From positions 1 through 64,000 of the forward strand of contig JADBYK010000003.1 in the NCBI GenBank assembly GCA_020403045.1: a stretch of DNA of 64,000 bases. The letters are read 5' to 3'. The notes beneath the pieces are model-generated. The model did not search any database. It was not told where the DNA came from and was given only the letters and a program-made list of their open reading frames with translations. This DNA is from Cytophagales bacterium. GTDB lineage: Bacteria > Bacteroidota > Bacteroidia > Cytophagales > Cyclobacteriaceae. Shown here piece after piece: positions 1-64,000 of this stretch (the first letter of the stretch is position 1; each line of letters starts with the position of its first letter). The position numbers and the translations under genes are program-made.

Positions 1-16
1 CATTGCATAATTGACG

Positions 17-245
17 AATGAAAATCAACGATTTAGCCCCAAGTAAGAAAACCAAGTTGGTGATTTTCATTGTCAGGTCAGACGATAAATGTCTGACTCT
101 GACCGAAAGCGTCACGAGGTTTAACCTTGACATCAGCCTCAGGCGGATCGTCAACCCCCTGGGCAAACTATGCATTCCTAATCCATAGTTTGGGTTAAAG
201 ATAAATCTAGTGAGGACTGAAGAAGCGTGGACGTATTTCCGCTCC
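17..245. other. Highly structured intergenic region (possible ncRNA)
   Basis: The segment is packed with consecutive inverted repeats: 17-27 pairs with 61-71 (11 bp), 72-83 with 91-103 (12 bp with one bulge), TTGAC with GTCAA around 126-153, and CAAACTATG with CATAGTTTG around 167-195. A shared terminator follows at 264-299. A 56-codon reading frame (18-188, +) lies across these hairpins but looks like no family I know, so I do not call it a gene. A structured small RNA on the + strand or the remnant of a mobile-element end are both possible. It is not tmRNA, RNase P RNA or a CRISPR array by any motif I can see. Confidence 0.4.
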
Positions 246-263
246 TGGAAACTGGTATCCAAA

Positions 264-299
264 AAAAAATCGCCACCCCCTTCGAGGCAGCGATTTTTT
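264..299. terminator. Bidirectional rho-independent terminator of tuf
   Basis: AAAAAATCGC (264-273) is the exact complement of GCGATTTTTT (290-299). The A/T ends give a U-tract in both directions. It lies 20 bp past the tuf stop on the minus strand and also closes the structured region on the plus strand. Confidence 0.8.
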
Positions 300-318
300 A
301 AATCAATCCTGAAAAATC

Positions 319-1506
319 TTAGTCTAAGATTTCAGTCACCTGACCTGACCCTACAGTGCGGCCACCTTCGCGGATAGCGAAACGAAGACCTTTCTCCATA
401 GCGATTTTATTGATCAATGTTACTTCAATCGACACGTTATCACCAGGCATAACCATTTCTACACCGGCAGGAAGCATACACTCACCTGTAACATCTGTAG
501 TACGGAAATAGAACTGAGGACGGTATTTATTAAAGAAAGGAGTATGACGTCCACCTTCTTCTTTAGACAACACGTATACTTCAGCCTTGAATTTAGCATG
601 AGGAGTCACTGAGTTTGGCTTGCAAATAACCATACCACGGCAGATTTGCTCCTTTTCAATACCACGCAACAACAAACCAACGTTGTCACCAGCTTCACCT
701 CTATCAAGGATTTTGCGGAACATTTCCACACCTGTGATGGTAGAAGTCAAGTTTTCAGCACCCATTCCAAGGATTTGAACTGGGTCACCAGTTTTGATGA
801 TACCACGCTCGATACGGCCAGTAGCAACTGTACCACGACCAGTGATTGAGAATACATCTTCCACAGGCATCAAGAAATCTTTGTCAATCAAGCGAATAGG
901 GATAGGAATGAAGTTATCCACCGCATCCATCAACTCCTCTACTTTTGCAACCCATTTTGCTTCACCATTCAATGCACCTAATGCAGAGCCACGGATCACA
1001 GGCATTGTATCGCCAGGGAAGCTATATGATGACATTAATTCACGAACTTCCATTTCAACCAGGTCGAGCAATTCGCCATCGTCAACCAAATCAACTTTGT
1101 TCATAAATACAACAAGTGCAGGTACACCTACCTGACGAGCCAAAAGAATATGCTCGCGAGTTTGCGGCATAGGGCCGTCAGTAGCGGCTACTACAAGAAT
1201 AGCTCCATCCATCTGTGCAGCACCAGTAACCATGTTTTTCACATAGTCAGCGTGACCTGGACAGTCTACGTGAGCGTAGTGTCTTTTGTCAGTTGCGTAC
1301 TCAACGTGTGATGTGTTGATGGTGATACCTCTTTCCTTTTCTTCAGGAGCATTGTCGATTGAAGAGAAGTCACGAACTGCAGCAAGCCCTTTTTTAGAAA
1401 GTACTTGTGTAATTGCCGCTGTAAGAGTGGTTTTACCGTGGTCAACGTGACCAATAGTACCAATGTTTACGTGCGGTTTCGAGCGGTCAAAATTTTCCTT
1501 TGCCAT
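319..1506 (-). CDS. tuf: Elongation factor Tu
   Basis: EF-Tu is the GTPase that brings aminoacyl-tRNA to the ribosomal A site. The 395-aa product has full family length. It shows the G1 motif GHVDHGKT (residues 19-26), the switch II motif DCPGHADY near residue 81 and NKVD near 136, followed by the two beta-barrel domains up to a typical C-terminus. It is the last gene of a tRNA-Tyr/Gly/Thr-tuf transcription unit read from a strong promoter at 2248-2278. A lone -7-like element, TATGTTTG at 1596-1589 (minus), may add a closer start site. A bidirectional terminator follows. The usual secE-nusG neighbours would lie outside the window or be separated by the structured region. Confidence 0.98.
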
Positions 1507-1745
1507 ATTGAAATCTAATTAAAGTTTAAAAGTGTATAAATTATTAAAATAGTTACTATTCTAAGCTTCTTTTACAAAGCATACACCCCAAACATATTAA
1601 GCCTTTCGAATAAGGGTTATTCGTTGAATTACTGACACCTAACTAAATGGTCGCTACCCACTGGTGCCAAGCAATTCTGATTCATTAAAAATGTCAATCC
1701 TAAAACCGTTTCAGATCGTCTTCTGAAACTCTCATTCTAACTTCG

Positions 1746-1817
<72 letters not shown>

Positions 1818-1822
1818 TTGTA

Positions 1823-1890
1823 GCCGTTGTTGGTTGTTAGTCTGTCGTTATTCGAAATGAGAACAACGAATAACGAATAACAAACAACGA
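1823..1890. repeat. Intergenic imperfect palindrome of the GTTGTTCGT/ACGAATAAC family
   Basis: The spacer between tRNA-Gly and tRNA-Thr is built from the words CGTTGTT and AACAACG / CGAATAAC facing each other. The same vocabulary fills the spacers at 10067-10140, 55548-55605, 55905-56015 and 57100-57178. It would form a hairpin in the transcript. The function is unknown. Confidence 0.5.
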
Positions 1891-1894
1891 TCTG

Positions 1895-1967
1895 AGCGGG
1901 AGACGAGATTCGAACTCGCGACCTATAGCTTGGAAGGCTATCGCTCTACCAACTGAGCTACTCCCGC
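1895..1967 (-). tRNA. tRNA-Gly(TCC)
   Basis: The minus strand reads acceptor GCGGGAG/CTCCCGC, anticodon stem TAGC/GCTA with loop CTTCCAA (anticodon TCC), and T arm CGAGTTCGAATCTCG. The discriminator is U and CCA is not encoded. It lies between tRNA-Tyr and tRNA-Thr in the tuf operon. Confidence 0.95.
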
Positions 1968-2063
1968 AATTCGATTTTAGATTGTTGATTTATGATTTTT
2001 TGATTCAATGGCATCTCACCTAAAATCTTAAATCACAAATCTCAAAATCCTAAATCGCTTTCG

Positions 2064-2146
2064 TGGGGAGAACAGGATTCGAACCTGTGAAGACATAAGT
2101 CAACAGATTTACAGTCTGTCCTCGTTGGCCGCTTGAGTATCTCCCC
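2064..2146 (-). tRNA. tRNA-Tyr(GTA)
   Basis: This 83-nt class II tRNA with a long variable arm has acceptor GGGGAGA/TCTCCCC, anticodon stem ACAGA/TCTGT with loop CTGTAAA (anticodon GTA), and T arm ACAGGTTCGAATCCTGT. It is the first gene after the promoter at 2248-2278. Confidence 0.95.
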
Positions 2147-2247
2147 CAACGATTGTTAAATTTTCTAAGAACGATTGAAAAAAGCCTGCAATCCGTTTAA
2201 TTCAAGCTTTTTACCCGAAATTGGCTTTCACCTAAAAAACGGGAACG

Positions 2248-2278
2248 CAAAATTATACGGTTTTTTGGTTTAGACAAA
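2248..2278 (-). promoter_or_regulatory. Bacteroidetes-type promoter of the tRNA-tuf operon
   Basis: On the minus strand TTTG (2278-2275) is followed after exactly 19 nt by TAATTTTG (2255-2248), a perfect match to the -33/-7 consensus TTTG-N19-TAnnTTTG of the Bacteroidetes primary sigma factor. Transcription would start near 2243, about 100 nt before tRNA-Tyr. Confidence 0.8.
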
Positions 2279-2323
2279 CCTTTGGGAGAAGGTTCTACAT
2301 TAATTTTAGTGTAAGGCTGGAAG

Positions 2324-2432
2324 CCGCAAGCTACAAGCACAAGCTAATTTGTGTAATAAACAAACTTTGAACTCAGAATCTGAAATATGGGATGAAGGCC
2401 TTTGAGTACTCAAAACAGCTAGTAGCTTGTGG
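2324..2432. repeat. Intergenic inverted repeat (CAAGCTAC family)
   Basis: CCGCAAGCTAC (2324-2334) faces GTAGCTTGTGG (2422-2432), with more GCTTG/CAAGC words nearby. The region lies between the tRNA promoter and the end of the DUF721 gene. It may act as a weak hairpin terminator for recF-DUF721, but there is no T-tract. Confidence 0.4.
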
Positions 2433-2468
2433 CCTGAAGCTTGGAGCCTAAGTCTGTTTCACCATGAT

Positions 2469-2774
2469 CTACATAACCACCATCTCCTTCACTACATCCT
2501 TTCCAAACTCCTTTTGAAGGATTTCGATAATTTGCCCCTTATGAAGATTCAAATCATTTTTCATTGCTGGAGAATCCAGTTCCACGAAAAGTACTTTTCC
2601 CCTTATATATAGTTTTTTGGTCCGTTTGGCAACGGGCTTACCTGCCAACCGCTCCCAGGAATTCAACAAATTGGCTTCGTCAAATTTGCCTTTAATGTGA
2701 TAACGGTTGAGTAATTGCTGAATGGCCTGGCCAATATGCTGGGTGTTGCCCTGTTCGCTTGATGATTTAGCCAT
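2469..2774 (-). CDS. DUF721 (DciA-like) protein
   Basis: This small DUF721-family protein is often encoded next to recF. Some family members (DciA) help load the replicative helicase. The region SWERLAGKPVAKRTKK and the following FVELDSPAMKNDL form the conserved KH-like core. I start it at the ATG encoding MAKSSSEQGN (about 101 aa), which overlaps the recF stop by 8 bp. An in-frame upstream ATG at 2795 would add seven residues. The overlap with recF argues for translational coupling. The replication role is inferred from the family, not seen here. Confidence 0.8.
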   Translation of the reverse strand: MAKSSSEQGNTQHIGQAIQQLLNRYHIKGKFDEANLLNSWERLAGKPVAKRTKKLYIRGKVLFVELDSPAMKNDLNLHKGQIIEILQKEFGKDVVKEMVVM

Positions 2775-3894
2775 GAGTAAAAGTACCATTTTCAACTTTA
2801 AAAACCTGCGCGATTACTCGGGCTTCTTTTAAAATCTCCTGAGTTCGTGCCTGCCTGGCGTCTGTCAAAAACAGTTGCCCAAACGTGCCCTGCGAAATCA
2901 AACGCATTAATTGGTGGATACGTTGATCATCCAGCTTGTCGAAAATATCATCTAACAATAGTATTGGCTTGAACTGTTTTGCTTCCGCAATGGACTGAAA
3001 TTCCGCCAATTTAAGGGCAATCAAAAAAGATTTTTGCTGCCCTTGTGATCCGAATTTCTTTAGCTCATTACCGTTCATTAAGAAGTCAAAATCATCGCGG
3101 TGAATGCCGGTAGAGGTTCGCTGCAGTAAAATGTCGCGCTGAAGATGTGTCTGAAGCAGGCTTTCGAAGTCGGCCTTTTGCAAGTCAGACTTATATTGAA
3201 TATTGACTTCTTCGTTTGACTCACTCAAAAATTTATAGTCTCTTGTAAGGAAAGGAAGGAATTCAACAACAAAATTTTGTCGCTTGGCATTGATGTAGTT
3301 ACCTGCTGGAATGATCTGCTGGTCATAACCGGCCAATAGATCGCGATCTACTTTACCAGTTTCGGAAAACATGCGAAGCAAGCTATTTCGTTGCTTGAGG
3401 TGATTGGTATAGGTAATTAGATTTTCTAAATAGATTTTGTCTAACTGAGAAATAAGTGTGTCGAAAAATCTCCTTCTCATCTCGCTCCCATCCCAAATAA
3501 GCTCAATGTCTTGCGGGGCGATTAGCACAACCGGGTATTTGCCGACATGCTCCGAGAACTTCGTGTAATCCTGGCCGTCTTCTCGAATCATTTTCTTCTG
3601 GCCGAGTTGAAAGGAGCAAGTCACTTCTTTTGTTCGTCCGTCCATATCAAACTCCCCCTTATTAATAAACTGGCTCTGTCCCTGCTGAACGTTTTGACTA
3701 TCTGATGGATTAATTGCACTTTTTGTAAACGATAAATAGTAAATCGCATCGAGCAGGTTGGTTTTTCCACTTCCGTTTTTGCCCAACAAACAAATAACAT
3801 CACGCTCAAACTCAAAACGAGCCTCATCGATGTTTTTGAAATGAAAGAGATTGAGTTTGCGAAGGAACACAAATTGATTTTGGTGCAATTTCAC
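2767..3894 (-). CDS. recF: DNA replication and repair protein RecF
   Basis: RecF is an SMC-like ATPase that loads RecA at gapped DNA with RecO and RecR. The 375-aa protein has the N-terminal Walker A GKNGSGKT (residues 38-45) after the motif LNLFHFKNI, a signature region GSQGQQKSFLIALKLAE, and Walker B ILLLDDIFDKLDD near residue 315. Length is normal for the family. The start is uncertain: GTG at 3894 gives the longest form, and a second GTG at 3870 (VFLRKLNL) would fit the usual short RecF N-terminus better. It overlaps the downstream DUF721 gene. The pair is divergent from pdhA. Confidence 0.95.
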   Translation of the reverse strand: MKLHQNQFVFLRKLNLFHFKNIDEARFEFERDVICLLGKNGSGKTNLLDAIYYLSFTKSAINPSDSQNVQQGQSQFINKGEFDMDGRTKEVTCSFQLGQKKMIREDGQDYTKFSEHVGKYPVVLIAPQDIELIWDGSEMRRRFFDTLISQLDKIYLENLITYTNHLKQRNSLLRMFSETGKVDRDLLAGYDQQIIPAGNYINAKRQNFVVEFLPFLTRDYKFLSESNEEVNIQYKSDLQKADFESLLQTHLQRDILLQRTSTGIHRDDFDFLMNGNELKKFGSQGQQKSFLIALKLAEFQSIAEAKQFKPILLLDDIFDKLDDQRIHQLMRLISQGTFGQLFLTDARQARTQEILKEARVIAQVFKVENGTFTHG

Positions 3895-4032
3895 GCAAAG
3901 GCGCTAAGGAGCAAAGCGAATGGGAAGCGATTTGATAGAAAAGTTTGAACTAAAAATGTTCGCCTGCTGGAAGTAACAATCAAAAGATGCTCAAGCTTGT
4001 GATTTAGTATGCTCTTATCTTAACAAATGCCG

Positions 4033-4064
4033 TTTGGCGGTTGTTTGGCTGTAGTGTATTTTCG
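4033..4064 (+). promoter_or_regulatory. Promoter of pdhA
   Basis: TTTG (4033-4036), a 20-nt spacer and TATTTTCG (4057-4064) are close to the Bacteroidetes TTTG-N19-TAnnTTTG consensus. The predicted start near 4070 gives a leader of about 17 nt to the ATG at 4087 and excludes the longer reading frame from 4027. Confidence 0.55.
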
Positions 4065-4086
4065 CAACTCAATAATTGTTGAATCT

Positions 4087-5115
4087 ATGGCAACAGCGAC
4101 TCCTGCGAAGAACAAGACAAAAGAAAAAACAGCCTACTCAAAAGAAACCTATCTGTTCTGGTTTGAGAGCATGATGCTGATGCGCAGATTTGAGGAAAAG
4201 GCGGGCCAACTCTACGGAATGCAAAAAATCCGTGGTTTCTGCCATTTATATATAGGCCAGGAAGCATGCGCTGCTGGTTCGGTTTCCGCTTTGCGCAGGG
4301 GCGATAAGTACATCACTGCCTACCGCGATCATGCTCATCCACTTGCATTAGGTACACACCCTAACAAAGTGATGGCAGAGCTTTACGGCAAAGAAACCGG
4401 AGCATCAAAGGGAAAGGGTGGGTCCATGCACATTTTCGATAAGGAAAATCACTTTTTTGGTGGACATGGTATCGTTGGAGCACAAGTACCGCTTGGCGCA
4501 GGAATAGCCTTTGCAGAAATGTACAACAACACCGGAAATCTTTGTATTTGTTACATGGGCGATGGAGCCGTGCGCCAAGGTGCATTTCACGAAGCCCTGA
4601 ACCAGGCTATGCTGTGGAAAATACCTGTGATTTTTGTGATCGAAAATAACGGCTATGCAATGGGCACTTCTGTGCAACGAACATCCAATGTACACGAACT
4701 ATACACCTTGGGCGAAGCATATGATATGCCCTCCGAGCCAGTCGATGCCATGAACGTAGAATCGGTACATGAAGCTGTTGCACGGGCCGCTGAAAGGGCG
4801 CGGGCTGGTGAAGGGCCAAGTTTGTTAGAGTTCCGCACCTACCGATACAAAGGGCACTCCATGAGCGATCCGCAAAAATACCGAAGCAAAGAAGAGGTAG
4901 AGGAATACAAGCACCGCGACCCCATCGAGCAGGTGCGCCAAACTATTTTGGCAAAGAAGATTGCTTCTCCCGAAGATTTAGAGGCCATCGAGCAGAAAAT
5001 TAATGCTCAGGTGGAAGAAAGTGTAAAGTTTGCGGAGGAGTCAGCTTACCCAGATCCATCCGAAGCAATGAAGGACATTTATGAGCAACAGGATTATCCA
5101 TTCATTACTGACTAA
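4087..5115 (+). CDS. pdhA: Pyruvate dehydrogenase E1 component, alpha subunit
   Basis: This is the alpha chain of the thiamine-diphosphate-dependent E1 enzyme that decarboxylates pyruvate in the pyruvate dehydrogenase complex. The 342-aa product begins MATATPAKNK. It has the E1-alpha region MRRFEEKAGQLYGMQKIRGF, the TPP/Mg motif starting GDG (158-160) and ending ENN (186-188), and the phosphorylation-loop-like YRYKGHSMSDP. A branched-chain 2-oxo acid E1 alpha is possible but the sequence looks like PdhA. The beta subunit and E2 genes are not adjacent. In its place comes a TPR gene with its own promoter. Confidence 0.92.
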   Translation: MATATPAKNKTKEKTAYSKETYLFWFESMMLMRRFEEKAGQLYGMQKIRGFCHLYIGQEACAAGSVSALRRGDKYITAYRDHAHPLALGTHPNKVMAELYGKETGASKGKGGSMHIFDKENHFFGGHGIVGAQVPLGAGIAFAEMYNNTGNLCICYMGDGAVRQGAFHEALNQAMLWKIPVIFVIENNGYAMGTSVQRTSNVHELYTLGEAYDMPSEPVDAMNVESVHEAVARAAERARAGEGPSLLEFRTYRYKGHSMSDPQKYRSKEEVEEYKHRDPIEQVRQTILAKKIASPEDLEAIEQKINAQVEESVKFAEESAYPDPSEAMKDIYEQQDYPFITD

Positions 5116-5123
5116 TCCGGTTT

Positions 5124-5152
5124 TTGTTTACACACCAGATTTCTTAGTTTTG
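5124..5152 (+). promoter_or_regulatory. Promoter of the TPR gene
   Basis: TTG (5124-5126), an 18-nt spacer and TAGTTTTG (5145-5152) match TTG-N19-TAnnTTTG with one nucleotide less in the spacer. It gives a leader of about 45 nt before the ATG at 5203, so this gene need not depend on pdhA. Confidence 0.65.
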
Positions 5153-5202
5153 CATCCCAATTTTCCCGATTCGATCGGAACGGGTCTATATTTTATACAA
5201 TC

Positions 5203-5904
5203 ATGGCAAAGAAAAAAGAAAGCCCGTCTACCGGACAGGCAGATTTACTAGAGAATCCAGAAGTCATCCAAGAGAAATTGGAGGGCATAGAACATTGGGT
5301 AGAAAAAAACCCAAAACTTCTTATTGGGGTAGTTGGCGCAATCGTGCTGGCCGTAGGCGGGTTCTTCGGATATCGCTACTGGATCGGTAATCAAGATGCG
5401 CAAGCGCAAAAGGAGATGTTTCAAGCTGTTCGCTACTTTGAGGCTGACAGTTTGAATCTGGCTTTGAATGGCGATGGCAATAACTTAGGATTCCTTCAAA
5501 TCATTGATGATTACAGCTTAACCGAAGCGGGCAACTTGGCCAACTTCTATGCCGGAGCGATCTATTTAAAACAAGGAAAGTTTCCGCTTGCGATCTTTCA
5601 TTTAGAGGGCTACAAGGCAAACGACTTATTGGTACAAGCCCGCGCCTACAGCTTGATTGGCGATGCCTATATGGAGCAGAAAAATTATGAGGATGCGTCC
5701 AAATACTATGAAAAAGCCGCAGGCTACAAGCCGAATAAGGAGTTTACCCCTTTTTATTTGATGAAAGCCGGCCTGGCCTACGAAAAATTAAACAACACGG
5801 ATAAAGCAAAAGCCACATACCAAAAGATCATCGATAAGTATTGGGAGTCGAGCGAATTTCAGAATGCCAAAAAATTCAAGGCAAAGTTGGAGTCCAATTC
5901 GTAA
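5203..5904 (+). CDS. Membrane-anchored tetratricopeptide-repeat protein
   Basis: The 233-aa protein has a short cytoplasmic N-terminus rich in Lys and Glu. One transmembrane segment follows (about residues 38-60, LLIGVVGAIVLAVGGFFGY), then TPR-like helices such as LANFYAGAIYLKQGKFPLAIFHL and ARAYSLIGDAYMEQKNYEDA. The layout is that of YfgM/ancillary SecYEG-type TPR proteins, but the match is to the fold only. Genes of this kind often sit near recF in Bacteroidetes. A scaffold role in envelope protein assembly is inference. Confidence 0.8.
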   Translation: MAKKKESPSTGQADLLENPEVIQEKLEGIEHWVEKNPKLLIGVVGAIVLAVGGFFGYRYWIGNQDAQAQKEMFQAVRYFEADSLNLALNGDGNNLGFLQIIDDYSLTEAGNLANFYAGAIYLKQGKFPLAIFHLEGYKANDLLVQARAYSLIGDAYMEQKNYEDASKYYEKAAGYKPNKEFTPFYLMKAGLAYEKLNNTDKAKATYQKIIDKYWESSEFQNAKKFKAKLESNS

Positions 5905-5907
5905 ATC

Positions 5908-5970
5908 CAATTTGAAATTCAAAGTTCAAAATTGAAACCCTGCTTTCTTGAATTTGGAATATTGAATTGC
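5908..5970. repeat. Intergenic inverted-repeat words (TTGAAATTCAA family)
   Basis: The spacer before the terminator is made of CAATTTGAAATTCAA, GTTCAAAATTGAA and TTGAATTTGGAATATTGAA, which pair with one another in several registers. It does not look coding. It is another example of word-like palindromes placed between genes in this genome. Confidence 0.4.
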
Positions 5971-5993
5971 AAATAATATTAGCAAACAGAATG

Positions 5994-6021
5994 AAGGGGT
6001 AGATTTTCTATCCCTTTTTTT
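5994..6021 (+). terminator. Rho-independent terminator after the TPR gene
   Basis: AAGGGGTAGA (5994-6003) pairs with TCTATCCCTT (6007-6016) around a 3-nt loop, with one G-T wobble. A run of T to 6021 follows. It stands 15 bp before the prfC start, so prfC must be read from a start site at or after it, or by read-through. Confidence 0.8.
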
Positions 6022-6035
6022 ATTAGAATCAACCC

Positions 6036-7619
6036 ATGACGCTGGAACAGGAAATAGCTAAACGCAGAACCTTTGGAATCATCAGTCACCCGGATGCCGG
6101 CAAAACTACACTAACCGAAAAGTTGCTGCTATTTGGTGGTGCCATTCAAAAGGCAGGAGCTGTAAAATCATCTAAGATCAAAGACCACGCGCGCAGCGAC
6201 TGGATGGAAATCGAGAAACAACGGGGCATTTCTGTAGCCACTTCAGTAATGGGATTTGACTACAAAGGAATCAAGATCAATTTGCTAGACACACCTGGCC
6301 ACCAGGACTTTGCCGAAGATACCTACCGAACGCTGACTGCTGTGGACAGTGTGATTATGGTTATCGACTGCGTAAAGGGTGTAGAGATACAAACTGAAAA
6401 GTTGATGGAAGTATGCCGCATGCGAAACACACCGGTGCTCTGTTTTATCAACAAACTTGATCGCGAAGGGCAAGATCCGTTTGACTTGCTGGATGAGATT
6501 GAAGCAAAGCTCGGCATCAAAGTACGCCCACTCAGCTGGCCGATCAGCATGGGCAAAACTTTCAAAGGCGTGTACAACTTGTATGAAAAAAGCCTTCAGT
6601 TATTTACACCAAGCAAAGTCACAATACAGGAAAGCGTAAAGATCTCTGACATCTATAGTGAAGAGATCGACCGACTGGTGGGCGAAAACTACGCGAAGCA
6701 ATTAAGAACTGATGTAGAACTCATTGAAGGGGTTTACCCTGAATTTGATGTGCAAACTTACCTCGATGGCGAAGTTGCCCCTGTGTTTTTCGGAAGTGCT
6801 GTAAATAATTTTGGGGTGAAAGAACTATTGGATGCGTTTATACAGCTTGCCCCTCCACCTATTGCACGCGAAACTACTTTACGAGAGGTAAAACCAGAAG
6901 AAGAAAAATTTTCCGGGTTCATTTTTAAGATTCACGCTAACATGGATCCCAAACACCGAAACCGTATTGCTTTTATTCGGGTGTGCTCTGGCATGTTTGA
7001 GCGAGGAAGCAATTATTATCACGTGCGTCAAGACAAGAGTATTCGTTTTTCAAATGCTACAGCCTTCATGGCACAGGATAGAGAAACGGTTGAGCAAGCA
7101 TGGCCTGGCGACATTGTCGGTCTATATGATACGGGGAATTTAAAAATTGGAGACACGCTGACTGCTGGCGAGAAAATGGTGTATACGGGAATTCCAAGTT
7201 TCTCACCCGAAATCTTCAAAGAGGTAATCAACAAAGATGCGATGAAGACGAAGCAATTGGAAAAAGGCCTTTTGCAATTGATGGAAGAAGGCGTTGCACA
7301 ATTGTTCACCTATGACCTGGGTAAGAAGAAAGTAGTAGGTGTAGTCGGTGCATTGCAGTTTGAAGTCATTCAATTCAGATTAAAAAATGAATATGGTGCT
7401 TCCGTTGAGTTTGCAGGTCAAAATATTTTCAAAGCCTGTTGGATCAGCAGCAAAAATCCCAAAAAATTAGCTGAATTTATCGACTCAAAACAGCGCCATA
7501 TTGCACGAGATAAAGATGACAAGATTGTTTTTATGGCAGAATCTAGAGCCTGGTTGCAAATGGTGCAAGACAATTTCCCCGAAATCAGTTTTCATTTTAC
7601 TTCGGAGTTTAAGGATTGA
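6036..7619 (+). CDS. prfC: Peptide chain release factor 3
   Basis: RF3 is the GTPase that recycles RF1/RF2 from the ribosome after termination. The 527-aa protein has full length, with G1 SHPDAGKTT (residues 17-25), the effector region [13 protein letters not shown]3 DTPGHQDF and G4 NKLD, followed by the EF-G-like domains. RF3 rather than EF-G is indicated by the length and the N-terminus [20 protein letters not shown]. The ATG follows the upstream terminator closely. No promoter of clear consensus is seen. Confidence 0.96.
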
Positions 7620-7624
7620 AGCCC

Positions 7625-8182
7625 TCAGCGTGTAAATAAATCTGCGAAGGAAAACGATAGCCCGGGCAATAGATTGGAAGTCACTTCTCCCTCACCAACT
7701 AGATATAGAATGGGTGTCTCTTCAGAAGAGAAATCATAGATTTCCAATGTTCTATTTCCAGGATCTACAATCCAATATTCTTTCACTCCAAATTTTTGAT
7801 AAAGCCTTCTCTTATGATTCCTGTCTTTAAAAGCATTGGAAGGAGAAATTATCTCTACGGCCAAATCTGGGGCGCCTTGCAGCCCTCGCTCAGTAATGAT
7901 GGCTAAATTTTGCTTTCTTACTAATAGCAAGTCGGGTTGAAAAACATTTTTGTTGTCGAGGTAAACATCAAATGGAGAATAGGCTACAAATCCGCCTATT
8001 TTTTTTGCATATGCTTTCAAGATGTCATTCAGATTACTTGACACAACTTGGTGGGTTAAACTGGGCGCAGGACTCATAAATAATTCACCATTTATTAGTT
8101 CACAGGGCAGATTTGATTCCTCTAACTGAACAAAATCCTCCACTGTCCATTCCTTCGTCCGGTCAATAGTTGCGTTTTGCAT
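7625..8182 (-). CDS. Uma2 family (DUF820) endonuclease-like protein
   Basis: The 185-aa protein belongs to the Uma2 family, which has a PD-(D/E)XK restriction-like fold. It shows ELINGELFMSPAPSLTHQ at the start of the fold, FQPDLLLV (catalytic Asp) and DLAVEIISPSN (Glu) followed by KRRLYQKFGVKEYWIVDP. The biological role of the family is unclear. It is convergent with prfC, whose stop lies 5 bp away, and divergent from the rluA-like gene. A TAACTTTA element ends only 3 nt before the ATG, so the message may be leaderless. Confidence 0.85.
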   Translation of the reverse strand: MQNATIDRTKEWTVEDFVQLEESNLPCELINGELFMSPAPSLTHQVVSSNLNDILKAYAKKIGGFVAYSPFDVYLDNKNVFQPDLLLVRKQNLAIITERGLQGAPDLAVEIISPSNAFKDRNHKRRLYQKFGVKEYWIVDPGNRTLEIYDFSSEETPILYLVGEGEVTSNLLPGLSFSFADLFTR

Positions 8183-8216
8183 ATTTAAAGTTAGAAAAAA
8201 TTCTCAAGTTTGAACA

Positions 8217-8909
8217 ATGCTAACTATTCTATACGAAGACAACCATCTACTGGCAATTAATAAGGAGTCTGGAACACTTGTGCAAGGCGATGCCACTGGC
8301 GATAAGCCACTCGTTGACATTTGTAAAGATTACATAAAAGAAAAGTATCAAAAGCCTGGCGATGTCTTTTTAGGAGTGGTGCATCGATTGGATCGCCCCG
8401 TAACTGGTGTGGTGGTATTTGCTCGAACTTCAAAAGCACTCGAGCGAATGAATGAACTCTTCAGAAACAGAGACACTCAAAAAACGTACTGGGCATTGGT
8501 GGCCAAAAAACCTTCGAACTCACAGGGCACACTTATTCATTGGCTTGTAAAAGACGAGAAAAAAAACAAGACAACCGCTTACGCTAGGGAAAATCCTTCC
8601 GGTCAACGGTCGGAGTTGAGTTATCTGCTACTTGCACAAAAAGCAGGTATTTTTTTACTCGAAGTTAAACCAATCACTGGGCGACCTCACCAAATTAGAG
8701 TGCAGTTGGCTACGCTGGGCTGTCCTATTGTGGGGGATGTCAAGTACGGCTACCCAACCCCTAACTCTGATGGTAGCATCTGTCTGCACGCGCGCGAACT
8801 GCATTTCGTTCATCCGGTTAAAAAAGAACCTTTAGGGATTACCGCCAACTTGCCCGAAAATCAATTTTGGAAACCTTTTTTTGATTCCGTTCTTTACAAA
8901 AACGTTTGA
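8217..8909 (+). CDS. RluA-family pseudouridine synthase
   Basis: The enzyme converts uridine to pseudouridine in rRNA or tRNA. The 230-aa protein lacks an S4 domain and starts directly with the catalytic fold: ILYEDNHLLAINKESG, then GVVHRLDRPVTG with the catalytic Asp59, and GRPHQIRVQLATLGCPIVGD near the C-terminus. It could be an RluC/TruC-like enzyme; the exact uridine cannot be told. The next gene starts 3 bp after the stop, so an operon with the two small envelope genes is likely. Confidence 0.9.
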   Translation: MLTILYEDNHLLAINKESGTLVQGDATGDKPLVDICKDYIKEKYQKPGDVFLGVVHRLDRPVTGVVVFARTSKALERMNELFRNRDTQKTYWALVAKKPSNSQGTLIHWLVKDEKKNKTTAYARENPSGQRSELSYLLLAQKAGIFLLEVKPITGRPHQIRVQLATLGCPIVGDVKYGYPTPNSDGSICLHARELHFVHPVKKEPLGITANLPENQFWKPFFDSVLYKNV

Positions 8910-8912
8910 GTA

Positions 8913-9233
8913 ATGAGTTGGCTGCAAAAACTCCAGATACGGTGGAAAGTAAATAGTATTTACCAGGTCATCATTATACTAGTTGTATTTGCATGCACTG
9001 GTTTCACTGTCCTATTTCTCAAGAAGCCGCTATTCCAATATTGGTTTACTGATACGGAAATGCCCCTTTGGGCTTCCACTCTTTATTATGTTTTGATTCT
9101 TCCTGTTTACAATGCCTTTCTACTGCTGTACGGCTTTTTGTTTGGACAATTTCAATTCTTCTGGGCTTTTGAAAAACGTTTTTTTAACCGAATTATTTCT
9201 ATATTCATCCGAACAAAAAATAACAAACTATGA
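8913..9233 (+). CDS. Small membrane protein, DUF6787-like
   Basis: The 106-aa protein has two hydrophobic segments (IIILVVFACTGFTVLFL, residues 20-36, and STLYYVLILPVYNAFLLLYGFLFG, about 55-78) and a basic C-terminus. It resembles the Bacteroidetes DUF6787 family, whose members sit beside RluA-type genes; this is from memory of the family and is not certain. Its stop overlaps the start of the next gene by 4 bp. Confidence 0.65.
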   Translation: MSWLQKLQIRWKVNSIYQVIIILVVFACTGFTVLFLKKPLFQYWFTDTEMPLWASTLYYVLILPVYNAFLLLYGFLFGQFQFFWAFEKRFFNRIISIFIRTKNNKL

Positions 9234-9742
9234 GAAATCTTTTCTGCATTATTTCAATCTGTTTCCTTGCGGCTTGTTCTGGCTCAAAATATACAGCGAG
9301 CTTTCCGCCCCGCGCTAGTAATTACTATGCTGCTGAAAACTCCAAATCGTTAAAAAGTGAGCCATTAGCAGCCGCGTCTACACCAATTGATGCTTTACAG
9401 TTGGAAGCCAGTACACAGTCTACGCCTTCACTTTCTTTACTTGAAGCAAAAAAAGACTTCGGAAATAATTACGTGAAGATGTCAAGACCTGAGAGAAAAG
9501 AAGTGCGTCAACTTTTAAAAAAGGGGATTAAAAACATCTCTAAAAATCAAAATAAAGGAATGTCTGTAAGTTCCACAAAGGCAGCAGGGTTAGATCAAAA
9601 TCTAAAGTTAGCCGCCATTTTTGGTGCCGTAGGAATCGTTGGGCTATTACTCGGTGTAGCCGGACAATTCTTTGTTGTAATTGGTGCTATTTCGCTTATT
9701 GTCGGTGTTGTGTTTTTTGTGAAATGGTTACTTGTACAATAG
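9230..9742 (+). CDS. Putative lipoprotein with C-terminal membrane segments
   Basis: The 170-aa protein starts with a lipoprotein signal peptide (MRNLFCIISICFLAAC, lipobox LAAC with Cys16). A Ser/Ala-rich linker and a basic helix (RPERKEVRQLLKKGIKN) follow. Two hydrophobic stretches lie at the C-terminus (LAAIFGAVGIVGLLLGVAGQ and VIGAISLIVGVVFFVKWLL). The function is unknown. It is translationally coupled to the preceding gene by an ATGA overlap and ends the small operon, just before a terminator. Confidence 0.75.
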   Translation: MRNLFCIISICFLAACSGSKYTASFPPRASNYYAAENSKSLKSEPLAAASTPIDALQLEASTQSTPSLSLLEAKKDFGNNYVKMSRPERKEVRQLLKKGIKNISKNQNKGMSVSSTKAAGLDQNLKLAAIFGAVGIVGLLLGVAGQFFVVIGAISLIVGVVFFVKWLLVQ

Positions 9743-9764
9743 ACCAATGTCTAACACATAACAT

Positions 9765-9799
9765 AAAAAAACCCGATCAATTTTTGACCGGGTTTTTTT
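9765..9799. terminator. Bidirectional terminator between the lipoprotein gene and atpC
   Basis: AAAAAAACCCG(A)TCA and TGA(C)CGGGTTTTTTT pair around a short T-rich loop. The A-run on one side and T-run on the other serve both convergent transcription units. Confidence 0.85.
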
Positions 9800-9820
9800 A
9801 TACTGTTTTTAAATTCGATC

Positions 9821-10066
9821 TTAAGATTCTATTCCATCCGCGAGGACAATTGCTTTATTTTTCAACACCTCCACAACGCCTCCGCTGATATTCAGTCGTT
9901 GTGTTGATTCTTTTGACTTATACTCCACTATACCATCTTTCAGCAGGCTGATCAGAGGTGCATGATTGTTCAACACCTGAAAAGAACCATCAGCTCCGGG
10001 AAAGGAAGCCGAGCTTACTTCTCCTTCGAAGATTTTTTTATCTGGTGTTATTATTTCGAGGTACAT
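9821..10066 (-). CDS. atpC: ATP synthase F1 subunit epsilon (short form)
   Basis: The epsilon subunit is part of the central stalk of F-type ATP synthase on the cytoplasmic face. The 81-aa protein contains only the N-terminal beta-sandwich (LEIITPDKKIFEGEVSSASFPGADGSFQVLNNHAPLI) and ends where the C-terminal two-helix domain would begin. Epsilon in many other phyla is 130-140 aa and that helical domain inhibits ATP hydrolysis. Short AtpC proteins are usual in Bacteroidetes. It follows atpD after an 80-bp spacer with TTCGTTG-type palindromes. Confidence 0.93.
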   Translation of the reverse strand: MYLEIITPDKKIFEGEVSSASFPGADGSFQVLNNHAPLISLLKDGIVEYKSKESTQRLNISGGVVEVLKNKAIVLADGIES

Positions 10067-10146
10067 AACTGATTCGTTGGTTTGATGATTCGTTGATTCG
10101 TTGTTTTCTCTAATTCAACAAAGCAATGAATCAACTTGTTTTCAAA
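10067..10146. repeat. atpD-atpC spacer with GATTCGTTG words
   Basis: Three GATTCGTTG-like words face CAATGAATCAAC. This gives an imperfect hairpin between two genes that must be co-transcribed. It belongs to the same word family as the ilv spacers. Confidence 0.4.
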
Positions 10147-11697
<1,551 letters not shown>

Positions 11698-11728
11698 CTA
11701 AATGATTGATTCCCTAAATTTAGAAGCG

Positions 11729-11759
11729 CAAAAGTAGTTTTTTATACTGTTTATACAAA
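11729..11759 (-). promoter_or_regulatory. Bacteroidetes-type promoter of atpDC
   Basis: On the minus strand TTTG (11759-11756), a spacer of exactly 19 nt and TACTTTTG (11736-11729) match the consensus in full. The leader to the atpD ATG is about 70 nt. Confidence 0.8.
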
Positions 11760-11840
11760 CAAATGAGCTGCCTCAAGAGTATATTTTTCTATCTATCAAC
11801 CAGCCAATAAATAGGAAGGTGAGGATTGATTAAAATAAAA

Positions 11841-11863
11841 AATCCAAGGAGATTCCTTGGATT
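11841..11863 (-). terminator. Terminator hairpin beside the leftmost att copy
   Basis: AATCCAAGGA (11841-11850) and TCCTTGGATT (11854-11863) pair perfectly around a 3-nt loop. On the minus strand a T-rich run follows. It stands just beyond the displaced tRNA-Lys 3' end, where the original tRNA-Lys terminator is expected. Confidence 0.7.
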
Positions 11864-11871
11864 AGTGTTTT

Positions 11872-11888
11872 GTGACCCCGCTGGGACT
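11872..11888. repeat. att core copy A (left end of element 1)
   Basis: GTGACCCCGCTGGGACT is a displaced copy of the tRNA-Lys 3' end. It matches the copy at 16790 exactly and the intact tRNA copy at 40242 with two C/T differences. Identity to the tRNA continues a few bases into the T loop (CG at 11889-11890). Confidence 0.85.
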
Positions 11889-11977
11889 CGCCCCAAACTA
11901 TTTATTGCCCTCCGATTGCACAAAACAGCGTTTTTAGCTAATTTGTGAACAATTAAGGACACCAAAAGACATTTATC

Positions 11978-11999
11978 ACCGCTACCAATACCGCTACCA
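11978..11999 (+). repeat. Arm-type tandem repeat, left end of element 1
   Basis: ACCGCTACCA occurs twice (11978-11987 and 11990-11999), ending 1 bp before the integrase ATG. The same pair recurs at 16713-16734 near the right end. This is the pattern of integrase arm-binding sites, and it would let the integrase repress its own gene. Confidence 0.65.
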
Positions 12000-12000
12000 T

Positions 12001-13299
12001 ATGGCAAATACTAGTTTTATCCTCCGATTTGGTAAGAAGAAAAGTAAAGACAAAGGCAAAGAATTTCCTATCTACCTTCGATATAATCACAAGGAAGAAA
12101 AAATTTTAATTGCCACAGGCCGGAAATGCTCGCTCGATAATTGGATTTCAGAGAAAGAGAACTCGCTCAAAGGAAAACCAAAGGATACTGAGCTTGAAGA
12201 TCGTTTGAATGAGCTGAAAAAGGAGTTTAATAGAAACGCGGTTTCAAAAGTAGAGGGAGAGCCGGAAGCCTCAAAGGTTAGGGAGGCATGGGAGAAACAC
12301 AAAGAAGATAAAAAAGAGAAAGTCCCGGAGGCCGTTTTTAAAAATAGCCTTTTAGCTAGGTGGAATGATTACTTGGAGTTTCAAGATCAAACACTATATA
12401 AAGGTAGAAAGAGAACAAACGGAACGATCCGCAATAACCGAAACAGCCGGGAGCTACTCTCCAAATTCCTTACAGGCAAGAAACGCCAACACATAAAGCC
12501 GGAACTATTCACACAAATAGATTTTCAAAAGTATGAAGCTTGGTTAGTCAATAGCCCGGAAGCTTGGAGAACTAAAGGCAAAAAGGAGGAGGCAAAGACT
12601 AAAGCCCCGAACGGGGTTGCAAAATCTTTGAAGACTTTTAAAAGCTTCCTTAAATGGCATATCAAAAACGGAGGCCGTTTAGGATTCAATATAGCCGATA
12701 TAGAATACTCAGAAACAGCCGGGGTAAAGATTCAGCTAACGGAAAAAGAACTCGCTACAATCGCAGCGACACAATTAAAAGGCCGTCTAAATCTTGTTAG
12801 GGATTTAATGGTTTTGCAATCCTCCACAGGGGTAAGGGTTTCCGATCTGCAAAGGCTTTGCGCTAATCTAACTGAGGACAAAAAAGCTTTCAAGATAAAG
12901 ACCAAGAAAAAAGGGAAACTTGTTTTAGTCCCGGTCTTGCCTTTGGCTAAAGAAGTATTGGAAAGGAATAACTATAAACTCCCACACATACCGGAAACAA
13001 AATACCGATTGGGAATTAAAGCTATCTATCAAAGCCTTTGGCCTTCCAAGACTACTGAGATAGGCGAAGGAGATAACCTTAAAGAGGTTTTTGTCTGGGA
13101 GGAGATAAGCTCACACGACATGGTTAGAACTTTTGTAAACATTGCAGCGAAGAAGGGAATAAGCATTCCAACTATCGCCACGATCACCGGAAAATCTATT
13201 CAAGTCCTCCTCAAAAACTACCTGAGTGAAGATAAAGAATTTGCAGCTCAGGAGCTTTTAGAAAAGTTTGAGGTTTCACCGCTTAGAATTGCAAACTAA
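12001..13299 (+). CDS. Tyrosine recombinase/integrase of element 1
   Basis: The 432-aa protein has an N-terminal arm-binding domain (FPIYLRYNHKEEKILIATGRK), a SAM-like core-binding domain and a catalytic domain. Visible catalytic residues are Arg279 (STGVRVSD), the beta-hairpin Lys near 303-306, His372 and Arg376 (SHDMVRTF) and Tyr407 (LLKNYL). The second conserved His/Trp, normally in the motif TGHK or LGH, is missing: the sequence reads ITGKSIQ, as if a residue were lost. It still has a complete frame. The start overlaps the left arm repeats. It is probably the enzyme that placed element 1 in tRNA-Lys. Confidence 0.9.
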   Translation: MANTSFILRFGKKKSKDKGKEFPIYLRYNHKEEKILIATGRKCSLDNWISEKENSLKGKPKDTELEDRLNELKKEFNRNAVSKVEGEPEASKVREAWEKHKEDKKEKVPEAVFKNSLLARWNDYLEFQDQTLYKGRKRTNGTIRNNRNSRELLSKFLTGKKRQHIKPELFTQIDFQKYEAWLVNSPEAWRTKGKKEEAKTKAPNGVAKSLKTFKSFLKWHIKNGGRLGFNIADIEYSETAGVKIQLTEKELATIAATQLKGRLNLVRDLMVLQSSTGVRVSDLQRLCANLTEDKKAFKIKTKKKGKLVLVPVLPLAKEVLERNNYKLPHIPETKYRLGIKAIYQSLWPSKTTEIGEGDNLKEVFVWEEISSHDMVRTFVNIAAKKGISIPTIATITGKSIQVLLKNYLSEDKEFAAQELLEKFEVSPLRIAN

Positions 13300-13334
13300 A
13301 AACCTTTGAAATTAGGCTCTAAACGCTACAAAAA

Positions 13335-13967
13335 ATGAAAGTAATAAAGGGGATTGATAAGGGGAATAATTCAACTAAAGAACTTGAATACACAAATGAT
13401 TGGGGTAAGGTTATTAAAGATGATAAGGTTATTCAGAAACTAAAGAAACTTCAATCTTTGATTTCAAACACCTCAGAAGAAGGTAATTTTGAACAGATGC
13501 AAAAAGAAGCTTTTCGGTTAAGGAAATCACTTTTCGATCATAACAAACCTCCGTCAACCATTTTAAACGGAGTAAGAGATGATATTTATAAAATAACATT
13601 ACTAGGGAAGCGAGGCAAAACAAAGAGAGATAAAGCGATTGTTATTAATCATCCCACAATGATAGATTTCATTATCGCATCATTTTATTCTAAGCTTCAT
13701 ACTTTCGCACAAGCTCCAACAAATGGGAAACCTATTTCTAATCTGAAAAAGCTTCTGAGTAATGGCGGTTATGAGATAATTTTAGAGTTACAGAAAACCT
13801 TATCCAATCAGTTTTTATTTGATTTCATGAATGAATCAGTTAAAACGCAAATCTACTACGGAGATAATTTTGATAAAATTGGATGGCAAAGCAAAATTCA
13901 AATTACTAGCTTAGATTCTTTCAAACAGTCGCTATCGGAATACAAGAAAGAAAGAAAAAGTAAGTAA
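13335..13967 (+). CDS. Unrecognised protein of element 1
   Basis: I do not recognise this 210-aa protein. It is Lys-rich and soluble, with an N-terminal helical part (KLKKLQSLISNTSEEGNFEQMQKEAFRLRKSL described here as a likely coiled region around residues 34-66). No signal peptide or membrane segment is seen. It begins 35 bp after the integrase stop on the same strand and may be co-transcribed with it. Low GC and A-rich codons resemble the rest of element 1. Confidence 0.6.
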   Translation: MKVIKGIDKGNNSTKELEYTNDWGKVIKDDKVIQKLKKLQSLISNTSEEGNFEQMQKEAFRLRKSLFDHNKPPSTILNGVRDDIYKITLLGKRGKTKRDKAIVINHPTMIDFIIASFYSKLHTFAQAPTNGKPISNLKKLLSNGGYEIILELQKTLSNQFLFDFMNESVKTQIYYGDNFDKIGWQSKIQITSLDSFKQSLSEYKKERKSK

Positions 13968-14037
13968 GAATATTACCCTCAATCTTCTCACTCTTTCCTT
14001 ACTAATCAAGTAAGGACAATCATGGAATTTTACACCC

Positions 14038-14211
14038 ATGATTGAAGCCAAAGAGTTTTTAAGCATCCACGAAAGCAGAGCTTTCTTAGGTGTATCAAGA
14101 AGTTTCCTCTACAAGATCAAAGAAGAGAAACGAATCCAAGCCTATGCACTTGGTAAGAAGACTTATTTCAAAAAGTCTGATTTAGAAAATCTTTTCAAAC
14201 CGAAATCTTAA
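14038..14211 (+). CDS. Excisionase-like helix-turn-helix protein
   Basis: A 57-aa protein starting MIEAKEFLSIHESRAFLGVS. It has the helix-turn-helix of the excisionase/MerR-like HTH_17 family: a first helix ending AFLGVSRSFLYKIKE, then KRIQAYALGKKTYFKKSDLENLF, the wing and the usual final helix. Small genes of this type in integrative elements act as Xis or as activators. Length and position downstream of the integrase fit a recombination directionality factor; that role is inferred. Confidence 0.75.
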   Translation: MIEAKEFLSIHESRAFLGVSRSFLYKIKEEKRIQAYALGKKTYFKKSDLENLFKPKS

Positions 14212-14216
14212 CCAAC

Positions 14217-14244
14217 AAAAAACCCGGAGGGGTCAAACTCCGGG
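14217..14244 (-). terminator. Hairpin with T-tract on the minus strand
   Basis: CCCGGAG (14223-14229) pairs with CTCCGGG (14238-14244). The A-run at 14217-14222 becomes a U-run only for minus-strand transcripts, yet no minus-strand gene is upstream. It may block antisense transcription or act as a leader hairpin for the gene at 14264. Confidence 0.4.
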
Positions 14245-14263
14245 CATTAAACTATCTAACTAA

Positions 14264-14632
14264 ATGAGTATGCAATTTAACAAGTTTTCAAAGAAGCCCG
14301 ATTCAAAAACAGCATTTGTTTTGATCGAAGGTGAAGCAATCTTCACCCCTACTCTTTACCTCCTCAATCCGATCTACATTCACAAAAGAAGCCCGGCCTT
14401 TTCTTTGGTAAGCAAGGGTAAACACGTTAGCGGATTCTTTCCGCTTGGTGGAGGTACATTCATTGGAGACCATGACAAGAAAGCCTTAATCCTTTTTCAA
14501 AGGGATTTAGGATTTGATTTATTCAAAACTGATTTAGACCCGGTGACGGCAAAGAGTTTGCTTTTAAATGGGGATTTGAACGGTCAACTTTTTGAGGCGA
14601 GAGAGAAAGCAAGCCTCTATCAAAAACTTTGA
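14264..14632 (+). CDS. Unrecognised protein of element 1
   Basis: The 122-aa protein is not recognised. It looks like a small beta-rich globular protein (TAFVLIEGEAIFTPTLYLL, then FFPLGGGTFIGDHDKKALILF) with no signal peptide. It lies between the excisionase-like gene and the putative DNA-binding protein at 14652, with 19 bp to the latter. Confidence 0.5.
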   Translation: MSMQFNKFSKKPDSKTAFVLIEGEAIFTPTLYLLNPIYIHKRSPAFSLVSKGKHVSGFFPLGGGTFIGDHDKKALILFQRDLGFDLFKTDLDPVTAKSLLLNGDLNGQLFEAREKASLYQKL

Positions 14633-14651
14633 TTAATCAAGTTTTTTCAAA

Positions 14652-15320
14652 GTGAGATCATTTTCGATTCCTTCCGGCCTACCAATTAATGAAGCTTCGC
14701 GGTTGTTAGCTTACCTCAAAGTAAGATTTCAGCCCGGGTACTTTAATAAATCACTTATAGGAAGACTTTGCCGGGAATATGGAAAAGATCAAAGGACTTT
14801 TAACAAGCTTCTTAAATCTCTTTTAAATGATGGCTTAATAGGTGAAGATCAAAAAGCGATTTACCTCAGATCATGGAAATTTATAACAGGCCAAAAAGGT
14901 TTCAACCTTCAATCATTTGAAGCCTCACCCAGAGAGATAAGGGATAAGGAAATTTTTGAATCAATGTTATTCGGGGCAAAGGTTACCTCAATAGAAAAAG
15001 CAATCCGGAAGGGAAAAGGGAGAGTGAGCGAAAGGGGATTCACAAATCAAATCTCAATTCCCTCCGGGTTTCTTGCTAAAGCTTGTCAAATATCCGTTGG
15101 CAAAGTTAGCAAATTAAAAAAGGTAGCCTCCTCCATTGGGTTAGTTAGTGTTCAAAAATCCTTTGAAGATTTTGGAGCTGGGACTTTGCAAACTGTAAGG
15201 ATCGCAAAAAGAGAGAAGCCCGGAGTCTTTCTTAAAAATGGTAGGCTAACAAAAAGAAAGGCAGATCAGATGCAAAGCACTATTTCCACTTATAGAATCA
15301 GAAACCGAAAAAAAAAGTGA
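14652..15320 (+). CDS. Putative winged-helix/replication-like protein of element 1
   Basis: The 222-aa protein starts with GTG. The N-terminal half contains ASRLLAYLKVRFQ, LIGRLCREYGKDQRTFNKLL and LLNDGLIGEDQKAIYLRSW, which looks like a winged helix. A second HTH-like part is LAKACQISVGKVSKLKKVAS. The C-terminus is strongly basic (RIRNRKKK). Two DNA-binding motifs suggest a replication or regulatory protein, as in phage and satellite Rep-like proteins. I cannot assign a family. Confidence 0.5.
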   Translation: MRSFSIPSGLPINEASRLLAYLKVRFQPGYFNKSLIGRLCREYGKDQRTFNKLLKSLLNDGLIGEDQKAIYLRSWKFITGQKGFNLQSFEASPREIRDKEIFESMLFGAKVTSIEKAIRKGKGRVSERGFTNQISIPSGFLAKACQISVGKVSKLKKVASSIGLVSVQKSFEDFGAGTLQTVRIAKREKPGVFLKNGRLTKRKADQMQSTISTYRIRNRKKK

Positions 15321-15339
15321 GCAATAAAATATAGTTTTT

Positions 15340-15681
15340 ATGGAGCGAGATGAGAACGGAAGACTGAGGCCAGGCCACAAGGGATTAAAGCCCAAAGGAG
15401 CTACAAACCGTTTACAAGGTGAGATCAAAGAAAAGATCACTTTGTTTTTATCCGGCAAATTGGAAGAGATCGAAGCAATCTATTCGGAGGTTTCCCCAAA
15501 AGAGAAACTTCATTTTTTGACTGAGTTACTCGCTTATGTATTACCAAAGTCGAAAGAATTAAAAATAGAAGATCACTCCCAAAGTAGATCCGCTCAGATA
15601 GATTACACAAAACTATCACCCGAATTATTGAAAGAACTTTTGGCAAACACAACACTTGACAATGAAGACACCCAACAGTAA
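15340..15681 (+). CDS. DUF5681/terminase-small-like protein
   Basis: The 113-aa protein starts MERDENGRLRPGHKGLKPKG. The pattern RDENGRxxPGxKGxxxKGAxNR, followed by an acidic-basic helix and KEKLHFLTELLAYVLPK, is typical of small mobile-element proteins related to the DUF5681/terminase small subunit-like group in Bacteroidetes. A role in DNA recognition is likely but not shown. The next gene starts inside its 3' end (20-bp overlap). Confidence 0.55.
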   Translation: MERDENGRLRPGHKGLKPKGATNRLQGEIKEKITLFLSGKLEEIEAIYSEVSPKEKLHFLTELLAYVLPKSKELKIEDHSQSRSAQIDYTKLSPELLKELLANTTLDNEDTQQ

Positions 15682-15880
15682 ATGGATAACAGTTTGGTTT
15701 AAGGATGGCTTTTATTATTTAGGATCGCCTTATTATAAAGATTCTATCCAATTGACAGAAGATGAGTATCACAAATTGGTAGGGATTAGCAATTGTGATG
15801 TCATTCTAATTTGCTATTCAAAACGTCCGACCAAACCCGGAGCTGATAAAATCACAATTGATTTCAATTTGGCAAAATGA
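15662..15880 (+). CDS. Small unrecognised protein
   Basis: A 72-aa protein from the ATG at 15662 (MKTPNSKWITVW). A TTG six bases upstream would add two residues. It looks like a small beta-alpha protein without export signals. It overlaps its upstream neighbour by 20 bp and its downstream neighbour by 4 bp, so the three genes are translationally coupled. Confidence 0.5.
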   Translation: MKTPNSKWITVWFKDGFYYLGSPYYKDSIQLTEDEYHKLVGISNCDVILICYSKRPTKPGADKITIDFNLAK

Positions 15881-16101
15881 AGACAGAAACCAGAAACCGG
15901 ACAAAGAGTATAGTAATCCTTGCAACCGAACGAGATGACGGCCAATATGAAGTAGATAATAAAATCTTATCCAAAAGCGAATTAAACAAACTTTGTAAGC
16001 TTATGCCCGGATGTCAGCTAGTAGTATTTTATGATGCTTCGATTAATGGAATAAGATATAAAGCGCGGGAGCGAGATCGGGCAAAGAATGAACGATATTA
16101 A
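15877..16101 (+). CDS. Small unrecognised protein
   Basis: A 74-aa protein (VILATERDDGQYEVDNKILSK cited as the N-terminal beta part near residues 13-33) with a basic C-terminus RERDRAKNERY. It starts with an ATGA overlap on the preceding gene. The two neighbours are similar in size and both carry a T/ILxxxY..SK-like core, so they could be diverged duplicates; this is a guess. Confidence 0.45.
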   Translation: MKTETRNRTKSIVILATERDDGQYEVDNKILSKSELNKLCKLMPGCQLVVFYDASINGIRYKARERDRAKNERY

Positions 16102-16127
16102 ATAGCCTTAAGAAACTAGAAATTGAT

Positions 16128-16658
16128 CTACCAATCGTCTTTCTTTCCTTCTTTCAAAGAATTGTATAGTGAGTTAACAAGTTCGTTCATGCTGTCTTCA
16201 AGACCAGATTTGTAGTTTTTACACGAATTAGCAATTGATCCATCATTTTTGAACCATGATGAAGATTCAAATTTTGCCATTTTGCCGCCAGCGAAAACTT
16301 CATTTGGTATATAACTTAATCGAATCTTCATATCCTTAAATTGAATTTTGAAAGTATATGCAAGATCATAGGGTATTACCATTCCAAATCCTTTATGTAT
16401 CCAAGCCGTTTTTTTATATCCCTCCACACGGATTTCCTCATTCGGAATATTAGCGACCATCGCTTTATCAGGATTCTGATAAGTTTTTTGAACCCAAAAA
16501 ATAGTTCTTTTATATAGTTCCGGGGCAGTAATGCTATCCATTATTAAAACGATTGGCTCAATTCCCTCGCGAGTTAATTGGAATTTTGGAAAGGAAGGTT
16601 CTTGAGCCTTGGAGATTAATAATATGGAAGAAATAAAGAGTGATATTATGTACTTCAT
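16128..16658 (-). CDS. Secreted DUF4468-like protein
   Basis: The 176-aa protein begins with a signal peptide (MKYIISLFISSILLISKAQ). The region DSITAPELYKRTIFWVQKTY, followed by EEIRVEGYKKTAWIHKG and YTFKIQFKDMKIRLSY, matches the layout of DUF4468 proteins, which have a TBP-like fold and are common in Bacteroidetes envelopes. The assignment is from motif memory. It is the only minus-strand gene of element 1 and may be the cargo. Confidence 0.65.
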   Translation of the reverse strand: MKYIISLFISSILLISKAQEPSFPKFQLTREGIEPIVLIMDSITAPELYKRTIFWVQKTYQNPDKAMVANIPNEEIRVEGYKKTAWIHKGFGMVIPYDLAYTFKIQFKDMKIRLSYIPNEVFAGGKMAKFESSSWFKNDGSIANSCKNYKSGLEDSMNELVNSLYNSLKEGKKDDW

Positions 16659-16712
16659 TGGTTAAACTTAGCTAAAAGAGTCTTTCTATCAAAGAAACAG
16701 GAATAACCATAT

Positions 16713-16734
16713 ACCGCTACCAATACCGCTACCA
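16713..16734 (+). repeat. Arm-type tandem repeat, right end of element 1
   Basis: ACCGCTACCA at 16713-16722 and 16725-16734 repeats the pair at 11978-11999, with the following ATGGCAAA also shared. It lies 55 bp before the att core at 16790. Confidence 0.65.
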
Positions 16735-16748
16735 ATGGCAAAATAAAA

Positions 16749-16781
16749 AAGGCAATCACTTGATTTACAAATGATTGCCTT
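16749..16781 (-). terminator. Terminator hairpin beside the middle att copy
   Basis: AAGGCAATCA (16749-16758) pairs with TGATTGCCTT (16772-16781). On the minus strand it is followed by a T-rich run. Sequence differs from the hairpins at 11841 and 40205, but the position relative to the att core is the same. Confidence 0.7.
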
Positions 16782-16789
16782 CTATTAAA

Positions 16790-16806
16790 GTGACCCCGCT
16801 GGGACT
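16790..16806. repeat. att core copy B (junction of elements 1 and 2)
   Basis: GTGACCCCGCTGGGACT, identical to copy A. Sequence to its right (ACTTTAAC) no longer follows the tRNA. Confidence 0.85.
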
Positions 16807-16918
16807 ACTTTAACTTCACTCTTTTATATCATTTTACTCTGAAACGCCTTATTTACAAGGCTTTCAGCGTTTTTGTAGTGCAATTCAATGTTGAAAAAAG
16901 CACCAAAATGTTGAAAAT

Positions 16919-16939
16919 GTTTACCCCATTGTTTACCCC
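16919..16939 (+). repeat. Arm-type tandem repeat, left end of element 2
   Basis: GTTTACCCC occurs at 16919-16927 and 16931-16939. A nearly identical pair lies at 40167-40186. Two TGTTGAAAA words precede it (around 16889 and 16910). Confidence 0.65.
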
Positions 16940-16957
16940 ACTTTGCTTTATTTTGCT

Positions 16958-16965
16958 TACCTTTG
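16958..16965 (+). promoter_or_regulatory. -7 element of the element 2 integrase promoter
   Basis: TACCTTTG matches TAnnTTTG. No TTG stands at the ideal 19-nt distance; the arm repeats occupy that place, so integrase binding could compete with RNA polymerase. The leader to the ATG at 16987 is about 17 nt. Confidence 0.45.
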
Positions 16966-16986
16966 TATTGTTCAAAATCATTCACA

Positions 16987-18195
16987 ATGGCAACAGTATC
17001 AATAGTTTATCGCAAAGACAAGTTAAACAAAAAAGGCGAAGCCCCTGTTCACTTTCGTATCATCAAAGATAGGAAAATAAATTACATTTCATCAGGTATA
17101 ATGATACCCGAAGATAATTGGGATGTAAAAAAGAACTGCATCAAAAGCAAACACCCTAATAGTGCAAGGTTCAATTCCTTTCTTGCCAATAAATTTACCG
17201 AGCTTCAAGACCAGGTATTTGAGCATGATACCGTTACCAAGTCATTAACCACTCGTCAGCTTCGGGATAAAATTTATGGAAAGAAGCCATCAGATTTTTT
17301 TGCCTTTGCTGATGAAGCAATTGAATTGTATTTGAAAGATGGAAAGATTGGAACTTATGATAAAAATTGTTCCATCATCAAGAAGCTAAAAGATTACATG
17401 AACGGAAACACTTTGGCATTTCAAGACATCACACCGGAATTTCTTACCAAGTATGAAAAGCATTTAAAGGAGCATCATAAAAACAGCACCAACACAGTTC
17501 ACAAGGATTTCAAGTTTATCAGAAAACTTTTCAATGATGCCTACAGCCAAGATTTAATAGAACATCAAATTATTCCGTTTAACAAGTACAAAATGAAAAC
17601 GGAGAAAACCCAAAGGACCTATTTAACAGAGGAAGAACTTTTGCAGATTGAGAACTTTCCAGCAACACCCGGCACTCGTTTAGAACTTCACAGAGATATG
17701 TTTGTGTTTGCATCCTCCGCAGGTGGTTTGAGGGTTTCTGATATGCTTCAATTGCAGTGGAAACATTTTGATGGGCAGCACATCAATTTTACCATAATGA
17801 AAACAGGCACACAGCTTTCTATAAAAGTGCCAAATAAGGGAATTGAAATAATTGAAAAATACAAACCAAAGAAGCCCAACAAAAATGCTTTTATATTTCC
17901 TTTGCTACCTGCCAATATTAATTTAGATGATGCAAGAGAATTGGACACAGCAATAAGCAGAGCAACGGCATACATAAATAAAAACCTTAAAATTATCGCT
18001 GATAAATTGGAGATAGAGAAAAAAATTAGCTTCCACATCAGCCGCCATACTTTTGCCACAAGAGCATTGAGAAAAGGCATAAGTATAGATAAAGTTTCAA
18101 AACTGATGGGTCATGCTGCAATTCGTGAAACTCAGGTTTATGCAAAAATAGTTAGTTCAGAACTCGATAAAGCAATGGATATTTTCAATGAGTAA
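16987..18195 (+). CDS. Tyrosine recombinase/integrase of element 2
   Basis: The 402-aa protein starts MATVSIVYRKDKLNKKGEAP, the usual arm-binding domain of Bacteroidetes integrases. A SAM-like domain (about residues 105-200) and a complete catalytic domain follow: Arg249 (GGLRVSD), Lys272, His350 and Arg353 (HISRHTFAT), His376 (LMGHAAI) and Tyr385. A longer frame from 16963 is excluded by the -7 element. The stop overlaps the next gene by 8 bp. It presumably recombines at the tRNA-Lys core. Confidence 0.95.
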   Translation: MATVSIVYRKDKLNKKGEAPVHFRIIKDRKINYISSGIMIPEDNWDVKKNCIKSKHPNSARFNSFLANKFTELQDQVFEHDTVTKSLTTRQLRDKIYGKKPSDFFAFADEAIELYLKDGKIGTYDKNCSIIKKLKDYMNGNTLAFQDITPEFLTKYEKHLKEHHKNSTNTVHKDFKFIRKLFNDAYSQDLIEHQIIPFNKYKMKTEKTQRTYLTEEELLQIENFPATPGTRLELHRDMFVFASSAGGLRVSDMLQLQWKHFDGQHINFTIMKTGTQLSIKVPNKGIEIIEKYKPKKPNKNAFIFPLLPANINLDDARELDTAISRATAYINKNLKIIADKLEIEKKISFHISRHTFATRALRKGISIDKVSKLMGHAAIRETQVYAKIVSSELDKAMDIFNE

Positions 18196-20092
18196 ATTAA
18201 ACCCAATACAGATAAACCAATACCTCGACAAGCTTTTCACATTTGTGGAAGGCTTGCCTATGGGTGAAAAAGGAAAAGAGTACATAAAGTTTAAATTCCT
18301 GATAGACTTTATTGACACATGGCAATTTGACGATGAAGAAAATGATTTCACTATTGATGAATATCTTGCTAATCCTCAAAACCCACGTTTTATTGATGTT
18401 AAAACAACCTACGGCATACAGAACACCACACAGATAAAAAGATACATTACTGAGTTCATTGCTTCGCTTAAAAAGGCAAGAAACATGAAGCTCGACAATT
18501 ACTTAGTGGAGTTAGATAAATTACACCCGACTGAAAAAGCAGCAAGGCTTTCAAAAAGCCTGGCTGCCATTACCCGTGCAGAACTTTTCGCAAAATATGG
18601 TTTCGATAAAGTGAAAGAGCCGGCATGGAACGAACAATTGAAAGAAATTTTAGGCTCAGAAATAACCTTTGCAAAAGAACAGGCAGAACTGCTGACTAAA
18701 GCACCAAAACCAATTCACCAACCTGAATTGAATAATGCTGATCCATTGATAGTAGAAGAATTGGAAAACAGGCTTGCAATTGAGGCAGTAGAGTATAAAC
18801 GAAAGGTTGATGAACTTTGGGAAACAAATAAATTCGACCCTACTTATTTTGACACATTCATTTCAGGTCCACTATTGACAGAATTTACAAAGGCTTTATA
18901 TGAACGGATTAGGCCACTAAATAACCAAGAAATAAATAAGTACCTCAGCTTATCACTTCAACAATTCAAAACCCATACACCACCCAAAAGACATAAGGCT
19001 TTTCTGCTAAACTACCATAATACTCATTGGTTCCCGAATGTGGTGGAATACAAAGAAAATGAATATGATGCAAAATATGCTACTCATGTATGGAAGCACT
19101 ACGCAAATCATTTTAGCCAATTCAAAGAAGCAACTGAAAAGGTTTATAATGATTTCAAGGCTGGTTTAGTAGGTAATTCAACCACAGCAGCAGTAAGCCC
19201 TATCAAGGATGATAATTTCAATATTTTTATAAAATCGTTTGAATACAACTACCCATTGGAATATGCTCCACTTAGTTATTTCTATCAATGGAGAGATAAT
19301 CTTTCCTACTTCAAAAAGGAAGTATTATCAAACCTTATTCACCTTGACCAGTCCGCAAGAAAACCATATCTGAACCGTTTGAAGTTTGAGTTAAATGAAA
19401 CTTTGCAACACTGCCATACATCACAGGAAGAAGTAGAAAACCTTTACTCAAAATATGAAACCAGTGAAGAACAATTGCTTCGCAATCGTTCATATACAAA
19501 CCCACTGCACATTGCCTTAAATGATGAACCGCCTAAGTTTAAAGATACTTTTGAGGAAGGTTTTAACCCCGATACAGAAAATATTCAACACACTTTTTAC
19601 AATTTCCATTATGGTAAAACACTCAAAGCGGCCATTGAATTTTTAGATAAACAGGCAGTCGAGTATAGCATCAGTCCGCAAGTTCAACCAGTATTAATAA
19701 ATAAAGCTACACCATCAACTGGAATTGTTCAATCGTTCATTTATAAAAATTACAACACAGAACAAGAACGTATCACAGACCTTTTGAACTCTTTAAAGAG
19801 GCAAAGTTTTGTGGATAATGATACTGCATTGACAAATTTTAGAAGTGTTTTCAACGGCAAGCAAGTTGAGAAAAAAATCATCTGGACTGGCAATATTTCT
19901 GAGTTGGCTCATTTCATCAAAACCCTACATAACACAGCTAAGAAAGTTCAAGATACCAAACAGAAGCAATGGGAAATAACAATCAACTGTTTTGAATTAG
20001 CAGATGGTACAGAACTATCCAAAGACAAACTAAGAACACAAAAAACACCTGCTAAAGCTGCCATCATTGAAAAAGCGGTCAATATTCTTTGA
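18188..20092 (+). CDS. Unrecognised 634-aa protein coupled to the integrase
   Basis: I cannot name this protein. It is soluble and helical, with no signal peptide. The last 120 residues (LLNSLKRQSFVDNDTALTNF, then FNGKQVEKKIIWTGNISELAHFIKTL cited as a block near 545-600) resemble the C-terminal pattern FID..T....F...F.G..V...I.W.G...EL.YFI..L found in RteC-type regulators and other Bacteroidetes mobile-element proteins. It overlaps the integrase by 8 bp and ends just before a terminator, so it is made together with the integrase. A regulator of excision is plausible but unproven. Confidence 0.65.
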   Translation: MSKLNPIQINQYLDKLFTFVEGLPMGEKGKEYIKFKFLIDFIDTWQFDDEENDFTIDEYLANPQNPRFIDVKTTYGIQNTTQIKRYITEFIASLKKARNMKLDNYLVELDKLHPTEKAARLSKSLAAITRAELFAKYGFDKVKEPAWNEQLKEILGSEITFAKEQAELLTKAPKPIHQPELNNADPLIVEELENRLAIEAVEYKRKVDELWETNKFDPTYFDTFISGPLLTEFTKALYERIRPLNNQEINKYLSLSLQQFKTHTPPKRHKAFLLNYHNTHWFPNVVEYKENEYDAKYATHVWKHYANHFSQFKEATEKVYNDFKAGLVGNSTTAAVSPIKDDNFNIFIKSFEYNYPLEYAPLSYFYQWRDNLSYFKKEVLSNLIHLDQSARKPYLNRLKFELNETLQHCHTSQEEVENLYSKYETSEEQLLRNRSYTNPLHIALNDEPPKFKDTFEEGFNPDTENIQHTFYNFHYGKTLKAAIEFLDKQAVEYSISPQVQPVLINKATPSTGIVQSFIYKNYNTEQERITDLLNSLKRQSFVDNDTALTNFRSVFNGKQVEKKIIWTGNISELAHFIKTLHNTAKKVQDTKQKQWEITINCFELADGTELSKDKLRTQKTPAKAAIIEKAVNIL

Positions 20093-20142
20093 TTTGCACT
20101 CTACACCCTTCCGAAAGTTTTAAAAATCTTTTTTACCACATC

Positions 20143-20174
20143 AAACGCCAGGCTTAACAGCTTGGCGTTTTTTA
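20143..20174 (+). terminator. Rho-independent terminator of the integrase operon
   Basis: AACGCCAGGCT pairs with AGCTTGGCGTT around TAAC, with one G-T wobble, followed by TTTTTT. It isolates the integrase unit from the replication genes. Confidence 0.8.
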
Positions 20175-20292
20175 TTGCATACTCTACACTCTACACCACA
20201 CTCCAAACCCTTATCTGCAAAGGCTTTTACCCCTTCTTTACTGCACAAATTTGCTTCACAATTCATTAATAAACTTTAAAAATTCAAAAGAA

Positions 20293-20577
20293 ATGGAAGC
20301 AGTAATCCTCACAAAAGAACAGTATCAAGATTTGGTAGTGCGAATGGAAGAAATTAAGTCGGCACTAACAGACAAACAGAAAGAACCCAAAGACGTATTT
20401 CTCGACAATCAGGAGTTCTTACAGTTAATGAACATTAGCAAACGTACAGCCCAAACATGGCGTGACGAAGGCATTATTTCATTCTCTCAGGTAGGTTCAA
20501 AAATTTACTACCGCATGAGTGATGTTCAAAAACTATTGGATGGCAACTATACGCAAGCTTTCAAAAAAAGAAAATGA
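20293..20577 (+). CDS. Helix-turn-helix (excisionase-type) protein
   Basis: The 94-aa protein from the ATG MEAVILTKEQYQDLV has an N-terminal coiled helix. The HTH_17-type domain follows: FLQLMNISKRTAQTWRDEGIISFSQVGSKIYYRMSDVQKLL, of which the recognisable parts are MNISKRTAQTWRDEG and KIYYRMSDVQKLL. It is the common HTH partner placed before primase genes in Bacteroidetes elements and may be the excisionase of element 2. Confidence 0.8.
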   Translation: MEAVILTKEQYQDLVVRMEEIKSALTDKQKEPKDVFLDNQEFLQLMNISKRTAQTWRDEGIISFSQVGSKIYYRMSDVQKLLDGNYTQAFKKRK

Positions 20578-20608
20578 GACTTAGTAATAACCCTGTAAAG
20601 CAAAGAAA

Positions 20609-22663
20609 ATGGCAATCACTAAAGAAGCCGTATTGGCTAAAATATCAAGCTATGATATATTAAATCATTACCTACAACCTTATCATAATACAGGGCGACT
20701 GATAACAGGCAAAAATATCAGCAATCCATTTTTGGCGGAAAAACAAAAAACGCCATCGTTCAATATTTTTTGTGCATTACCTCAGCATGAATGGAGATAC
20801 AAAGATTTTGCAACTGGTGATGAAGGAAGTTGTTTTGATTTTGTAATGAAAATTTTCAATGTTTCATTTCCAGAAGCACTTGAAATAATTAACCGTGACC
20901 ATTGTCTTAATCTGGAAACTGCCAACAAAACAATTCCATCACCAAAACAAACAGCACCGGAACAAACCAAGCCAAATTTCACAGTCAAGAAGAGGCCATT
21001 CAGCAATGGTGAATTAGCCTTTTGGAACAAATACAGTATTTCAATTGAAACCCTGCAACGCTTTAATGTTTTTGCATTAGAAGAATTTAGCAATATCAGT
21101 AAAGAAGGAAAACCATACACAGTTAGGAGCAGTTCCGATAAATTCATATTTGCTTATGATAATGGTAGTTGGTTAAAACTCTACAAACCCTTAGATGATA
21201 AACAATACAAGTTCCAGTATTTAGGAACTAAAGAGCAGGGTTATATTTTTGGATGGAAGCAACTACCCGAAAAAGGAGAAAAGCTATTCATAACAGGTGG
21301 TGAAAAAGATGTAATGAGTTTGGCTGCACAAGGTTTTAATGCTATTTCGCTTAACAGCGAAACCGCATCTTTAGAAAAATCAATTGCTGATGAATTGAAA
21401 CTTCGTTTCAATCACATCATTGTTCTTTATGATAACGATGCAACAGGTATAAAGCAATCAGAACTTTTGGCAGTAACACATGGCTTTCACAAAATTACAC
21501 TACCTACTATTCCCGATAATGGCAAAGACATTTCCGATTACTTCGCCTCAAGAGGCTCATTATCGGTTTTTAACGAGTTGCTTTCAGCTTCGCTTCAAGC
21601 ACCTCCTCCCGAACCATTAAACCCCGATAAAGTTGTATTTAATGCAGTAGAATTAATGGCAATGGGCAACATTGAACCTCAGTACCTGATGTCACCAATT
21701 TTTCCGCAAAAAGGGACAGCCGTTTTAGCAGGAAAACCCGATACAGGTAAAAGCCAATTCGCAAGACAATTATGTATTCAAGTAGCCTTTGGCTTAAAAA
21801 CATTTATTGATTTTGAACTTAATCCAATTCATAACAGATCCATTTATGTTGCCACAGAAGATAATCAGGACAACACACGGTACTTAATGAACCGCCAAAT
21901 GCAGGGTTTAGGGCAAACACCAAAAGAGAACCTTCGGTTCATCTTTGGCGATACGATGGAACAGGAAGAAATTTTAAAATCATTGGATGAAGAACTTACA
22001 AAAGCACCTGCCGATTTAGTTGTAGTAGATAGCTTTGGCGACATTTTTAAAGGTGGCGATAGCAACAACAATATGGCCATGAGAAACACTGTAAAAACAT
22101 TTGATAAAATTGCCAAGAAACACAATTGCCTTATCTTGTTTGTTCACCATATCAACAAAGGAGCATATCGTCAAGCACCAGGGCAGGAACATATTCAAGG
22201 TGGTGCCGGTTTAATGCAAAAAGTAAGGTTAGGTATTCAGCTTTCAGAAGGCGACAACAATACCCGATATTTCACGGTAGTAAAGGGTAACTATTGCCCC
22301 AAAGAATACAAGCAAAATTCTATTGTATTGGATTTTTCAGAAGACACTTTCATTTTCCAAAATACTGGAAAATTAATCCCCACGAATGAATTAGGTACTC
22401 AACCTAATGAGGATAAAAAAGAAGAAAAGTATAACGAATTAGAGAGTATTGCAATAGAAATATTTGGAGACCAACTTGTTTCATACAGCAATTTTGTAAA
22501 GCGGTTTTGTGAAATAACAGGCAAAAGCATTCCAACAGCCAAAAGAGCACATACCAACCTTAAAAAGTTAGACTTAATTGTTGAGGCAAACGGCAGCTAT
22601 CGTTTGGCCAATCCAAGCAAAGATGAGTTTACAGAGGACGAAACAGACGAAACTCCCTTTTAG
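20609..22663 (+). CDS. Primase-helicase (Toprim plus RepA-like AAA_25)
   Basis: The 684-aa protein has three parts. Residues 1-105 resemble a CHC2-type primase N-terminus (FLAEKQKTPSFNIF, FATGDEGSCFDFVMKIFNVSF) without the zinc cysteines. A Toprim domain follows with Glu232 (TGGEKD) and Asp275/Asp277 (YDNDATG). The C-terminal half is a hexameric RepA/DnaB-like ATPase with Walker A GKPDTGKS (375-382), Walker B DLVVVDSFGDIF and LILFVHHINKG. It can prime and unwind DNA for autonomous replication of the excised element; that is inference from domain content. Confidence 0.88.
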   Translation: MAITKEAVLAKISSYDILNHYLQPYHNTGRLITGKNISNPFLAEKQKTPSFNIFCALPQHEWRYKDFATGDEGSCFDFVMKIFNVSFPEALEIINRDHCLNLETANKTIPSPKQTAPEQTKPNFTVKKRPFSNGELAFWNKYSISIETLQRFNVFALEEFSNISKEGKPYTVRSSSDKFIFAYDNGSWLKLYKPLDDKQYKFQYLGTKEQGYIFGWKQLPEKGEKLFITGGEKDVMSLAAQGFNAISLNSETASLEKSIADELKLRFNHIIVLYDNDATGIKQSELLAVTHGFHKITLPTIPDNGKDISDYFASRGSLSVFNELLSASLQAPPPEPLNPDKVVFNAVELMAMGNIEPQYLMSPIFPQKGTAVLAGKPDTGKSQFARQLCIQVAFGLKTFIDFELNPIHNRSIYVATEDNQDNTRYLMNRQMQGLGQTPKENLRFIFGDTMEQEEILKSLDEELTKAPADLVVVDSFGDIFKGGDSNNNMAMRNTVKTFDKIAKKHNCLILFVHHINKGAYRQAPGQEHIQGGAGLMQKVRLGIQLSEGDNNTRYFTVVKGNYCPKEYKQNSIVLDFSEDTFIFQNTGKLIPTNELGTQPNEDKKEEKYNELESIAIEIFGDQLVSYSNFVKRFCEITGKSIPTAKRAHTNLKKLDLIVEANGSYRLANPSKDEFTEDETDETPF

Positions 22664-22721
22664 TATCAGGTATCATCGGTATCATTTGGCTTAGGGTTTT
22701 GAGACTATGATACCTGATACC
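22664..22721. repeat. GGTATCA cluster with 12-bp inverted repeat (possible origin)
   Basis: TATCAGGTATCA (22664-22675) is the exact complement of TGATACCTGATA (22708-22719). Inside and around it GGTATC occurs twice in each orientation (22669, 22678; complements at 22709 and 22716). It starts right at the primase-helicase stop. It lacks a T-tract, so an iteron-type replication origin or regulator site is as likely as a terminator. Confidence 0.5.
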
Positions 22722-22776
22722 ATAAAGCCAAAATATTTCCCATTCACTTTATTGCACTTTTTTGCATTTATTTGAC

Positions 22777-22795
22777 TACTTTTGACAAGTCAAAA
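22777..22795 (+). promoter_or_regulatory. -7 element and palindromic operator of the defence operon
   Basis: TACTTTTG (22777-22784) is a perfect -7 element. Overlapping it, TTTTGAC (22780-22786) and GTCAAAA (22789-22795) form a perfect 16-bp palindrome. The XRE regulator encoded 13 bp further on is the obvious ligand, giving autorepression of the whole operon. No TTG at 19 nt is present, so the basal promoter may be weak. Confidence 0.6.
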
Positions 22796-22807
22796 TTAGT
22801 TGAATAC

Positions 22808-23092
22808 ATGACCTTCGGTGAAACCATAAGAAAACAAAGAGAGAACAAGAAATTACTACTTCGGCAAGCCGCAGCTTTTCTTGAAGTTGATACTGCCTTT
22901 GTGAGTAAGTTAGAAAGAGGGGAACGCAATGCAAGCCGTGAGCAGGTTATTAAATTGGCTGAGTTTCTTCAAACACCATCAGAACCTCTCATAACCATTT
23001 GGCTTGCCGATAAAATTTCTGAAACAATAAACAACAGCAAGGAGGGTGAAGATGCCTTAAAACTTGTACTTAAAACCTATAAGAAGAAATGA
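22808..23092 (+). CDS. XRE-family transcriptional regulator
   Basis: The 94-aa protein starts at ATG 22808 (MTFGETIRKQRENKKLLLRQ). An upstream TTG frame overlaps the operator and is unlikely. The helix-turn-helix is RQAAAFLEVDTAFVSKLERGE, with key parts AAAFLEVDTAFVSKLERG. It opens the defence operon and overlaps the helicase gene by 4 bp (ATGA). It likely binds the palindrome at 22780-22795 and holds expression down until needed. Confidence 0.88.
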   Translation: MTFGETIRKQRENKKLLLRQAAAFLEVDTAFVSKLERGERNASREQVIKLAEFLQTPSEPLITIWLADKISETINNSKEGEDALKLVLKTYKKK

Positions 23093-25986
23093 GCATTACA
23101 CCTTATCACGCTAAATATTTTGCCTATGAACTCACTAAACGTAGTTCATCAGATAGTATGCAAAAACTTGCTTCTACTTTAGTAGATGCACAAGTTGATT
23201 TAAACCCCCATCAGGTAGAAGCTGCTTTATTTGCTTTTCGTTCGCCATTGTCAAAAGGTGCAATATTAGCCGATGAAGTTGGTTTAGGTAAAACAATTGA
23301 AGCAGCATTAGTAATATCTCAAAAGTGGGCAGAAAGAAAAAGAAAAATAATTATCATAACCCCTGCAAATCTCCGCAAACAGTGGTCTCAGGAACTACAA
23401 GATAAATTCTTTCTTTCATCAGTAATACTCGAAGCAAAATCATTTAATGATTTCGTTAAGAAAGGAAACTTAAACCCATTTGACCAGCCGGAAATAATAA
23501 TTTGCTCATACCAGTTTGCAAGAACCAAAGAACCCTATTTAAAATCCATAGGTTGGGATTTAGCAGTAATAGATGAAGCCCACAGATTAAGAAATGTCTA
23601 TAAAGCAGGTAATAAAATTGCCAAATCAATTAAGGAGGCTTTAAATGATGCTCCTAAAATTCTTTTGACAGCAACCCCATTGCAGAATACACTGTTAGAG
23701 TTATATGGCTTAGTAAGCATAATTGATGACTATTCTTTTGGCGACTTAAAAAGTTTCAAAACACAATACAGCAGAGTAACAAGCACAGCAGATGCCGAAG
23801 CTTTCACCGAATTAAAAGAGAGATTAAAACCAATTTGTAAACGAACTCTCAGACGGCAGGTTTTAGAGTATATCCGTTATACAAACAGAATTGCATTGGT
23901 TGAAGAATTTTATCCAACAGACGAAGAACAGCGTTTGTATGATATGGTTACAGATTATTTGCAAGCTGAAAATTTGTATGCTTTACCTGCAAGTCAACGA
24001 AAACTGATGACGCTGATATTAAGAAGGCTTTTAGCTTCCTCAACTTTTGCAATTTCAGGCACACTCGAAGCATTAGGCTCTAAACTGAACAATATCATTA
24101 CAAAGAGTAACGTAACCAATACAGAGGAAATAATTGCAGACAATTTTGAAACCTTTGATGAATTGAAAGACGAGTGGGATGAAGATGAGGTAGAAGAAAA
24201 AGAAGAAAAGGTTTATACCAGCGAGGATTTAGAAAACATAAAATCCGAAATACAATCACTAAAGGAGTTTGAAACACTTGCCAAATCCATTACTAAAAAC
24301 TCAAAAGGTGAAAAGCTCTTTACAGCCCTTGATAAAGGGTTTAAGGAAATGGATAGATTAAAAGCTCCTAAAAAAGCAATCATATTCACAGAAAGTACAA
24401 GAACTCAATTATATCTCCGAAATATTTTAGAAGCCAGAGGATACGCAGGTAAAGTAGTTCTGTTCAATGGTTCTAATACAGACCCGAAATCAAGGGAAAT
24501 TTATTCGGCTTGGGCTGCAAAGTATAAAGATACAGACCGTGCAACTGGTTCAAGGAGTGCTGATATGAGGGCTGCATTAGTTGACTACTTCAGAGAAGAA
24601 GCAACTATTATGATAGCCACAGAAGCAGCAGCAGAAGGAATAAACTTGCAGTTCTGTTCCATGATTATCAATTATGATATGCCGTGGAACCCACAACGCA
24701 TTGAACAAAGAATAGGTAGATGTCACCGCTACGGTCAGAAATATGATGTAGTAGTTATAAATTTCTTAAACAAGGCAAATGCAGCAGATGTTAGAGTTTA
24801 TGAATTACTCGATGAAAAATTTAAGCTTTTTAATGTTGTATTTGGAGCAAGCGATGATGTTTTAGGTGATAGAGATGAATTACTTGGTAGTATAGAAAAT
24901 GGTATTGATTTTGAAAAAAGAATTGCCAAAATTTATCAAGAGTGCAGAACTACAGAGCAAATTGATTTAGCCTTTAATGAATTAAGGGATGAATTGGAGG
25001 GGAATATCTCAAATGCCTTACAACATACAAGGGAGCAACTTTTAGAAAATTTCGATGAAGAGGTACACGAGAAATTAAGAATAAACCTGCAAGAGAGTAA
25101 GGAGTACCTTTCTAAATATGAAACTTGGCTATGGAATATTACTCAATACTTTTTATCAACTAATGCAGAGTTTTCCTCTGATGAACATTCTTTTCGTTTA
25201 TTGAACAATCCTTTCCCTGATGTTAAAATACATCCTGGTCCATATCGTATTGGTAAAAATATTGACGATGCTAATGTTTACCGTATTGGCCACCCTTTAG
25301 CCCAAAAAATTATTGACACCTGTAAGTCAAGGAAATTAGAGGAGTTTGAACTCATATTTGATTATTCCAATGCAGTCAAAAATATTGCAGCTATTGAAGG
25401 CTTTGTGGGTCAGTCCGGCTATATGATGGGCAACGTTCTAAGTATAACCTCATTTGAATTAGAAGAATTTATACAGTTATGTGGTATCACCGAAAATGGT
25501 ACCATGTTAGATAAACAGCAATGTGAAAGGTTCTTTTCACTCCCTGCAACTATTAACAGCTCCATCATTGAAGTACCAACAAATGTTTCCTTGAAATTGG
25601 CAGAGCAAATTCGTTCACATCGTTTAAGCACCTTAGATGAAATTGGACAACGGAATGCTGTCTATTTTGAAAACGAATTAGAGAAATTAGACCATTGGGG
25701 CGAAGACCGCAGAAACTCATTAAAAGTAACGCTGAAAGATTTGGATCTTGAAATTAAGGAGGTAAAAAAACAATCTCGTTTAGCACCCAATTTGCCCGAT
25801 AAATTAAAACTTGAAAAACAACGGAAGAAGTTAGAAAATGAAAGAGATACTGCATGGAAAGAATATGATGGTGCAGCAAAAGAAATTGAACAGAACAAAG
25901 ACAGATTGATTGACCAGGTTGAGCAACGCTTAAAACAAAATCTGCATGAAGAACCTTTGTTTTTAATTAAATGGAAACTTATTTAA
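23089..25986 (+). CDS. SNF2/RapA-like helicase of the defence operon
   Basis: The 965-aa protein has a SNF2-type superfamily 2 core. The N-terminal part shows LNPHQVEAALFAF, Walker A ADEVGLGKT (61-69), motif II DEAH (162-165) and motif III LLTATPLQN. The helicase C half has IIFTESTRTQLYLR, MIATEAAAEGINLQ and motif VI RIEQRIGRCHRYGQ. A coiled coil of about 100 residues precedes the C-terminus. Similar SNF2 proteins serve as the motor in several defence systems (DISARM, Hma and others). The frame overlaps both neighbours. Substrate is probably invading dsDNA or stalled polymerase complexes. Confidence 0.9.
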   Translation: MSITPYHAKYFAYELTKRSSSDSMQKLASTLVDAQVDLNPHQVEAALFAFRSPLSKGAILADEVGLGKTIEAALVISQKWAERKRKIIIITPANLRKQWSQELQDKFFLSSVILEAKSFNDFVKKGNLNPFDQPEIIICSYQFARTKEPYLKSIGWDLAVIDEAHRLRNVYKAGNKIAKSIKEALNDAPKILLTATPLQNTLLELYGLVSIIDDYSFGDLKSFKTQYSRVTSTADAEAFTELKERLKPICKRTLRRQVLEYIRYTNRIALVEEFYPTDEEQRLYDMVTDYLQAENLYALPASQRKLMTLILRRLLASSTFAISGTLEALGSKLNNIITKSNVTNTEEIIADNFETFDELKDEWDEDEVEEKEEKVYTSEDLENIKSEIQSLKEFETLAKSITKNSKGEKLFTALDKGFKEMDRLKAPKKAIIFTESTRTQLYLRNILEARGYAGKVVLFNGSNTDPKSREIYSAWAAKYKDTDRATGSRSADMRAALVDYFREEATIMIATEAAAEGINLQFCSMIINYDMPWNPQRIEQRIGRCHRYGQKYDVVVINFLNKANAADVRVYELLDEKFKLFNVVFGASDDVLGDRDELLGSIENGIDFEKRIAKIYQECRTTEQIDLAFNELRDELEGNISNALQHTREQLLENFDEEVHEKLRINLQESKEYLSKYETWLWNITQYFLSTNAEFSSDEHSFRLLNNPFPDVKIHPGPYRIGKNIDDANVYRIGHPLAQKIIDTCKSRKLEEFELIFDYSNAVKNIAAIEGFVGQSGYMMGNVLSITSFELEEFIQLCGITENGTMLDKQQCERFFSLPATINSSIIEVPTNVSLKLAEQIRSHRLSTLDEIGQRNAVYFENELEKLDHWGEDRRNSLKVTLKDLDLEIKEVKKQSRLAPNLPDKLKLEKQRKKLENERDTAWKEYDGAAKEIEQNKDRLIDQVEQRLKQNLHEEPLFLIKWKLI

Positions 25987-25994
25987 TCTACGAT

Positions 25995-26192
25995 ATGAGC
26001 AAGAGCAACACAGAATTAGCAAAAATAATAGATGAAAAATTGAAGGCAGCTGGCTTAATCAATGATACTGAAACTCAATTGGTGATTAAATTGGCAAAAG
26101 GCTCATTAAAGGATGTGGATTGGAAATTAGCATTTGAAGAAGTTTTAAATAAACCTGATGCAGAAAAAATAGAAACAGATGAAGCTAAATAA
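25995..26192 (+). CDS. Small acidic protein of the defence operon
   Basis: I take the ATG at 25995 (MSKSNTELAKIIDEKLKAAG), giving 65 aa. An earlier ATG at 25971 overlaps the helicase end. It is acidic and helical with no known motif. It is sandwiched between the helicase and ATPase genes and overlaps the latter by 14 bp, so it is surely translated as part of the set. It may bridge or regulate the two larger proteins. DUF4391-type small proteins occupy this place in some related loci, but I see no such domain. Confidence 0.6.
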   Translation: MSKSNTELAKIIDEKLKAAGLINDTETQLVIKLAKGSLKDVDWKLAFEEVLNKPDAEKIETDEAK

Positions 26193-28509
26193 CCTGCAAA
26201 TATCCTCTTTTAGGGGTGCTACCAAACCCGTAACTATTGACTTTGACCCTTCAAAGAAAATCACTATGATTTTTGCTGAAAACGGCAATGGTAAGTCAAC
26301 TATTGCAGATGCTTTTATTTGCTTACTAACTGACAACAGAGGCTCTTTAGACGATAAATCTTCCATCGACCCACAGTTTATAAAATCATTAGGTACAGGA
26401 ACAGGCGAAACTAAAATAACACTCAATACCGATAGTGGTACTTTTTCAGCATCATTAGCCGGAACAGCTAAAGATTTCACCAAATCCCCTTCAACTGGTT
26501 TGCCTCCTTTAAGGTTTTTAAGAAGAAGTCAAATCATCAATATAATGAATTTAAAACCCTCTGAAAGGTATAATTCATTGAAAGATTACATTGATGTATC
26601 AGGCATTTATTCGGCTGAGGAAGAACTAAGAAAAACAAGCAGGGATGTTGATAGTGAATTAGAAAATTCTGTTCGTGTGCTTGCAAGTGCAAAAGACACT
26701 TTAGAACAGGCTTGGACAAAAGAAGGTAAGCCACAAGGCGATATGTTGGTATGGGCAAAAACACAATCTGAAATAGATTTAAGCAAAGATAAAATTGCCC
26801 TTAAAACCCTTAATTTATTAACGAATGAATGGAGGGCTATTGACAATAAGTACAAAGAAATTTTAAGTTCAATTGGTATAGTTAAAGCTTCACAATTGGC
26901 ATTTAATAATGCTTCAGAAGCACTAAAAAAACTACAAGCAGAAAGCATCAATAATAATGCTTCACTATTTACTTTGTTACAACAGGCTAAAAATTATATT
27001 GCTGCAAAAGACCCAATTAAAAATTGCCCTGTTTGTTCAAGTGATATTGATAAAACCAAAGTACTTGCTTCATTAGATAAACAAATTACTTCAATGGATG
27101 CTTTAGGTAAAGCAGCCAAATTAGTAGAAGATACAAAAAAGACAAACGACCGCAACATAGCCATTCAGAATAAAGCAGTCGAAAACTTTAGCAACCTTCT
27201 GATTAAATATAAAAATTCAATTGCCAGATATAAAACAGATGTACCCGATATAGCACCATTTGTTGATAGCATTGGTACAGATATTAATGCTAACTATACT
27301 TGTTTTACAGCCAATATAACACCGCTAACCGCTTTATTTGCTAGGATTGAAACTGCTGAAAAACTAAAGTCAAAGGCGATAGAACAGCACAACTTTATAA
27401 AGACACAATTTGAAACAATTACCCTTCAACTTACAAAATCAGAAAAATTAGGCAAACTATCAATTGCCACAGCAAAAGCATTGGCAATTGTTGAAAAGGA
27501 GCGTAAAGACTATTACGATGCTGAATTACTTTCTATTTCAGGCGAAGTAGAGCAGATGTATCAGAAAATACATCCTAAAGAAGGTTTAGGTGGCATAAAA
27601 CTATTTCTCAATCCTAAATTCAAAACATCTTTAGAACTACAAGCAAACTTTCATACAGAGGAAGGCATTACCCCACAATCTGTTTATAGTGAAAGCCACT
27701 TAGATACTTTAGGTATTTGCATATTTTTAGCTTTAGCAAAAAAGTACAGCACAGGCGATACTATCCTTGTTTTGGATGATGTGGTTATGTCAGTTGATGA
27801 TAAACATTTAGATAGGTTTATTGAGTTATTGCATGATGAAGAAAAACACTTTGGACAAATAATTATTACAACCCATTACAGACCGTGGAGAGAAAGATAC
27901 CGCAACAATAGAGCACCAACAGGAAATGTTCAATTTTTAGAACTCCGCAACTGGACTAAAGAAAATGGTATTCGTGTATTCAATGCTAAAATTGTACTTG
28001 CAGAATTGAAACAACTATTGGCAGACGAAGCAGATTTTCATAGAGAAAATATTGCAGGTACAGCCGGAAGAATGCTTGAAAATTTATTGGATTACATTAC
28101 GCTGAAATATTCATCTCGTTTGCCACGTAAGCCAAAAGCAGACTATCAACTTCACGAATTACTAACAGGCTTATCTAAAGAATTACTAAAGGTTTTTAGA
28201 GTAGAACATTATGCTAAAGATGAAGCAGGTAAATACACTGTATTATCCAATAACATTCCACTATTGGAGGTAATAGATAAACTCAAACAACTTAAAGCAG
28301 TCCGCAATCAGGTAGGAGCACATTTTAATTTTGATGGGCAGTTAGTAAGTGATGATGATGTAATAGAATTTGGAAAAGCAACAGTTGAATTTGCCGAATT
28401 ATTAATTTGTGCAGAAACAGGAGCATTACCCGACAAGGATAGTTCGGGTTCATATTGGGAAACAAAATCAGGTTCAATTAAACTTTATCCATTAGTTGAC
28501 CCTAAATAA
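26179..28509 (+). CDS. Rad50/RecF-like ATPase of the defence operon
   Basis: The 776-aa protein is an SMC-type ATPase. Walker A AENGNGKST (33-41) follows FRGATKPVTIDF. The middle is coiled coil with a zinc-hook-like CPVC near residue 282. The C-terminal half-site shows YSESHLDTLGICIFLALAK (ABC signature equivalent) and Walker B TILVLDDVVMSVDD near residue 529. About 200 extra C-terminal residues follow and end with VRNQVGAHFN, a HEPN-like RxxxxH arrangement worth noting. It would sense or tether DNA ends together with the helicase and methylase. Function is inferred from the operon. Confidence 0.85.
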   Translation: MKLNNLQISSFRGATKPVTIDFDPSKKITMIFAENGNGKSTIADAFICLLTDNRGSLDDKSSIDPQFIKSLGTGTGETKITLNTDSGTFSASLAGTAKDFTKSPSTGLPPLRFLRRSQIINIMNLKPSERYNSLKDYIDVSGIYSAEEELRKTSRDVDSELENSVRVLASAKDTLEQAWTKEGKPQGDMLVWAKTQSEIDLSKDKIALKTLNLLTNEWRAIDNKYKEILSSIGIVKASQLAFNNASEALKKLQAESINNNASLFTLLQQAKNYIAAKDPIKNCPVCSSDIDKTKVLASLDKQITSMDALGKAAKLVEDTKKTNDRNIAIQNKAVENFSNLLIKYKNSIARYKTDVPDIAPFVDSIGTDINANYTCFTANITPLTALFARIETAEKLKSKAIEQHNFIKTQFETITLQLTKSEKLGKLSIATAKALAIVEKERKDYYDAELLSISGEVEQMYQKIHPKEGLGGIKLFLNPKFKTSLELQANFHTEEGITPQSVYSESHLDTLGICIFLALAKKYSTGDTILVLDDVVMSVDDKHLDRFIELLHDEEKHFGQIIITTHYRPWRERYRNNRAPTGNVQFLELRNWTKENGIRVFNAKIVLAELKQLLADEADFHRENIAGTAGRMLENLLDYITLKYSSRLPRKPKADYQLHELLTGLSKELLKVFRVEHYAKDEAGKYTVLSNNIPLLEVIDKLKQLKAVRNQVGAHFNFDGQLVSDDDVIEFGKATVEFAELLICAETGALPDKDSSGSYWETKSGSIKLYPLVDPK

Positions 28510-28524
28510 AAATAGTACAAGAAA

Positions 28525-30432
28525 ATGGCAGAAATACAAAAACAAGAACTTACCTCAATGAATATCACAGAGGATCAATTACTAAAGTTAAAACAACTTT
28601 TCCCAGAAGCATTTACCGAAGGCTTAAAAGTAGATTGGGAAAAACTTCGACTTACTTTAGGTGAGGCAATAGATACAGGCAAAGAACGCTATGGTATGAA
28701 TTGGCCCGGTAAATCTGAATGTTTTAAAACTATTCAACAGCCAAGCATTGCAACGCTTATACCTGCAAGGGATGAAAGTGTAGATTTTGATAAAACAGAA
28801 AACCTGTTTATTAAAGGCGATAATTTGGAAGTACTAAAGTTATTGCAGAAAAGCTATTTAGGGAAAATTAAATTTATGTATTTCGACCCTCCTTATAATA
28901 CTGGTAAAGAATTTATCTACCCAGATAATTATGCAGAAAATCTTGATACATATTTACAATATACAGGTCAAATAGACAGTGATGGCAAAAAATTTACAAC
29001 AAACACTGAAACAGATGGTCGTTTTCATAGCAAGTGGATGAATATGATGTACCCCCGGTTATTTCTTGCCAAAAACCTATTAAAAGAAGATGGCTTAATT
29101 TTTATTTCTATTGATGATAATGAAATAAATAATTTAAAAGTTTTACTCAATGAAATATTTGGCGAAGAAAATTTTGTTGCTCAATTTATTTGGAAAAGCA
29201 GACAAAATAAGGATAATAGAAGTATTACTGGTGTTTCTACAGACCATGAATACATTATTTGTTTTGCTAAGCAAACAGATGAGAAATTAATTAGAGGTGA
29301 CGAACGAAAAATTGACCAATATAAAAATCCAGATAATGATAGCAGAGGCTCTTGGGTAAGTGGCAATATGGTTGGTTTGTTACCCGAGAATTTAAGACCT
29401 AATTGCCATTATGATTTAATTAATCCAGAGACTGGCATTAATTATGGAAAACCTAAACTTGGTTGGAGATACGACAAGAATACAATGAAAAGGCTTATCG
29501 AAGAAAAAAGAATATTATGGCCAGAAGAAGCAACAGGAAGACCAAGAAAAAAAGTCTTTTTAAATGAATTAAAAGGTGACTTTACGGGTTTGTCATCAAT
29601 TATTGGCGAAAATATATTTACAAGAGATGGGACAAAAGAAATTTCAGACCTATTTGGCTTTAAAGCATTTGATTTCCCCAAGCCATCAAATTTAATTAAA
29701 AGTCTTCTTTTGCAATCCACTAATGAAGATGATTTGGTATTGGATATTTTTGCAGGTTCGGGCACAACTGCTCATGCAGTTTTAGATTTAAATAAAGAGG
29801 ATGGCGGCAGCAGAAAATTTATTTGTGTTCAAATACCAGAACCTACAGATGAAAAAAGCGAAGCATTTATTAAAGGTTATAAAACTATTGCTGATATTAC
29901 TAAGGACAGAATTAAAAAAGTATCGGAAAAAATCAAAATTGAATTTTTGGATAAAACAGCCAAAGAAGCAAAAACTATTTTTGGTACTCCTAATTCAAAT
30001 ATAGAACTCGATTTAGGCTTTAAAGTTTACAAATTAGCACAATCCAATTTCAAGATTTGGGATGCCACTTTAGAAAAAACACCAGAAGTAATACAGGCAA
30101 AATTATTTGAGCACATCAATCATATTTCACCCGAAGCAGAACAGGAGGCAATACTCTATGAGTTGTTGCTAAAATCAGGTTTTGAACTTACCACACCCAT
30201 TGAAAAATTAACACTTGCAGGGCTAACTGTTTTTAGTATTGCCGAAGGTCAATTACTCATTTGCTTAGAAAAAGAGCTATCACACGATTGCTTAAAAGCA
30301 ATGGCAGAATTACACCCTACAAGAGTAATTTGTTTAGATGAAGCATTTAAAGGAACTAATGCAGATGCACTAAAAACCAATGCAGTTCAGATAATGAAAA
30401 GCAAAGGAGTTGTAAACTTTAGAACGGTATAA
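28525..30432 (+). CDS. Type III-like DNA methyltransferase (Mod)
   Basis: The 635-aa enzyme is an adenine-specific methyltransferase of the beta class. Motif IV DPPY (YFDPPYNTGKEF, near residue 121) comes before motif I FAGSGTTAHAV (near 409), with a target-recognition region between them. The C-terminal quarter (LGFKVYKLAQSNFKIWDA) is typical of type III Mod proteins. It would protect the host genome and specify the site read by the Res partner 4 bp downstream. Confidence 0.92.
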   Translation: MAEIQKQELTSMNITEDQLLKLKQLFPEAFTEGLKVDWEKLRLTLGEAIDTGKERYGMNWPGKSECFKTIQQPSIATLIPARDESVDFDKTENLFIKGDNLEVLKLLQKSYLGKIKFMYFDPPYNTGKEFIYPDNYAENLDTYLQYTGQIDSDGKKFTTNTETDGRFHSKWMNMMYPRLFLAKNLLKEDGLIFISIDDNEINNLKVLLNEIFGEENFVAQFIWKSRQNKDNRSITGVSTDHEYIICFAKQTDEKLIRGDERKIDQYKNPDNDSRGSWVSGNMVGLLPENLRPNCHYDLINPETGINYGKPKLGWRYDKNTMKRLIEEKRILWPEEATGRPRKKVFLNELKGDFTGLSSIIGENIFTRDGTKEISDLFGFKAFDFPKPSNLIKSLLLQSTNEDDLVLDIFAGSGTTAHAVLDLNKEDGGSRKFICVQIPEPTDEKSEAFIKGYKTIADITKDRIKKVSEKIKIEFLDKTAKEAKTIFGTPNSNIELDLGFKVYKLAQSNFKIWDATLEKTPEVIQAKLFEHINHISPEAEQEAILYELLLKSGFELTTPIEKLTLAGLTVFSIAEGQLLICLEKELSHDCLKAMAELHPTRVICLDEAFKGTNADALKTNAVQIMKSKGVVNFRTV

Positions 30433-30436
30433 AACT

Positions 30437-33334
30437 ATGAAATTAAAATTTGATAGCACACAGCCGTTTCAGTTGCAAGCAGTCAGCAGTTTTGTTGAAT
30501 TGTTTGATGGGCAACCTTTGCAACAAGGCGACTACTCAGTAGAAATAAATACATCCACACAAGCAGGACAAAGCAGCATTTTTCAATCTGAATTAGGTTT
30601 AGGAAATAACCTTACTTTAAGTAATGAAGTAATTTTAAAAAACCTGCACACCATACAAGAGAGAAACGATTTAGATGCTACACCAGAAAAGGAATTTGAA
30701 AAGAACGGTTTAAATTTTTCTGTAGAAATGGAAACAGGTACAGGTAAAACCTATGTGTATCTGAGAACCATTTTTGAATTATCACAGAAGTATGGTTTCA
30801 AAAAATTTATTATCGTAGTTCCAAGTGTTGCAATCAGAGAAGGCACAGTAAAAAACATTGAAATAACTGAGGAACATTTTAAGGCATTATACAACAACAT
30901 AGAGTTTGAATACTTTGTGTATGATAGTAAAAAAGCAAACCGCCTTCGGCAGTTCGCCACAAGCAACCAGCTGCAAATAATGATAATTAATATTGATGCT
31001 TTCAACAAAGACACCAATATTTTCAATCAAGAACGCAATCAATTAAATGGTTTCAGTCCAAAAGAATTTATCAATGCTGTAAAGCCTTTTGTATTAATTG
31101 ACGAACCCCAAAGTGTTGATAATACAACCAAAGCACAGGAGGCAATAAAATCACTTAACCCCATTTGCATATTTCGTTTTTCTGCTACGCATAAAAACCC
31201 CTACAATCTCATCTATAAACTTGACCCTATAAAGGCGTATGAATTACGTTTAGTAAAACAAATAGTAGTAGCATCAGTAGTTGGTGCAAATGCTCAAAAT
31301 GATGCTTATGTAAAGCTATTAGAGGTAAATAACAAAGCAGGAATAAAAGCTAAAATCCGTATTCAGGTGCAAGGCATAGGAGCAGTAAATGAAATGGATA
31401 TTTGGGTAAAACAAAATGCTGATTTATTTACACTCTCCAATGAAAGGGCAGCCTATCAAAATGGTTTTGAAGTATTAGACATCAGTGCAGAGCCAGGTAA
31501 TGAATTTATTGATTTCACTTCAGGCAGATTATACATAGGGCAAGAAAGAGGTGGCATTACAGATGATTTGATAGAAATACAAATTAAGAACACTATCAAA
31601 AAGCATTTGGATAAAGAACTACAATTAAAGGGCAGAGGTATAAAAGTATTGAGTTTGTTTTTTGTAGATAAGGTTGCCAATTACAGAACCTATGATGAAG
31701 AAGGTAAACCAGCACCGGGCAAATTTGCAGAACTTTTTGAAAAGCATTATTTAGAATTTATTAAACTATCACAATACAAAGAGTTAGACATTTTTCCTGT
31801 CGAAAAAATCCATGATGGGTATTTCTCAGCCGATAAAAAGGGAGTATTAAAAGACACCAATGGCAGCACCCAAGCAGATGATGATACCTATGCTAAAATC
31901 ATGCGAAACAAAGAACAATTGCTTTCATTAGATGAACCCTTGAAATTTATCTTCTCACATTCTGCATTAAGGGAAGGTTGGGATAATCCGAATGTGTTTC
32001 AAATTTGTGTTTTAAGAGAAGTAGGCAGCACCAAAGAAAGAAGACAAACATTGGGCAGGGGTTTAAGATTGCCAGTAAACAAAGATGGTGAAAGAGTAAA
32101 AGACGATAGCATAAATAAACTCACTGTAATTGCAAGAGAAAGCTATGCTGATTTTGCAAATGGCTTACAGAAAGAATATGAAGAAGATTGCGGAGTAACT
32201 TTTGGCAAAGTTCCAAAAATTGCATTTGCAAAAATTACAGAAACAGTAGGTGAAGAAGAAACTCCAATTGGCAGAACATCAAGTGAAAATATTTGGGCTG
32301 AATTAGTTGCTAAAGGTTTCATTGATCCTATTGGTAAAATACAGCCCTCGTTCAATCCATCTAAAGAAGGCTTTTCATTGGGGTTATCAGAAAAATTTGC
32401 AGAGAAAGAAAGCGAAATTATATCAGTACTTCAATCCTATCAGTTAGAAAGACACATCAAAAAAGATGAAGAGCCAAAGCGTTTAAAAATCAACAAGCAA
32501 ATATTTCTTGACCCTGAATTTGAAAACCTATGGAATAAGATAAAACACCGCACCACTTACCAAGTAGATTACTCCACAGATGTTTTAATTGCTAACGCAA
32601 TTAAGGCCATTAAGGAAATGGAAAAAATAGAACCGGTAAAAGTGGCTTATAGAGAAGATTTAATTGCAGTTGAAAAAAAGGGAGTAACAACAACCAATAC
32701 AAAAGCCAACGAAATAAAGTTAGAATACTCAGGCAATTTGCCTGATATTCTTGCATACCTGCAAAAGGAAACAGAACTGACAAGGAGTTCCTTAGTTACA
32801 ATTCTTTCAGATAGCAACCGCCTTGCTGAGTTTGCAATCAACCCTCAAAAATTTATGGATGCTGTTGCTTCCATCATAAACCGTGAGTTACATAGGTTAA
32901 TGATTGACGGTATAAAGTATGAGAAACTAACTACAGGGCATACAGAGTGGAGTATGCAACTATTCAGAGAAGAAGAATTGAAAGACTATTTTGAGCAATG
33001 TTTAGCAGTTAACAATTCAGTATTTGACCGTGTAATTTATGATAGTGAAATAGAGAGAAAGTTTGCAGAAGATTTGGATAAGAGAGAAGATATAAAATTG
33101 TTTGTCAAGCTACCTTCTTTCTTTAAAGTAGAAACTCCAATAGGTACTTATAACCCCGATTGGGCAATAGTAAAACACAACGACAATACCATTTATTTAG
33201 TCAGAGAAACCAAAAGCACCAAAAACTTTGAAAAGCTAAGAAATTCAGAAGCGGACAAAATAAAATGTGGTAGAAAACACTTTAATGCCATCGGAGCAGA
33301 TTTTGATGTAGTAACAAGTTCAACAGAAGTATAA
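30437..33334 (+). CDS. Type III-like restriction helicase-nuclease (Res)
   Basis: The 965-aa protein has an SF2 helicase core: Walker A METGTGKT (near 97-105), motif II DEPQ near 221 in place of DEAH, FRFSATHKNP, and motif VI region LGRGLRLPVN. The C-terminal nuclease domain shows YNPDWAIV and LVRETKST near residues 905-935, the PD...ExK residues of type III Res subunits. It forms the Mod-Res pair with the preceding gene. Combined with SNF2 helicase and SMC-like ATPase, the set is close to the helicase-methylase-ATPase (Hma) loci described as defence systems. Confidence 0.9.
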   Translation: MKLKFDSTQPFQLQAVSSFVELFDGQPLQQGDYSVEINTSTQAGQSSIFQSELGLGNNLTLSNEVILKNLHTIQERNDLDATPEKEFEKNGLNFSVEMETGTGKTYVYLRTIFELSQKYGFKKFIIVVPSVAIREGTVKNIEITEEHFKALYNNIEFEYFVYDSKKANRLRQFATSNQLQIMIINIDAFNKDTNIFNQERNQLNGFSPKEFINAVKPFVLIDEPQSVDNTTKAQEAIKSLNPICIFRFSATHKNPYNLIYKLDPIKAYELRLVKQIVVASVVGANAQNDAYVKLLEVNNKAGIKAKIRIQVQGIGAVNEMDIWVKQNADLFTLSNERAAYQNGFEVLDISAEPGNEFIDFTSGRLYIGQERGGITDDLIEIQIKNTIKKHLDKELQLKGRGIKVLSLFFVDKVANYRTYDEEGKPAPGKFAELFEKHYLEFIKLSQYKELDIFPVEKIHDGYFSADKKGVLKDTNGSTQADDDTYAKIMRNKEQLLSLDEPLKFIFSHSALREGWDNPNVFQICVLREVGSTKERRQTLGRGLRLPVNKDGERVKDDSINKLTVIARESYADFANGLQKEYEEDCGVTFGKVPKIAFAKITETVGEEETPIGRTSSENIWAELVAKGFIDPIGKIQPSFNPSKEGFSLGLSEKFAEKESEIISVLQSYQLERHIKKDEEPKRLKINKQIFLDPEFENLWNKIKHRTTYQVDYSTDVLIANAIKAIKEMEKIEPVKVAYREDLIAVEKKGVTTTNTKANEIKLEYSGNLPDILAYLQKETELTRSSLVTILSDSNRLAEFAINPQKFMDAVASIINRELHRLMIDGIKYEKLTTGHTEWSMQLFREEELKDYFEQCLAVNNSVFDRVIYDSEIERKFAEDLDKREDIKLFVKLPSFFKVETPIGTYNPDWAIVKHNDNTIYLVRETKSTKNFEKLRNSEADKIKCGRKHFNAIGADFDVVTSSTEV

Positions 33335-33516
33335 TGAAAAAAGCATCAAGATATTCACCCATACAACGTATTGAACGAAACCCTCGGTATTCGTTCTCCT
33401 GTATGATATGTTTGATGTTTTCACCCAACCATACTAAGATTTACCGCTGGTGGCAAATTATTGGTTTACTGGGCTTTATTGTCTTTATGGGATATATGGT
33501 TTCAATTTCAAGGTAA
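33334..33516 (+). CDS. 60-aa single-span membrane protein
   Basis: The ATG overlaps the Res stop (TAATG), which couples translation. The N-terminal 40 residues are basic with two Cys (FSCMICLMF). The C-terminal 20 residues form a membrane span (WWQIIGLLGFIVFMGYMV). The next gene begins 3 bp after its stop. I recognise no family. A membrane-acting effector linked to the cyclase-like gene is an attractive idea, but it could also be a chance frame filling the gap. Confidence 0.4.
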   Translation: MKKASRYSPIQRIERNPRYSFSCMICLMFSPNHTKIYRWWQIIGLLGFIVFMGYMVSISR

Positions 33517-33519
33517 ATT

Positions 33520-34386
33520 ATGGAGTTAGAATATAAATACACAAATAGGGCTGTTGCATTTTTAGATGTATTAGGCTTTCAAAATAAGCTTGAAGAGTTT
33601 GAAAGAGAAGCTATTGAATATTATAACACATCAAATGCTGAAGAAACAGCCGGAGAATTTGAAGAAGATAATAGCGAGTTAAACAGTCCAATTTACTATT
33701 CTCAAAAAGCAAGTGACTTCATAAATACCTTCAATTCAGCAATTTCAAAACTTGATAGTGATAAATTCAGTTATTACTTATTTAGTGATAACATTTGTAT
33801 CACAGCAAAAAGTACTGGCGATAATGGGGAAAATTCACTTGTTGAATTATTACTTATTATTTCTGAATTATACTTCGAGTTTATTCAGCAAGGTTATTTT
33901 CTTCGAGGGGGCATTGACTTTGGTTTGTTTATAGATAAATCTTCAATAGCACTTGGTGTTCCTCTTGCAACAGCTTATAAAATGGAAAGCACACAAGCAG
34001 TTTTCCCAAGAATAGTTCTATCAAAGAATTTTATTAAGCAATTAGAAGACTATTCTGTAGATAATGTAAATGGTTATTCATCAATATTAACTTCAAGCCT
34101 TATCAAAGTAAGTTGTGACATTCAATACTTGAATGTTTTTAATCACATTTTTAAAGTTGATGATAAGGAATATTTTTTTGAACGGTATAGCTTCAACATA
34201 AATCAAAACCTTCTAAGTTCAGCACAAAAGGAGAATATTTTTTTAAAGTACAAATGGTTAGCTACTGAATTTAATTCATTTATCGAAACATATACAAGCT
34301 CTCTTGCATTCTATGATGAAAACTTTGAGGCAACAGATGAGTATTTACAAATTGTTAAACAACTAAAAGTCGAATATGGACAATAA
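33520..34386 (+). CDS. Protein with class III nucleotide-cyclase-like motifs
   Basis: The 288-aa protein starts RAVAFLDVLGF (Asp16), like the FxDxxGF metal site of class III cyclases. YYLFSDNICIT (Asp90) matches the second metal Asp strand. FLRGGIDFG (129-135) resembles R.GIH.G, and GVPLATAYKME (146-156) resembles G..VN.A.R.E, but with Ala and Lys replacing the catalytic Asn and Arg. So the fold looks like a cyclase while base or activity may differ. No GGDEF or membrane part is seen. It overlaps the beta-family gene by 11 bp and follows the defence operon directly. Confidence 0.55.
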   Translation: MELEYKYTNRAVAFLDVLGFQNKLEEFEREAIEYYNTSNAEETAGEFEEDNSELNSPIYYSQKASDFINTFNSAISKLDSDKFSYYLFSDNICITAKSTGDNGENSLVELLLIISELYFEFIQQGYFLRGGIDFGLFIDKSSIALGVPLATAYKMESTQAVFPRIVLSKNFIKQLEDYSVDNVNGYSSILTSSLIKVSCDIQYLNVFNHIFKVDDKEYFFERYSFNINQNLLSSAQKENIFLKYKWLATEFNSFIETYTSSLAFYDENFEATDEYLQIVKQLKVEYGQ

Positions 34387-35485
34387 TCTTATATATATGC
34401 CAACATTTAGGGTTAGGCAACAAGAGACCATCGTATTGAAAAGTTTCAATTTTGGAGAACATATGTACCCTCTTATTGAAATTGTCAAAGAATTTGATAG
34501 GTCAAGAAAAGATGATACTCAAAAAACATTTGAGGAAATACATATAGAACTGATTGAAGCAATTCAGTCAACTTTTGTTTTTATTGATTTACCAATTTAT
34601 TTAAAACAGTCTGGTGCTGTAAAGGATGAAGTAGTTGCTTTTTCATATAGTATAAGTAACAATCTTGAAAAGAGGTGTGAGTATTTAAATAAATTGTCCA
34701 TTCATAGAAGTAAGGCTATACCAGTTATTTCTTCTTTTCTTTCTAAAACTGGCGATACTAATTCAATTCAAAATCAGTTTGAATTGTTACAGCCCAATTT
34801 TGACCGTATAGCATTCCGTTTATTTCCTTTAACCTTTAAAGATGATTTCAGTATAGTATCTACATTGGCTCGTCCTAATGACTACATAATAATGGATTTA
34901 GATACTATAAATCCATTTCCAAAAAGTCCTCCATTGCGTCCTCTTATTGCAGAGTTAAAATCTTTCCACACTTGTTGTAAAATATTACTTCGCAGTGCAA
35001 TTAATACAGAGATACAAAATGTGAAATTAGACCACGGTCAAGTAGTTTACGAAGCTGACAATAGCCAAATTGATATTGATATACTTAATGAGTTCGGTGT
35101 AAATGCTACTGGTGATTTTGTAGGTATAAAAAAAGACGACCTAACGGCAGGGGGCACAATTAGTCCTGGTTTTATATATTATGATGCAACTGAAAATCAA
35201 TACTATGGTTATCGTGCCGCTGTAAAGGAGTTAATACAATTTGAGAATTTAATTGTACCTGCAATTATTTCGTCCGATGCAACGCAAAGAATGTTAGCAA
35301 CAAATCCTCCTTTTGTGGGTGCAGAAAACCCAGGATATAATACTTTGCTTAGTATTAGCTCGGGTGCAGAGAGTGGTAAAAGTCAGGCTAAATTTAAGAA
35401 GATAGCGATGGAGCACTATTTATATTGTATGCGATTAAAAATTGAAAATGGTGAGTTACATCAAACAAATGTTCAGCAGCCGTAG
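34376..35485 (+). CDS. Beta family protein (T4 beta-protein-like)
   Basis: The 369-aa protein fits the beta family (PF14350): YMPTFRVRQQETIVLKSF near the start, then YPLIEIVKEFDR, with RLFPLTF and DYIIMDLDTI in the middle. The pattern Y.P...R..E...L......PLIEI is the family hallmark. Beta proteins are common in phage-defence neighbourhoods and are often encoded with sce7726-type proteins, which is exactly the arrangement here. Biochemical role is unknown. It is co-translated with the cyclase-like gene and convergent with the nuclease gene (13-bp overlap of ends). Confidence 0.75.
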   Translation: MDNNLIYMPTFRVRQQETIVLKSFNFGEHMYPLIEIVKEFDRSRKDDTQKTFEEIHIELIEAIQSTFVFIDLPIYLKQSGAVKDEVVAFSYSISNNLEKRCEYLNKLSIHRSKAIPVISSFLSKTGDTNSIQNQFELLQPNFDRIAFRLFPLTFKDDFSIVSTLARPNDYIIMDLDTINPFPKSPPLRPLIAELKSFHTCCKILLRSAINTEIQNVKLDHGQVVYEADNSQIDIDILNEFGVNATGDFVGIKKDDLTAGGTISPGFIYYDATENQYYGYRAAVKELIQFENLIVPAIISSDATQRMLATNPPFVGAENPGYNTLLSISSGAESGKSQAKFKKIAMEHYLYCMRLKIENGELHQTNVQQP

Positions 35486-36213
35486 ATTATTTCTGGTTTA
35501 ACGTTGGTATTAAAAAAGAATTGTAAATCTATTGGCAATATAACTTCCCAGTGGTTTTGGATAAATGACCATCTTTTGTTATATCTTGCTTTTAGTGCTT
35601 GTTTTAGCATTAAGTTTATTTGAGCAGCGTTGTAATTATTCAAAATTTGCTCATTGTCAATGGTCCCAAAAAACTTTTGTTGTTCCTTTTTATTCATCAA
35701 TGACAACTGTTCTTTAGCATTTAACTTTGGGCTATATTTAGCTTCTCGGTAAATTACCTTTTTGCTTTTTTCATAATACCAAACACCATAGTATTCCGGT
35801 ATTAATTCAATTACTTTTTCCAGATGTGATTTGTCAATAACAACAGTGTTGTATTCAAATACATCACCATAATCATCAACTTGTTTTTTTAATCTATTTA
35901 ATGTGTCAATTTTAGACTTAACTTCAAAAGATTTCGTATCTCCATTTATCACTAAAAAATCAGTTCTACTCGTTTTTGCTTTTACCTCAAATGCTGCAAC
36001 ATATTTTTTCGTAACAAACTCTTTTGCAAGTTGATATTTTAGTATCGCCTCGCAATCGTAGTTTTTAAAAGCAATATCATTGATAGTTTTAGCCAGCTCA
36101 AATTTGCTAAACTTTTGGAACTTGTCAGTTTGAAAAAATTCAGCAAGCAAGTCCCTAAGCTGATTGGTGTAGCTTAGGGTATTGTATGACCTAACAAGTG
36201 CTGAATAATCCAT
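35473..36213 (-). CDS. sce7726 family protein (putative PD-(D/E)XK nuclease)
   Basis: Starting at ATG 36213 (MDYSALVRSYNTLSYTNQ) the protein has 246 aa. The sequence RTDFLVINGDTKSFEVKSK has the Asp and the ExK of a restriction-like nuclease core, followed by LNRLKKQVDDYGDVF, a helix typical of the sce7726 family. The earlier frame from 36282 overlaps the divergent promoters. It is convergent with the beta-family gene, its usual genomic partner. Cleavage of foreign DNA is the likely role, by inference. Confidence 0.78.
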   Translation of the reverse strand: MDYSALVRSYNTLSYTNQLRDLLAEFFQTDKFQKFSKFELAKTINDIAFKNYDCEAILKYQLAKEFVTKKYVAAFEVKAKTSRTDFLVINGDTKSFEVKSKIDTLNRLKKQVDDYGDVFEYNTVVIDKSHLEKVIELIPEYYGVWYYEKSKKVIYREAKYSPKLNAKEQLSLMNKKEQQKFFGTIDNEQILNNYNAAQINLMLKQALKARYNKRWSFIQNHWEVILPIDLQFFFNTNVKPEIIYGC

Positions 36214-36236
36214 TCTTTTAATTTGTTTTCCACCTA

Positions 36237-36274
36237 CAAAGGTAATCAATAAAACAAAATAATTACTACTTTTG
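36237..36274. promoter_or_regulatory. Divergent -7 elements
   Basis: TACCTTTG on the minus strand (36244-36237) serves the sce7726 gene with a leader of about 20 nt. TACTTTTG on the plus strand (36267-36274), followed by GCATCCCAATT as in the promoter at 5145, points into the apparently non-coding DNA to the right. Neither has a TTG at 19 nt. Confidence 0.45.
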
Positions 36275-36711
36275 CATCCCAATTCTAAACCCTATATTGT
36301 TCATTAAGTTTCATTTTATACAATCTGGGCATTCCCTTTCAGGTCGGGCTTTCCGTTACAATCTTTTGCTAAGGCAAAAGGATTTTCACTTCAATCCCTA
36401 ATGCATAAAGAAGCGGTGTTCGTTCCTCACATGTAGTTTGATACCCCCCCGAACAAACCTCACAGAAATACGGCTTGTGCAGTTTCCCAAACACAAGGCT
36501 TACGCTGCACTGCACCTATGGTATTGCAGTCAGTTTTTAACTGTCATATTTTTTGTGGCTATGCTCCCCAAGCATTTGGCACATTGCCTGTTCCGCTTTG
36601 CTCCTCAGCCAAAGAGCCAAGCCAACACACAGCATAGCAACAAAAAAACGCTACACTCCAACCACCACCACCGTTCCGCTTATGCCAGTATAAAAACTGC
36701 CTGAAGCTAAA

Positions 36712-36810
36712 TAACATAATGTGGCATTATGTGTTCGCTTCGCACAGCCTTTTGCTATCGCTTATGCAAGCATCCAACCGCACAGGCTGTCACATAATAA
36801 CATTATGTTA
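36712..36810. repeat. Nested palindrome of about 100 bp
   Basis: TAACATAATG (36712-36721) is complementary to CATTATGTTA (36801-36810). The adjacent CATTATGTG and CACATAAT extend the outer arms to about 20 bp with two mismatches. Inside, ACAGCCT faces AGGCTGT. It could form a long cruciform or RNA hairpin. Confidence 0.6.
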
Positions 36811-37504
36811 AATAGCCAATACCATAGCCATTTTGATAAAATGGAAGCCGTATTTCTTGCCGACCCACACCCCCCAATGCCACACACCCCAACCACCCTT
36901 TTCAGCGGTGCAGTAAAAAATAAAGCATCTTTTGTTTTATTGCCAATGTGCATTCGGTAGCTTCATTCATTCGTGTCCATTCCGTTACAGCGTTTCGTTC
37001 ATTACGCTTTGCTCCATTCTCTACACTATCTTCCACTTCATTACCACTCATTTCATTTCAGCCACCTCATTGCACCGCACAGCAAGAGCAACGCATCCAT
37101 TCCATTTCGTAAAGCAATGCACAGTTTCATTCTACAGCTTGGCAATTGCATTACCTCCGCTACAATATTTTTTGTGTTGAAATAATTTACAAAAAATGCC
37201 ATTGCTTCAATGCAATTGCTACAAGCCGTTCCATTCCACCCATCCCATTTTACTCCATTCCATTCCTGCCTTGCACTTGCTTTTTGCCAACGCTACTACA
37301 GTATGGTATGCTTTATTTTTTCCTGCGACTTGTTAGCCCCAATCCAACGCACAAGGTCATTTCGACTTCGATATTTTAATAACTGTAATAAAGAAAAACA
37401 TCTTTCTTTTTTTGACTTGAATTGGCTTTTGAGTTTATGATTTGAAAAAAAATAAAATAAAAAAGTGCAGCAAAATTAGGTGGCTCACACAAGCCCACGC
37501 TGAT

Positions 37505-37611
37505 AAAAAAACCAAAAGACTACGGCATAATGAAAGGCAAATAATCTTTTATTTTTTAATGGTATTTGCCTTTCACCCTTCGGGACTTATTCCGTTTCCT
37601 TTTGGTTTTTT
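37505..37611. repeat. Stem-loop element, copy 1
   Basis: AAAAAAACCAAAAG (37505-37518) pairs with CTTTTGGTTTTTT (37599-37611). The flanks ACTACGGCATAA and TTATTCCGTTTC are identical in copy 2 at 38270-38348, although the loops differ. The two copies bracket the DUF6943-like gene. Confidence 0.6.
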
Positions 37612-37751
37612 AGCCACGCCACCTACACAAGGGCTTTCTTTTTTTTTCTGTTTTTTTTCTTTGTCAAAAAATTTTATGGTGTTGTGCGAAGCGTAGCGAA
37701 GCACAGCACAGGCAAGGGGCAAAAGCAGATACAAACTTTAAAGCTCGTATT

Positions 37752-38174
37752 ATGCACAGTCCAAAAATTCACACATTCAACTCAAAAAATCCAGTAAACG
37801 ATTTTAGCGTTTTCATTCTCTGTAAAGGATTAAACAGCGGAAAACCACTTGAAAAGCCTTGCCCCAACTGCTTTGTTATTGCCTGTAAAAATTCAGATGA
37901 AATGGACTTTTACAAAACCCTTGCTTTTGGCTTATGGAAAGCGAAGCATTTTCATCAGTTCCTTGTGGGTTCCGTTATTCCGTTTATCCGTATTGATGAT
38001 TTTAAAAACACCATCAAAACCCAAGCGGAAGAAGTCAGTAAAAATAAAATGGCTTTTACTACAGATGTTCAGAAAGTAAAGCTGATAGAACGAAAGGAAA
38101 AACAGATATACCAGCAGTTAGCACTATTAGCCGATGTAAAAAGAGCAATGATGCACCGGTATTTCAAAAGGTAG
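37752..38174 (+). CDS. DUF6943-like protein
   Basis: The 140-aa protein has the segment FILCKGLNSGKPLEKPCPNC followed by FVIACKNSDEMDFYKTLAFGLWKAKHFHQFLVGSVIPFI, of which GLNSGKP, PCPNCFV and HQFLVGSVIPFIR are the recognisable blocks of a family frequent in Bacteroidetes mobile elements (I believe DUF6943). A Cys pair CPNC could bind metal. Role unknown. It lies between two copies of the same stem-loop, as a cassette. Confidence 0.65.
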   Translation: MHSPKIHTFNSKNPVNDFSVFILCKGLNSGKPLEKPCPNCFVIACKNSDEMDFYKTLAFGLWKAKHFHQFLVGSVIPFIRIDDFKNTIKTQAEEVSKNKMAFTTDVQKVKLIERKEKQIYQQLALLADVKRAMMHRYFKR

Positions 38175-38269
38175 CCATAATGGCTGCCAATAAATGGATG
38201 ATTGCTTTTGCTCCATGAAAAATTTATATGCAAAGATAGCAAGGGGGGCAGACGCACAAAGCCAACACT

Positions 38270-38348
38270 AAAAAAACCAAAAGACTACGGCATAAACACA
38301 GACCCACCGCACAAGGCTTTCATTTATTCCGTTTCCTTTTGGTTTTTT
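38270..38348. repeat. Stem-loop element, copy 2
   Basis: AAAAAAACCAAAAG (38270-38283) pairs with CTTTTGGTTTTTT (38336-38348). Outer 25-26 bases on both sides match copy 1. The T-run could also make it a terminator. Confidence 0.6.
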
Positions 38349-38387
38349 TATCCCCCTTGCAGTGAGAAGCATATAAATTATTTCATT

Positions 38388-38621
38388 ATGCAAAATCATC
38401 CACGTATTTCATCAGGCAGCCAGTTAGGCAGTTGCCATTTTTCTCAGCAGGTTCTCCATCAGCACTTGCAGCTTTCACCTTTTGCATTTCAGCGTTATAT
38501 ACGCAGGTCATCGTTAGCCCATCAGCCAGTTTTTGGCATCAAGGTTTATCGGCTTCCTTGTGGCTGTTTCGTTTGGTGCTATCCATCAGGTGTTCGTGAG
38601 CTTTCAGCATTGCCCTTTTAG
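38388..38621 (+). CDS. Doubtful small protein
   Basis: A frame of 77 codons from ATG 38388 (MQNHPRISSGSQLGSCHFSQ), rich in His, Ser, Gln and Cys, with KVYRLPCGCFVWCYPSG near its end. It matches no family I know. The longer frame from 38202 runs through stem-loop copy 2. It may be a real small mobile-element protein or chance. Confidence 0.25.
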   Translation: MQNHPRISSGSQLGSCHFSQQVLHQHLQLSPFAFQRYIRRSSLAHQPVFGIKVYRLPCGCFVWCYPSGVRELSALPF

Positions 38622-38709
38622 GGCTTTGCTGCTCTCATTTCGACCTTGAAGCCACCATAAGGAAAGGATAAAGGCAACATGATTGCCATCATAGTGAAAA
38701 GTAATGCAA

Positions 38710-38747
38710 AAAGAAAAGCCCCACCGATTTGGTGAGGCATCCTTTTT
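38710..38747. terminator. Terminator of the gene at 38768
   Basis: GCCCCACC (38718-38725) pairs with GGTGAGGC (38731-38738) around GATTT, with one mismatch that becomes a G-U pair in the minus-strand transcript. T-runs stand on both sides. Confidence 0.7.
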
Positions 38748-38767
38748 TCAATAACCCTGTAAAGCTA

Positions 38768-39574
38768 TTAGAAAATGTCTTGTACCTTCAAAGCATTACC
38801 TGAATTGAATAAGTAATAGTTTGTACCAACTTGTTGATAAAACTCAATACCAATGCAATTCAAAACACTCACATCAGCAGTCATAACAGGAGAACCTGGC
38901 AATGTACTTGTGATGGTGGTTGGCAATGCTACTGGAGTGCTTAAATCTATGTAACCAGAATAAGCAACATCTGAAAGTTCATTCAGAGATGGATCAATTG
39001 GCTCATAAATTCCAGATGTATCATTATACTCAAAATCTGAAACAACTGATATTGCACTAATCAATCTGAAATGTGTTGCACCAGCCGGAGCATTCACATA
39101 ATTTAATGGATTGAATGCAGGAACTGTTAATGTAGCACTATCACGAGCAGGAGTATTTGTAAGTGTGTAAGGTGCATAAAAAACACTATCCAAACTGATG
39201 TTCTTATCAAAATTCAACCCAGTTAAATATTGTCTTTGTGTTGAAATCAAAATGGCTCTGTAACCTCTTGCTTCGGTTAAATCTTCCAAATTGATTTTTT
39301 TCATGATAGCCGTTAAACGGCCTGTTAGTTGTGGGTCACTCATTTGTTTCATCAATTGAGCTAATCCAACACGAATTGATTTTCCAGCTGCTGCACAGCC
39401 TCCAAACTCATTCATGTTTTCCCTTGTTCTTTCAAACTCAGGTGCAGTTTTTACTTGTTCACCAGTTGGACCTCCAACTAAGCCAGCGAAGTGACCTTGT
39501 AAACCTTTGATTTTAAAGTGGCGAATATCGCCTAATGTACCTTTGTACTTTAATGGTCCTGATTGACGTGCCAT
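38768..39574 (-). CDS. Conserved Bacteroidetes mobile-element protein
   Basis: The 268-aa protein starts MARQSGPLKYKGTLGDIRHF, then FAGLVGGPTGEQVKTAPEFERTRENMNEFG. The blocks KGTLGDI, PEFERTREN and NEFGG mark a family often seen in Bacteroidetes genomic islands. Members have an alpha-helical N-terminal part and a variable beta-rich C-terminal part. No function is known to me. It has its own terminator and is divergent from the SNase gene, from which it is separated by 94 bp. Confidence 0.65.
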   Translation of the reverse strand: MARQSGPLKYKGTLGDIRHFKIKGLQGHFAGLVGGPTGEQVKTAPEFERTRENMNEFGGCAAAGKSIRVGLAQLMKQMSDPQLTGRLTAIMKKINLEDLTEARGYRAILISTQRQYLTGLNFDKNISLDSVFYAPYTLTNTPARDSATLTVPAFNPLNYVNAPAGATHFRLISAISVVSDFEYNDTSGIYEPIDPSLNELSDVAYSGYIDLSTPVALPTTITSTLPGSPVMTADVSVLNCIGIEFYQQVGTNYYLFNSGNALKVQDIF

Positions 39575-39668
39575 AACATTATTTTTTTAATTGTTTTTTA
39601 CTAATAAAATTTAGTATAAATTTACGCCACAACTTATTGATTATCAACTACTAATGTAGAGTAAAGCA

Positions 39669-40160
39669 ATGCAAATCAACGTAAAAGAACAGACTATTGT
39701 AAAAACACACCTAAAAGTTGCCAAAGTGGTTGATGGAGATGGAATAATTGTAACCAATTTATTCAACAAGCAAGAAGAGGAAATAAGGCTTTTGGGGATA
39801 GATGCACCGGAATTGAGAAGGTGCAGGAAACTCAATCAAGATGAACGAGAAACACATGTTGCAGGTCAACTATTGATGGAGCTTGGAAGAATGTCACAAA
39901 AATTTCTTTCTAAATTAGCACCGCCAGAAACCAATGTAACAATAGTGATGGAAAAAGAAAATCAAACGGACAGCTACGGTCGTACATTGGCGTATGTTTA
40001 TCTACCTGATGGAAATTGTGTAAATGAGTTGATGATTACTAACGGCTATGCAAGAACGTTTGATTTGATTTATTGCAATGAGTTAAACAAGTATCAAACA
40101 CTTAACAGCATTGCCCGAAACAAAAAATTAGGATTGTATTCTATCGTTGGAAGGTTTTAA
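39669..40160 (+). CDS. Staphylococcal nuclease-like (SNase) protein
   Basis: The 163-aa protein has the SNase fold: VAKVVDGDGIIV (metal Asp), IRLLGIDAPEL with the catalytic Arg and Asp, and SYGRTLAYVYLPDG with the second Arg. It lacks a signal peptide, so it is either cytoplasmic or starts elsewhere. As the last gene of element 2, just before the right arm repeats, it is accessory cargo, maybe aimed at foreign DNA or RNA. Confidence 0.88.
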   Translation: MQINVKEQTIVKTHLKVAKVVDGDGIIVTNLFNKQEEEIRLLGIDAPELRRCRKLNQDERETHVAGQLLMELGRMSQKFLSKLAPPETNVTIVMEKENQTDSYGRTLAYVYLPDGNCVNELMITNGYARTFDLIYCNELNKYQTLNSIARNKKLGLYSIVGRF

Positions 40161-40166
40161 GCAATT

Positions 40167-40186
40167 GTTTACCCTATGTTTACCCC
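40167..40186 (+). repeat. Arm-type tandem repeat, right end of element 2
   Basis: GTTTACCCT (40167-40175) and GTTTACCCC (40178-40186) repeat the pair at 16919-16939 in the same orientation. Confidence 0.65.
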
Positions 40187-40204
40187 AAACTGTTTTAAAA
40201 CAAG

Positions 40205-40229
40205 AAAACCCTTGATTATCAAGGGTTTT
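40205..40229 (-). terminator. Terminator of tRNA-Lys supplied by element 2
   Basis: AAAACCCTTG and CAAGGGTTTT pair around ATTAT. On the minus strand a T-rich stretch follows. It is 14 bp beyond the tRNA 3' end and inside element 2, so it replaced the native terminator on integration. Confidence 0.75.
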
Positions 40230-40241
40230 CGTTTGCTTTTT

Positions 40242-40258
40242 GTGATCCCGCTGGGATT
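40242..40258. repeat. att core copy C (within tRNA-Lys)
   Basis: GTGATCCCGCTGGGATT covers the last 16 bases of the tRNA gene plus one flanking base. It differs from copies A and B at two positions (T for C). Confidence 0.85.
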
Positions 40259-40315
40259 CGAACCCAGGACCCTTACATTAAAAGTGTAATGCTCTACCAG
40301 CTGAGCTACGAGATC
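40243..40315 (-). tRNA. tRNA-Lys(TTT)
   Basis: On the minus strand acceptor GATCTCG pairs with CGGGATC (one wobble). The anticodon stem TTACA/TGTAA holds loop CTTTTAA (anticodon TTT), and the T arm is CTGGGTTCGAATCCCAG. The D arm is GCTCAGCTGGTAGAGC. The gene is intact; its 3' end is the integration site of two elements. It is read from the promoter at 40408-40438. Confidence 0.96.
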
Positions 40316-40407
40316 GTTTTTCCACCAAAGCTTTAGCGAAGGTAGAATTCATTTCTTATACAACTGCGAATTTGCCTAGTTAGAAGGCTTTTCCGTAATT
40401 GAGGTCG

Positions 40408-40438
40408 CAAAGGTAATCGAATAAGAAAATAATGCAAA
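40408..40438 (-). promoter_or_regulatory. Promoter of tRNA-Lys
   Basis: On the minus strand TTTG (40438-40435), exactly 19 nt, then TACCTTTG (40415-40408): a full consensus match. Its -33 element lies inside the first codons of the divergent gene at 40432. Confidence 0.78.
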
Positions 40439-41148
40439 CCCAGATTTCAATTATTCTATCAGTTTTATTGTTTTCATTTTCAGCGTTGGCGCAAGAGCCC
40501 GAAAAACTGAAAGAGGCTGACTCTCTTTTTAGCGCAAAGCAATACACCCAATCATCCGCTATTTATGATTCTATCCTCACTAAAAAGAGTTATTCATCAG
40601 CGATGCTATTGAAAATGGCCTTTATTCAAGAAGGCCTCAATCACACCGGATTATGTCTTTATTATCTAAATCTTTATCAAAAAGCCTCGGACGATCAGCA
40701 AGCGGCTGCTAAAATGGAAGAGCTAGCGGGAAAACATCGTTTGGAGGGTTATCAACCTTCAGAGTTTTCTACTCTTTACCATTTTTTTGAAACGAATAAT
40801 CTTGCCCTTACACGAATACTTGGCGCTCTGCTCATCTTTTCGTTTTCGCTGGCAGTTTTTCAAAAACGAAAAAATAAAAGCCTGAAAGTGTCTATTATAA
40901 TTGTTGTTCTGTTTTCACTTTGCCTTTTTGCAACCGCTAATTTGACAAGTCCACCTGAAATGGCCATCGTCCTCCACAACCGAACCTACCTGATGGGAGG
41001 TCCTTCGGCAGGGGCATCTGTTGTCGACATCATTGGAGAGGGACATCGAATGACAATTCTGGGGAAAAAAGATATCTGGCTTCGCGTGAAATGGCGAGGT
41101 AAAGATGCCTATGTGAAAGAGAATAATCTCCTACCTATTGTTCTCTAG
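40432..41148 (+). CDS. Secreted TPR-SH3 membrane protein (BatE-like)
   Basis: The 238-aa protein has a signal peptide (MQTQISIILSVLLFSFSALAQ) and a TPR-like helical part (EADSLFSAKQYTQSSAIYDS). Two membrane spans follow (ALTRILGALLIFSFSLAVF and VSIIIVVLFSLCLFATANL, about 126-145 and 153-172). The C-terminal SH3b-like domain is MGGPSAGASVVDIIGEGHRM through WLRVKWRGKDAYVKENNL. This is the order seen in BatE proteins of the Bacteroidetes aerotolerance cluster, but bat neighbours are absent, so the name stays tentative. Confidence 0.7.
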   Translation: MQTQISIILSVLLFSFSALAQEPEKLKEADSLFSAKQYTQSSAIYDSILTKKSYSSAMLLKMAFIQEGLNHTGLCLYYLNLYQKASDDQQAAAKMEELAGKHRLEGYQPSEFSTLYHFFETNNLALTRILGALLIFSFSLAVFQKRKNKSLKVSIIIVVLFSLCLFATANLTSPPEMAIVLHNRTYLMGGPSAGASVVDIIGEGHRMTILGKKDIWLRVKWRGKDAYVKENNLLPIVL

Positions 41149-43859
41149 TTCCGGAGAGAGAGGGGGCTTTTGTATTCTTTATTGGAATACTTCACTCTGT
41201 AATAATAAACACCAGCCGACTCGTTATCGGCATACCATCTAAACTTCCGATCGGTGCTTTCAAAAACCAAATCGCCCCATCGATTAAAAATTTTCACTGA
41301 TTCAAAGGTGTTCACACAATTATCTTTGGGCAACGAAACTTTTTCATTGAAGTCCACACCGCTCTCGTCCCACTCGAAGCCTTCGAGCGCGAAAAAATCG
41401 TTGTGCTTATCTCCATTGGGTGTGAAAACATTGGGTAAATAAAAATCCTTATCACTACCATCAACATCTTTTATTTTGATGTTGATACGTATGGTATCAG
41501 CCTTTGCTGTTATACATCTATCATCTGCCAGGCGAAATCGAAAAGAATAGTTGTTTTCAAATACCTGATTCTTAAAAATACTACAATCCGGACTCCAGCT
41601 AAAGGCAGATTGCACAGGCGACTGGCCAGTCGCTTTTTCAAATGTATATCCTGATGGCTCCACATCTCCTGATGCACTAACCAACGTAAGTGTGAGATTG
41701 TCTTTTGAGGGAAGTAAATCAGCATCTGTTCCTACTAAACTAAATTCAATGGGTTGGCCTAAGCGGTATTCCAAATTGCTATTAGTGATGCTGGCAAGAG
41801 ACGGACTAAACGCCACCAGTTTAGGTTTGGCATTGTCGGGCGGAAGTAGTTTAATATCAACATCGACTGTATCGGCTTTGTAAAAACGGCACTTGTTTGC
41901 ATTGTCAACCACAATAAACTGAAACGTATAGAGGTCTTTCTTTTTCAGATCAATCTTATCGCACTTAAGATTCCAGGAAAATAAGGACGACACGGTACTC
42001 CTTCCCGTCACCTGCTGGAAACTGGCAGACAAATCAGAGATATTAAAGCCAATGCCCTTGGCACTTAGCACAAGAAGATCATTGTCGATCAGGTCTTTTC
42101 CAATCACGTTGAAGCTAACCGACTCAAGCACTTTCTTTTGAATGCTAACTTTGCGCTCATTTGTTGCTGTGGTTAAATCGGTGTCGATATTGGGATCTGC
42201 ATTGCCTGGCAGTTTGATATTCAACTTGTACGTTACCGTGTCGGGGTCACCGAAATTGCAGAGGTCTTTATCATCTACTAATACCCTCACCGTAAAGGCA
42301 GTTCGTTTGGTGAAATCGAACACGTTGCAGCGGGGATCCCACGTGAGTTGGCCATTGACAAGGCCATTTTGTTGCGTGAAGTTAACCGCCATCCCATAGC
42401 TACCTAGGGAGAATCCATCTGTAACCACCGAAACCACTAAATCATCCAACTCATTATCCTTCGCCTGAAAGGGCAGTGAAAGAAGAGGATCGCCTTCGGT
42501 GATTTGCACGATAGTCGTTTTCTGTGTGGTAAAATAAGCGCGCGTGTTGGGAGGTGGCTGCGTGTTGACGGTAACCCGAAGTGTATCTGTTAATGGAAGG
42601 CTACATGCATCATCATAAGCTACGATGCCCACTTGGTAGGGACCATTCAGATAAGGACATTGCGGAAAAAAAACTTTGAAGGTCTTGATGCTATCTGCCC
42701 CATTGGTTAACGTAGCGGAAGACTCGGGAAACCAAGTATCACCCGCCTTTCTTTTGAAGTTAATGGGTACCACTTTGAGCTTTATTTTCTCTGAAAAAAA
42801 ATCAGGGGTGGTTCCTTTAAAGACATCTTTGTCTGAAATTTTTACATCGATGTACCGATCTGCATCGGTTGTAGTGTTGGCAAAAGAAACTGATAACGAA
42901 TTGGCATTGGGCATGGGAAATGTAACATCGGTTGATTTCTTCCCTACAATTACCGGTGGATCAGCTTTGGGACAATCTATTACCAACATTTGAAAGTCTC
43001 TTCTTACTTCTCCAATTTTTACTCCTTTTCTAAATTCTTCGCACTTTACTGCAAATACAAAGAGGCCTTCCAAAGTGGGCGTGACAGTTAAGAATCCTTC
43101 CGTACTTACCTTTAGGTCTGGCGCGCCTCTTAAAATTCTGTTGATACCAAAATCGGGGCGCCATTGAATCGGATTGTAGGGGCCAGGTCGTGGTAAATTA
43201 CCAGGTGGAAGTGCATCTCCCGAAAAAGTGTTAAGTGGCGCCACTAGTGAGTAAACCAGCGAGTCTTTATCATCATCTGTACCGGCAAAATCAACATAAT
43301 AGGGCTTGTTAATGCAACCATAATCGTTGAGCGGTGGAAACAAACGCGGAGAATTATTAATAAACTCCTTTCCATCTTTTATGACAGGTGGAAACTCCAA
43401 ATAAAAAGTCTGTCCTGCAAATTGACTGCTTGGCGGAGCATTACTGAATATATTTGTAATCGAATAATTTCTGCAGCATCGCTCCCAAGCCACATAGTAT
43501 CCCTGCGGGTCGTTATACTGCTCGGGTGCCAGCGTGATTGTGGTTGTATAGTAGAGTTTCTTTGTTACAATTTCTCCTTTGGAGCAGGCTGGTTGGGTAT
43601 ATGACACACGTTCTTCTCTATTAAAAGTCAGCCTGATTTGGTTTGCCATGATAAAGTTATCCCGCTTTCGAAAGATGCGAACGTCCACAAATGGATCTTG
43701 GGCTCCCGGGTTTCCATTTAATACGTCAAAATAAATAATCAGGTTTAGCCGGTAAGTATTACCAGTTAGATGAATCAACTCAAACTCGCCACCCACGATG
43801 TGAGATGCCATCACCGGAAAGGCAATCAGCAGCAAAAGAGTTAGTAATAGTTTTTTCAT
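41145..43859 (-). CDS. Secreted protein with gliding-motility-associated C-terminal domain
   Basis: The 904-aa protein has a signal peptide (MKKLLLTLLLLIAFPVMA) and several Ig/PKD-like beta domains marked by recurring CxxF..L and F.W...C patterns. The C-terminus is of CHU_C type: FYLPNVFTPNGDKHNDFF, then FNRWGDLVFES and GVYYYRVKYSNK. Such C-termini direct export through the type IX secretion system and attachment at the surface in gliding Bacteroidetes. The N-terminal HIVGGEFELIHLTGNTYRL is typical of this large-protein family. Ligand unknown. It overlaps the end of the convergent BatE-like gene by 4 bp. Confidence 0.88.
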   Translation of the reverse strand: MKKLLLTLLLLIAFPVMASHIVGGEFELIHLTGNTYRLNLIIYFDVLNGNPGAQDPFVDVRIFRKRDNFIMANQIRLTFNREERVSYTQPACSKGEIVTKKLYYTTTITLAPEQYNDPQGYYVAWERCCRNYSITNIFSNAPPSSQFAGQTFYLEFPPVIKDGKEFINNSPRLFPPLNDYGCINKPYYVDFAGTDDDKDSLVYSLVAPLNTFSGDALPPGNLPRPGPYNPIQWRPDFGINRILRGAPDLKVSTEGFLTVTPTLEGLFVFAVKCEEFRKGVKIGEVRRDFQMLVIDCPKADPPVIVGKKSTDVTFPMPNANSLSVSFANTTTDADRYIDVKISDKDVFKGTTPDFFSEKIKLKVVPINFKRKAGDTWFPESSATLTNGADSIKTFKVFFPQCPYLNGPYQVGIVAYDDACSLPLTDTLRVTVNTQPPPNTRAYFTTQKTTIVQITEGDPLLSLPFQAKDNELDDLVVSVVTDGFSLGSYGMAVNFTQQNGLVNGQLTWDPRCNVFDFTKRTAFTVRVLVDDKDLCNFGDPDTVTYKLNIKLPGNADPNIDTDLTTATNERKVSIQKKVLESVSFNVIGKDLIDNDLLVLSAKGIGFNISDLSASFQQVTGRSTVSSLFSWNLKCDKIDLKKKDLYTFQFIVVDNANKCRFYKADTVDVDIKLLPPDNAKPKLVAFSPSLASITNSNLEYRLGQPIEFSLVGTDADLLPSKDNLTLTLVSASGDVEPSGYTFEKATGQSPVQSAFSWSPDCSIFKNQVFENNYSFRFRLADDRCITAKADTIRINIKIKDVDGSDKDFYLPNVFTPNGDKHNDFFALEGFEWDESGVDFNEKVSLPKDNCVNTFESVKIFNRWGDLVFESTDRKFRWYADNESAGVYYYRVKYSNKEYKSPLSLRN

Positions 43860-43917
43860 GAGATTCCGATTCGAAATATAACCATTTCAAATCAGCCGTG
43901 AAACCGACCCCTTTCTG

Positions 43918-43925
43918 TATTTTCG
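43918..43925 (+). promoter_or_regulatory. -7-like element of rlmD
   Basis: TATTTTCG, the same octamer as in the pdhA promoter, ends only 6 nt before the rlmD ATG. The transcript would be leaderless or nearly so. No TTG stands at 19 nt. Confidence 0.4.
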
Positions 43926-43931
43926 CAACCA

Positions 43932-45350
43932 ATGAAAAAAGGCGACAAACTGGATAATATCACCATCGAAACGATGGCGGCAGAAGGCAAATGCATTGCC
44001 AAGCACGATGGCTTGGTCATTTTTATTCAGGGCGGGGCGCCCGGAGACATTGTTGAAATTGAGTTGACCAAAATAAAAAGCAGCTTTCTGGAGGGTAGGG
44101 TAACGAAGATCCAAACGTTGTCTCCTCACCGAGCGCAGCCTTTTTGTATTCATTTCGGGCTGTGTGGTGGTTGCTCATGGCAACACATCAACTATAACAC
44201 ACAACTGCAATACAAGCAGCAACAAGTTATTGATAATCTGGAGCGCCTTGGTGGGTTACAACTTCCTGCCATTAGCCCCATCATTGCATCCGCAAAAACA
44301 GATCACTACCGCAATAAATTGGATTATACGTTCACGGCAAATCGCTGGCTAACCAAAGAAGAATTGGCGAAAGCCATGGAAGAAAGTAGGTATGAGGTTG
44401 GCTTGGGCTACCATTTGCCAGGGGCATTTGATCGCGTATTTGATGTAGCCGAATGTCATCTACAACCTCATCCTTCCGACTCCATTCGCCTGCTAGTAAA
44501 AAAGGTGGCCGTGGAAAATGGAATTCCTTTTTTCGATTTACGCAAGCAAACCGGATTTTTGAGAACCCTCACTATTCGATCATCTAACACCAATGAGGTC
44601 ATGGTGATCTTGCAGGTTACATCAGACAAAATGGAATGGACAGAGCTAATCTTAAAATCCATAGCAGATCATTTTCCCGGGGTAACATCGCTCAACTACA
44701 TCATCAATAATAAACGTAACGACACGTTTGCTGATTTAGATGTGATTTGCTGGAAAGGGAATTCATACATCACCGAAAAGATGCCCTCTTCAGATGGATC
44801 AAAGGCACTTCAATTCCGTGTGGGACCCAAATCATTTTATCAGACCAATTCCGATCAGGCATATGAACTTTACAAAGTGGCTGCGCACCTGGCCGACCTA
44901 ACAGGAGATGAGCTAGTCTATGACCTATATACCGGCACAGGCACCATCGCCAATTTTGTGGCAACCCAGTCTAAAAAAGTAATTGGACTAGAATACGTAG
45001 CTGCAGCCATCGAAGACGCAAAGGCAAATTCCAAACTCAATCACATCCACAACACTGAGTTTTTTGCGGGAGACATGAAAGATTTGCTCACTGAAGCTTT
45101 TCTATCACAACACGGCCGCCCGGATGTAGTGATCACCGATCCGCCACGTGCCGGGATGCATGAAGATGTGTGCCACATGTTGCTGAAGGCGCTGCCCAAA
45201 CGAATTGTGTATGTGAGTTGTAACCCTGCCACACAGGCGCGTGATCTAAAAATTCTTTCCGAAAAATATGCCATTACTGCGGTTCAGCCGGTAGATATGT
45301 TCCCACATACGGTACATGTGGAAAATGTGGTAAGGTTGGATTTGATATGA
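43932..45350 (+). CDS. rlmD: 23S rRNA (uracil-C5)-methyltransferase RlmD-like
   Basis: The enzyme methylates a uracil of 23S rRNA with SAM. The 472-aa protein has an N-terminal TRAM domain (TIETMAAEGKCIAKHDGLVI) and an iron-sulfur cluster motif FCIHFGLCGGCSW. The Rossmann methyltransferase follows with LVYDLYTGTGTIANFVA, ITDPPRAGM and the catalytic Cys in VSCNPATQARD. RlmC and RlmCD are alternatives that cannot be excluded by eye. It is divergent from the CHU_C gene. Confidence 0.92.
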   Translation: MKKGDKLDNITIETMAAEGKCIAKHDGLVIFIQGGAPGDIVEIELTKIKSSFLEGRVTKIQTLSPHRAQPFCIHFGLCGGCSWQHINYNTQLQYKQQQVIDNLERLGGLQLPAISPIIASAKTDHYRNKLDYTFTANRWLTKEELAKAMEESRYEVGLGYHLPGAFDRVFDVAECHLQPHPSDSIRLLVKKVAVENGIPFFDLRKQTGFLRTLTIRSSNTNEVMVILQVTSDKMEWTELILKSIADHFPGVTSLNYIINNKRNDTFADLDVICWKGNSYITEKMPSSDGSKALQFRVGPKSFYQTNSDQAYELYKVAAHLADLTGDELVYDLYTGTGTIANFVATQSKKVIGLEYVAAAIEDAKANSKLNHIHNTEFFAGDMKDLLTEAFLSQHGRPDVVITDPPRAGMHEDVCHMLLKALPKRIVYVSCNPATQARDLKILSEKYAITAVQPVDMFPHTVHVENVVRLDLI

Positions 45351-45436
45351 TCGATCGTTTTTTCGATCTGCCAATACTGTATTGTCTATTGGCGGTTGTA
45401 CAATAATTTCTTAACTAGTGAATTCAATTCTTAACT

Positions 45437-48400
45437 ATGAAACTTACCACACTCGCAATTTGTGCGCTGACCATCACATCTTCGTTTGCACAAAAAAAAG
45501 AAACCAAGCCTGCGGCTGGTGTACCTGAAAAAAAGGACGAACTTCCTTTATCAGGTATCAAATTCCGGAATATCGGGCCGGCTGTTACTTCGGGCCGCAT
45601 TGCAGACTTTGCGGTTAACCCCAAAAATATTTCAGAATACTATGTGGCCACTGCTTCGGGCGGAGTGTGGAAAACAGTGAATGGTGGAACTACCTATGAA
45701 CCGATATTTGATAGCCAAGGCTCCTACTCCATCGGATGTGTAACACTAGATCCTAACAACCCCAACGTTGTGTGGGTGGGTTCAGGTGAAAATAACAATC
45801 AACGGAGCGTGGCCTATGGCGATGGCATTTATAAATCAGAAGATGGCGGTGCCTCCTGGAAAAACATGGGGTTAAAAACTTCCGAGCACGTTGGTAAAAT
45901 CATTGTTGACCCAAAAAATTCAGATGTTGTTTATGTAGCTGCCATTGGCCCTTTATGGAAAGAAGGCGGTGAACGCGGTGTGTACAAAACCACGGATGGC
46001 GGCAAAACCTGGGAGCAAGTATTGAAGATAGACGAACATACAGGTGTGAATGATTTAATCATGGATCCCAGAAATCCGGACGTGTTATATGCTTCTGCTT
46101 TTCAGCGAAGAAGAAGTGATTATGCTTACGTGAGCGGTGGTCCCGGCTCTGGCATTTTTAAGAGCACCAATGGTGGCAAGACATGGGACAAAGCAAACAA
46201 CGGTCTTCCTTCAGCGGACAAGGGGCGAATTGGTTTGGCGATTTCACCAGCGGATCCAGAATACATTTATGCCATTGTAGAGGCAGCCAAAGAGGCGGGC
46301 ACTTATCGCACTACCAATCGTGGGGCGAGCTGGCAAAAGATGAGCGGCCACCAAACAGGCGGCAATTATTACAATGAAATCATTGCCGATCCGCTCAATC
46401 GCGAGACCGTGTACACGATGGGTTATGCGATTAGCATCAGCACCGATGGCGGAAAAAATTTCAAGCCGATTGGAGAAAAATCAAAACACGTTGACAACCA
46501 TGCCTTGTGGGTAAATCCTTTAAACACCAACCACATGATCAACGGTTGTGATGGTGGTATTTACGAAACTTGGGATGGCGCCAAAACATGGCAATTCAAG
46601 TCGAACTTACCCGTAACACAATTCTATAAAGTGGAAGTGGACAACTCGTTGCCTTTTTACTATGTGTATGGTGGCACGCAAGATAATTTCAGTTTGGGTG
46701 GTCCTTCGCGCACACGCAACGAAAATGGAATCTTTAATTCCGATTGGTTTGTCACCAACGGTGGCGATGGTTTTGAAAGTGCGATCGATCCATACAACAC
46801 CAACATTGTCTATGCAGAGTCGCAACATGGGGGGCTGGTGCGCTTTGACAAAGCGACAGGCGAAACCACCGGCATTCAACCGAAGCCCGGCAAAGGCGAA
46901 AACGAGTATCGCTGGAATTGGGACGCCCCGTTGCAAACCAGCGCACACAAAAAGGGAAGAATCTATTTTGCTGCGAACAAAGTATTTAGAAGCGATGACT
47001 ATGGAAATACCTGGCAAACCATAAGCGGAGATGTGACCCGTAATCTCGATCGCAATAAACTGCCATTGATGGGTAAAGTGTGGAGCATCGATGCCACAGG
47101 AAAAAATGATGGCACAGCATTGTATGGAACAGTCAGTGCTTTTTCTGAATCGCCCAAAAATGAAAAACTGTTAATCATCGGTACCGATGACGGCTTGATC
47201 CAAGTGACGCAAGATGGTGGACAAACCTGGAAGAAAACCGAGACGTTTGCCGGTGTGCCTGCGATGACGTATGTGTATCACGTGTTTGCTTCGCAACACG
47301 ATGAAAATGTCTTTTATGCAACGTTGAATAATCACAAGAGCGGTGATTTTAAACCGTACGCTTTTAAGAGCAGCGACAAAGGCGCTACCTGGAATTCCAT
47401 TACGGCAAATCTTCCCGAACGCGGCTCGACCTACAGCATTGCCGAAGATCACGTTGACCCAAATCTGTTGTTTGTCGCTACTGAGTTTGGTGTTCACTTT
47501 TCCAATGATGGCGGAAAAAGTTGGAGACAACTGAAAGGAGGTTTGCCAACCATTGGCATTCGCGACATGGCCATTCAAAAACGTGAAAACGATTTGGTAC
47601 TCGCTTCATTTGGTCGTGGCTTCTTTGTGTTGGATGATTACTCACCCTTGCGAAGCCTGAAGCAAACAAACGGCAAAGAGGCTTTTTTATTTCCGGTAAA
47701 AGATAGTTGGATGTACGTTGAAAACAGTCCGCTTGGAATTCGTGGAAAAGGGTTTCTGGGCGAGTCACTCTACACAGCAGAGAATCCTAAAGTAGGCGCC
47801 ACCTTCACCTATTTTTATAAAGAGGATTTGAAAACCAGAAAAGAAAAACGACAAGAAGAACAAGACAAGCTCAATAAAGACAATAAAGATGTTTTCTATC
47901 CGAGTTATGAAAATCTGAAAGAAGAGGAGAAAGAAGAAGCACCCTATTTATTATTCACCGTGCGCAACCAGCAAGGCGATATCGTGCGCAAGCTAAAATC
48001 ATCGGCAAAGAAAGGTGTCTCGCGCATTGTTTGGGATTTTCGGTATCCTAGTTCAAACCCTATTAACTTAAATGCAAGCGCCAATGATAATCCGTTCCAA
48101 TCAAATGATGTAGGTCAGCTGGTAGCACCGGGAAACTATACTGTCACACTTTCAAAATATATAGATGGAGTGATTACTGATTTGTCCGGCCCCGAGAAAT
48201 TTGCCGTGAATGTTTTGCCGGGTTCTACCCTACCCGCCAATGACCGTCCGGCTTTGGTCGCTTGGCAACGCAAAGCGGCCGAATTGCAACGAAGTGTGCA
48301 GGCTGCATCCGCGCTACTCACCGATGCCAACAATCGCACCAAACACCTGAAAGAAGCGATTATGAGCGTAGCAAAACCAAATCAGGAATTTGTGAAGGAC

Positions 48401-48718
48401 ATGTTATCGCTTGAAGAAAAACTGAGAGGCGTACAAAAGAAAATGAATGGCGACCGGGTAGCGGATCAACTGAATATTGATACACCTCCCTCGATCACCT
48501 CCCGACTCTTCAGTGCAATATATGACGGTTACGGTACCACCAGCGAGCCAACCGCCACGATGAAAGAACAGCTGCAAATAGCAGGGGAAGAATTTGATGT
48601 TGCACTCACAGATCTGAAAAATACGATGGCCAATGAATTGAAAACCCTAGAACAAAAACTGGAGGCAGCCGGAGCGCCTTACACACCGGGGAGAATGCCG
48701 GAGCGGAAAAAAGAGTAG
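45437..48718 (+). CDS. Secreted BNR/VPS10-type beta-propeller protein
   Basis: The 1093-aa protein has a signal peptide (MKLTTLAICALTITSSFAQ). More than ten Asp-box-like repeats follow, such as YKSEDGGASWKNM, YKTTDGGKTWEQV, FKSTNGGKTWDKA and FKSSDKGATWNSI, folding as one or two beta-propellers over residues 40-690. A C-terminal beta-sandwich and helical region follow, with LVAPGNYTVTLSKY. This build is known as VPS10/sortilin-like glycosyl-hydrolase-like protein in Bacteroidetes. No sialidase active-site residues can be assigned, so substrate is unknown. No CHU_C or T9SS tail is seen at the basic end RMPERKKE. Confidence 0.85.
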   Translation: MKLTTLAICALTITSSFAQKKETKPAAGVPEKKDELPLSGIKFRNIGPAVTSGRIADFAVNPKNISEYYVATASGGVWKTVNGGTTYEPIFDSQGSYSIGCVTLDPNNPNVVWVGSGENNNQRSVAYGDGIYKSEDGGASWKNMGLKTSEHVGKIIVDPKNSDVVYVAAIGPLWKEGGERGVYKTTDGGKTWEQVLKIDEHTGVNDLIMDPRNPDVLYASAFQRRRSDYAYVSGGPGSGIFKSTNGGKTWDKANNGLPSADKGRIGLAISPADPEYIYAIVEAAKEAGTYRTTNRGASWQKMSGHQTGGNYYNEIIADPLNRETVYTMGYAISISTDGGKNFKPIGEKSKHVDNHALWVNPLNTNHMINGCDGGIYETWDGAKTWQFKSNLPVTQFYKVEVDNSLPFYYVYGGTQDNFSLGGPSRTRNENGIFNSDWFVTNGGDGFESAIDPYNTNIVYAESQHGGLVRFDKATGETTGIQPKPGKGENEYRWNWDAPLQTSAHKKGRIYFAANKVFRSDDYGNTWQTISGDVTRNLDRNKLPLMGKVWSIDATGKNDGTALYGTVSAFSESPKNEKLLIIGTDDGLIQVTQDGGQTWKKTETFAGVPAMTYVYHVFASQHDENVFYATLNNHKSGDFKPYAFKSSDKGATWNSITANLPERGSTYSIAEDHVDPNLLFVATEFGVHFSNDGGKSWRQLKGGLPTIGIRDMAIQKRENDLVLASFGRGFFVLDDYSPLRSLKQTNGKEAFLFPVKDSWMYVENSPLGIRGKGFLGESLYTAENPKVGATFTYFYKEDLKTRKEKRQEEQDKLNKDNKDVFYPSYENLKEEEKEEAPYLLFTVRNQQGDIVRKLKSSAKKGVSRIVWDFRYPSSNPINLNASANDNPFQSNDVGQLVAPGNYTVTLSKYIDGVITDLSGPEKFAVNVLPGSTLPANDRPALVAWQRKAAELQRSVQAASALLTDANNRTKHLKEAIMSVAKPNQEFVKDMLSLEEKLRGVQKKMNGDRVADQLNIDTPPSITSRLFSAIYDGYGTTSEPTATMKEQLQIAGEEFDVALTDLKNTMANELKTLEQKLEAAGAPYTPGRMPERKKE

Positions 48719-48719
48719 C

Positions 48720-48815
48720 TAACCAACGGATGGAATAGTTCAAATGAATAGTTTACTGTGACTATCTTGCAACAGGTCTTGTCAACCATTGACTATGGAC
48801 TATTGACTAATCTGT
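48720..48815. repeat. Intergenic word repeat (ATTGACTATGGACTATTGACTA)
   Basis: The spacer contains CATTGACTATGG and GACTATTGACTA with partial complements AATAGTTTACTGTGAC. It is like other word-type spacers of this genome; no gene seen. Confidence 0.35.
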
Positions 48816-48816
48816 T

Positions 48817-50118
48817 ATGCGTCAACATTTATTAAGTGAAGGAGCCAACGAACTTAGTTACGAAATTCGGGAAATCGTAAAGAAGGCGGAGCAAATCAAA
48901 AACCTCGGCAAAGAAATTCAGTGGGAGAATATAGGCGATCCTATTCAGAAGAATCATTTGATTCCGGATTGGATGAAACAAATCATCGCTGACCTCTCCA
49001 TGCAGAATGATAGCTACAGTTATTGTCCTTCTAAAGGTATTTTGGAAACACGGCAGTTTCTAGCTGAACTAACAAATCTCCGCAAGGGAACACAAATTAC
49101 GCCAGATGATATTTGTTTCTTTAATGGCTTGGGCGATGCCATTGCTAAAGTATACCAATACATCACACCCACTTCACGAATTATTGGACCTTCCCCTGCA
49201 TACTCCACACACTCCAGTGCAGAAGCGGCTCACGCCAGTCATGAGCCACTGACTTATACACTCGATCCCAATAACAAATGGTACCCCGATTTGGATGATC
49301 TCTATAATAAGGTGAAGTACAATCCGAATGTAGTGGGCATCCTCATTATCAATCCGGATAACCCGACTGGCATGGTGTATCCGTTGGAAACATTAAAACG
49401 AATTGTAGCCATTGCGAAGGAGTTCAATCTCTTTTTGATATGTGATGAGATCTATATTAATATCACTTATAACGGTACAAGAGCATATGCGCTGTCGGAA
49501 GTAATTGAAGACGTGCCAGGCATTGCCATGAAGGGAATATCAAAAGAATTGCCATGGCCTGGCGCGCGTTGTGGTTGGATGGAATATTATAACCGTGGCA
49601 AAGATGTCGACTTCAACAGGCTCTGTCAGGCGATTGATAATGCCAAGATGATTGAAGTGTGTTCAACTAAGTTACCGCAGCTGGCAATTCCCAAAATTTT
49701 GGGTGACTCGCGCTTCCAAGCATATCGGGAAGAAACGAATCGGAAGATTGGAAAGCGCAGTAAAATCATTTCAGATATTTTTAAGACAGTGCCACAACTC
49801 ACGTTCAACGAAACCTTTGGCGCGTTTTACAACACTATTATTTTTAGAGAGGGTACGCTGAAATCAAATCAAAAAATCGATATTCAAGATTCAAAAATAC
49901 GAGCGTTAGTAGAGGCATGGACGGCTCATGAAATGCCTCACGACAAACGCTTTGTGTATTACCTGCTTGGCGCAAAGGGTATTTGCGTAGTGCCTATTTC
50001 ATCTTTCTGTTCTGAACTGCAAGGCTTTAGGGTTACGCTGCTAGAAGAAAATGAGGAGTCATTGGTCAAAACTTTTACTGCGATACGAGATGGGATTGTG
50101 GAGTATCTGGAGTCGTAG
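48817..50118 (+). CDS. PLP-dependent aminotransferase, class I/II
   Basis: The 433-aa protein is a fold-type I aminotransferase. It shows YSYCPSKGILETRQFLAEL (substrate loop), IINPDNPTGMVYP (PLP-stacking Asn/Pro motif), FLICDEIY (Asp binding the pyridine N) and the Schiff-base Lys in KGISKELPWPGARCGW. It resembles alanine/aspartate-type transaminases of Bacteroidetes; the amino donor cannot be told. It is near the ilv operon but has its own transcript start. Confidence 0.9.
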   Translation: MRQHLLSEGANELSYEIREIVKKAEQIKNLGKEIQWENIGDPIQKNHLIPDWMKQIIADLSMQNDSYSYCPSKGILETRQFLAELTNLRKGTQITPDDICFFNGLGDAIAKVYQYITPTSRIIGPSPAYSTHSSAEAAHASHEPLTYTLDPNNKWYPDLDDLYNKVKYNPNVVGILIINPDNPTGMVYPLETLKRIVAIAKEFNLFLICDEIYINITYNGTRAYALSEVIEDVPGIAMKGISKELPWPGARCGWMEYYNRGKDVDFNRLCQAIDNAKMIEVCSTKLPQLAIPKILGDSRFQAYREETNRKIGKRSKIISDIFKTVPQLTFNETFGAFYNTIIFREGTLKSNQKIDIQDSKIRALVEAWTAHEMPHDKRFVYYLLGAKGICVVPISSFCSELQGFRVTLLEENEESLVKTFTAIRDGIVEYLES

Positions 50119-50185
50119 CTCCGGCATTGAATTCGTGGTTCAAAGCATAGTTTCAATTTTATTATATTTACTGTCGAAATTAAGA

Positions 50186-50437
50186 ATGACTATGAAAGCA
50201 ATAGATATCGATACAACCCTTATTGACGGTTACTTGCGTCTGCTCGATAATCTAAGCCCAAGTAATAAGCTAGACCTTATTTCTAAGCTGACTCTTTCTG
50301 TGAAAACTGACATCTCAGATAGGAAGAATTCTTTTTATGAAGTATTTGGAGCTTGGCAGTCAAACCAATCGGATGAGCAAATCGTCAATGATATTCGTAG
50401 AAGCCGGGTGTTTAATCGTCAAATTGAACAGTTTTGA
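50186..50437 (+). CDS. Putative VapB-type antitoxin
   Basis: The 83-aa protein (MTMKAIDIDTTLIDGYLRLL; a second ATG is at 50192) has a helical middle LSPSNKLDLISKLTLSVK and an acidic-basic tail. It resembles antitoxins that precede PIN-domain toxins in Bacteroidetes. Its TGA stop overlaps the TTG start of the toxin frame, as usual for such pairs. DNA-binding class is unclear. Confidence 0.7.
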   Translation: MTMKAIDIDTTLIDGYLRLLDNLSPSNKLDLISKLTLSVKTDISDRKNSFYEVFGAWQSNQSDEQIVNDIRRSRVFNRQIEQF

Positions 50438-50841
50438 AAAGGTATCTCATTGATACTAACATTTGCATCTACTACATACGGGGCAAATTCAATCTCAAAG
50501 AGAAATTTAAAAAGGCGGACCCTGACAACTGTTTCATCTAGGAGATAACGTTGGCCGAGCTGAAGTTTGGCGTTGCAAATAGTGAGCACAAAGAAAAGAA
50601 TCAAAAAACACTGGACGATTTCCTAACAGGGGTGAAAATCATTCCGATTTTTCATTCACTCGATTTATACGCCATTGAAAAGGCTCGCCTGAGAAAGGAA
50701 GGTTCACCCATTGACGACTTTGATATTTTAATTGGAGCCACGGCCGTGACTCATAATTTGACGATGGTGACGAACAACACCGACCACTTCAACCGAATAA
50801 CCGGAATCGTTTTGGAAGATTGGACAAAAGACCTTAGTTAA
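50434..50841 (+). pseudogene. vapC: PIN-domain toxin (VapC) interrupted by an amber codon
   Basis: Starting at TTG 50434, the frame encodes KRYLIDTNICIYYIRGKF (first catalytic Asp). It hits TAG at 50539-50541 (codon 36), then continues in the same frame with EITLAELKFGVANSE (catalytic Glu) and SPIDDFDILIGATA (Asp pair), MVTNNTDHF and a normal end. All four acidic residues and the family length (135 codons) are kept, so one base change (probably a Ser codon TCG to TAG) broke the gene. The rest could restart at TTG 50551 but would lack the first Asp. A sequencing error is possible. Confidence 0.8.
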
Positions 50842-50940
50842 TTGCCTCATTAAGATTGAATCGAAGCTCTACCTAACATTCGTTATCAGAGTTTTCAAAA
50901 CTTTTTCTTGCACTTTCATTGATTACCACGACAAAATTTT

Positions 50941-50949
50941 GCCATCTTG
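50941..50949 (+). promoter_or_regulatory. Weak promoter candidate of the ilv leader
   Basis: CCATCTTG, followed by CAC, lies about 20 nt after a TTG (50921 region). It is a poor TAnnTTTG match, but the position, about 22 nt before the leader peptide ATG, is right. Confidence 0.3.
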
Positions 50950-50970
50950 CACTATGGCACAACAAAGCAA

Positions 50971-51063
50971 ATGAAAAAAACGGCTACCTATCGACTCAAC
51001 AATTTGATCAATACTAGCCTTGTGCTCATTAACGTCATCATTCTCCGAAAACCGGGGCTGTGA
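50971..51063 (+). CDS. ilv leader peptide
   Basis: A 30-codon frame (MKKTATYRLNNLINTSL at its start) in which residues 17-25 read LVLINVIIL: eight of nine are Leu, Ile or Val, and 12 of 30 overall. It ends 22 bp before a perfect terminator hairpin and about 95 bp before ilvE. This is the structure of attenuator leader peptides (ilvGMEDA, leuABCD): scarcity of branched-chain amino acids stalls the ribosome on these codons and prevents terminator formation. Confidence 0.8.
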   Translation: MKKTATYRLNNLINTSLVLINVIILRKPGL

Positions 51064-51085
51064 CGATTTTGTAAAAGAAATTTTT

Positions 51086-51124
51086 AACCGTCCTGACAGT
51101 AAACGTCAGGACGGTTTTATTTTA
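51086..51124 (+). terminator. ilv attenuator terminator
   Basis: AACCGTCCTGAC (51086-51097) pairs perfectly with GTCAGGACGGTT (51105-51116) around a 7-nt loop, followed by TTTTATTTTAT. It stands between the leader peptide and ilvE with no other gene that would need it. I did not find a clear antiterminator partner by eye. Confidence 0.85.
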
Positions 51125-51157
51125 TGGCAACTACAACAAACTAACGATTGTTCTAAC

Positions 51158-52051
51158 ATGATAGAGTACTACAACGATGAAACCATTCTTTTTATAGATG
51201 GAAAATTTATCAAGGCGAGCGAGGCCAAAATCGATCTATTTGGTCAGACATTGCATTATGGCTATGGTGTATTTGAAGGCATCCGTTCTTATGAGACTGT
51301 AAATGGAATAAAAGTATTTAAGCCTCGTGCCCATTTCGAACGCTTGCAGCGCAGTTGCGACTTAATGGGAATTCCTTTTACCTACAGCGTAGAAGAACTT
51401 ATACAACTTACCTATCAGGTACTGGAAAAAAACAATCTTTCGAACGCTTATATCCGTCCACTGGTTTTCTGTGGACCCAATATGGAACTCACCGCACCTT
51501 CTGATGTTTCATTGATGATCACAGCCTGGGCTTGTGAACAACATCCTAACTTAAAACAGAAGCGAATTTGCATTTCTTCTTTTCAACGACCCAATCCCAA
51601 AGCTGTTACTGTAGAAGCTAAAGTGTGCGGACTGTACGTAAACTCGATCTTAGCCACTACCGAAGCAAGAAGACGTGGTTTCGATGATGGTTTGTTATTA
51701 GATCTGAATGGATTTGTGGCAGAAGGCCCGGGTGCAAATTTCTTTTATGAGAAAGACGGAGTGATCTATACACCGCCCGCAAAAAGTATTCTTCCAGGAA
51801 TCACTCGTAAAACAGTCATTGATATTTGTAAAGAGTTGGATTTGCCGGTAGAAGAAAAATACTTTAAGCCGGAAGATTTATTTGAAGCCGATAGCGCATT
51901 TTTCTGCAGCACGATGAACGAGATTGTTGCCATTGAATCTGTAGAAGGCCAACCCGTAGCCAAGCTTTGGAAAGATTCAATGGGTGCTTTGATTCAGGAG
52001 ACCTATCGCAATATTGTGTTGGATAAGAGTTACTCGTATGTAATAGTTTAA
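51158..52051 (+). CDS. ilvE: Branched-chain amino acid aminotransferase
   Basis: IlvE transfers the amino group from glutamate to 2-oxo acids in the last step of Val, Leu and Ile synthesis. The 297-aa fold-type IV enzyme starts at ATG 51158 (MIEYYNDETILFIDGKF). An upstream extension of the frame crosses the attenuator and is not real. It has LHYGYGVFEGIRSY, the PLP Lys155 (VEAKVCGLY) and VAEGPGANFFY. It is the first gene of the ilv operon, just after the attenuator. Confidence 0.95.
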   Translation: MIEYYNDETILFIDGKFIKASEAKIDLFGQTLHYGYGVFEGIRSYETVNGIKVFKPRAHFERLQRSCDLMGIPFTYSVEELIQLTYQVLEKNNLSNAYIRPLVFCGPNMELTAPSDVSLMITAWACEQHPNLKQKRICISSFQRPNPKAVTVEAKVCGLYVNSILATTEARRRGFDDGLLLDLNGFVAEGPGANFFYEKDGVIYTPPAKSILPGITRKTVIDICKELDLPVEEKYFKPEDLFEADSAFFCSTMNEIVAIESVEGQPVAKLWKDSMGALIQETYRNIVLDKSYSYVIV

Positions 52052-52112
52052 TGGTTTCCGGTTCTCGGTTCCCAGTAACTGGCAACCTGCAACTGGTAAC
52101 TGTAATAATGAG
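52052..52112. repeat. Intergenic word repeat (GGTTCTCGGTTCCCAG / AACTGGTAAC)
   Basis: The ilvE-ilvD spacer is made of GGTTTCCGGTTCTCGGTTCC and CAGTAACTGGCAACC / CAACTGGTAACTG words that can pair. Transcribed inside the operon, it may be an mRNA hairpin. Confidence 0.4.
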
Positions 52113-52132
52113 CCTTAAAATTATTTAGCAAA

Positions 52133-53818
52133 GTGATTAACGAATTAAACAAATACAGCCGCACCATCACCCAAGACCCCACGCTTCCTGCCTCGCAGGC
52201 GATGTTGTATGGAATTGGTTTGACAGAACAAGATTTAAAAAAAGGACAAGTAGGTATTGTAAGTACAGGCTACGATGGTAACACCTGCAACATGCATCTA
52301 AATGCGCTGGCGCAAGAGGTAAAAACTGCCGTATGGGCTCAGGATCTGGTGGGCTTAATCTTTCATACCATAGGAGTGAGTGACGGAATTGCCAACGGTA
52401 CGGAGGGCATGCGTTATTCGTTGGTTAGCCGAGAAGTAATTGCAGATTCTATTGAGACAGTTTGTGGTGCACAACATTACGATGGTGTCATTGCTGTTGT
52501 GGGTTGCGATAAAAATATGCCGGGCTCAGTGATGGCCATGGGTAGATTAAATCGCCCATCTATAATGGTGTACGGTGGTACGATTGCTGGTGGCCACTAC
52601 AAAGGAAAGGAATTAAATATCATTTCTTCATTTGAAGCCCTTGGCGAAAAAATGCAAGGCAAACTCTCGGAGGAAGATTATAAAGGTATTATACAAAATT
52701 CTTGCCCGGGCGCGGGCGCATGTGGGGGTATGTACACAGCCAATACGATGGCTTCGGCTATTGAAGCGCTGGGTATGGCACTTCCGTATTCTTCTTCGAA
52801 TCCTGCGTTGAGCAAAGAAAAGTCCGCAGAATGTATGGAGGCTGGCAAGGCCATCAGACTTCTTCTTGAAAAAGATTTGAAGCCACGCGACATCATGACG
52901 TTTAAAGCATTTGAAAATGCGATCACCATAGTAATGGCGTTAGGTGGATCAACCAATGCGGTCTTGCATTTAATTGCCATGGCAAAATGTGTCGGCATTA
53001 AAATCACACAAGAAGATTTTCAACGTATTTCTGATAAAACTCCGCTGATTGCAGATTTAAAACCGAGCGGAAAATATTTAATGGAAGCATTGCACAAAAT
53101 CGGTGGTGTGCCTTCCGTGATAAAATATTTGATTCAAAAAGGAATCATGCATGGTGACTGCATCACGGTAACTGGAAAGACCCTTGCTGAAAATGTTGCT
53201 AACGCCAATGTTCTCGATTTCGAAAAACAGGATGTCATTGTTCCATTGGAAAAACCTTTAAAAGCAACCGGTCACATCCAAATTTTATACGGCAATCTTG
53301 CTGAAAAAGGATCTGTTGCAAAAATCACTGGCAAGGAAGGAGAAAGATTTAAAGGCACTGCACGCGTGTTTAATGGTGAGTTTGATGTGGTGGATGGAGT
53401 GAGAACAGGTAAAATAAAAGAAGGCGATGTAGTGGTCATTCGTAATGTGGGGCCAAAAGGAGCACCGGGCATGCCTGAGATGTTGAAACCAACAAGTCTG
53501 ATCATGGGTTCTGGATTGGGTAAATCCGTTGCCTTGATTACCGATGGAAGATTCTCGGGAGGTTCGCACGGTTTTGTAATTGGGCACATTACTCCGGAGT
53601 CTTTTGATGGAGGGTTGATCGGTTTAGTGGAAGACGGAGATTGGATTGAGATTGATATCAAAAAGCATCAGATCAATTTGTTAGTCGATGATAAAACAAT
53701 TGCGATCAGACGGTCGCATCACAAAGTTCCACCACTACGGGTGACGAACGGTGTGCTCTATAAATATGCGAAACAAGTAAAAACAGCTGCTGATGGATGC
53801 GTTACTGACGAAGACTAA
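52133..53818 (+). CDS. ilvD: Dihydroxy-acid dehydratase
   Basis: IlvD dehydrates 2,3-dihydroxy-isovalerate and -methylvalerate to the 2-oxo acids. The 561-aa enzyme starts with GTG. Iron-sulfur ligands are Cys52 (GNTCNMH), Cys125 (GCDKNMPG) and the Cys of [11 protein letters not shown] near 198. The C-terminal signature [26 protein letters not shown] is represented by ITDGRFSGG and GHITPE. The 3' end overlaps ilvB by 26 bp. Confidence 0.97.
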
Positions 53819-55544
53819 GGAGAGAGAAGTAGCGAAACCTACAAAAGAAATCAAAGGCGCTGAAATCCTGTTACGCTGCCTGGTGGCGGAAGGAGTAGAA
53901 GTTATGTTCGGTTATCCAGGTGGAGCAATCATGCCGGTGTATGATGCATTGTATGATTATACTGATCAGTTAAATCACATCTTAGTTCGCCATGAACAAG
54001 GCGCCATTCATGCCGCGCAAGGTTATGCGCGTGTGTCCGGTAAAGTGGGTGTAGCACTTGCAACTTCTGGCCCCGGTGCCACTAATTTAATTACCGGGTT
54101 AGCGGATGCATTGATTGATTCAACTCCGGTAGTTTGTATTACCGGGCAAGTCTTCGCGCACCTATTGGGCACCGATGCTTTTCAGGAGATAGATGTCGTC
54201 AATACAACGATCCCGGTTACAAAATGGAATGTCCAAGTAACAGAGGCAAAAGATATTGCCCCTGCGATTGCCAAAGCATTTTACATTGCAAAAACAGGAA
54301 GACCAGGACCTGTACTTGTTGACATCACCAAGAACGCTCAGAATGAATTGTTCGCAGAGGAGAAATATGAAAAATGTAATTTTATCAGAACGTACAAGCC
54401 AAAACCTGCTTTGCAAGCAACACAGGTCGAAGCAGCGGCCACGTTGATCAACAAATCGAAGCGACCCTACATTTTGGCCGGACAAGGCGTATTACTTTCA
54501 GGCGCTACGAAAGAACTAATTGCCTTTTCTGAAAAAACAGGAATACCCGTTGCATCAACGCTGCTCGGACTCGGTGCGTTTCCGCAAGATCATCCAAACT
54601 ATGTTGGCTACTTGGGGATGCATGGCAACTATGGTCCCAATGTAAATACCAATGAATGTGATGTCTTGATTGGCTTGGGAATGCGCTTTGATGATCGTGT
54701 TACCGGCAATGTGAGCAAGTACGCTAAACAAGCGAAGATCATTCATATCGACATTGACAAAGCAGAGATTAATAAAATCATAAAAACGGATGCGTTTATT
54801 TTAGCCGATGCCAAAGAAGCCTTGTCTGCATTGATTGAAAAATGTGAAGAAAAGAAACACACAGAGTGGATTTCTATTTTTCACGCAATGGACAAGATAG
54901 AATATGAAAAAGTCATCAAGAATGAGTTCGCTCCGACATGCAATGAATTGATGATGGCAGAAGTGATCAATTGCCTGTCAAAGAAAACAAACGGTGAGGC
55001 AATTGTGGTGACCGATGTTGGCCAGCACCAAATGGTAACATCTCGCTATTATAAATTCAAAAATCCCCGAACGAACGTAACATCAGGTGGAGCAGGCACG
55101 ATGGGGTTTGCTCTTCCGGCTGCCATGGGGGCAAAACTAGCAATGCCACACAAGCAAGTTGTAGCCGTGATTGGCGATGGCGGCTATCAGATGACCGTAC
55201 AAGAATTAGGAACGATCATGCAGTATAAAATTCCTGTAAAGATTTTAGTGCTGAATAATAATTTTCTGGGTATGGTGCGCCAATGGCAACAGTTGTTTCA
55301 CGCTAAAAGATATTCGTTCACAGAAATGGATAACCCGGATTTTATTAAGATCGCTGAAGCTTACAACATCACTGCAAGGAAAGTGAGTAAAAGGGAAGAA
55401 CTGGAAGCCGCCATACAAGAAATGCTGGATTCGAAGACTTCTTATTTTTTAGAAGCAGTAGTTGGAAAAGAAGATAATGTGTTTCCGATGGTTCCTGCCG
55501 GAGCAGGCGTGGGAGATGTGATTTTGGAAATACCAAGAAAATAG
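53793..55544 (+). CDS. ilvB: Acetolactate synthase large subunit
   Basis: The enzyme condenses two pyruvates, or pyruvate and 2-oxobutyrate. The 583-aa protein has the three TPP-enzyme domains: [14 protein letters not shown] with [14 protein letters not shown] (catalytic Glu), the FAD-binding middle domain with [12 protein letters not shown], and the TPP motif [12 protein letters not shown]...LNNNFLG. It is the biosynthetic (ilvBN) type. The start within ilvD suggests coupling. Confidence 0.96.
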
Positions 55545-55550
55545 TTGATG

Positions 55551-55589
55551 GTTATTCGTTGTTCGTGTGTTATGCGAGCAACGAATAAC
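55551..55589. repeat. Perfect 11-bp inverted repeat between ilvB and ilvN
   Basis: GTTATTCGTTG (55551-55561) is complementary to CAACGAATAAC (55579-55589). More AACAAAC words fill the gap to ilvN. The spacers 55905-56015 and 57100-57178 carry variants of the same words. Confidence 0.55.
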
Positions 55590-55610
55590 AAACAACGAAC
55601 AACAAATAAA

Positions 55611-55901
55611 ATGAAACAAGTTTTTACCTTAGAAGTAGCGGCTGATAATAATTTTTCTGTGTTGAACAGGATCATTAACATCCTCAATCGCAGACGGGTG
55701 CGAATCAAGAAATTAATGGCGCACGAAAATGAAAATGATTTTCGTAAAGGAGGCGTGATTATGCTACTACACACTACACCCGATATGATCGAGAAGGTTT
55801 CTACTCAGCTGGAGAAATTAATTGAAGTAGAGATGGTGCGTTCGCAAGAGGGAAGCCAGGTCTACTTTGAGTTAAGCGAGCGGATTGTAGATGTAGACTG
55901 A
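55611..55901 (+). CDS. ilvN: Acetolactate synthase small subunit
   Basis: The regulatory subunit stimulates IlvB and mediates feedback inhibition by valine. Starting at ATG 55611 (MKQVFTLEVAADNNFSVLNR) it has 96 aa and is a single ACT domain with NRIINILNRRRVRIKKL and a hydrophobic strand VIMLLHTT. The C-terminal extension of longer IlvN/IlvH proteins is missing. The frame extends upstream into the hairpin spacer, but that part is not coding. Confidence 0.85.
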   Translation: MKQVFTLEVAADNNFSVLNRIINILNRRRVRIKKLMAHENENDFRKGGVIMLLHTTPDMIEKVSTQLEKLIEVEMVRSQEGSQVYFELSERIVDVD

Positions 55902-55904
55902 GAA

Positions 55905-56015
55905 TGGTCGTTCGTTGTTCGCACTTTTCGTAATAACGCAAATAACGAACAACCAGCAACGAATAACTAACAACAAATAACTAACAACTAGCAACGATTT
56001 ATTAACAACTAAAAA
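55905..56015. repeat. Word-repeat spacer between ilvN and ilvC
   Basis: GTCGTTCGTTGTTCG faces CGAACAACCAGCAACGAATAAC, followed by four more AACAAC/CTAACAAC words. No gene is seen. Confidence 0.45.
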
Positions 56016-56024
56016 CAAATAAAA

Positions 56025-57095
56025 ATGGCAAAGATTAATTTCGGAGGCACCGTAGAGGAAGTAGTAACACGCGAGGAATTTCCAATGGAAAAAGCGCTGG
56101 AACTTTTAAAAAATGAAACAATCGCAATCATTGGATATGGTGTGCAGGGACCTGCGCAAGCATTGAACTTACGCGACAATGGATTCAACGTCATTGTTGG
56201 CCAGCGCAAAGGATCTAAAACATGGGACAAAGCAGTTTCTCACGGTTGGATACCGAGTGAAACACTATTTGACATCAACGAGGCAGCCAACCGCGGAACC
56301 ATCATTCAATTTCTATTATCCGATGCCGGACAAATTGCTGCGTGGCCTACATTGAAGCCATTTCTAACCACAGGTAAGACGCTCTATTTTTCTCACGGAT
56401 TTGGCATTACGTTCAAAGAGCAAACGGGTATAGTTCCTCCTGCTGACGTGGATGTTATTTTGGCAGCGCCAAAAGGGTCAGGTACCTCTGTGCGTAGATT
56501 ATTTTTGCAAGGCAAGGGCATCAACGCGAGTTATGCTGTATTTCAAGATGCAACGGGAAAAGCAACCGATAAAGCGATTGCATTAGGTATTGGTGTTGGG
56601 GCAGGTTATCTCTTCGAAACTGATTTTAAAAAAGAAGTATATTCAGATTTGACAGGAGAGCGTGGCACACTGATGGGTGCCATTGCAGGAATTTTTGAAG
56701 CGCAGTATGAAGTACTACGATCTAAAGGTCATACACCTTCAGAAGCTTTCAACGAAACGGTAGAAGAGTTGACGCAAAGTTTAATGCCATTGGTTGCCGA
56801 GAATGGCATGGACTGGATGTATGCCAATTGTTCAACTACGGCACAACGCGGTGCTTTAGATTGGAAGAAAAAATTCAAAGCAGCTACACTTCCTGTGTTC
56901 AAGGAATTGTATGAAAGCGTAGCGAGTGGAGCCGAAGCAAAACGCACGATTGATACGTGCAGCAAACCAGACTATCGCGAGAAGCTCGCAGAAGAATTGA
57001 AAGAAGTTCGTGAAAGTGAACTGTGGCAAGCGGGTGCGGCAGTACGCGCCTTGCGACCAGAGAAAAACAAAGTAGAGGCGAGCATGATTAACTAA
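56025..57095 (+). CDS. ilvC: Ketol-acid reductoisomerase
   Basis: IlvC isomerises and reduces acetolactate and acetohydroxybutyrate with NAD(P)H. The 356-aa class I enzyme has the Rossmann motif IIGYGVQGPAQALNLRDNG, with a basic QRKGSKTW loop that points to NADPH. FSHGFGITF and the knotted C-terminal domain with Mg ligands in DLTGERGTLMGAIAGIFEAQYE follow (recognisable parts SDLTGERG and GIFEAQYE). It lies in the ilv operon between word-repeat spacers. Confidence 0.97.
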   Translation: MAKINFGGTVEEVVTREEFPMEKALELLKNETIAIIGYGVQGPAQALNLRDNGFNVIVGQRKGSKTWDKAVSHGWIPSETLFDINEAANRGTIIQFLLSDAGQIAAWPTLKPFLTTGKTLYFSHGFGITFKEQTGIVPPADVDVILAAPKGSGTSVRRLFLQGKGINASYAVFQDATGKATDKAIALGIGVGAGYLFETDFKKEVYSDLTGERGTLMGAIAGIFEAQYEVLRSKGHTPSEAFNETVEELTQSLMPLVAENGMDWMYANCSTTAQRGALDWKKKFKAATLPVFKELYESVASGAEAKRTIDTCSKPDYREKLAEELKEVRESELWQAGAAVRALRPEKNKVEASMIN

Positions 57096-57099
57096 AATG

Positions 57100-57177
57100 G
57101 TTGTTCGTAAGTCGTTGTTGGTTATTCGGTGCTAAACAGCTACTAGCCAACAACGGTCAACGATCAACGACCAACGA
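57100..57177. repeat. Word-repeat spacer between ilvC and ilvA
   Basis: GGTTGTTCGTAAGTCGTTGTTGG and CCAACAACGG / CAACGACCAACG words face each other around GCTAAACAGCTACTAGC. It ends directly at the ilvA ATG. Confidence 0.45.
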
Positions 57178-58428
57178 ATGATCTCAGTCTTAAATCAACA
57201 AATCGACATCAACCGCGCGCACCTCGTTCTTAAAAACGTAGTGCTCAAAACTCCCTTGCAGTTTCACCGCAAATTGTCAGAGAAGTTTGGCTGCGAAGTG
57301 TATTTGAAGCGCGAAGATTTGCAAGTGGTTCGTTCCTATAAAATTCGGGGTGCTTATAATTTGATTCAAAGCTTGAGCGAGGCAGAGCGGCAACGTGGCG
57401 TTGTTTGCGCGAGCGCTGGCAATCACGCGCAAGGAGTTGCCTTCTCATGCAAACTACTAGACATCAAGGGTGTCATCTACATGCCTGCTATCACGCCTAA
57501 GCAAAAAATTAATCAGGTGAAAATGTTTGGTGGCAGCAATATTGAAATTGTATTGGTTGGTGATACGTTCGATGATTGCCAGGCACACGCGTTGGAATTT
57601 ACGAAGCAAAATAACAGTGTGTTCATTCCACCTTTTGATCACGAAAAAGTGATTGAAGGGCAAGGAACGGTTGCAAAAGAAATTTTAGAGGAACAATCCA
57701 ATATAGATTATGTATTTGTTCCAGTAGGTGGCGGTGGTTTATCCGCGGGAATGGGAAGCTACTTTGCGACCTACGCTCCTCAAATAAAAATGATTGGGGT
57801 AGAGCCTCAAGGCGCACCGTCTATGAAGGAGGCCTTGAAAGCAGGCAAGCCAGTGATCTTAGACTCAATTCAACGATTTGTTGACGGTGCCTCTGTAAAA
57901 AGAGTAGGTGACCGTAATTTTGAGATTTGTAAGGACGCTTTGGCAGATATGCTTCTGGTGCCAGAGGGAAAAGTCAGTTCCACGATTCTCCAATTATATA
58001 ATGAAGATGCGATTGTTGCGGAACCGGCTGGAGCATTGTCCATCGCAGCCTTAGACCAATACGCAGATCAAATCAAAGGAAAAAAAGTAGTTTGCGTTTT
58101 AAGCGGTGGCAATAACGACATCGACCGGATGCAGGAGATTAAGGAGCGATCACTACTCTATGAAGGTTTGAAGCATTATTTTATCGTGCGCTTTGCTCAG
58201 CGCCCGGGCGCATTGAAAGAATTTGTCAATCACATATTGGGGCCGAATGATGATATCGTGCGTTTTGAGTTCATCCAAAAACATAATAAAGAAACAGGTC
58301 CGGCTCTTATCGGAATTGAAGTAAAGACTAAAGAAGATTTTGATTTTCTGATTGAGCGAATGAATAGCCACAAATTGAACTATACACTTGTCAATCAGAA
58401 CGAGAACCTGTTTGAATATTTGGTGTAG
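57178..58428 (+). CDS. ilvA: Threonine ammonia-lyase, biosynthetic
   Basis: IlvA makes 2-oxobutyrate from threonine, the entry to isoleucine. The 416-aa fold-type II PLP enzyme has Lys55 (VVRSYKIRGAYN), SAGNHAQGVAFSC, the PLP phosphate loop VGGGGLSAGMG and a C-terminal ACT-like domain (FIVRFAQRPGALKEFVNHIL) for feedback control. It is the last ilv gene. No terminator is visible in the 59 bp before the next gene. Confidence 0.95.
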   Translation: MISVLNQQIDINRAHLVLKNVVLKTPLQFHRKLSEKFGCEVYLKREDLQVVRSYKIRGAYNLIQSLSEAERQRGVVCASAGNHAQGVAFSCKLLDIKGVIYMPAITPKQKINQVKMFGGSNIEIVLVGDTFDDCQAHALEFTKQNNSVFIPPFDHEKVIEGQGTVAKEILEEQSNIDYVFVPVGGGGLSAGMGSYFATYAPQIKMIGVEPQGAPSMKEALKAGKPVILDSIQRFVDGASVKRVGDRNFEICKDALADMLLVPEGKVSSTILQLYNEDAIVAEPAGALSIAALDQYADQIKGKKVVCVLSGGNNDIDRMQEIKERSLLYEGLKHYFIVRFAQRPGALKEFVNHILGPNDDIVRFEFIQKHNKETGPALIGIEVKTKEDFDFLIERMNSHKLNYTLVNQNENLFEYLV

Positions 58429-58487
58429 CTGAGGCATACTCAAATATCTTCCTAATTGCATATCTTGGGGCTCTAATTCTCATAGAT

Positions 58488-59708
58488 ATGAAACTCTTTC
58501 GAAAGATTTTCCTTGTTTTTGCAGCACTAGTTGGGCTAGCTGCCATCATCATACTTTTGTTTTATCGACAAGAATCTTATCAGCTTTATAAAGTGCTAAC
58601 CTTTTTTGATAAGGGCAACATTTCCGAAAACTTCAGAGGGGTAAAGGATATATTTCCTACGACTACAGTACCCAAACCGGATCGATCTGATCCATTTCCA
58701 ATAAGTTCGAAGCCTTATTCATTGCCTACTTCCTTTCAGGTCAATGACTCAACAGTAGATACTAACGCCTTTCTTGACTTTACGTTGACAGACGCTTTGA
58801 TCATCATCCAAAATGACACCATTCGGCATGAATCTTATTCCAATGGATTTAAAATTGACGATCATCATATTTCCTGGTCTATGTCGAAGTCGGTGGTGTC
58901 GGCTTTGCTCGGAATTGCCATTGGTGAGGGGAAGATTAAAAGTATTGAACAAACCGTAACTGACTACCTTCCTGATTTTGCAGGAACTGGCTATGATCAA
59001 GTTCGCATTAAAGATTTACTTCAGATGTCTTCCGGGGTTGCCTTTAACGAGGACTATAGCGATTTCAATTCTGATATCAACATAATGGGAAGGTACTTTG
59101 CATTGGGGATGCCGATGGCCGATTTTGCGAAAACTCTAAAAAGAGAGCGAACTCCAGGTACATATAATCACTACGTGAGTATTGACACACAAGTGCTGGG
59201 TATGATTCTGGTGAAGGCAACTGGTGTATCGATTACACAATATATGAAGGAGAAACTTTGGGCTGCCATTGGAGCAGAATCGGAAGCGTTTTGGATAGTT
59301 GATAAATCAGGAATGGAATTCGCCTTGGGTGGCTTAAATATTACAGCGAGAGATTACGCAAAGCTAGGTCAGTTATTTCTAGATACTGGTAAGTGGCAAG
59401 GCCGGCAAATTGTTCCCAGAGAATGGGTGTTAGCATCCATTACTCCCGATGCACCTCATGTGATGCCGGGAAAAAGAGCCAATGCTGCGCTCACAGATGG
59501 ATATGGCTTTCAATGGTGGATACCGGAGGGAAGCAAGGGTGAATTTGATGCACAGGGAATCTATGATCAATTCATTTACATCGACCCAAAATCAAAAATG
59601 GTGATTGTGAAACTTTCATCCAATTACCATTTTAAGAATGACAAAAAGCGAATTTTCCATGAACTAGAAATCGCTTTGTTTAGAAAGATAGTGGAGCAGA
59701 GAATTTAA
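58488..59708 (+). CDS. Serine hydrolase, beta-lactamase (class C) family
   Basis: The 406-aa protein has an N-terminal signal anchor (IFLVFAALVGLAAIIILLF, residues 7-25). The catalytic SxxK is SMSK (131-134). IKDLLQMSSGVAFNED is the typical flanking motif, HYVSIDTQVLG holds the Tyr of the YxN-type site, and YGFQWWIP stands near the third motif. Such proteins hydrolyse esters or peptides; beta-lactam resistance is not implied. It would be periplasmic and membrane-tethered. Confidence 0.85.
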   Translation: MKLFRKIFLVFAALVGLAAIIILLFYRQESYQLYKVLTFFDKGNISENFRGVKDIFPTTTVPKPDRSDPFPISSKPYSLPTSFQVNDSTVDTNAFLDFTLTDALIIIQNDTIRHESYSNGFKIDDHHISWSMSKSVVSALLGIAIGEGKIKSIEQTVTDYLPDFAGTGYDQVRIKDLLQMSSGVAFNEDYSDFNSDINIMGRYFALGMPMADFAKTLKRERTPGTYNHYVSIDTQVLGMILVKATGVSITQYMKEKLWAAIGAESEAFWIVDKSGMEFALGGLNITARDYAKLGQLFLDTGKWQGRQIVPREWVLASITPDAPHVMPGKRANAALTDGYGFQWWIPEGSKGEFDAQGIYDQFIYIDPKSKMVIVKLSSNYHFKNDKKRIFHELEIALFRKIVEQRI

Positions 59709-59711
59709 TAT

Positions 59712-60056
59712 TTATCTAGAGACCTCAGTAATTTCCTTTTCAAGAACTTTTTCAACAAACTGATTTAGAGACATTTTTAACGTAGCAGATTTAATAGCTG
59801 CAAGTCGGTGAATTTTCGGCTTAAGCCTTACATTGAAACTCCCTTTGTATTCTTTGTCTGGATCTTTTCCAAGTTCTTTGCAGGTAGCTATGTAGTCTTC
59901 CACAGCATCTCTAAATGCTTTTTTCAATCTAGCTACTGAGTCAGCTTCGAATGTTACCAAATCTCTGATACCAACTATTTTTCCGAAGAAGATTTCATCT
60001 TCATTACTGAACTCAACAGAGCCAGTATATCCATTATGTACTAAAACATTTTTCAT
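59712..60056 (-). CDS. hicB: HicB-type antitoxin
   Basis: The 114-aa protein has the degenerate RNase H-like HicB fold (GYTGSVEFSNEDEIFFGKIV, ADSVARLKKAFRDAVEDYI) and a C-terminal ribbon-helix-helix (FNVRLKPKIHRLAAIKSATL, SLNQFVEKVLEKEI). It neutralises HicA and represses the operon through the palindrome at 60308-60330. Its start overlaps the hicA stop by 4 bp. Confidence 0.92.
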   Translation of the reverse strand: MKNVLVHNGYTGSVEFSNEDEIFFGKIVGIRDLVTFEADSVARLKKAFRDAVEDYIATCKELGKDPDKEYKGSFNVRLKPKIHRLAAIKSATLKMSLNQFVEKVLEKEITEVSR

Positions 60057-60301
60057 AGTAGTCCTTCTTCTTTTAAATGTTCAATGATCAATTCAACTAC
60101 GTATATTTTTAATATCGGCTTGGGGTGAGGCTCATGCAGGCTTACAGAAATCCTAGTTTTAGGGTTCGTAAATTTTCTTCTTGATCCTCCGCCTCTCAAT
60201 TCTTCATATCCAAAATGGGACATGATCGTTTGTAATTCTCTCCATGTAAAGTCTCTTGGCTTACTTTTAAGCCTATCTAATGCTTTTTGAAACTTACTCA
60301 T
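60053..60301 (-). CDS. hicA: HicA-type mRNA interferase toxin
   Basis: HicA is a small dsRBD-fold ribonuclease. From ATG 60301 the protein has 82 aa: MSKFQKALDRLKSKPRDFTW, then ELQTIMSHFGYEELRGGGSRRKF and the catalytic His in ISVSLHEPHPKPILK. The toxin comes first and the antitoxin second, as usual for hicAB. The promoter -7 element ends only 3-4 nt before the ATG, so the transcript may be leaderless. Confidence 0.9.
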   Translation of the reverse strand: MSKFQKALDRLKSKPRDFTWRELQTIMSHFGYEELRGGGSRRKFTNPKTRISVSLHEPHPKPILKIYVVELIIEHLKEEGLL

Positions 60302-60304
60302 AAA

Positions 60305-60333
60305 CAAATGTAACTATATTTTAGTTACATCAA
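60305..60333 (-). promoter_or_regulatory. hicAB promoter with overlapping palindromic operator
   Basis: On the minus strand TTG (60333-60331), an 18-nt spacer and TACATTTG (60312-60305). Within it ATGTAACTA (60308-60316) and TAGTTACAT (60322-60330) form a perfect 9-bp inverted repeat with a 5-bp centre. This is a textbook position for repression by the HicB ribbon-helix-helix domain. Confidence 0.7.
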
Positions 60334-60399
60334 AAAAACATAAGCTGCCTAACTTTATTATACGTTCTGTAATCGCTACATTGTGGTTTATTAAATCGT

Positions 60400-61173
60400 A
60401 TGGCGCAAGGATTGTTGATTGATATGGATGGGGTTATCTATAGCGGAGACGCATTAATACCCGGTGCAGATAAATTTATCGCCAGACTGCTCGAGCAAAA
60501 GATTCCCTTCATGTTCATGACAAACAACAGCCAGCGCACCCGAGTGGATGCGGTGCGCAAATTAGAGAAGTTGGGTATGAAAGTAAGTGAAGACCATGTG
60601 TACACCAGCGCGATGGCCACCGGCAAATTTTTGGCCAGTCAAATCCCCGGAGGCACCGCTTATGTTCTCGGTGAAGGCGGATTGATTTCCAGCCTACATG
60701 AAAATGGTATTACGTTGGTTAATTCCGATCCGGACTTTGTGGTGCTGGGAGAAGGTAGAAACTTTACATTGGAAATGGTGCAGAAAGCAGTTGACATGGT
60801 GTTGGCAGGAGCAAAATTTGTGATCACCAATCGCGATCCATCGCCTAAGAAGAAAGGCTGGGACAATTTAGGTATCGCAGCAACTAGCGCGATGATTGAA
60901 GAAGCTACGGGCGTAAGAGCATTTGTAGTAGGTAAACCTAGTCCTGTAATGATGCGCTCTGCTCGAAAAGCACTCGGATTGGAAACAGCAGAGACAACCA
61001 TTATCGGTGATACGATGGATACTGATATTCGCGGTGGAGTGCAAATGGGTTACAAAACAATTTTAGTGCTAAGTGGCATAACAAAAAAGGATACCCTCTC
61101 TCGCTATGCCTATAAGCCGGATTTGGTGATCGATTCTGTCAATGAGTTGAAGTTGCCTTTGGCGTGGTGGTAG
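60400..61173 (+). CDS. HAD-superfamily subfamily IIA hydrolase (NagD-like)
   Basis: The 257-aa phosphatase has motif I LLIDMDGVIYSGDALIPGA (nucleophile Asp in DMDGV), motif II FMTNNSQRTR, cap residues VITNRDPSPKKKGW, and motif III/IV GKPSPVMMRSA with TTIIGDTMDTDIRGGVQMGYKTILVLSG (recognisable GDTMDTDI). Substrates of the family are sugar or nucleotide phosphates. It is divergent from hicAB. Confidence 0.9.
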   Translation: MAQGLLIDMDGVIYSGDALIPGADKFIARLLEQKIPFMFMTNNSQRTRVDAVRKLEKLGMKVSEDHVYTSAMATGKFLASQIPGGTAYVLGEGGLISSLHENGITLVNSDPDFVVLGEGRNFTLEMVQKAVDMVLAGAKFVITNRDPSPKKKGWDNLGIAATSAMIEEATGVRAFVVGKPSPVMMRSARKALGLETAETTIIGDTMDTDIRGGVQMGYKTILVLSGITKKDTLSRYAYKPDLVIDSVNELKLPLAWW

Positions 61174-61191
61174 GTATTTGTACTAAAGAAG

Positions 61192-62529
61192 TCATTCACG
61201 ATGACAGATTGCCTCAATGGGTAAATCTTCCGCCACATAAATTTCCCATTCTTCTTTAGTCAAGTTTCTCTTAATGCTACCACAGAGCATAGCTGTCATT
61301 TGAGCGCAACGCAATGGCCATACTCGGAGTGTCATAGATTTAGAATCAGAGCTCAATTGGCTACAATTAAAAACAATAAAGTTGTCGTCAGGTGAAAACG
61401 CAAAACCATTGATCACGTCTTGATTAGGAATTACAATTGGCTTTTCTTTCAATGCTTCCATGTTCCAGATTAATATTGAATTATCTTGAGAAGATGCAGC
61501 CATCAGTTTGTTATCGTGACTAAATTGAATGTTAGTAATCGGAGATGTAGAATTCCATAATACTCTACGGACATAACCTTCAGTAATAATTCGAATCTCG
61601 CCTACATCATTGCCTATAAAATAGGTATCGCGAAACCTACTCAACAAAACTGTTGGCGCATTTTCGCTCATTACTCTGGTAAGAACCCCTTCTGAAAAAT
61701 CGTTTAAACTCCAAACATGCAGAAATCCTTGTATGTTCAATCCTACTAAGTGCAATTTATCCTCACTAATGCCAATCGCCACAATTCGAGCTTTTAGGGT
61801 TACAACTTCCTTTGACTTTTTCATGTCACAGTATAAAATCTGAAGTCCTTTGTTTACCAGGACAAAAAATCCTTTTTCTTGAGGGCTGAAAACAATTTGA
61901 TCAATCATCTTACTACCTAAATTTACTATTTCAGGCTTTTGAAGCGGGTTATTTAAATTGTAAACCTCAATTGAACCCGAAGTGCCTCCCACTGCCAATA
62001 AATCTCCAGAATCATTGATCGCTAAAGCTTGAATTTTTTGTTTGGTATTTACCTTCACTACAAAATCACTTCGCCATTGCTCGTCTTGCTGCGTAAGCCT
62101 CGTAAGTACTCCGTCATTTCCCAACGAAAGGAGAAATGTTGCATTCGTGGGGGTGAGAATTTGTTTAGAAGTTTTAGGGCTGTCTTGAATTTCTGCTGGC
62201 AATCGATGCGATTTTAAAAGTGCTTTTGTAAGGGCGTGGTGAATTTTAGGATTATACCGATAACCACCATACTTCATATTGAAATTAGAAGCTTGAATGG
62301 CTAATAAATTCGATAACTCTAAATCGCGCACCTCAAGGGAAGACTCTGCAATGCTTTGGGCAAGCGAAAGATACCTTCTTCGGTCAGCCTCTTTTTTTGC
62401 TTGAATAGCGATTCTTTCAGCTATTATGAGTTGGTGTTTAAGGCTATCAATTATTTTTTGATTTTGACCAAGACCAACCGATTTAAACAAAATCAAAATT
62501 GAAAATAAAATAACTGTTTCTCGAATCAT
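61192..62529 (-). CDS. Secreted WD40-repeat protein
   Basis: From ATG 62529 (MIRETVILFSILILFKSVGL, a signal peptide ending GLGQ) the protein has 445 aa. A helical N-terminal part (AQSIAESSLEVRDLELSNLLAIQAS) leads into WD40-like repeats such as LAINDSGDLLAVGGTSGSIEVYN and IQFSHDNKLMAASSQDNSILIWN. The same helix-plus-propeller arrangement occurs at the C-terminus of Bacteroidetes STAND-type proteins, but no ATPase domain is present. Ligand unknown. Confidence 0.8.
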   Translation of the reverse strand: MIRETVILFSILILFKSVGLGQNQKIIDSLKHQLIIAERIAIQAKKEADRRRYLSLAQSIAESSLEVRDLELSNLLAIQASNFNMKYGGYRYNPKIHHALTKALLKSHRLPAEIQDSPKTSKQILTPTNATFLLSLGNDGVLTRLTQQDEQWRSDFVVKVNTKQKIQALAINDSGDLLAVGGTSGSIEVYNLNNPLQKPEIVNLGSKMIDQIVFSPQEKGFFVLVNKGLQILYCDMKKSKEVVTLKARIVAIGISEDKLHLVGLNIQGFLHVWSLNDFSEGVLTRVMSENAPTVLLSRFRDTYFIGNDVGEIRIITEGYVRRVLWNSTSPITNIQFSHDNKLMAASSQDNSILIWNMEALKEKPIVIPNQDVINGFAFSPDDNFIVFNCSQLSSDSKSMTLRVWPLRCAQMTAMLCGSIKRNLTKEEWEIYVAEDLPIEAICHRE

Positions 62530-62644
62530 TACGGAGAGGTTTTCATGAAGCAAGTTAAACCGTTTTATTCAAAAAAGATGTCGAACTTTAGCGAACTATT
62601 AACTCGTTAAATTGCTACCTTGGCCTTAATAAAACCAAAAAAAT

Positions 62645-63055
62645 ATGAAACGCACAGCATCCGCACATTGGGAAGGAGATTTGAAAACAGGAAAGGGAAG
62701 TGTCTCCTCGCAAAGCACTGTTTTAAACAATACGCAGTATTCCTTCAAAACCCGATTTGAAGATGGAGTTGGCACCAACCCAGAAGAATTGCTAGCTGCA
62801 GCACATGCGGGTTGCTTTAACATGGCCGTGAGCGCTGCACTTACACAAGCGGGTACTCCCCCAACGTCACTGGATACTATCGCTACTTTAAATTTGGAAG
62901 GATTGGATATCACCGGCATTCATCTCTCCATCCAAGGAACAGTTCCAGGCATTACTACAGAGAAGTTTGCCGAAGTGACCAAAGGCGCAGAGAAAAATTG
63001 TATCATATCCAAAGCATTGAAAGTCACCATCACATCGGAATCACTGCTGATGTAA
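62645..63055 (+). CDS. OsmC/Ohr-family peroxiredoxin-like protein
   Basis: The 136-aa protein has the OsmC fold: RTASAHWEGDLKTGKGSV, NPEELLAAAHAGCFNMA with the first redox Cys, and KNCIISKAL with the second. OsmC proteins reduce organic hydroperoxides using these two cysteines. The N-terminal W-G-D-L-K-x-G pattern fits OsmC better than Ohr. It stands alone between the divergent WD40 gene and leuC. Confidence 0.92.
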   Translation: MKRTASAHWEGDLKTGKGSVSSQSTVLNNTQYSFKTRFEDGVGTNPEELLAAAHAGCFNMAVSAALTQAGTPPTSLDTIATLNLEGLDITGIHLSIQGTVPGITTEKFAEVTKGAEKNCIISKALKVTITSESLLM

Positions 63056-63155
63056 TCAGCAACTAACACTCGTAAGTGAGTAAATTTTTCTGCTGATTTA
63101 AATTACAAGTCGTAGAAAAATTCTCATCTTCGTAACAATAACTTAATAACAAATC

Positions 63156-63194
63156 AATCGCCCCGTTAATCATGAAAATGATGACGGGGCGATT
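63156..63194. repeat. Strong stem-loop in the leuC leader
   Basis: AATCGCCCCGT (63156-63166) pairs perfectly with ACGGGGCGATT (63184-63194). Inside, ATCAT pairs with ATGAT around GAAA. There is only GCATTTT after it, so it is a weak terminator at best. It may end osmC or control leuC 46 bp downstream. A 16-codon frame (63172-63222) crosses it but has a single Leu codon, so it is no leucine attenuator peptide. Confidence 0.55.
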
Positions 63195-63240
63195 GCATTT
63201 TAAAGGCATTACGCCAAACTAACAGTTGTTGAATAGAGAA

Positions 63241-64000
63241 ATGAGCCAGTTAAAACCGAAAACAATTTTTGAAAAGATTTGGGACAGCCATGTGGTGAAA
63301 CGAGCGGAGGGCTATCCCGATGCACTGTTCATCGATCGCCATTTTATACATGAGGTAACTAGTCCTCAAGCTTTTGACGGCTTGAAAAAACGGGGCATCC
63401 AAGTTTTCAATACCTCGCGCACTACGGCCACGGCCGATCATAACGTGCCTACTAAGGATCAGCATCTTCCCATCAAAGAAGCATTGTCGAGGCATCAGGT
63501 AGAAACGCTACGCAAAAATTGTAAAGAGTTTGGTGTTGAGTTATATGATTTAGGCCATGCCTACCAAGGCATTGTTCACATCATTGGACCAGAGTTAGGA
63601 TTAACACAACCTGGTATGACCATCGTGTGCGGAGATAGCCACACCTCCACACACGGAGCGTTTGGAAATATTGCTTTTGGAATTGGCACAAGTGAAGTAG
63701 AACAAGTCTTAGCCACCCAGTGCATTTTACAACACAAGCCCAAGACGATGAAAATCGAAATCAATGGCAAATTAGGTAAGGGTGTGGTGAGCAAGGATAT
63801 TATTTTATACATCATCTCAAAAATATCAGCCAGTGGTGCCACTGGCTTTTTTGTGGAGTATGCGGGAGATGCTATCACTGGTCTTTCCATGGAAGCGCGC
63901 ATGACGATTTGCAACATGAGTATTGAGATGGGCGCGCGCGGTGGCTTAATTGCCCCGGATGAAACCACTTTCAACTACATCAGAGGAAGAAAGTTTGCTC
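63241..64000 (+). CDS. leuC: 3-isopropylmalate dehydratase large subunit (5' part)
   Basis: LeuC with LeuD isomerises 2-isopropylmalate to 3-isopropylmalate in leucine synthesis. The frame starts at ATG 63241 ([19 protein letters not shown]) and stays open to the window end, 253 codons. It shows [55 protein letters not shown] (aconitase family signature, key part [10 protein letters not shown]) and [15 protein letters not shown] with the first cluster Cys region. It is the start of a leu cluster beyond the window. Confidence 0.95.

What the first reader, a model, noticed from the sequence alone, without database searches (positions are those of the whole stretch)
33334..35485. Cyclase-like protein + beta-family protein (+ small membrane protein) appended to the defence operon
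Seen: the 288-aa protein has AFLDVLGF, FSDN, LRGGIDFG and GVPLATAYKME in the order and spacing of class III nucleotide cyclase motifs, yet the catalytic Asn and Arg positions read Ala and Lys. It overlaps the beta-family gene by 11 bp and follows a 60-aa single-span membrane protein. Known: Pycsar uses class III-like cyclases with membrane or TIR effectors. Inference: a possible nucleotide-signalling abortive module of new composition.
Basis: partly seen in the sequence, partly recalled or inferred. Interest (0 to 1): 0.74.

Follow-up and report, generated by a model that had tools for sequence, protein, structure and literature searches.

The report
Cyclase-like gene joins beta-cII defence module
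Next to a bacterial restriction system sits a three-gene module related to a phage-satellite antiviral system, but with a nucleotide-cyclase-like protein at the position where that system carries its toxin; what the protein does has not been tested.

Summary
CYC belongs to an unnamed family (phrog_23933) whose profile matches class III nucleotide cyclases (95%, E 1.9e-8); GGDEF, Beta and cII controls give about 0.2%. Both metal-type aspartates are kept in 51 of 51 members. The catalytic Asn is in 0 of 32, the Arg in 2 of 32.

The 60-aa ORF is not conserved. A same-genus relative has the restriction operon without the module. A convergent sce7726/cII gene, 35473-36213 (minus), was missed. Beta and cII are homologues of P4 beta and cII; P4 gop-beta-cII is a demonstrated anti-phage system (PMC9122126). 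CYC overlaps Beta by 11 bp at 4 of 5 loci with window-type Beta; the fifth has only a Beta remnant.

Best reading: a new variant of beta-cII defence with a cyclase-like partner in Gop's position. Toxicity, signalling and defence are inferred; no structure was obtained.

The parts
33520..34386 (+). CYC: 288-aa class III nucleotide cyclase-like protein (phrog_23933 family); Asp16 and Asp90 kept, catalytic Asn/Arg positions Ala150 and Lys154; stands where P4 has gop
34376..35485 (+). BETA: 369-aa Beta_protein family (PF14350), homologue of P4 beta; start overlaps the CYC stop by 11 bp
35473..36213 (-). SCE/cII: 246-aa sce7726-family protein, homologue of P4 cII, convergent, 13-bp overlap with BETA. 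Start taken as the ATG of MDYSAL at 36213 (ORF listing extends to a TTG at 36282). Invariant D84, E96-x-K98, D102, R106, Q110, E176 (numbered without the initial Met), a PD-(D/E)xK-like pattern
34376..34386 (.). 11-bp CYC stop/BETA start overlap, same length in window, L002, L094 and L220
35473..35485 (.). Tail-to-tail overlap of BETA and SCE; Beta lies opposite and downstream in 71 of 80 viral-contig sce7726 loci, with real overlap in 37 of 38 representative pairs

Best explanation
The locus is a mobile three-gene defence module of the beta-cII type: CYC and BETA overlap and are probably translationally coupled, and SCE (cII) is convergent with BETA. A class III cyclase-like protein occupies the partner position that carries the toxic protein Gop in satellite P4 and the toxic Xre-peptidase in PD-lambda-2. 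Most likely it acts as a toxin-antitoxin-like abortive-infection system: CYC binds metal and nucleotide through Asp16/Asp90 and is held in check in the uninfected cell; infection releases it, and it then harms the cell by converting or depleting nucleotides or by making a nucleotide signal. BETA restrains CYC or senses the infection, and SCE, with its nuclease-like motif, acts with BETA as regulator or executor. Shown here: homology of BETA and SCE to P4 beta and cII, the gene arrangement, the cyclase-like domain, conservation of the metal ligands and loss of Asn/Arg, and independence of the restriction operon. Inferred: translational coupling, toxicity, nucleotide chemistry, the roles of BETA and SCE, mobility, and defence.
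For: P4 record X51522: gop 247-648 (+), beta 651-1718 (+), cII 1746-2540 (-), the same order and orientation as CYC, BETA, SCE. P4 beta against the Beta profile 99.5%, E 1.1e-22. P4 cII against the SCE profile 99.3%, E 3.1e-20, and against the window SCE 26%, E 4e-8. Gop-beta-cII protects against lambda and P1 and Gop was shown toxic without beta (PMC9122126, passages). PD-lambda-2C, related to a P4 antitoxin, is required for defence (PMC9519451, passages). CYC-BETA with an 11-bp overlap at 4 loci, with SCE at all 3 whose contig continues. The three unbroken CYCs of these loci form one clade, 100/100. Class III match with controls. Asp16 and Asp90 in 51 of 51. Restriction genes directly upstream in the window and in L002.
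Against: No experiment and no structure. PADLOC's beta model does not match the window BETA, and P4 beta against it alone gives nothing significant by BLASTP (E 1.3). CYC is not homologous to Gop (0.1%), so toxicity is carried over from position only. In PD-lambda-2 the Beta-type protein is not required to neutralise the toxin, which speaks against BETA as a simple antitoxin. In G320 the CYC gene has an in-frame stop while BETA and SCE are open. In G641 SCE is intact with a Beta remnant and no CYC. Most CYC relatives stand alone: 0 of 45 examined loci have BETA or SCE in the fetched flanks, so CYC's activity does not generally depend on Beta.
Confidence: 0.58

Rival explanations
1. CYC is an active nucleotide cyclase or nucleotidyltransferase that makes a signal read by BETA, which controls the nuclease-like SCE, either activating it on infection or holding it off until phage enzymes remove the signal (as mCpol does for 2TM-beta in Panoptes).
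For: Metal aspartates in 51 of 51 and Arg129 in 50 of 51 although Asn/Arg are lost, which suggests altered rather than absent chemistry; defence precedents with cyclase-type enzymes (PMC11224242 passages; PMC12657230 outline and abstract).
Against: No known nucleotide-binding domain found in BETA or SCE; 0 of 80 viral sce7726 loci, 71 of them with Beta, have CYC, so Beta and cII do not generally need such a signal.
Confidence: 0.22
2. CYC is a catalytically dead cyclase fold used as a nucleotide- or partner-binding sensor; BETA and cII are the working pair.
For: Catalytic Asn absent in 32 of 32 and Arg absent in 30 of 32; Beta/cII pairs are widespread without CYC.
Against: Strict conservation of both metal ligands, which a dead sensor would not obviously need.
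Confidence: 0.15
3. The genes are unrelated cargo of a defence island that lie together by chance.
For: The surrounding region is a restriction island and the module is absent from a same-genus relative.
Against: Same order and same 11-bp overlap at 4 loci in different genera and beside different neighbours; one clade of CYC.
Confidence: 0.05

Closest known systems
Gop-beta-cII anti-phage system of satellite P4
   Same: Beta-family gene with a convergent cII/sce7726 gene, and a partner gene directly upstream of beta on the same strand
   Different: The partner is a class III cyclase-like 288-aa protein, not the 133-aa Gop; Beta and cII are distant; Bacteroidota genome beside a restriction system; BETA and SCE overlap at their ends, whereas P4 beta and cII are 27 bases apart
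PD-lambda-2
   Same: Has a Beta-type third component needed for defence; four Beta loci of the phylum found here have helix-turn-helix and M78-peptidase domains upstream
   Different: The window has neither HigB-like nor Xre-peptidase genes next to BETA
Pycsar (PycC with PycTM or PycTIR)
   Same: Cyclase-type domain with two metal aspartates in a defence neighbourhood
   Different: Class III catalytic Asn/Arg not kept; no cyclic-nucleotide receptor effector found; no PADLOC match for CYC
Class III adenylate/guanylate cyclases (PF00211)
   Same: Profile-level homology over 145 columns in register, metal aspartates
   Different: Asn and Arg positions replaced; other conserved features: RGG, AYxLE, PR and a C-terminal KxxW region
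Panoptes (mCpol with 2TM-beta)
   Same: Cyclase-type enzyme next to an effector, as a possible logic
   Different: mCpol is Cas10-related (PMC12657230); the CYC profile does not match a GGDEF profile (0.2%); no direct comparison with mCpol was made

Membership tests
Gop-beta-cII | Beta-family protein | tested here: met
   PF14350 E 2.1e-16; P4 beta vs profile 99.5%. The narrower PADLOC 'beta' model gave no hit
Gop-beta-cII | cII/sce7726 homologue convergent with beta | tested here: met
   NF033832 E 7.4e-30, PADLOC cll 4.6e-16, P4 cII 26% E 4e-8, coordinates
Gop-beta-cII | Gop upstream of beta | tested here: not met
   Gop vs CYC profile 0.1%; Gop vs the 60-aa ORF no alignment
Gop-beta-cII | Partner toxicity and anti-phage activity | not testable with these tools
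   needs experiments
PD-lambda-2 | HigB-like and Xre-peptidase genes with the Beta-type C protein | tested here: not met
   No such domain in the 60-aa ORF or CYC
Pycsar | PycC-type pyrimidine cyclase | tested here: inconclusive
   Metal aspartates present but no PADLOC match for CYC at E<=1; no direct comparison with PycC sequences; activity untested
Pycsar | Effector with cyclic-nucleotide-binding domain and TM or TIR | tested here: not met
   Pfam, NCBIfam and PADLOC scans of BETA, SCE and the 60-aa ORF
Class III nucleotide cyclase | Cyclase domain homology and two metal aspartates | tested here: met
   by profile only, no structure
Class III nucleotide cyclase | Catalytic Asn and Arg | tested here: not met
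   Ala150 and Lys154 in the window; Asn 0 of 32, Arg 2 of 32
PD-(D/E)xK nucleases (SCE) | D...ExK motif in a nuclease fold | tested here: inconclusive
   D84, E96, K98 invariant in 15 of 15; no Pfam family matched by more than 1 of 15 members; no significant PDB profile hit

The most novel reading that the evidence does not exclude
CYC represents a cyclase-derived enzyme family with a rebuilt active site (the two aspartates with Arg129, and in most members Tyr153 and Glu156) and new nucleotide chemistry, and in this clade it has been coupled to Beta-cII to make a nucleotide-controlled version of the P4-type defence, a signalling branch of gop-beta-cII.
Probability: 0.25. Interest if true: 0.8.

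Novelty: new variant of a known kind. Interest (0 to 1): 0.62.

Why it matters
P4 gop-beta-cII is a demonstrated anti-phage system, but the passages read here give no mechanism for it beyond a likely toxin-antitoxin pair. Finding Beta-cII with different upstream partners (Gop, Xre-peptidase, or a cyclase-like protein) suggests a general control core for different partners. It also gives a mechanistic handle, metal-dependent nucleotide chemistry with two candidate aspartates, for asking what that core senses and restrains. The CYC family itself (no functional name in PHROGs, Pfam, NCBIfam or PADLOC; in 23 of 395 sampled genomes of the phylum, 22 plasmid records and 21 viral-contig loci) is an uncharacterised branch of class III-like proteins.

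Tried and rejected
Rejected: (1) The 60-aa ORF as a component: found in the window's own genome and in the matching contig L001 only; none in L002, L094, L220, L221 or L235; four weak matches in 38 other genomes (E 0.0046-0.0098). (2) The SLT_beta Pfam line for CYC (E 0.034, 14.6 bits against a cut-off of 27, 1 of 32 members): noise, not followed. (3) Pycsar and PD-lambda-2 membership (see table). (4) A constant partner for lone CYCs: none seen by eye in the neighbour listing. (5) dN/dS: by NG86 synonymous change was saturated in 6 of 7 comparisons; the seventh (SCE, window against L094) gave 0.067 at dS 2.9, itself near saturation; YN00 failed in all 7. (6) PDB sequence searches: CYC alone matched only eIF4E-type chains at E 0.86 or worse; profile A1 hit a cyclase, 5d0g, at E 0.69, profile A6 nothing; Beta and SCE had no significant hit. 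(7) Phage records: no CYC or Beta match in 50,697 records by tblastn; no plasmid match for Beta or for the three-gene DNA. (8) Window-type Beta in viral contigs: none. (9) The S. thermophilus paper found by text search uses 'beta protein' in another sense. (10) Promoter scan: 12 sites against 15.2 expected, uninformative.

Rows left out: the 32-row CYC alignment A9 left out L007, L039, L049, L051, L057, L101, L103, L104, L110, L113, L115-L119, repeats and the broken G320 copy; the recount took all 51 distinct ORFs of at least 200 aa (L220 not among them). In that wider set Tyr153 is in 40 of 51 and Glu156 in 43 of 51, less strict than in A9; Arg at the catalytic position is in 4 of 51; for Asn the printed list covers 50 of 51 rows, none of them Asn. 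The cyclase alignment A8 used 14 of the 16 matches (L212 and L214 left out). The 45 lone-CYC loci leave out five weaker places (L032, L033, L034, L036, L037), and some flanks are short.

Literature: PMC9122126, PMC9519451, PMC11224242, PMC13414232, PMC9394441, PMC11514479 and PMC11291487 were seen as passages; PMC12657230 as outline and abstract; others as search listings only. Ghisotti et al. 1990 is recalled and seen cited in PMC9122126. That the CYC-Beta-cII composition is not in print rests on searches of an open-access library; listings 101, 102 and 124 were cut (15 of 30, 20 of 777, 12 of 16 papers shown).
Full report
What is there. BETA is Pfam Beta_protein (E 2.1e-16); CYC has no family above its cut-off in Pfam and none in NCBIfam or PADLOC. 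A further gene, convergent with BETA and overlapping its 3' end by 13 bp, is an sce7726-family protein (NCBIfam E 7.4e-30; PADLOC 'cll' 4.6e-16). Upstream lie a DrmD-like helicase, a small ORF, a RecF/SMC-type ATPase and a type III methylase and nuclease.

The unit. In Cyclobacterium (L002) the same CYC (73%), BETA (72%) and convergent sce7726 gene (69%) follow type I restriction genes (subunit R, specificity and HsdM by Pfam, with DarT and Macro genes between). In G518, CYC and BETA recur up to the contig end. The CYC/BETA overlap is 11 bp at these 4 loci (junctions). A fifth locus with window-type Beta, G641, has only a Beta remnant with stops, an intact sce7726 gene and no CYC. A same-genus genome, G009, has the five-gene restriction operon in the same order at 64-72% DNA identity; similarity stops at the end of the nuclease gene, and profile searches find no CYC, Beta or sce7726 in the 7.1 kb that follow. 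The module is therefore separate from the operon. No 60-aa relative was found at any of these loci.

What BETA and SCE are. In 395 genomes of the phylum, Beta_protein was found in 7 and sce7726 in 25. All 7 Beta genomes have an sce7726 gene tail-to-tail with Beta; in G428 Beta is in two pieces. G320's Beta was missed by the Pfam model, so 7 is a lower bound. In viral contigs, 80 sce7726 loci were kept of 95 found. 71 of the 80 have Beta on the opposite strand at the 3' side; of the 9 without, 4 stop at the end of the sequence held. Among 38 representatives, clustered at 85% identity from 66 long Betas, 37 overlap at their 3' ends by 6-122 nt. One such pair is in 126 of 5,426 E. coli genomes, annotated beta family and sce7726 family protein in the 10 rows listed. 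Satellite P4 carries gop, beta and convergent cII. P4 beta and cII match the two profiles at 99.5% and 99.3%. PADLOC's beta and PD-Lambda-2_C models match 5 of 5 other Beta proteins scanned but not the window's. Gop-beta-cII defends against lambda and P1, and Gop was shown toxic without beta (PMC9122126, passages). In PD-lambda-2 the third component, related to a P4 antitoxin, is needed for defence though not to neutralise the toxin (PMC9519451, passages).

Partners of Beta. Eight Beta loci of the phylum sample were looked at (the 7 and G320). Two have CYC (window, G320). Four have helix-turn-helix and M78-peptidase domains upstream, like PD-lambda-2B (L095 and L100 as fusions; L098 and L099 as two genes, the L098 helix-turn-helix just under its cut-off). 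One has an N6-methylase-type gene (L096). For L097 no close same-strand upstream gene was seen. In viral contigs no constant upstream partner was seen by eye.

SCE has seven invariant residues in 15 of 15 sequences, D84, E96, K98, D102, R106, Q110 and E176 (numbered without the initial Met), a PD-(D/E)xK-like pattern. Only the motif supports this; Pfam and PDB profile searches do not.

What CYC is. All 32 aligned members match phrog_23933, of unknown function. The 32-sequence profile against 14 class III cyclases from relatives gives 95.4%, E 1.9e-8, over 145 columns. The alignment pairs Asp16 and Asp90 with the two metal aspartates and Ala150 and Lys154 with the catalytic Asn and Arg (the roles of these residues are recalled, except the PycC metal aspartates, PMC11224242 passages). 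Controls: Beta and SCE profiles 0.2%; GGDEF 0.2%, while class III against GGDEF gives 89.5%; best of 100 shuffles scores 25.2 against 59.6; reversed profile 0.1%. Without the window and L002 rows the match is unchanged (95.5%); with these two alone it is 0.9%, so the assignment rests on family membership. Conservation in the 32: Asp16, Asp90 and Arg129 32 of 32; Tyr153, Glu156, Pro163 and Lys243 31 of 32; catalytic Asn 0 of 32; Arg 2 of 32. In a wider set of 51 distinct ORFs: Asp16 and Asp90 51 of 51, Arg129 50 of 51, Tyr153 40, Glu156 43, Arg at the catalytic position 4. The three unbroken CYCs of Beta loci are one clade (100/100) on a long stem; many deeper branches of the tree are weak. Lone CYC loci: 45 examined, 0 with BETA and 0 with SCE in the flanks held.

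Mechanism. By position, order and homology of two of its three genes the locus is built like gop-beta-cII: an upstream partner tied to beta, with convergent cII. The most likely reading is an abortive-infection, toxin-antitoxin-like module in which the partner is a cyclase-derived metal-dependent enzyme. Whether CYC is toxic, what it makes or binds, and whether BETA restrains it are inferences. The main alternative is a nucleotide signal between CYC and BETA/SCE.

Verdict. Not a member of gop-beta-cII in the strict sense, because Gop was tested and not found, but a variant built on the same two-gene core. Not Pycsar by the effector test. Not a complete class III catalytic site.

Noticed in passing
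G641, L221:7554-8900: A window-type sce7726 gene is intact beside a helix-turn-helix gene while Beta survives only as a remnant of about 78 aa with stops, so cII can persist without Beta.
   Followed up: partly
L094:5934-7337: In G320 a SocA/Panacea-domain gene (E 7.8e-25) lies directly upstream of the sce7726 gene on the same strand.
   Followed up: partly
L047, L119, L111, L112, L008: Several lone CYC relatives sit beside what look like HsdS/HsdM or DUF262-type genes (by eye from the listing) or beside an annotated Dsr1 sirtuin.
   Followed up: no
window 36153-36179: A 10-pair hairpin with a weak T tail on the + strand lies inside the 5' part of the convergent SCE gene; 3 such sites found in 33200-36600 against 1.4 expected.
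   Followed up: no
G000:C110:45012-47588: A second, 42-54% identical type III nuclease-like gene exists elsewhere in the same genome.
   Followed up: no
window 25971-26192: A 73-aa ORF between the DrmD-like helicase and the ATPase has a 67-aa ORF at the same place in G009, so it may be a small gene of the restriction operon; the two were not aligned.
   Followed up: no
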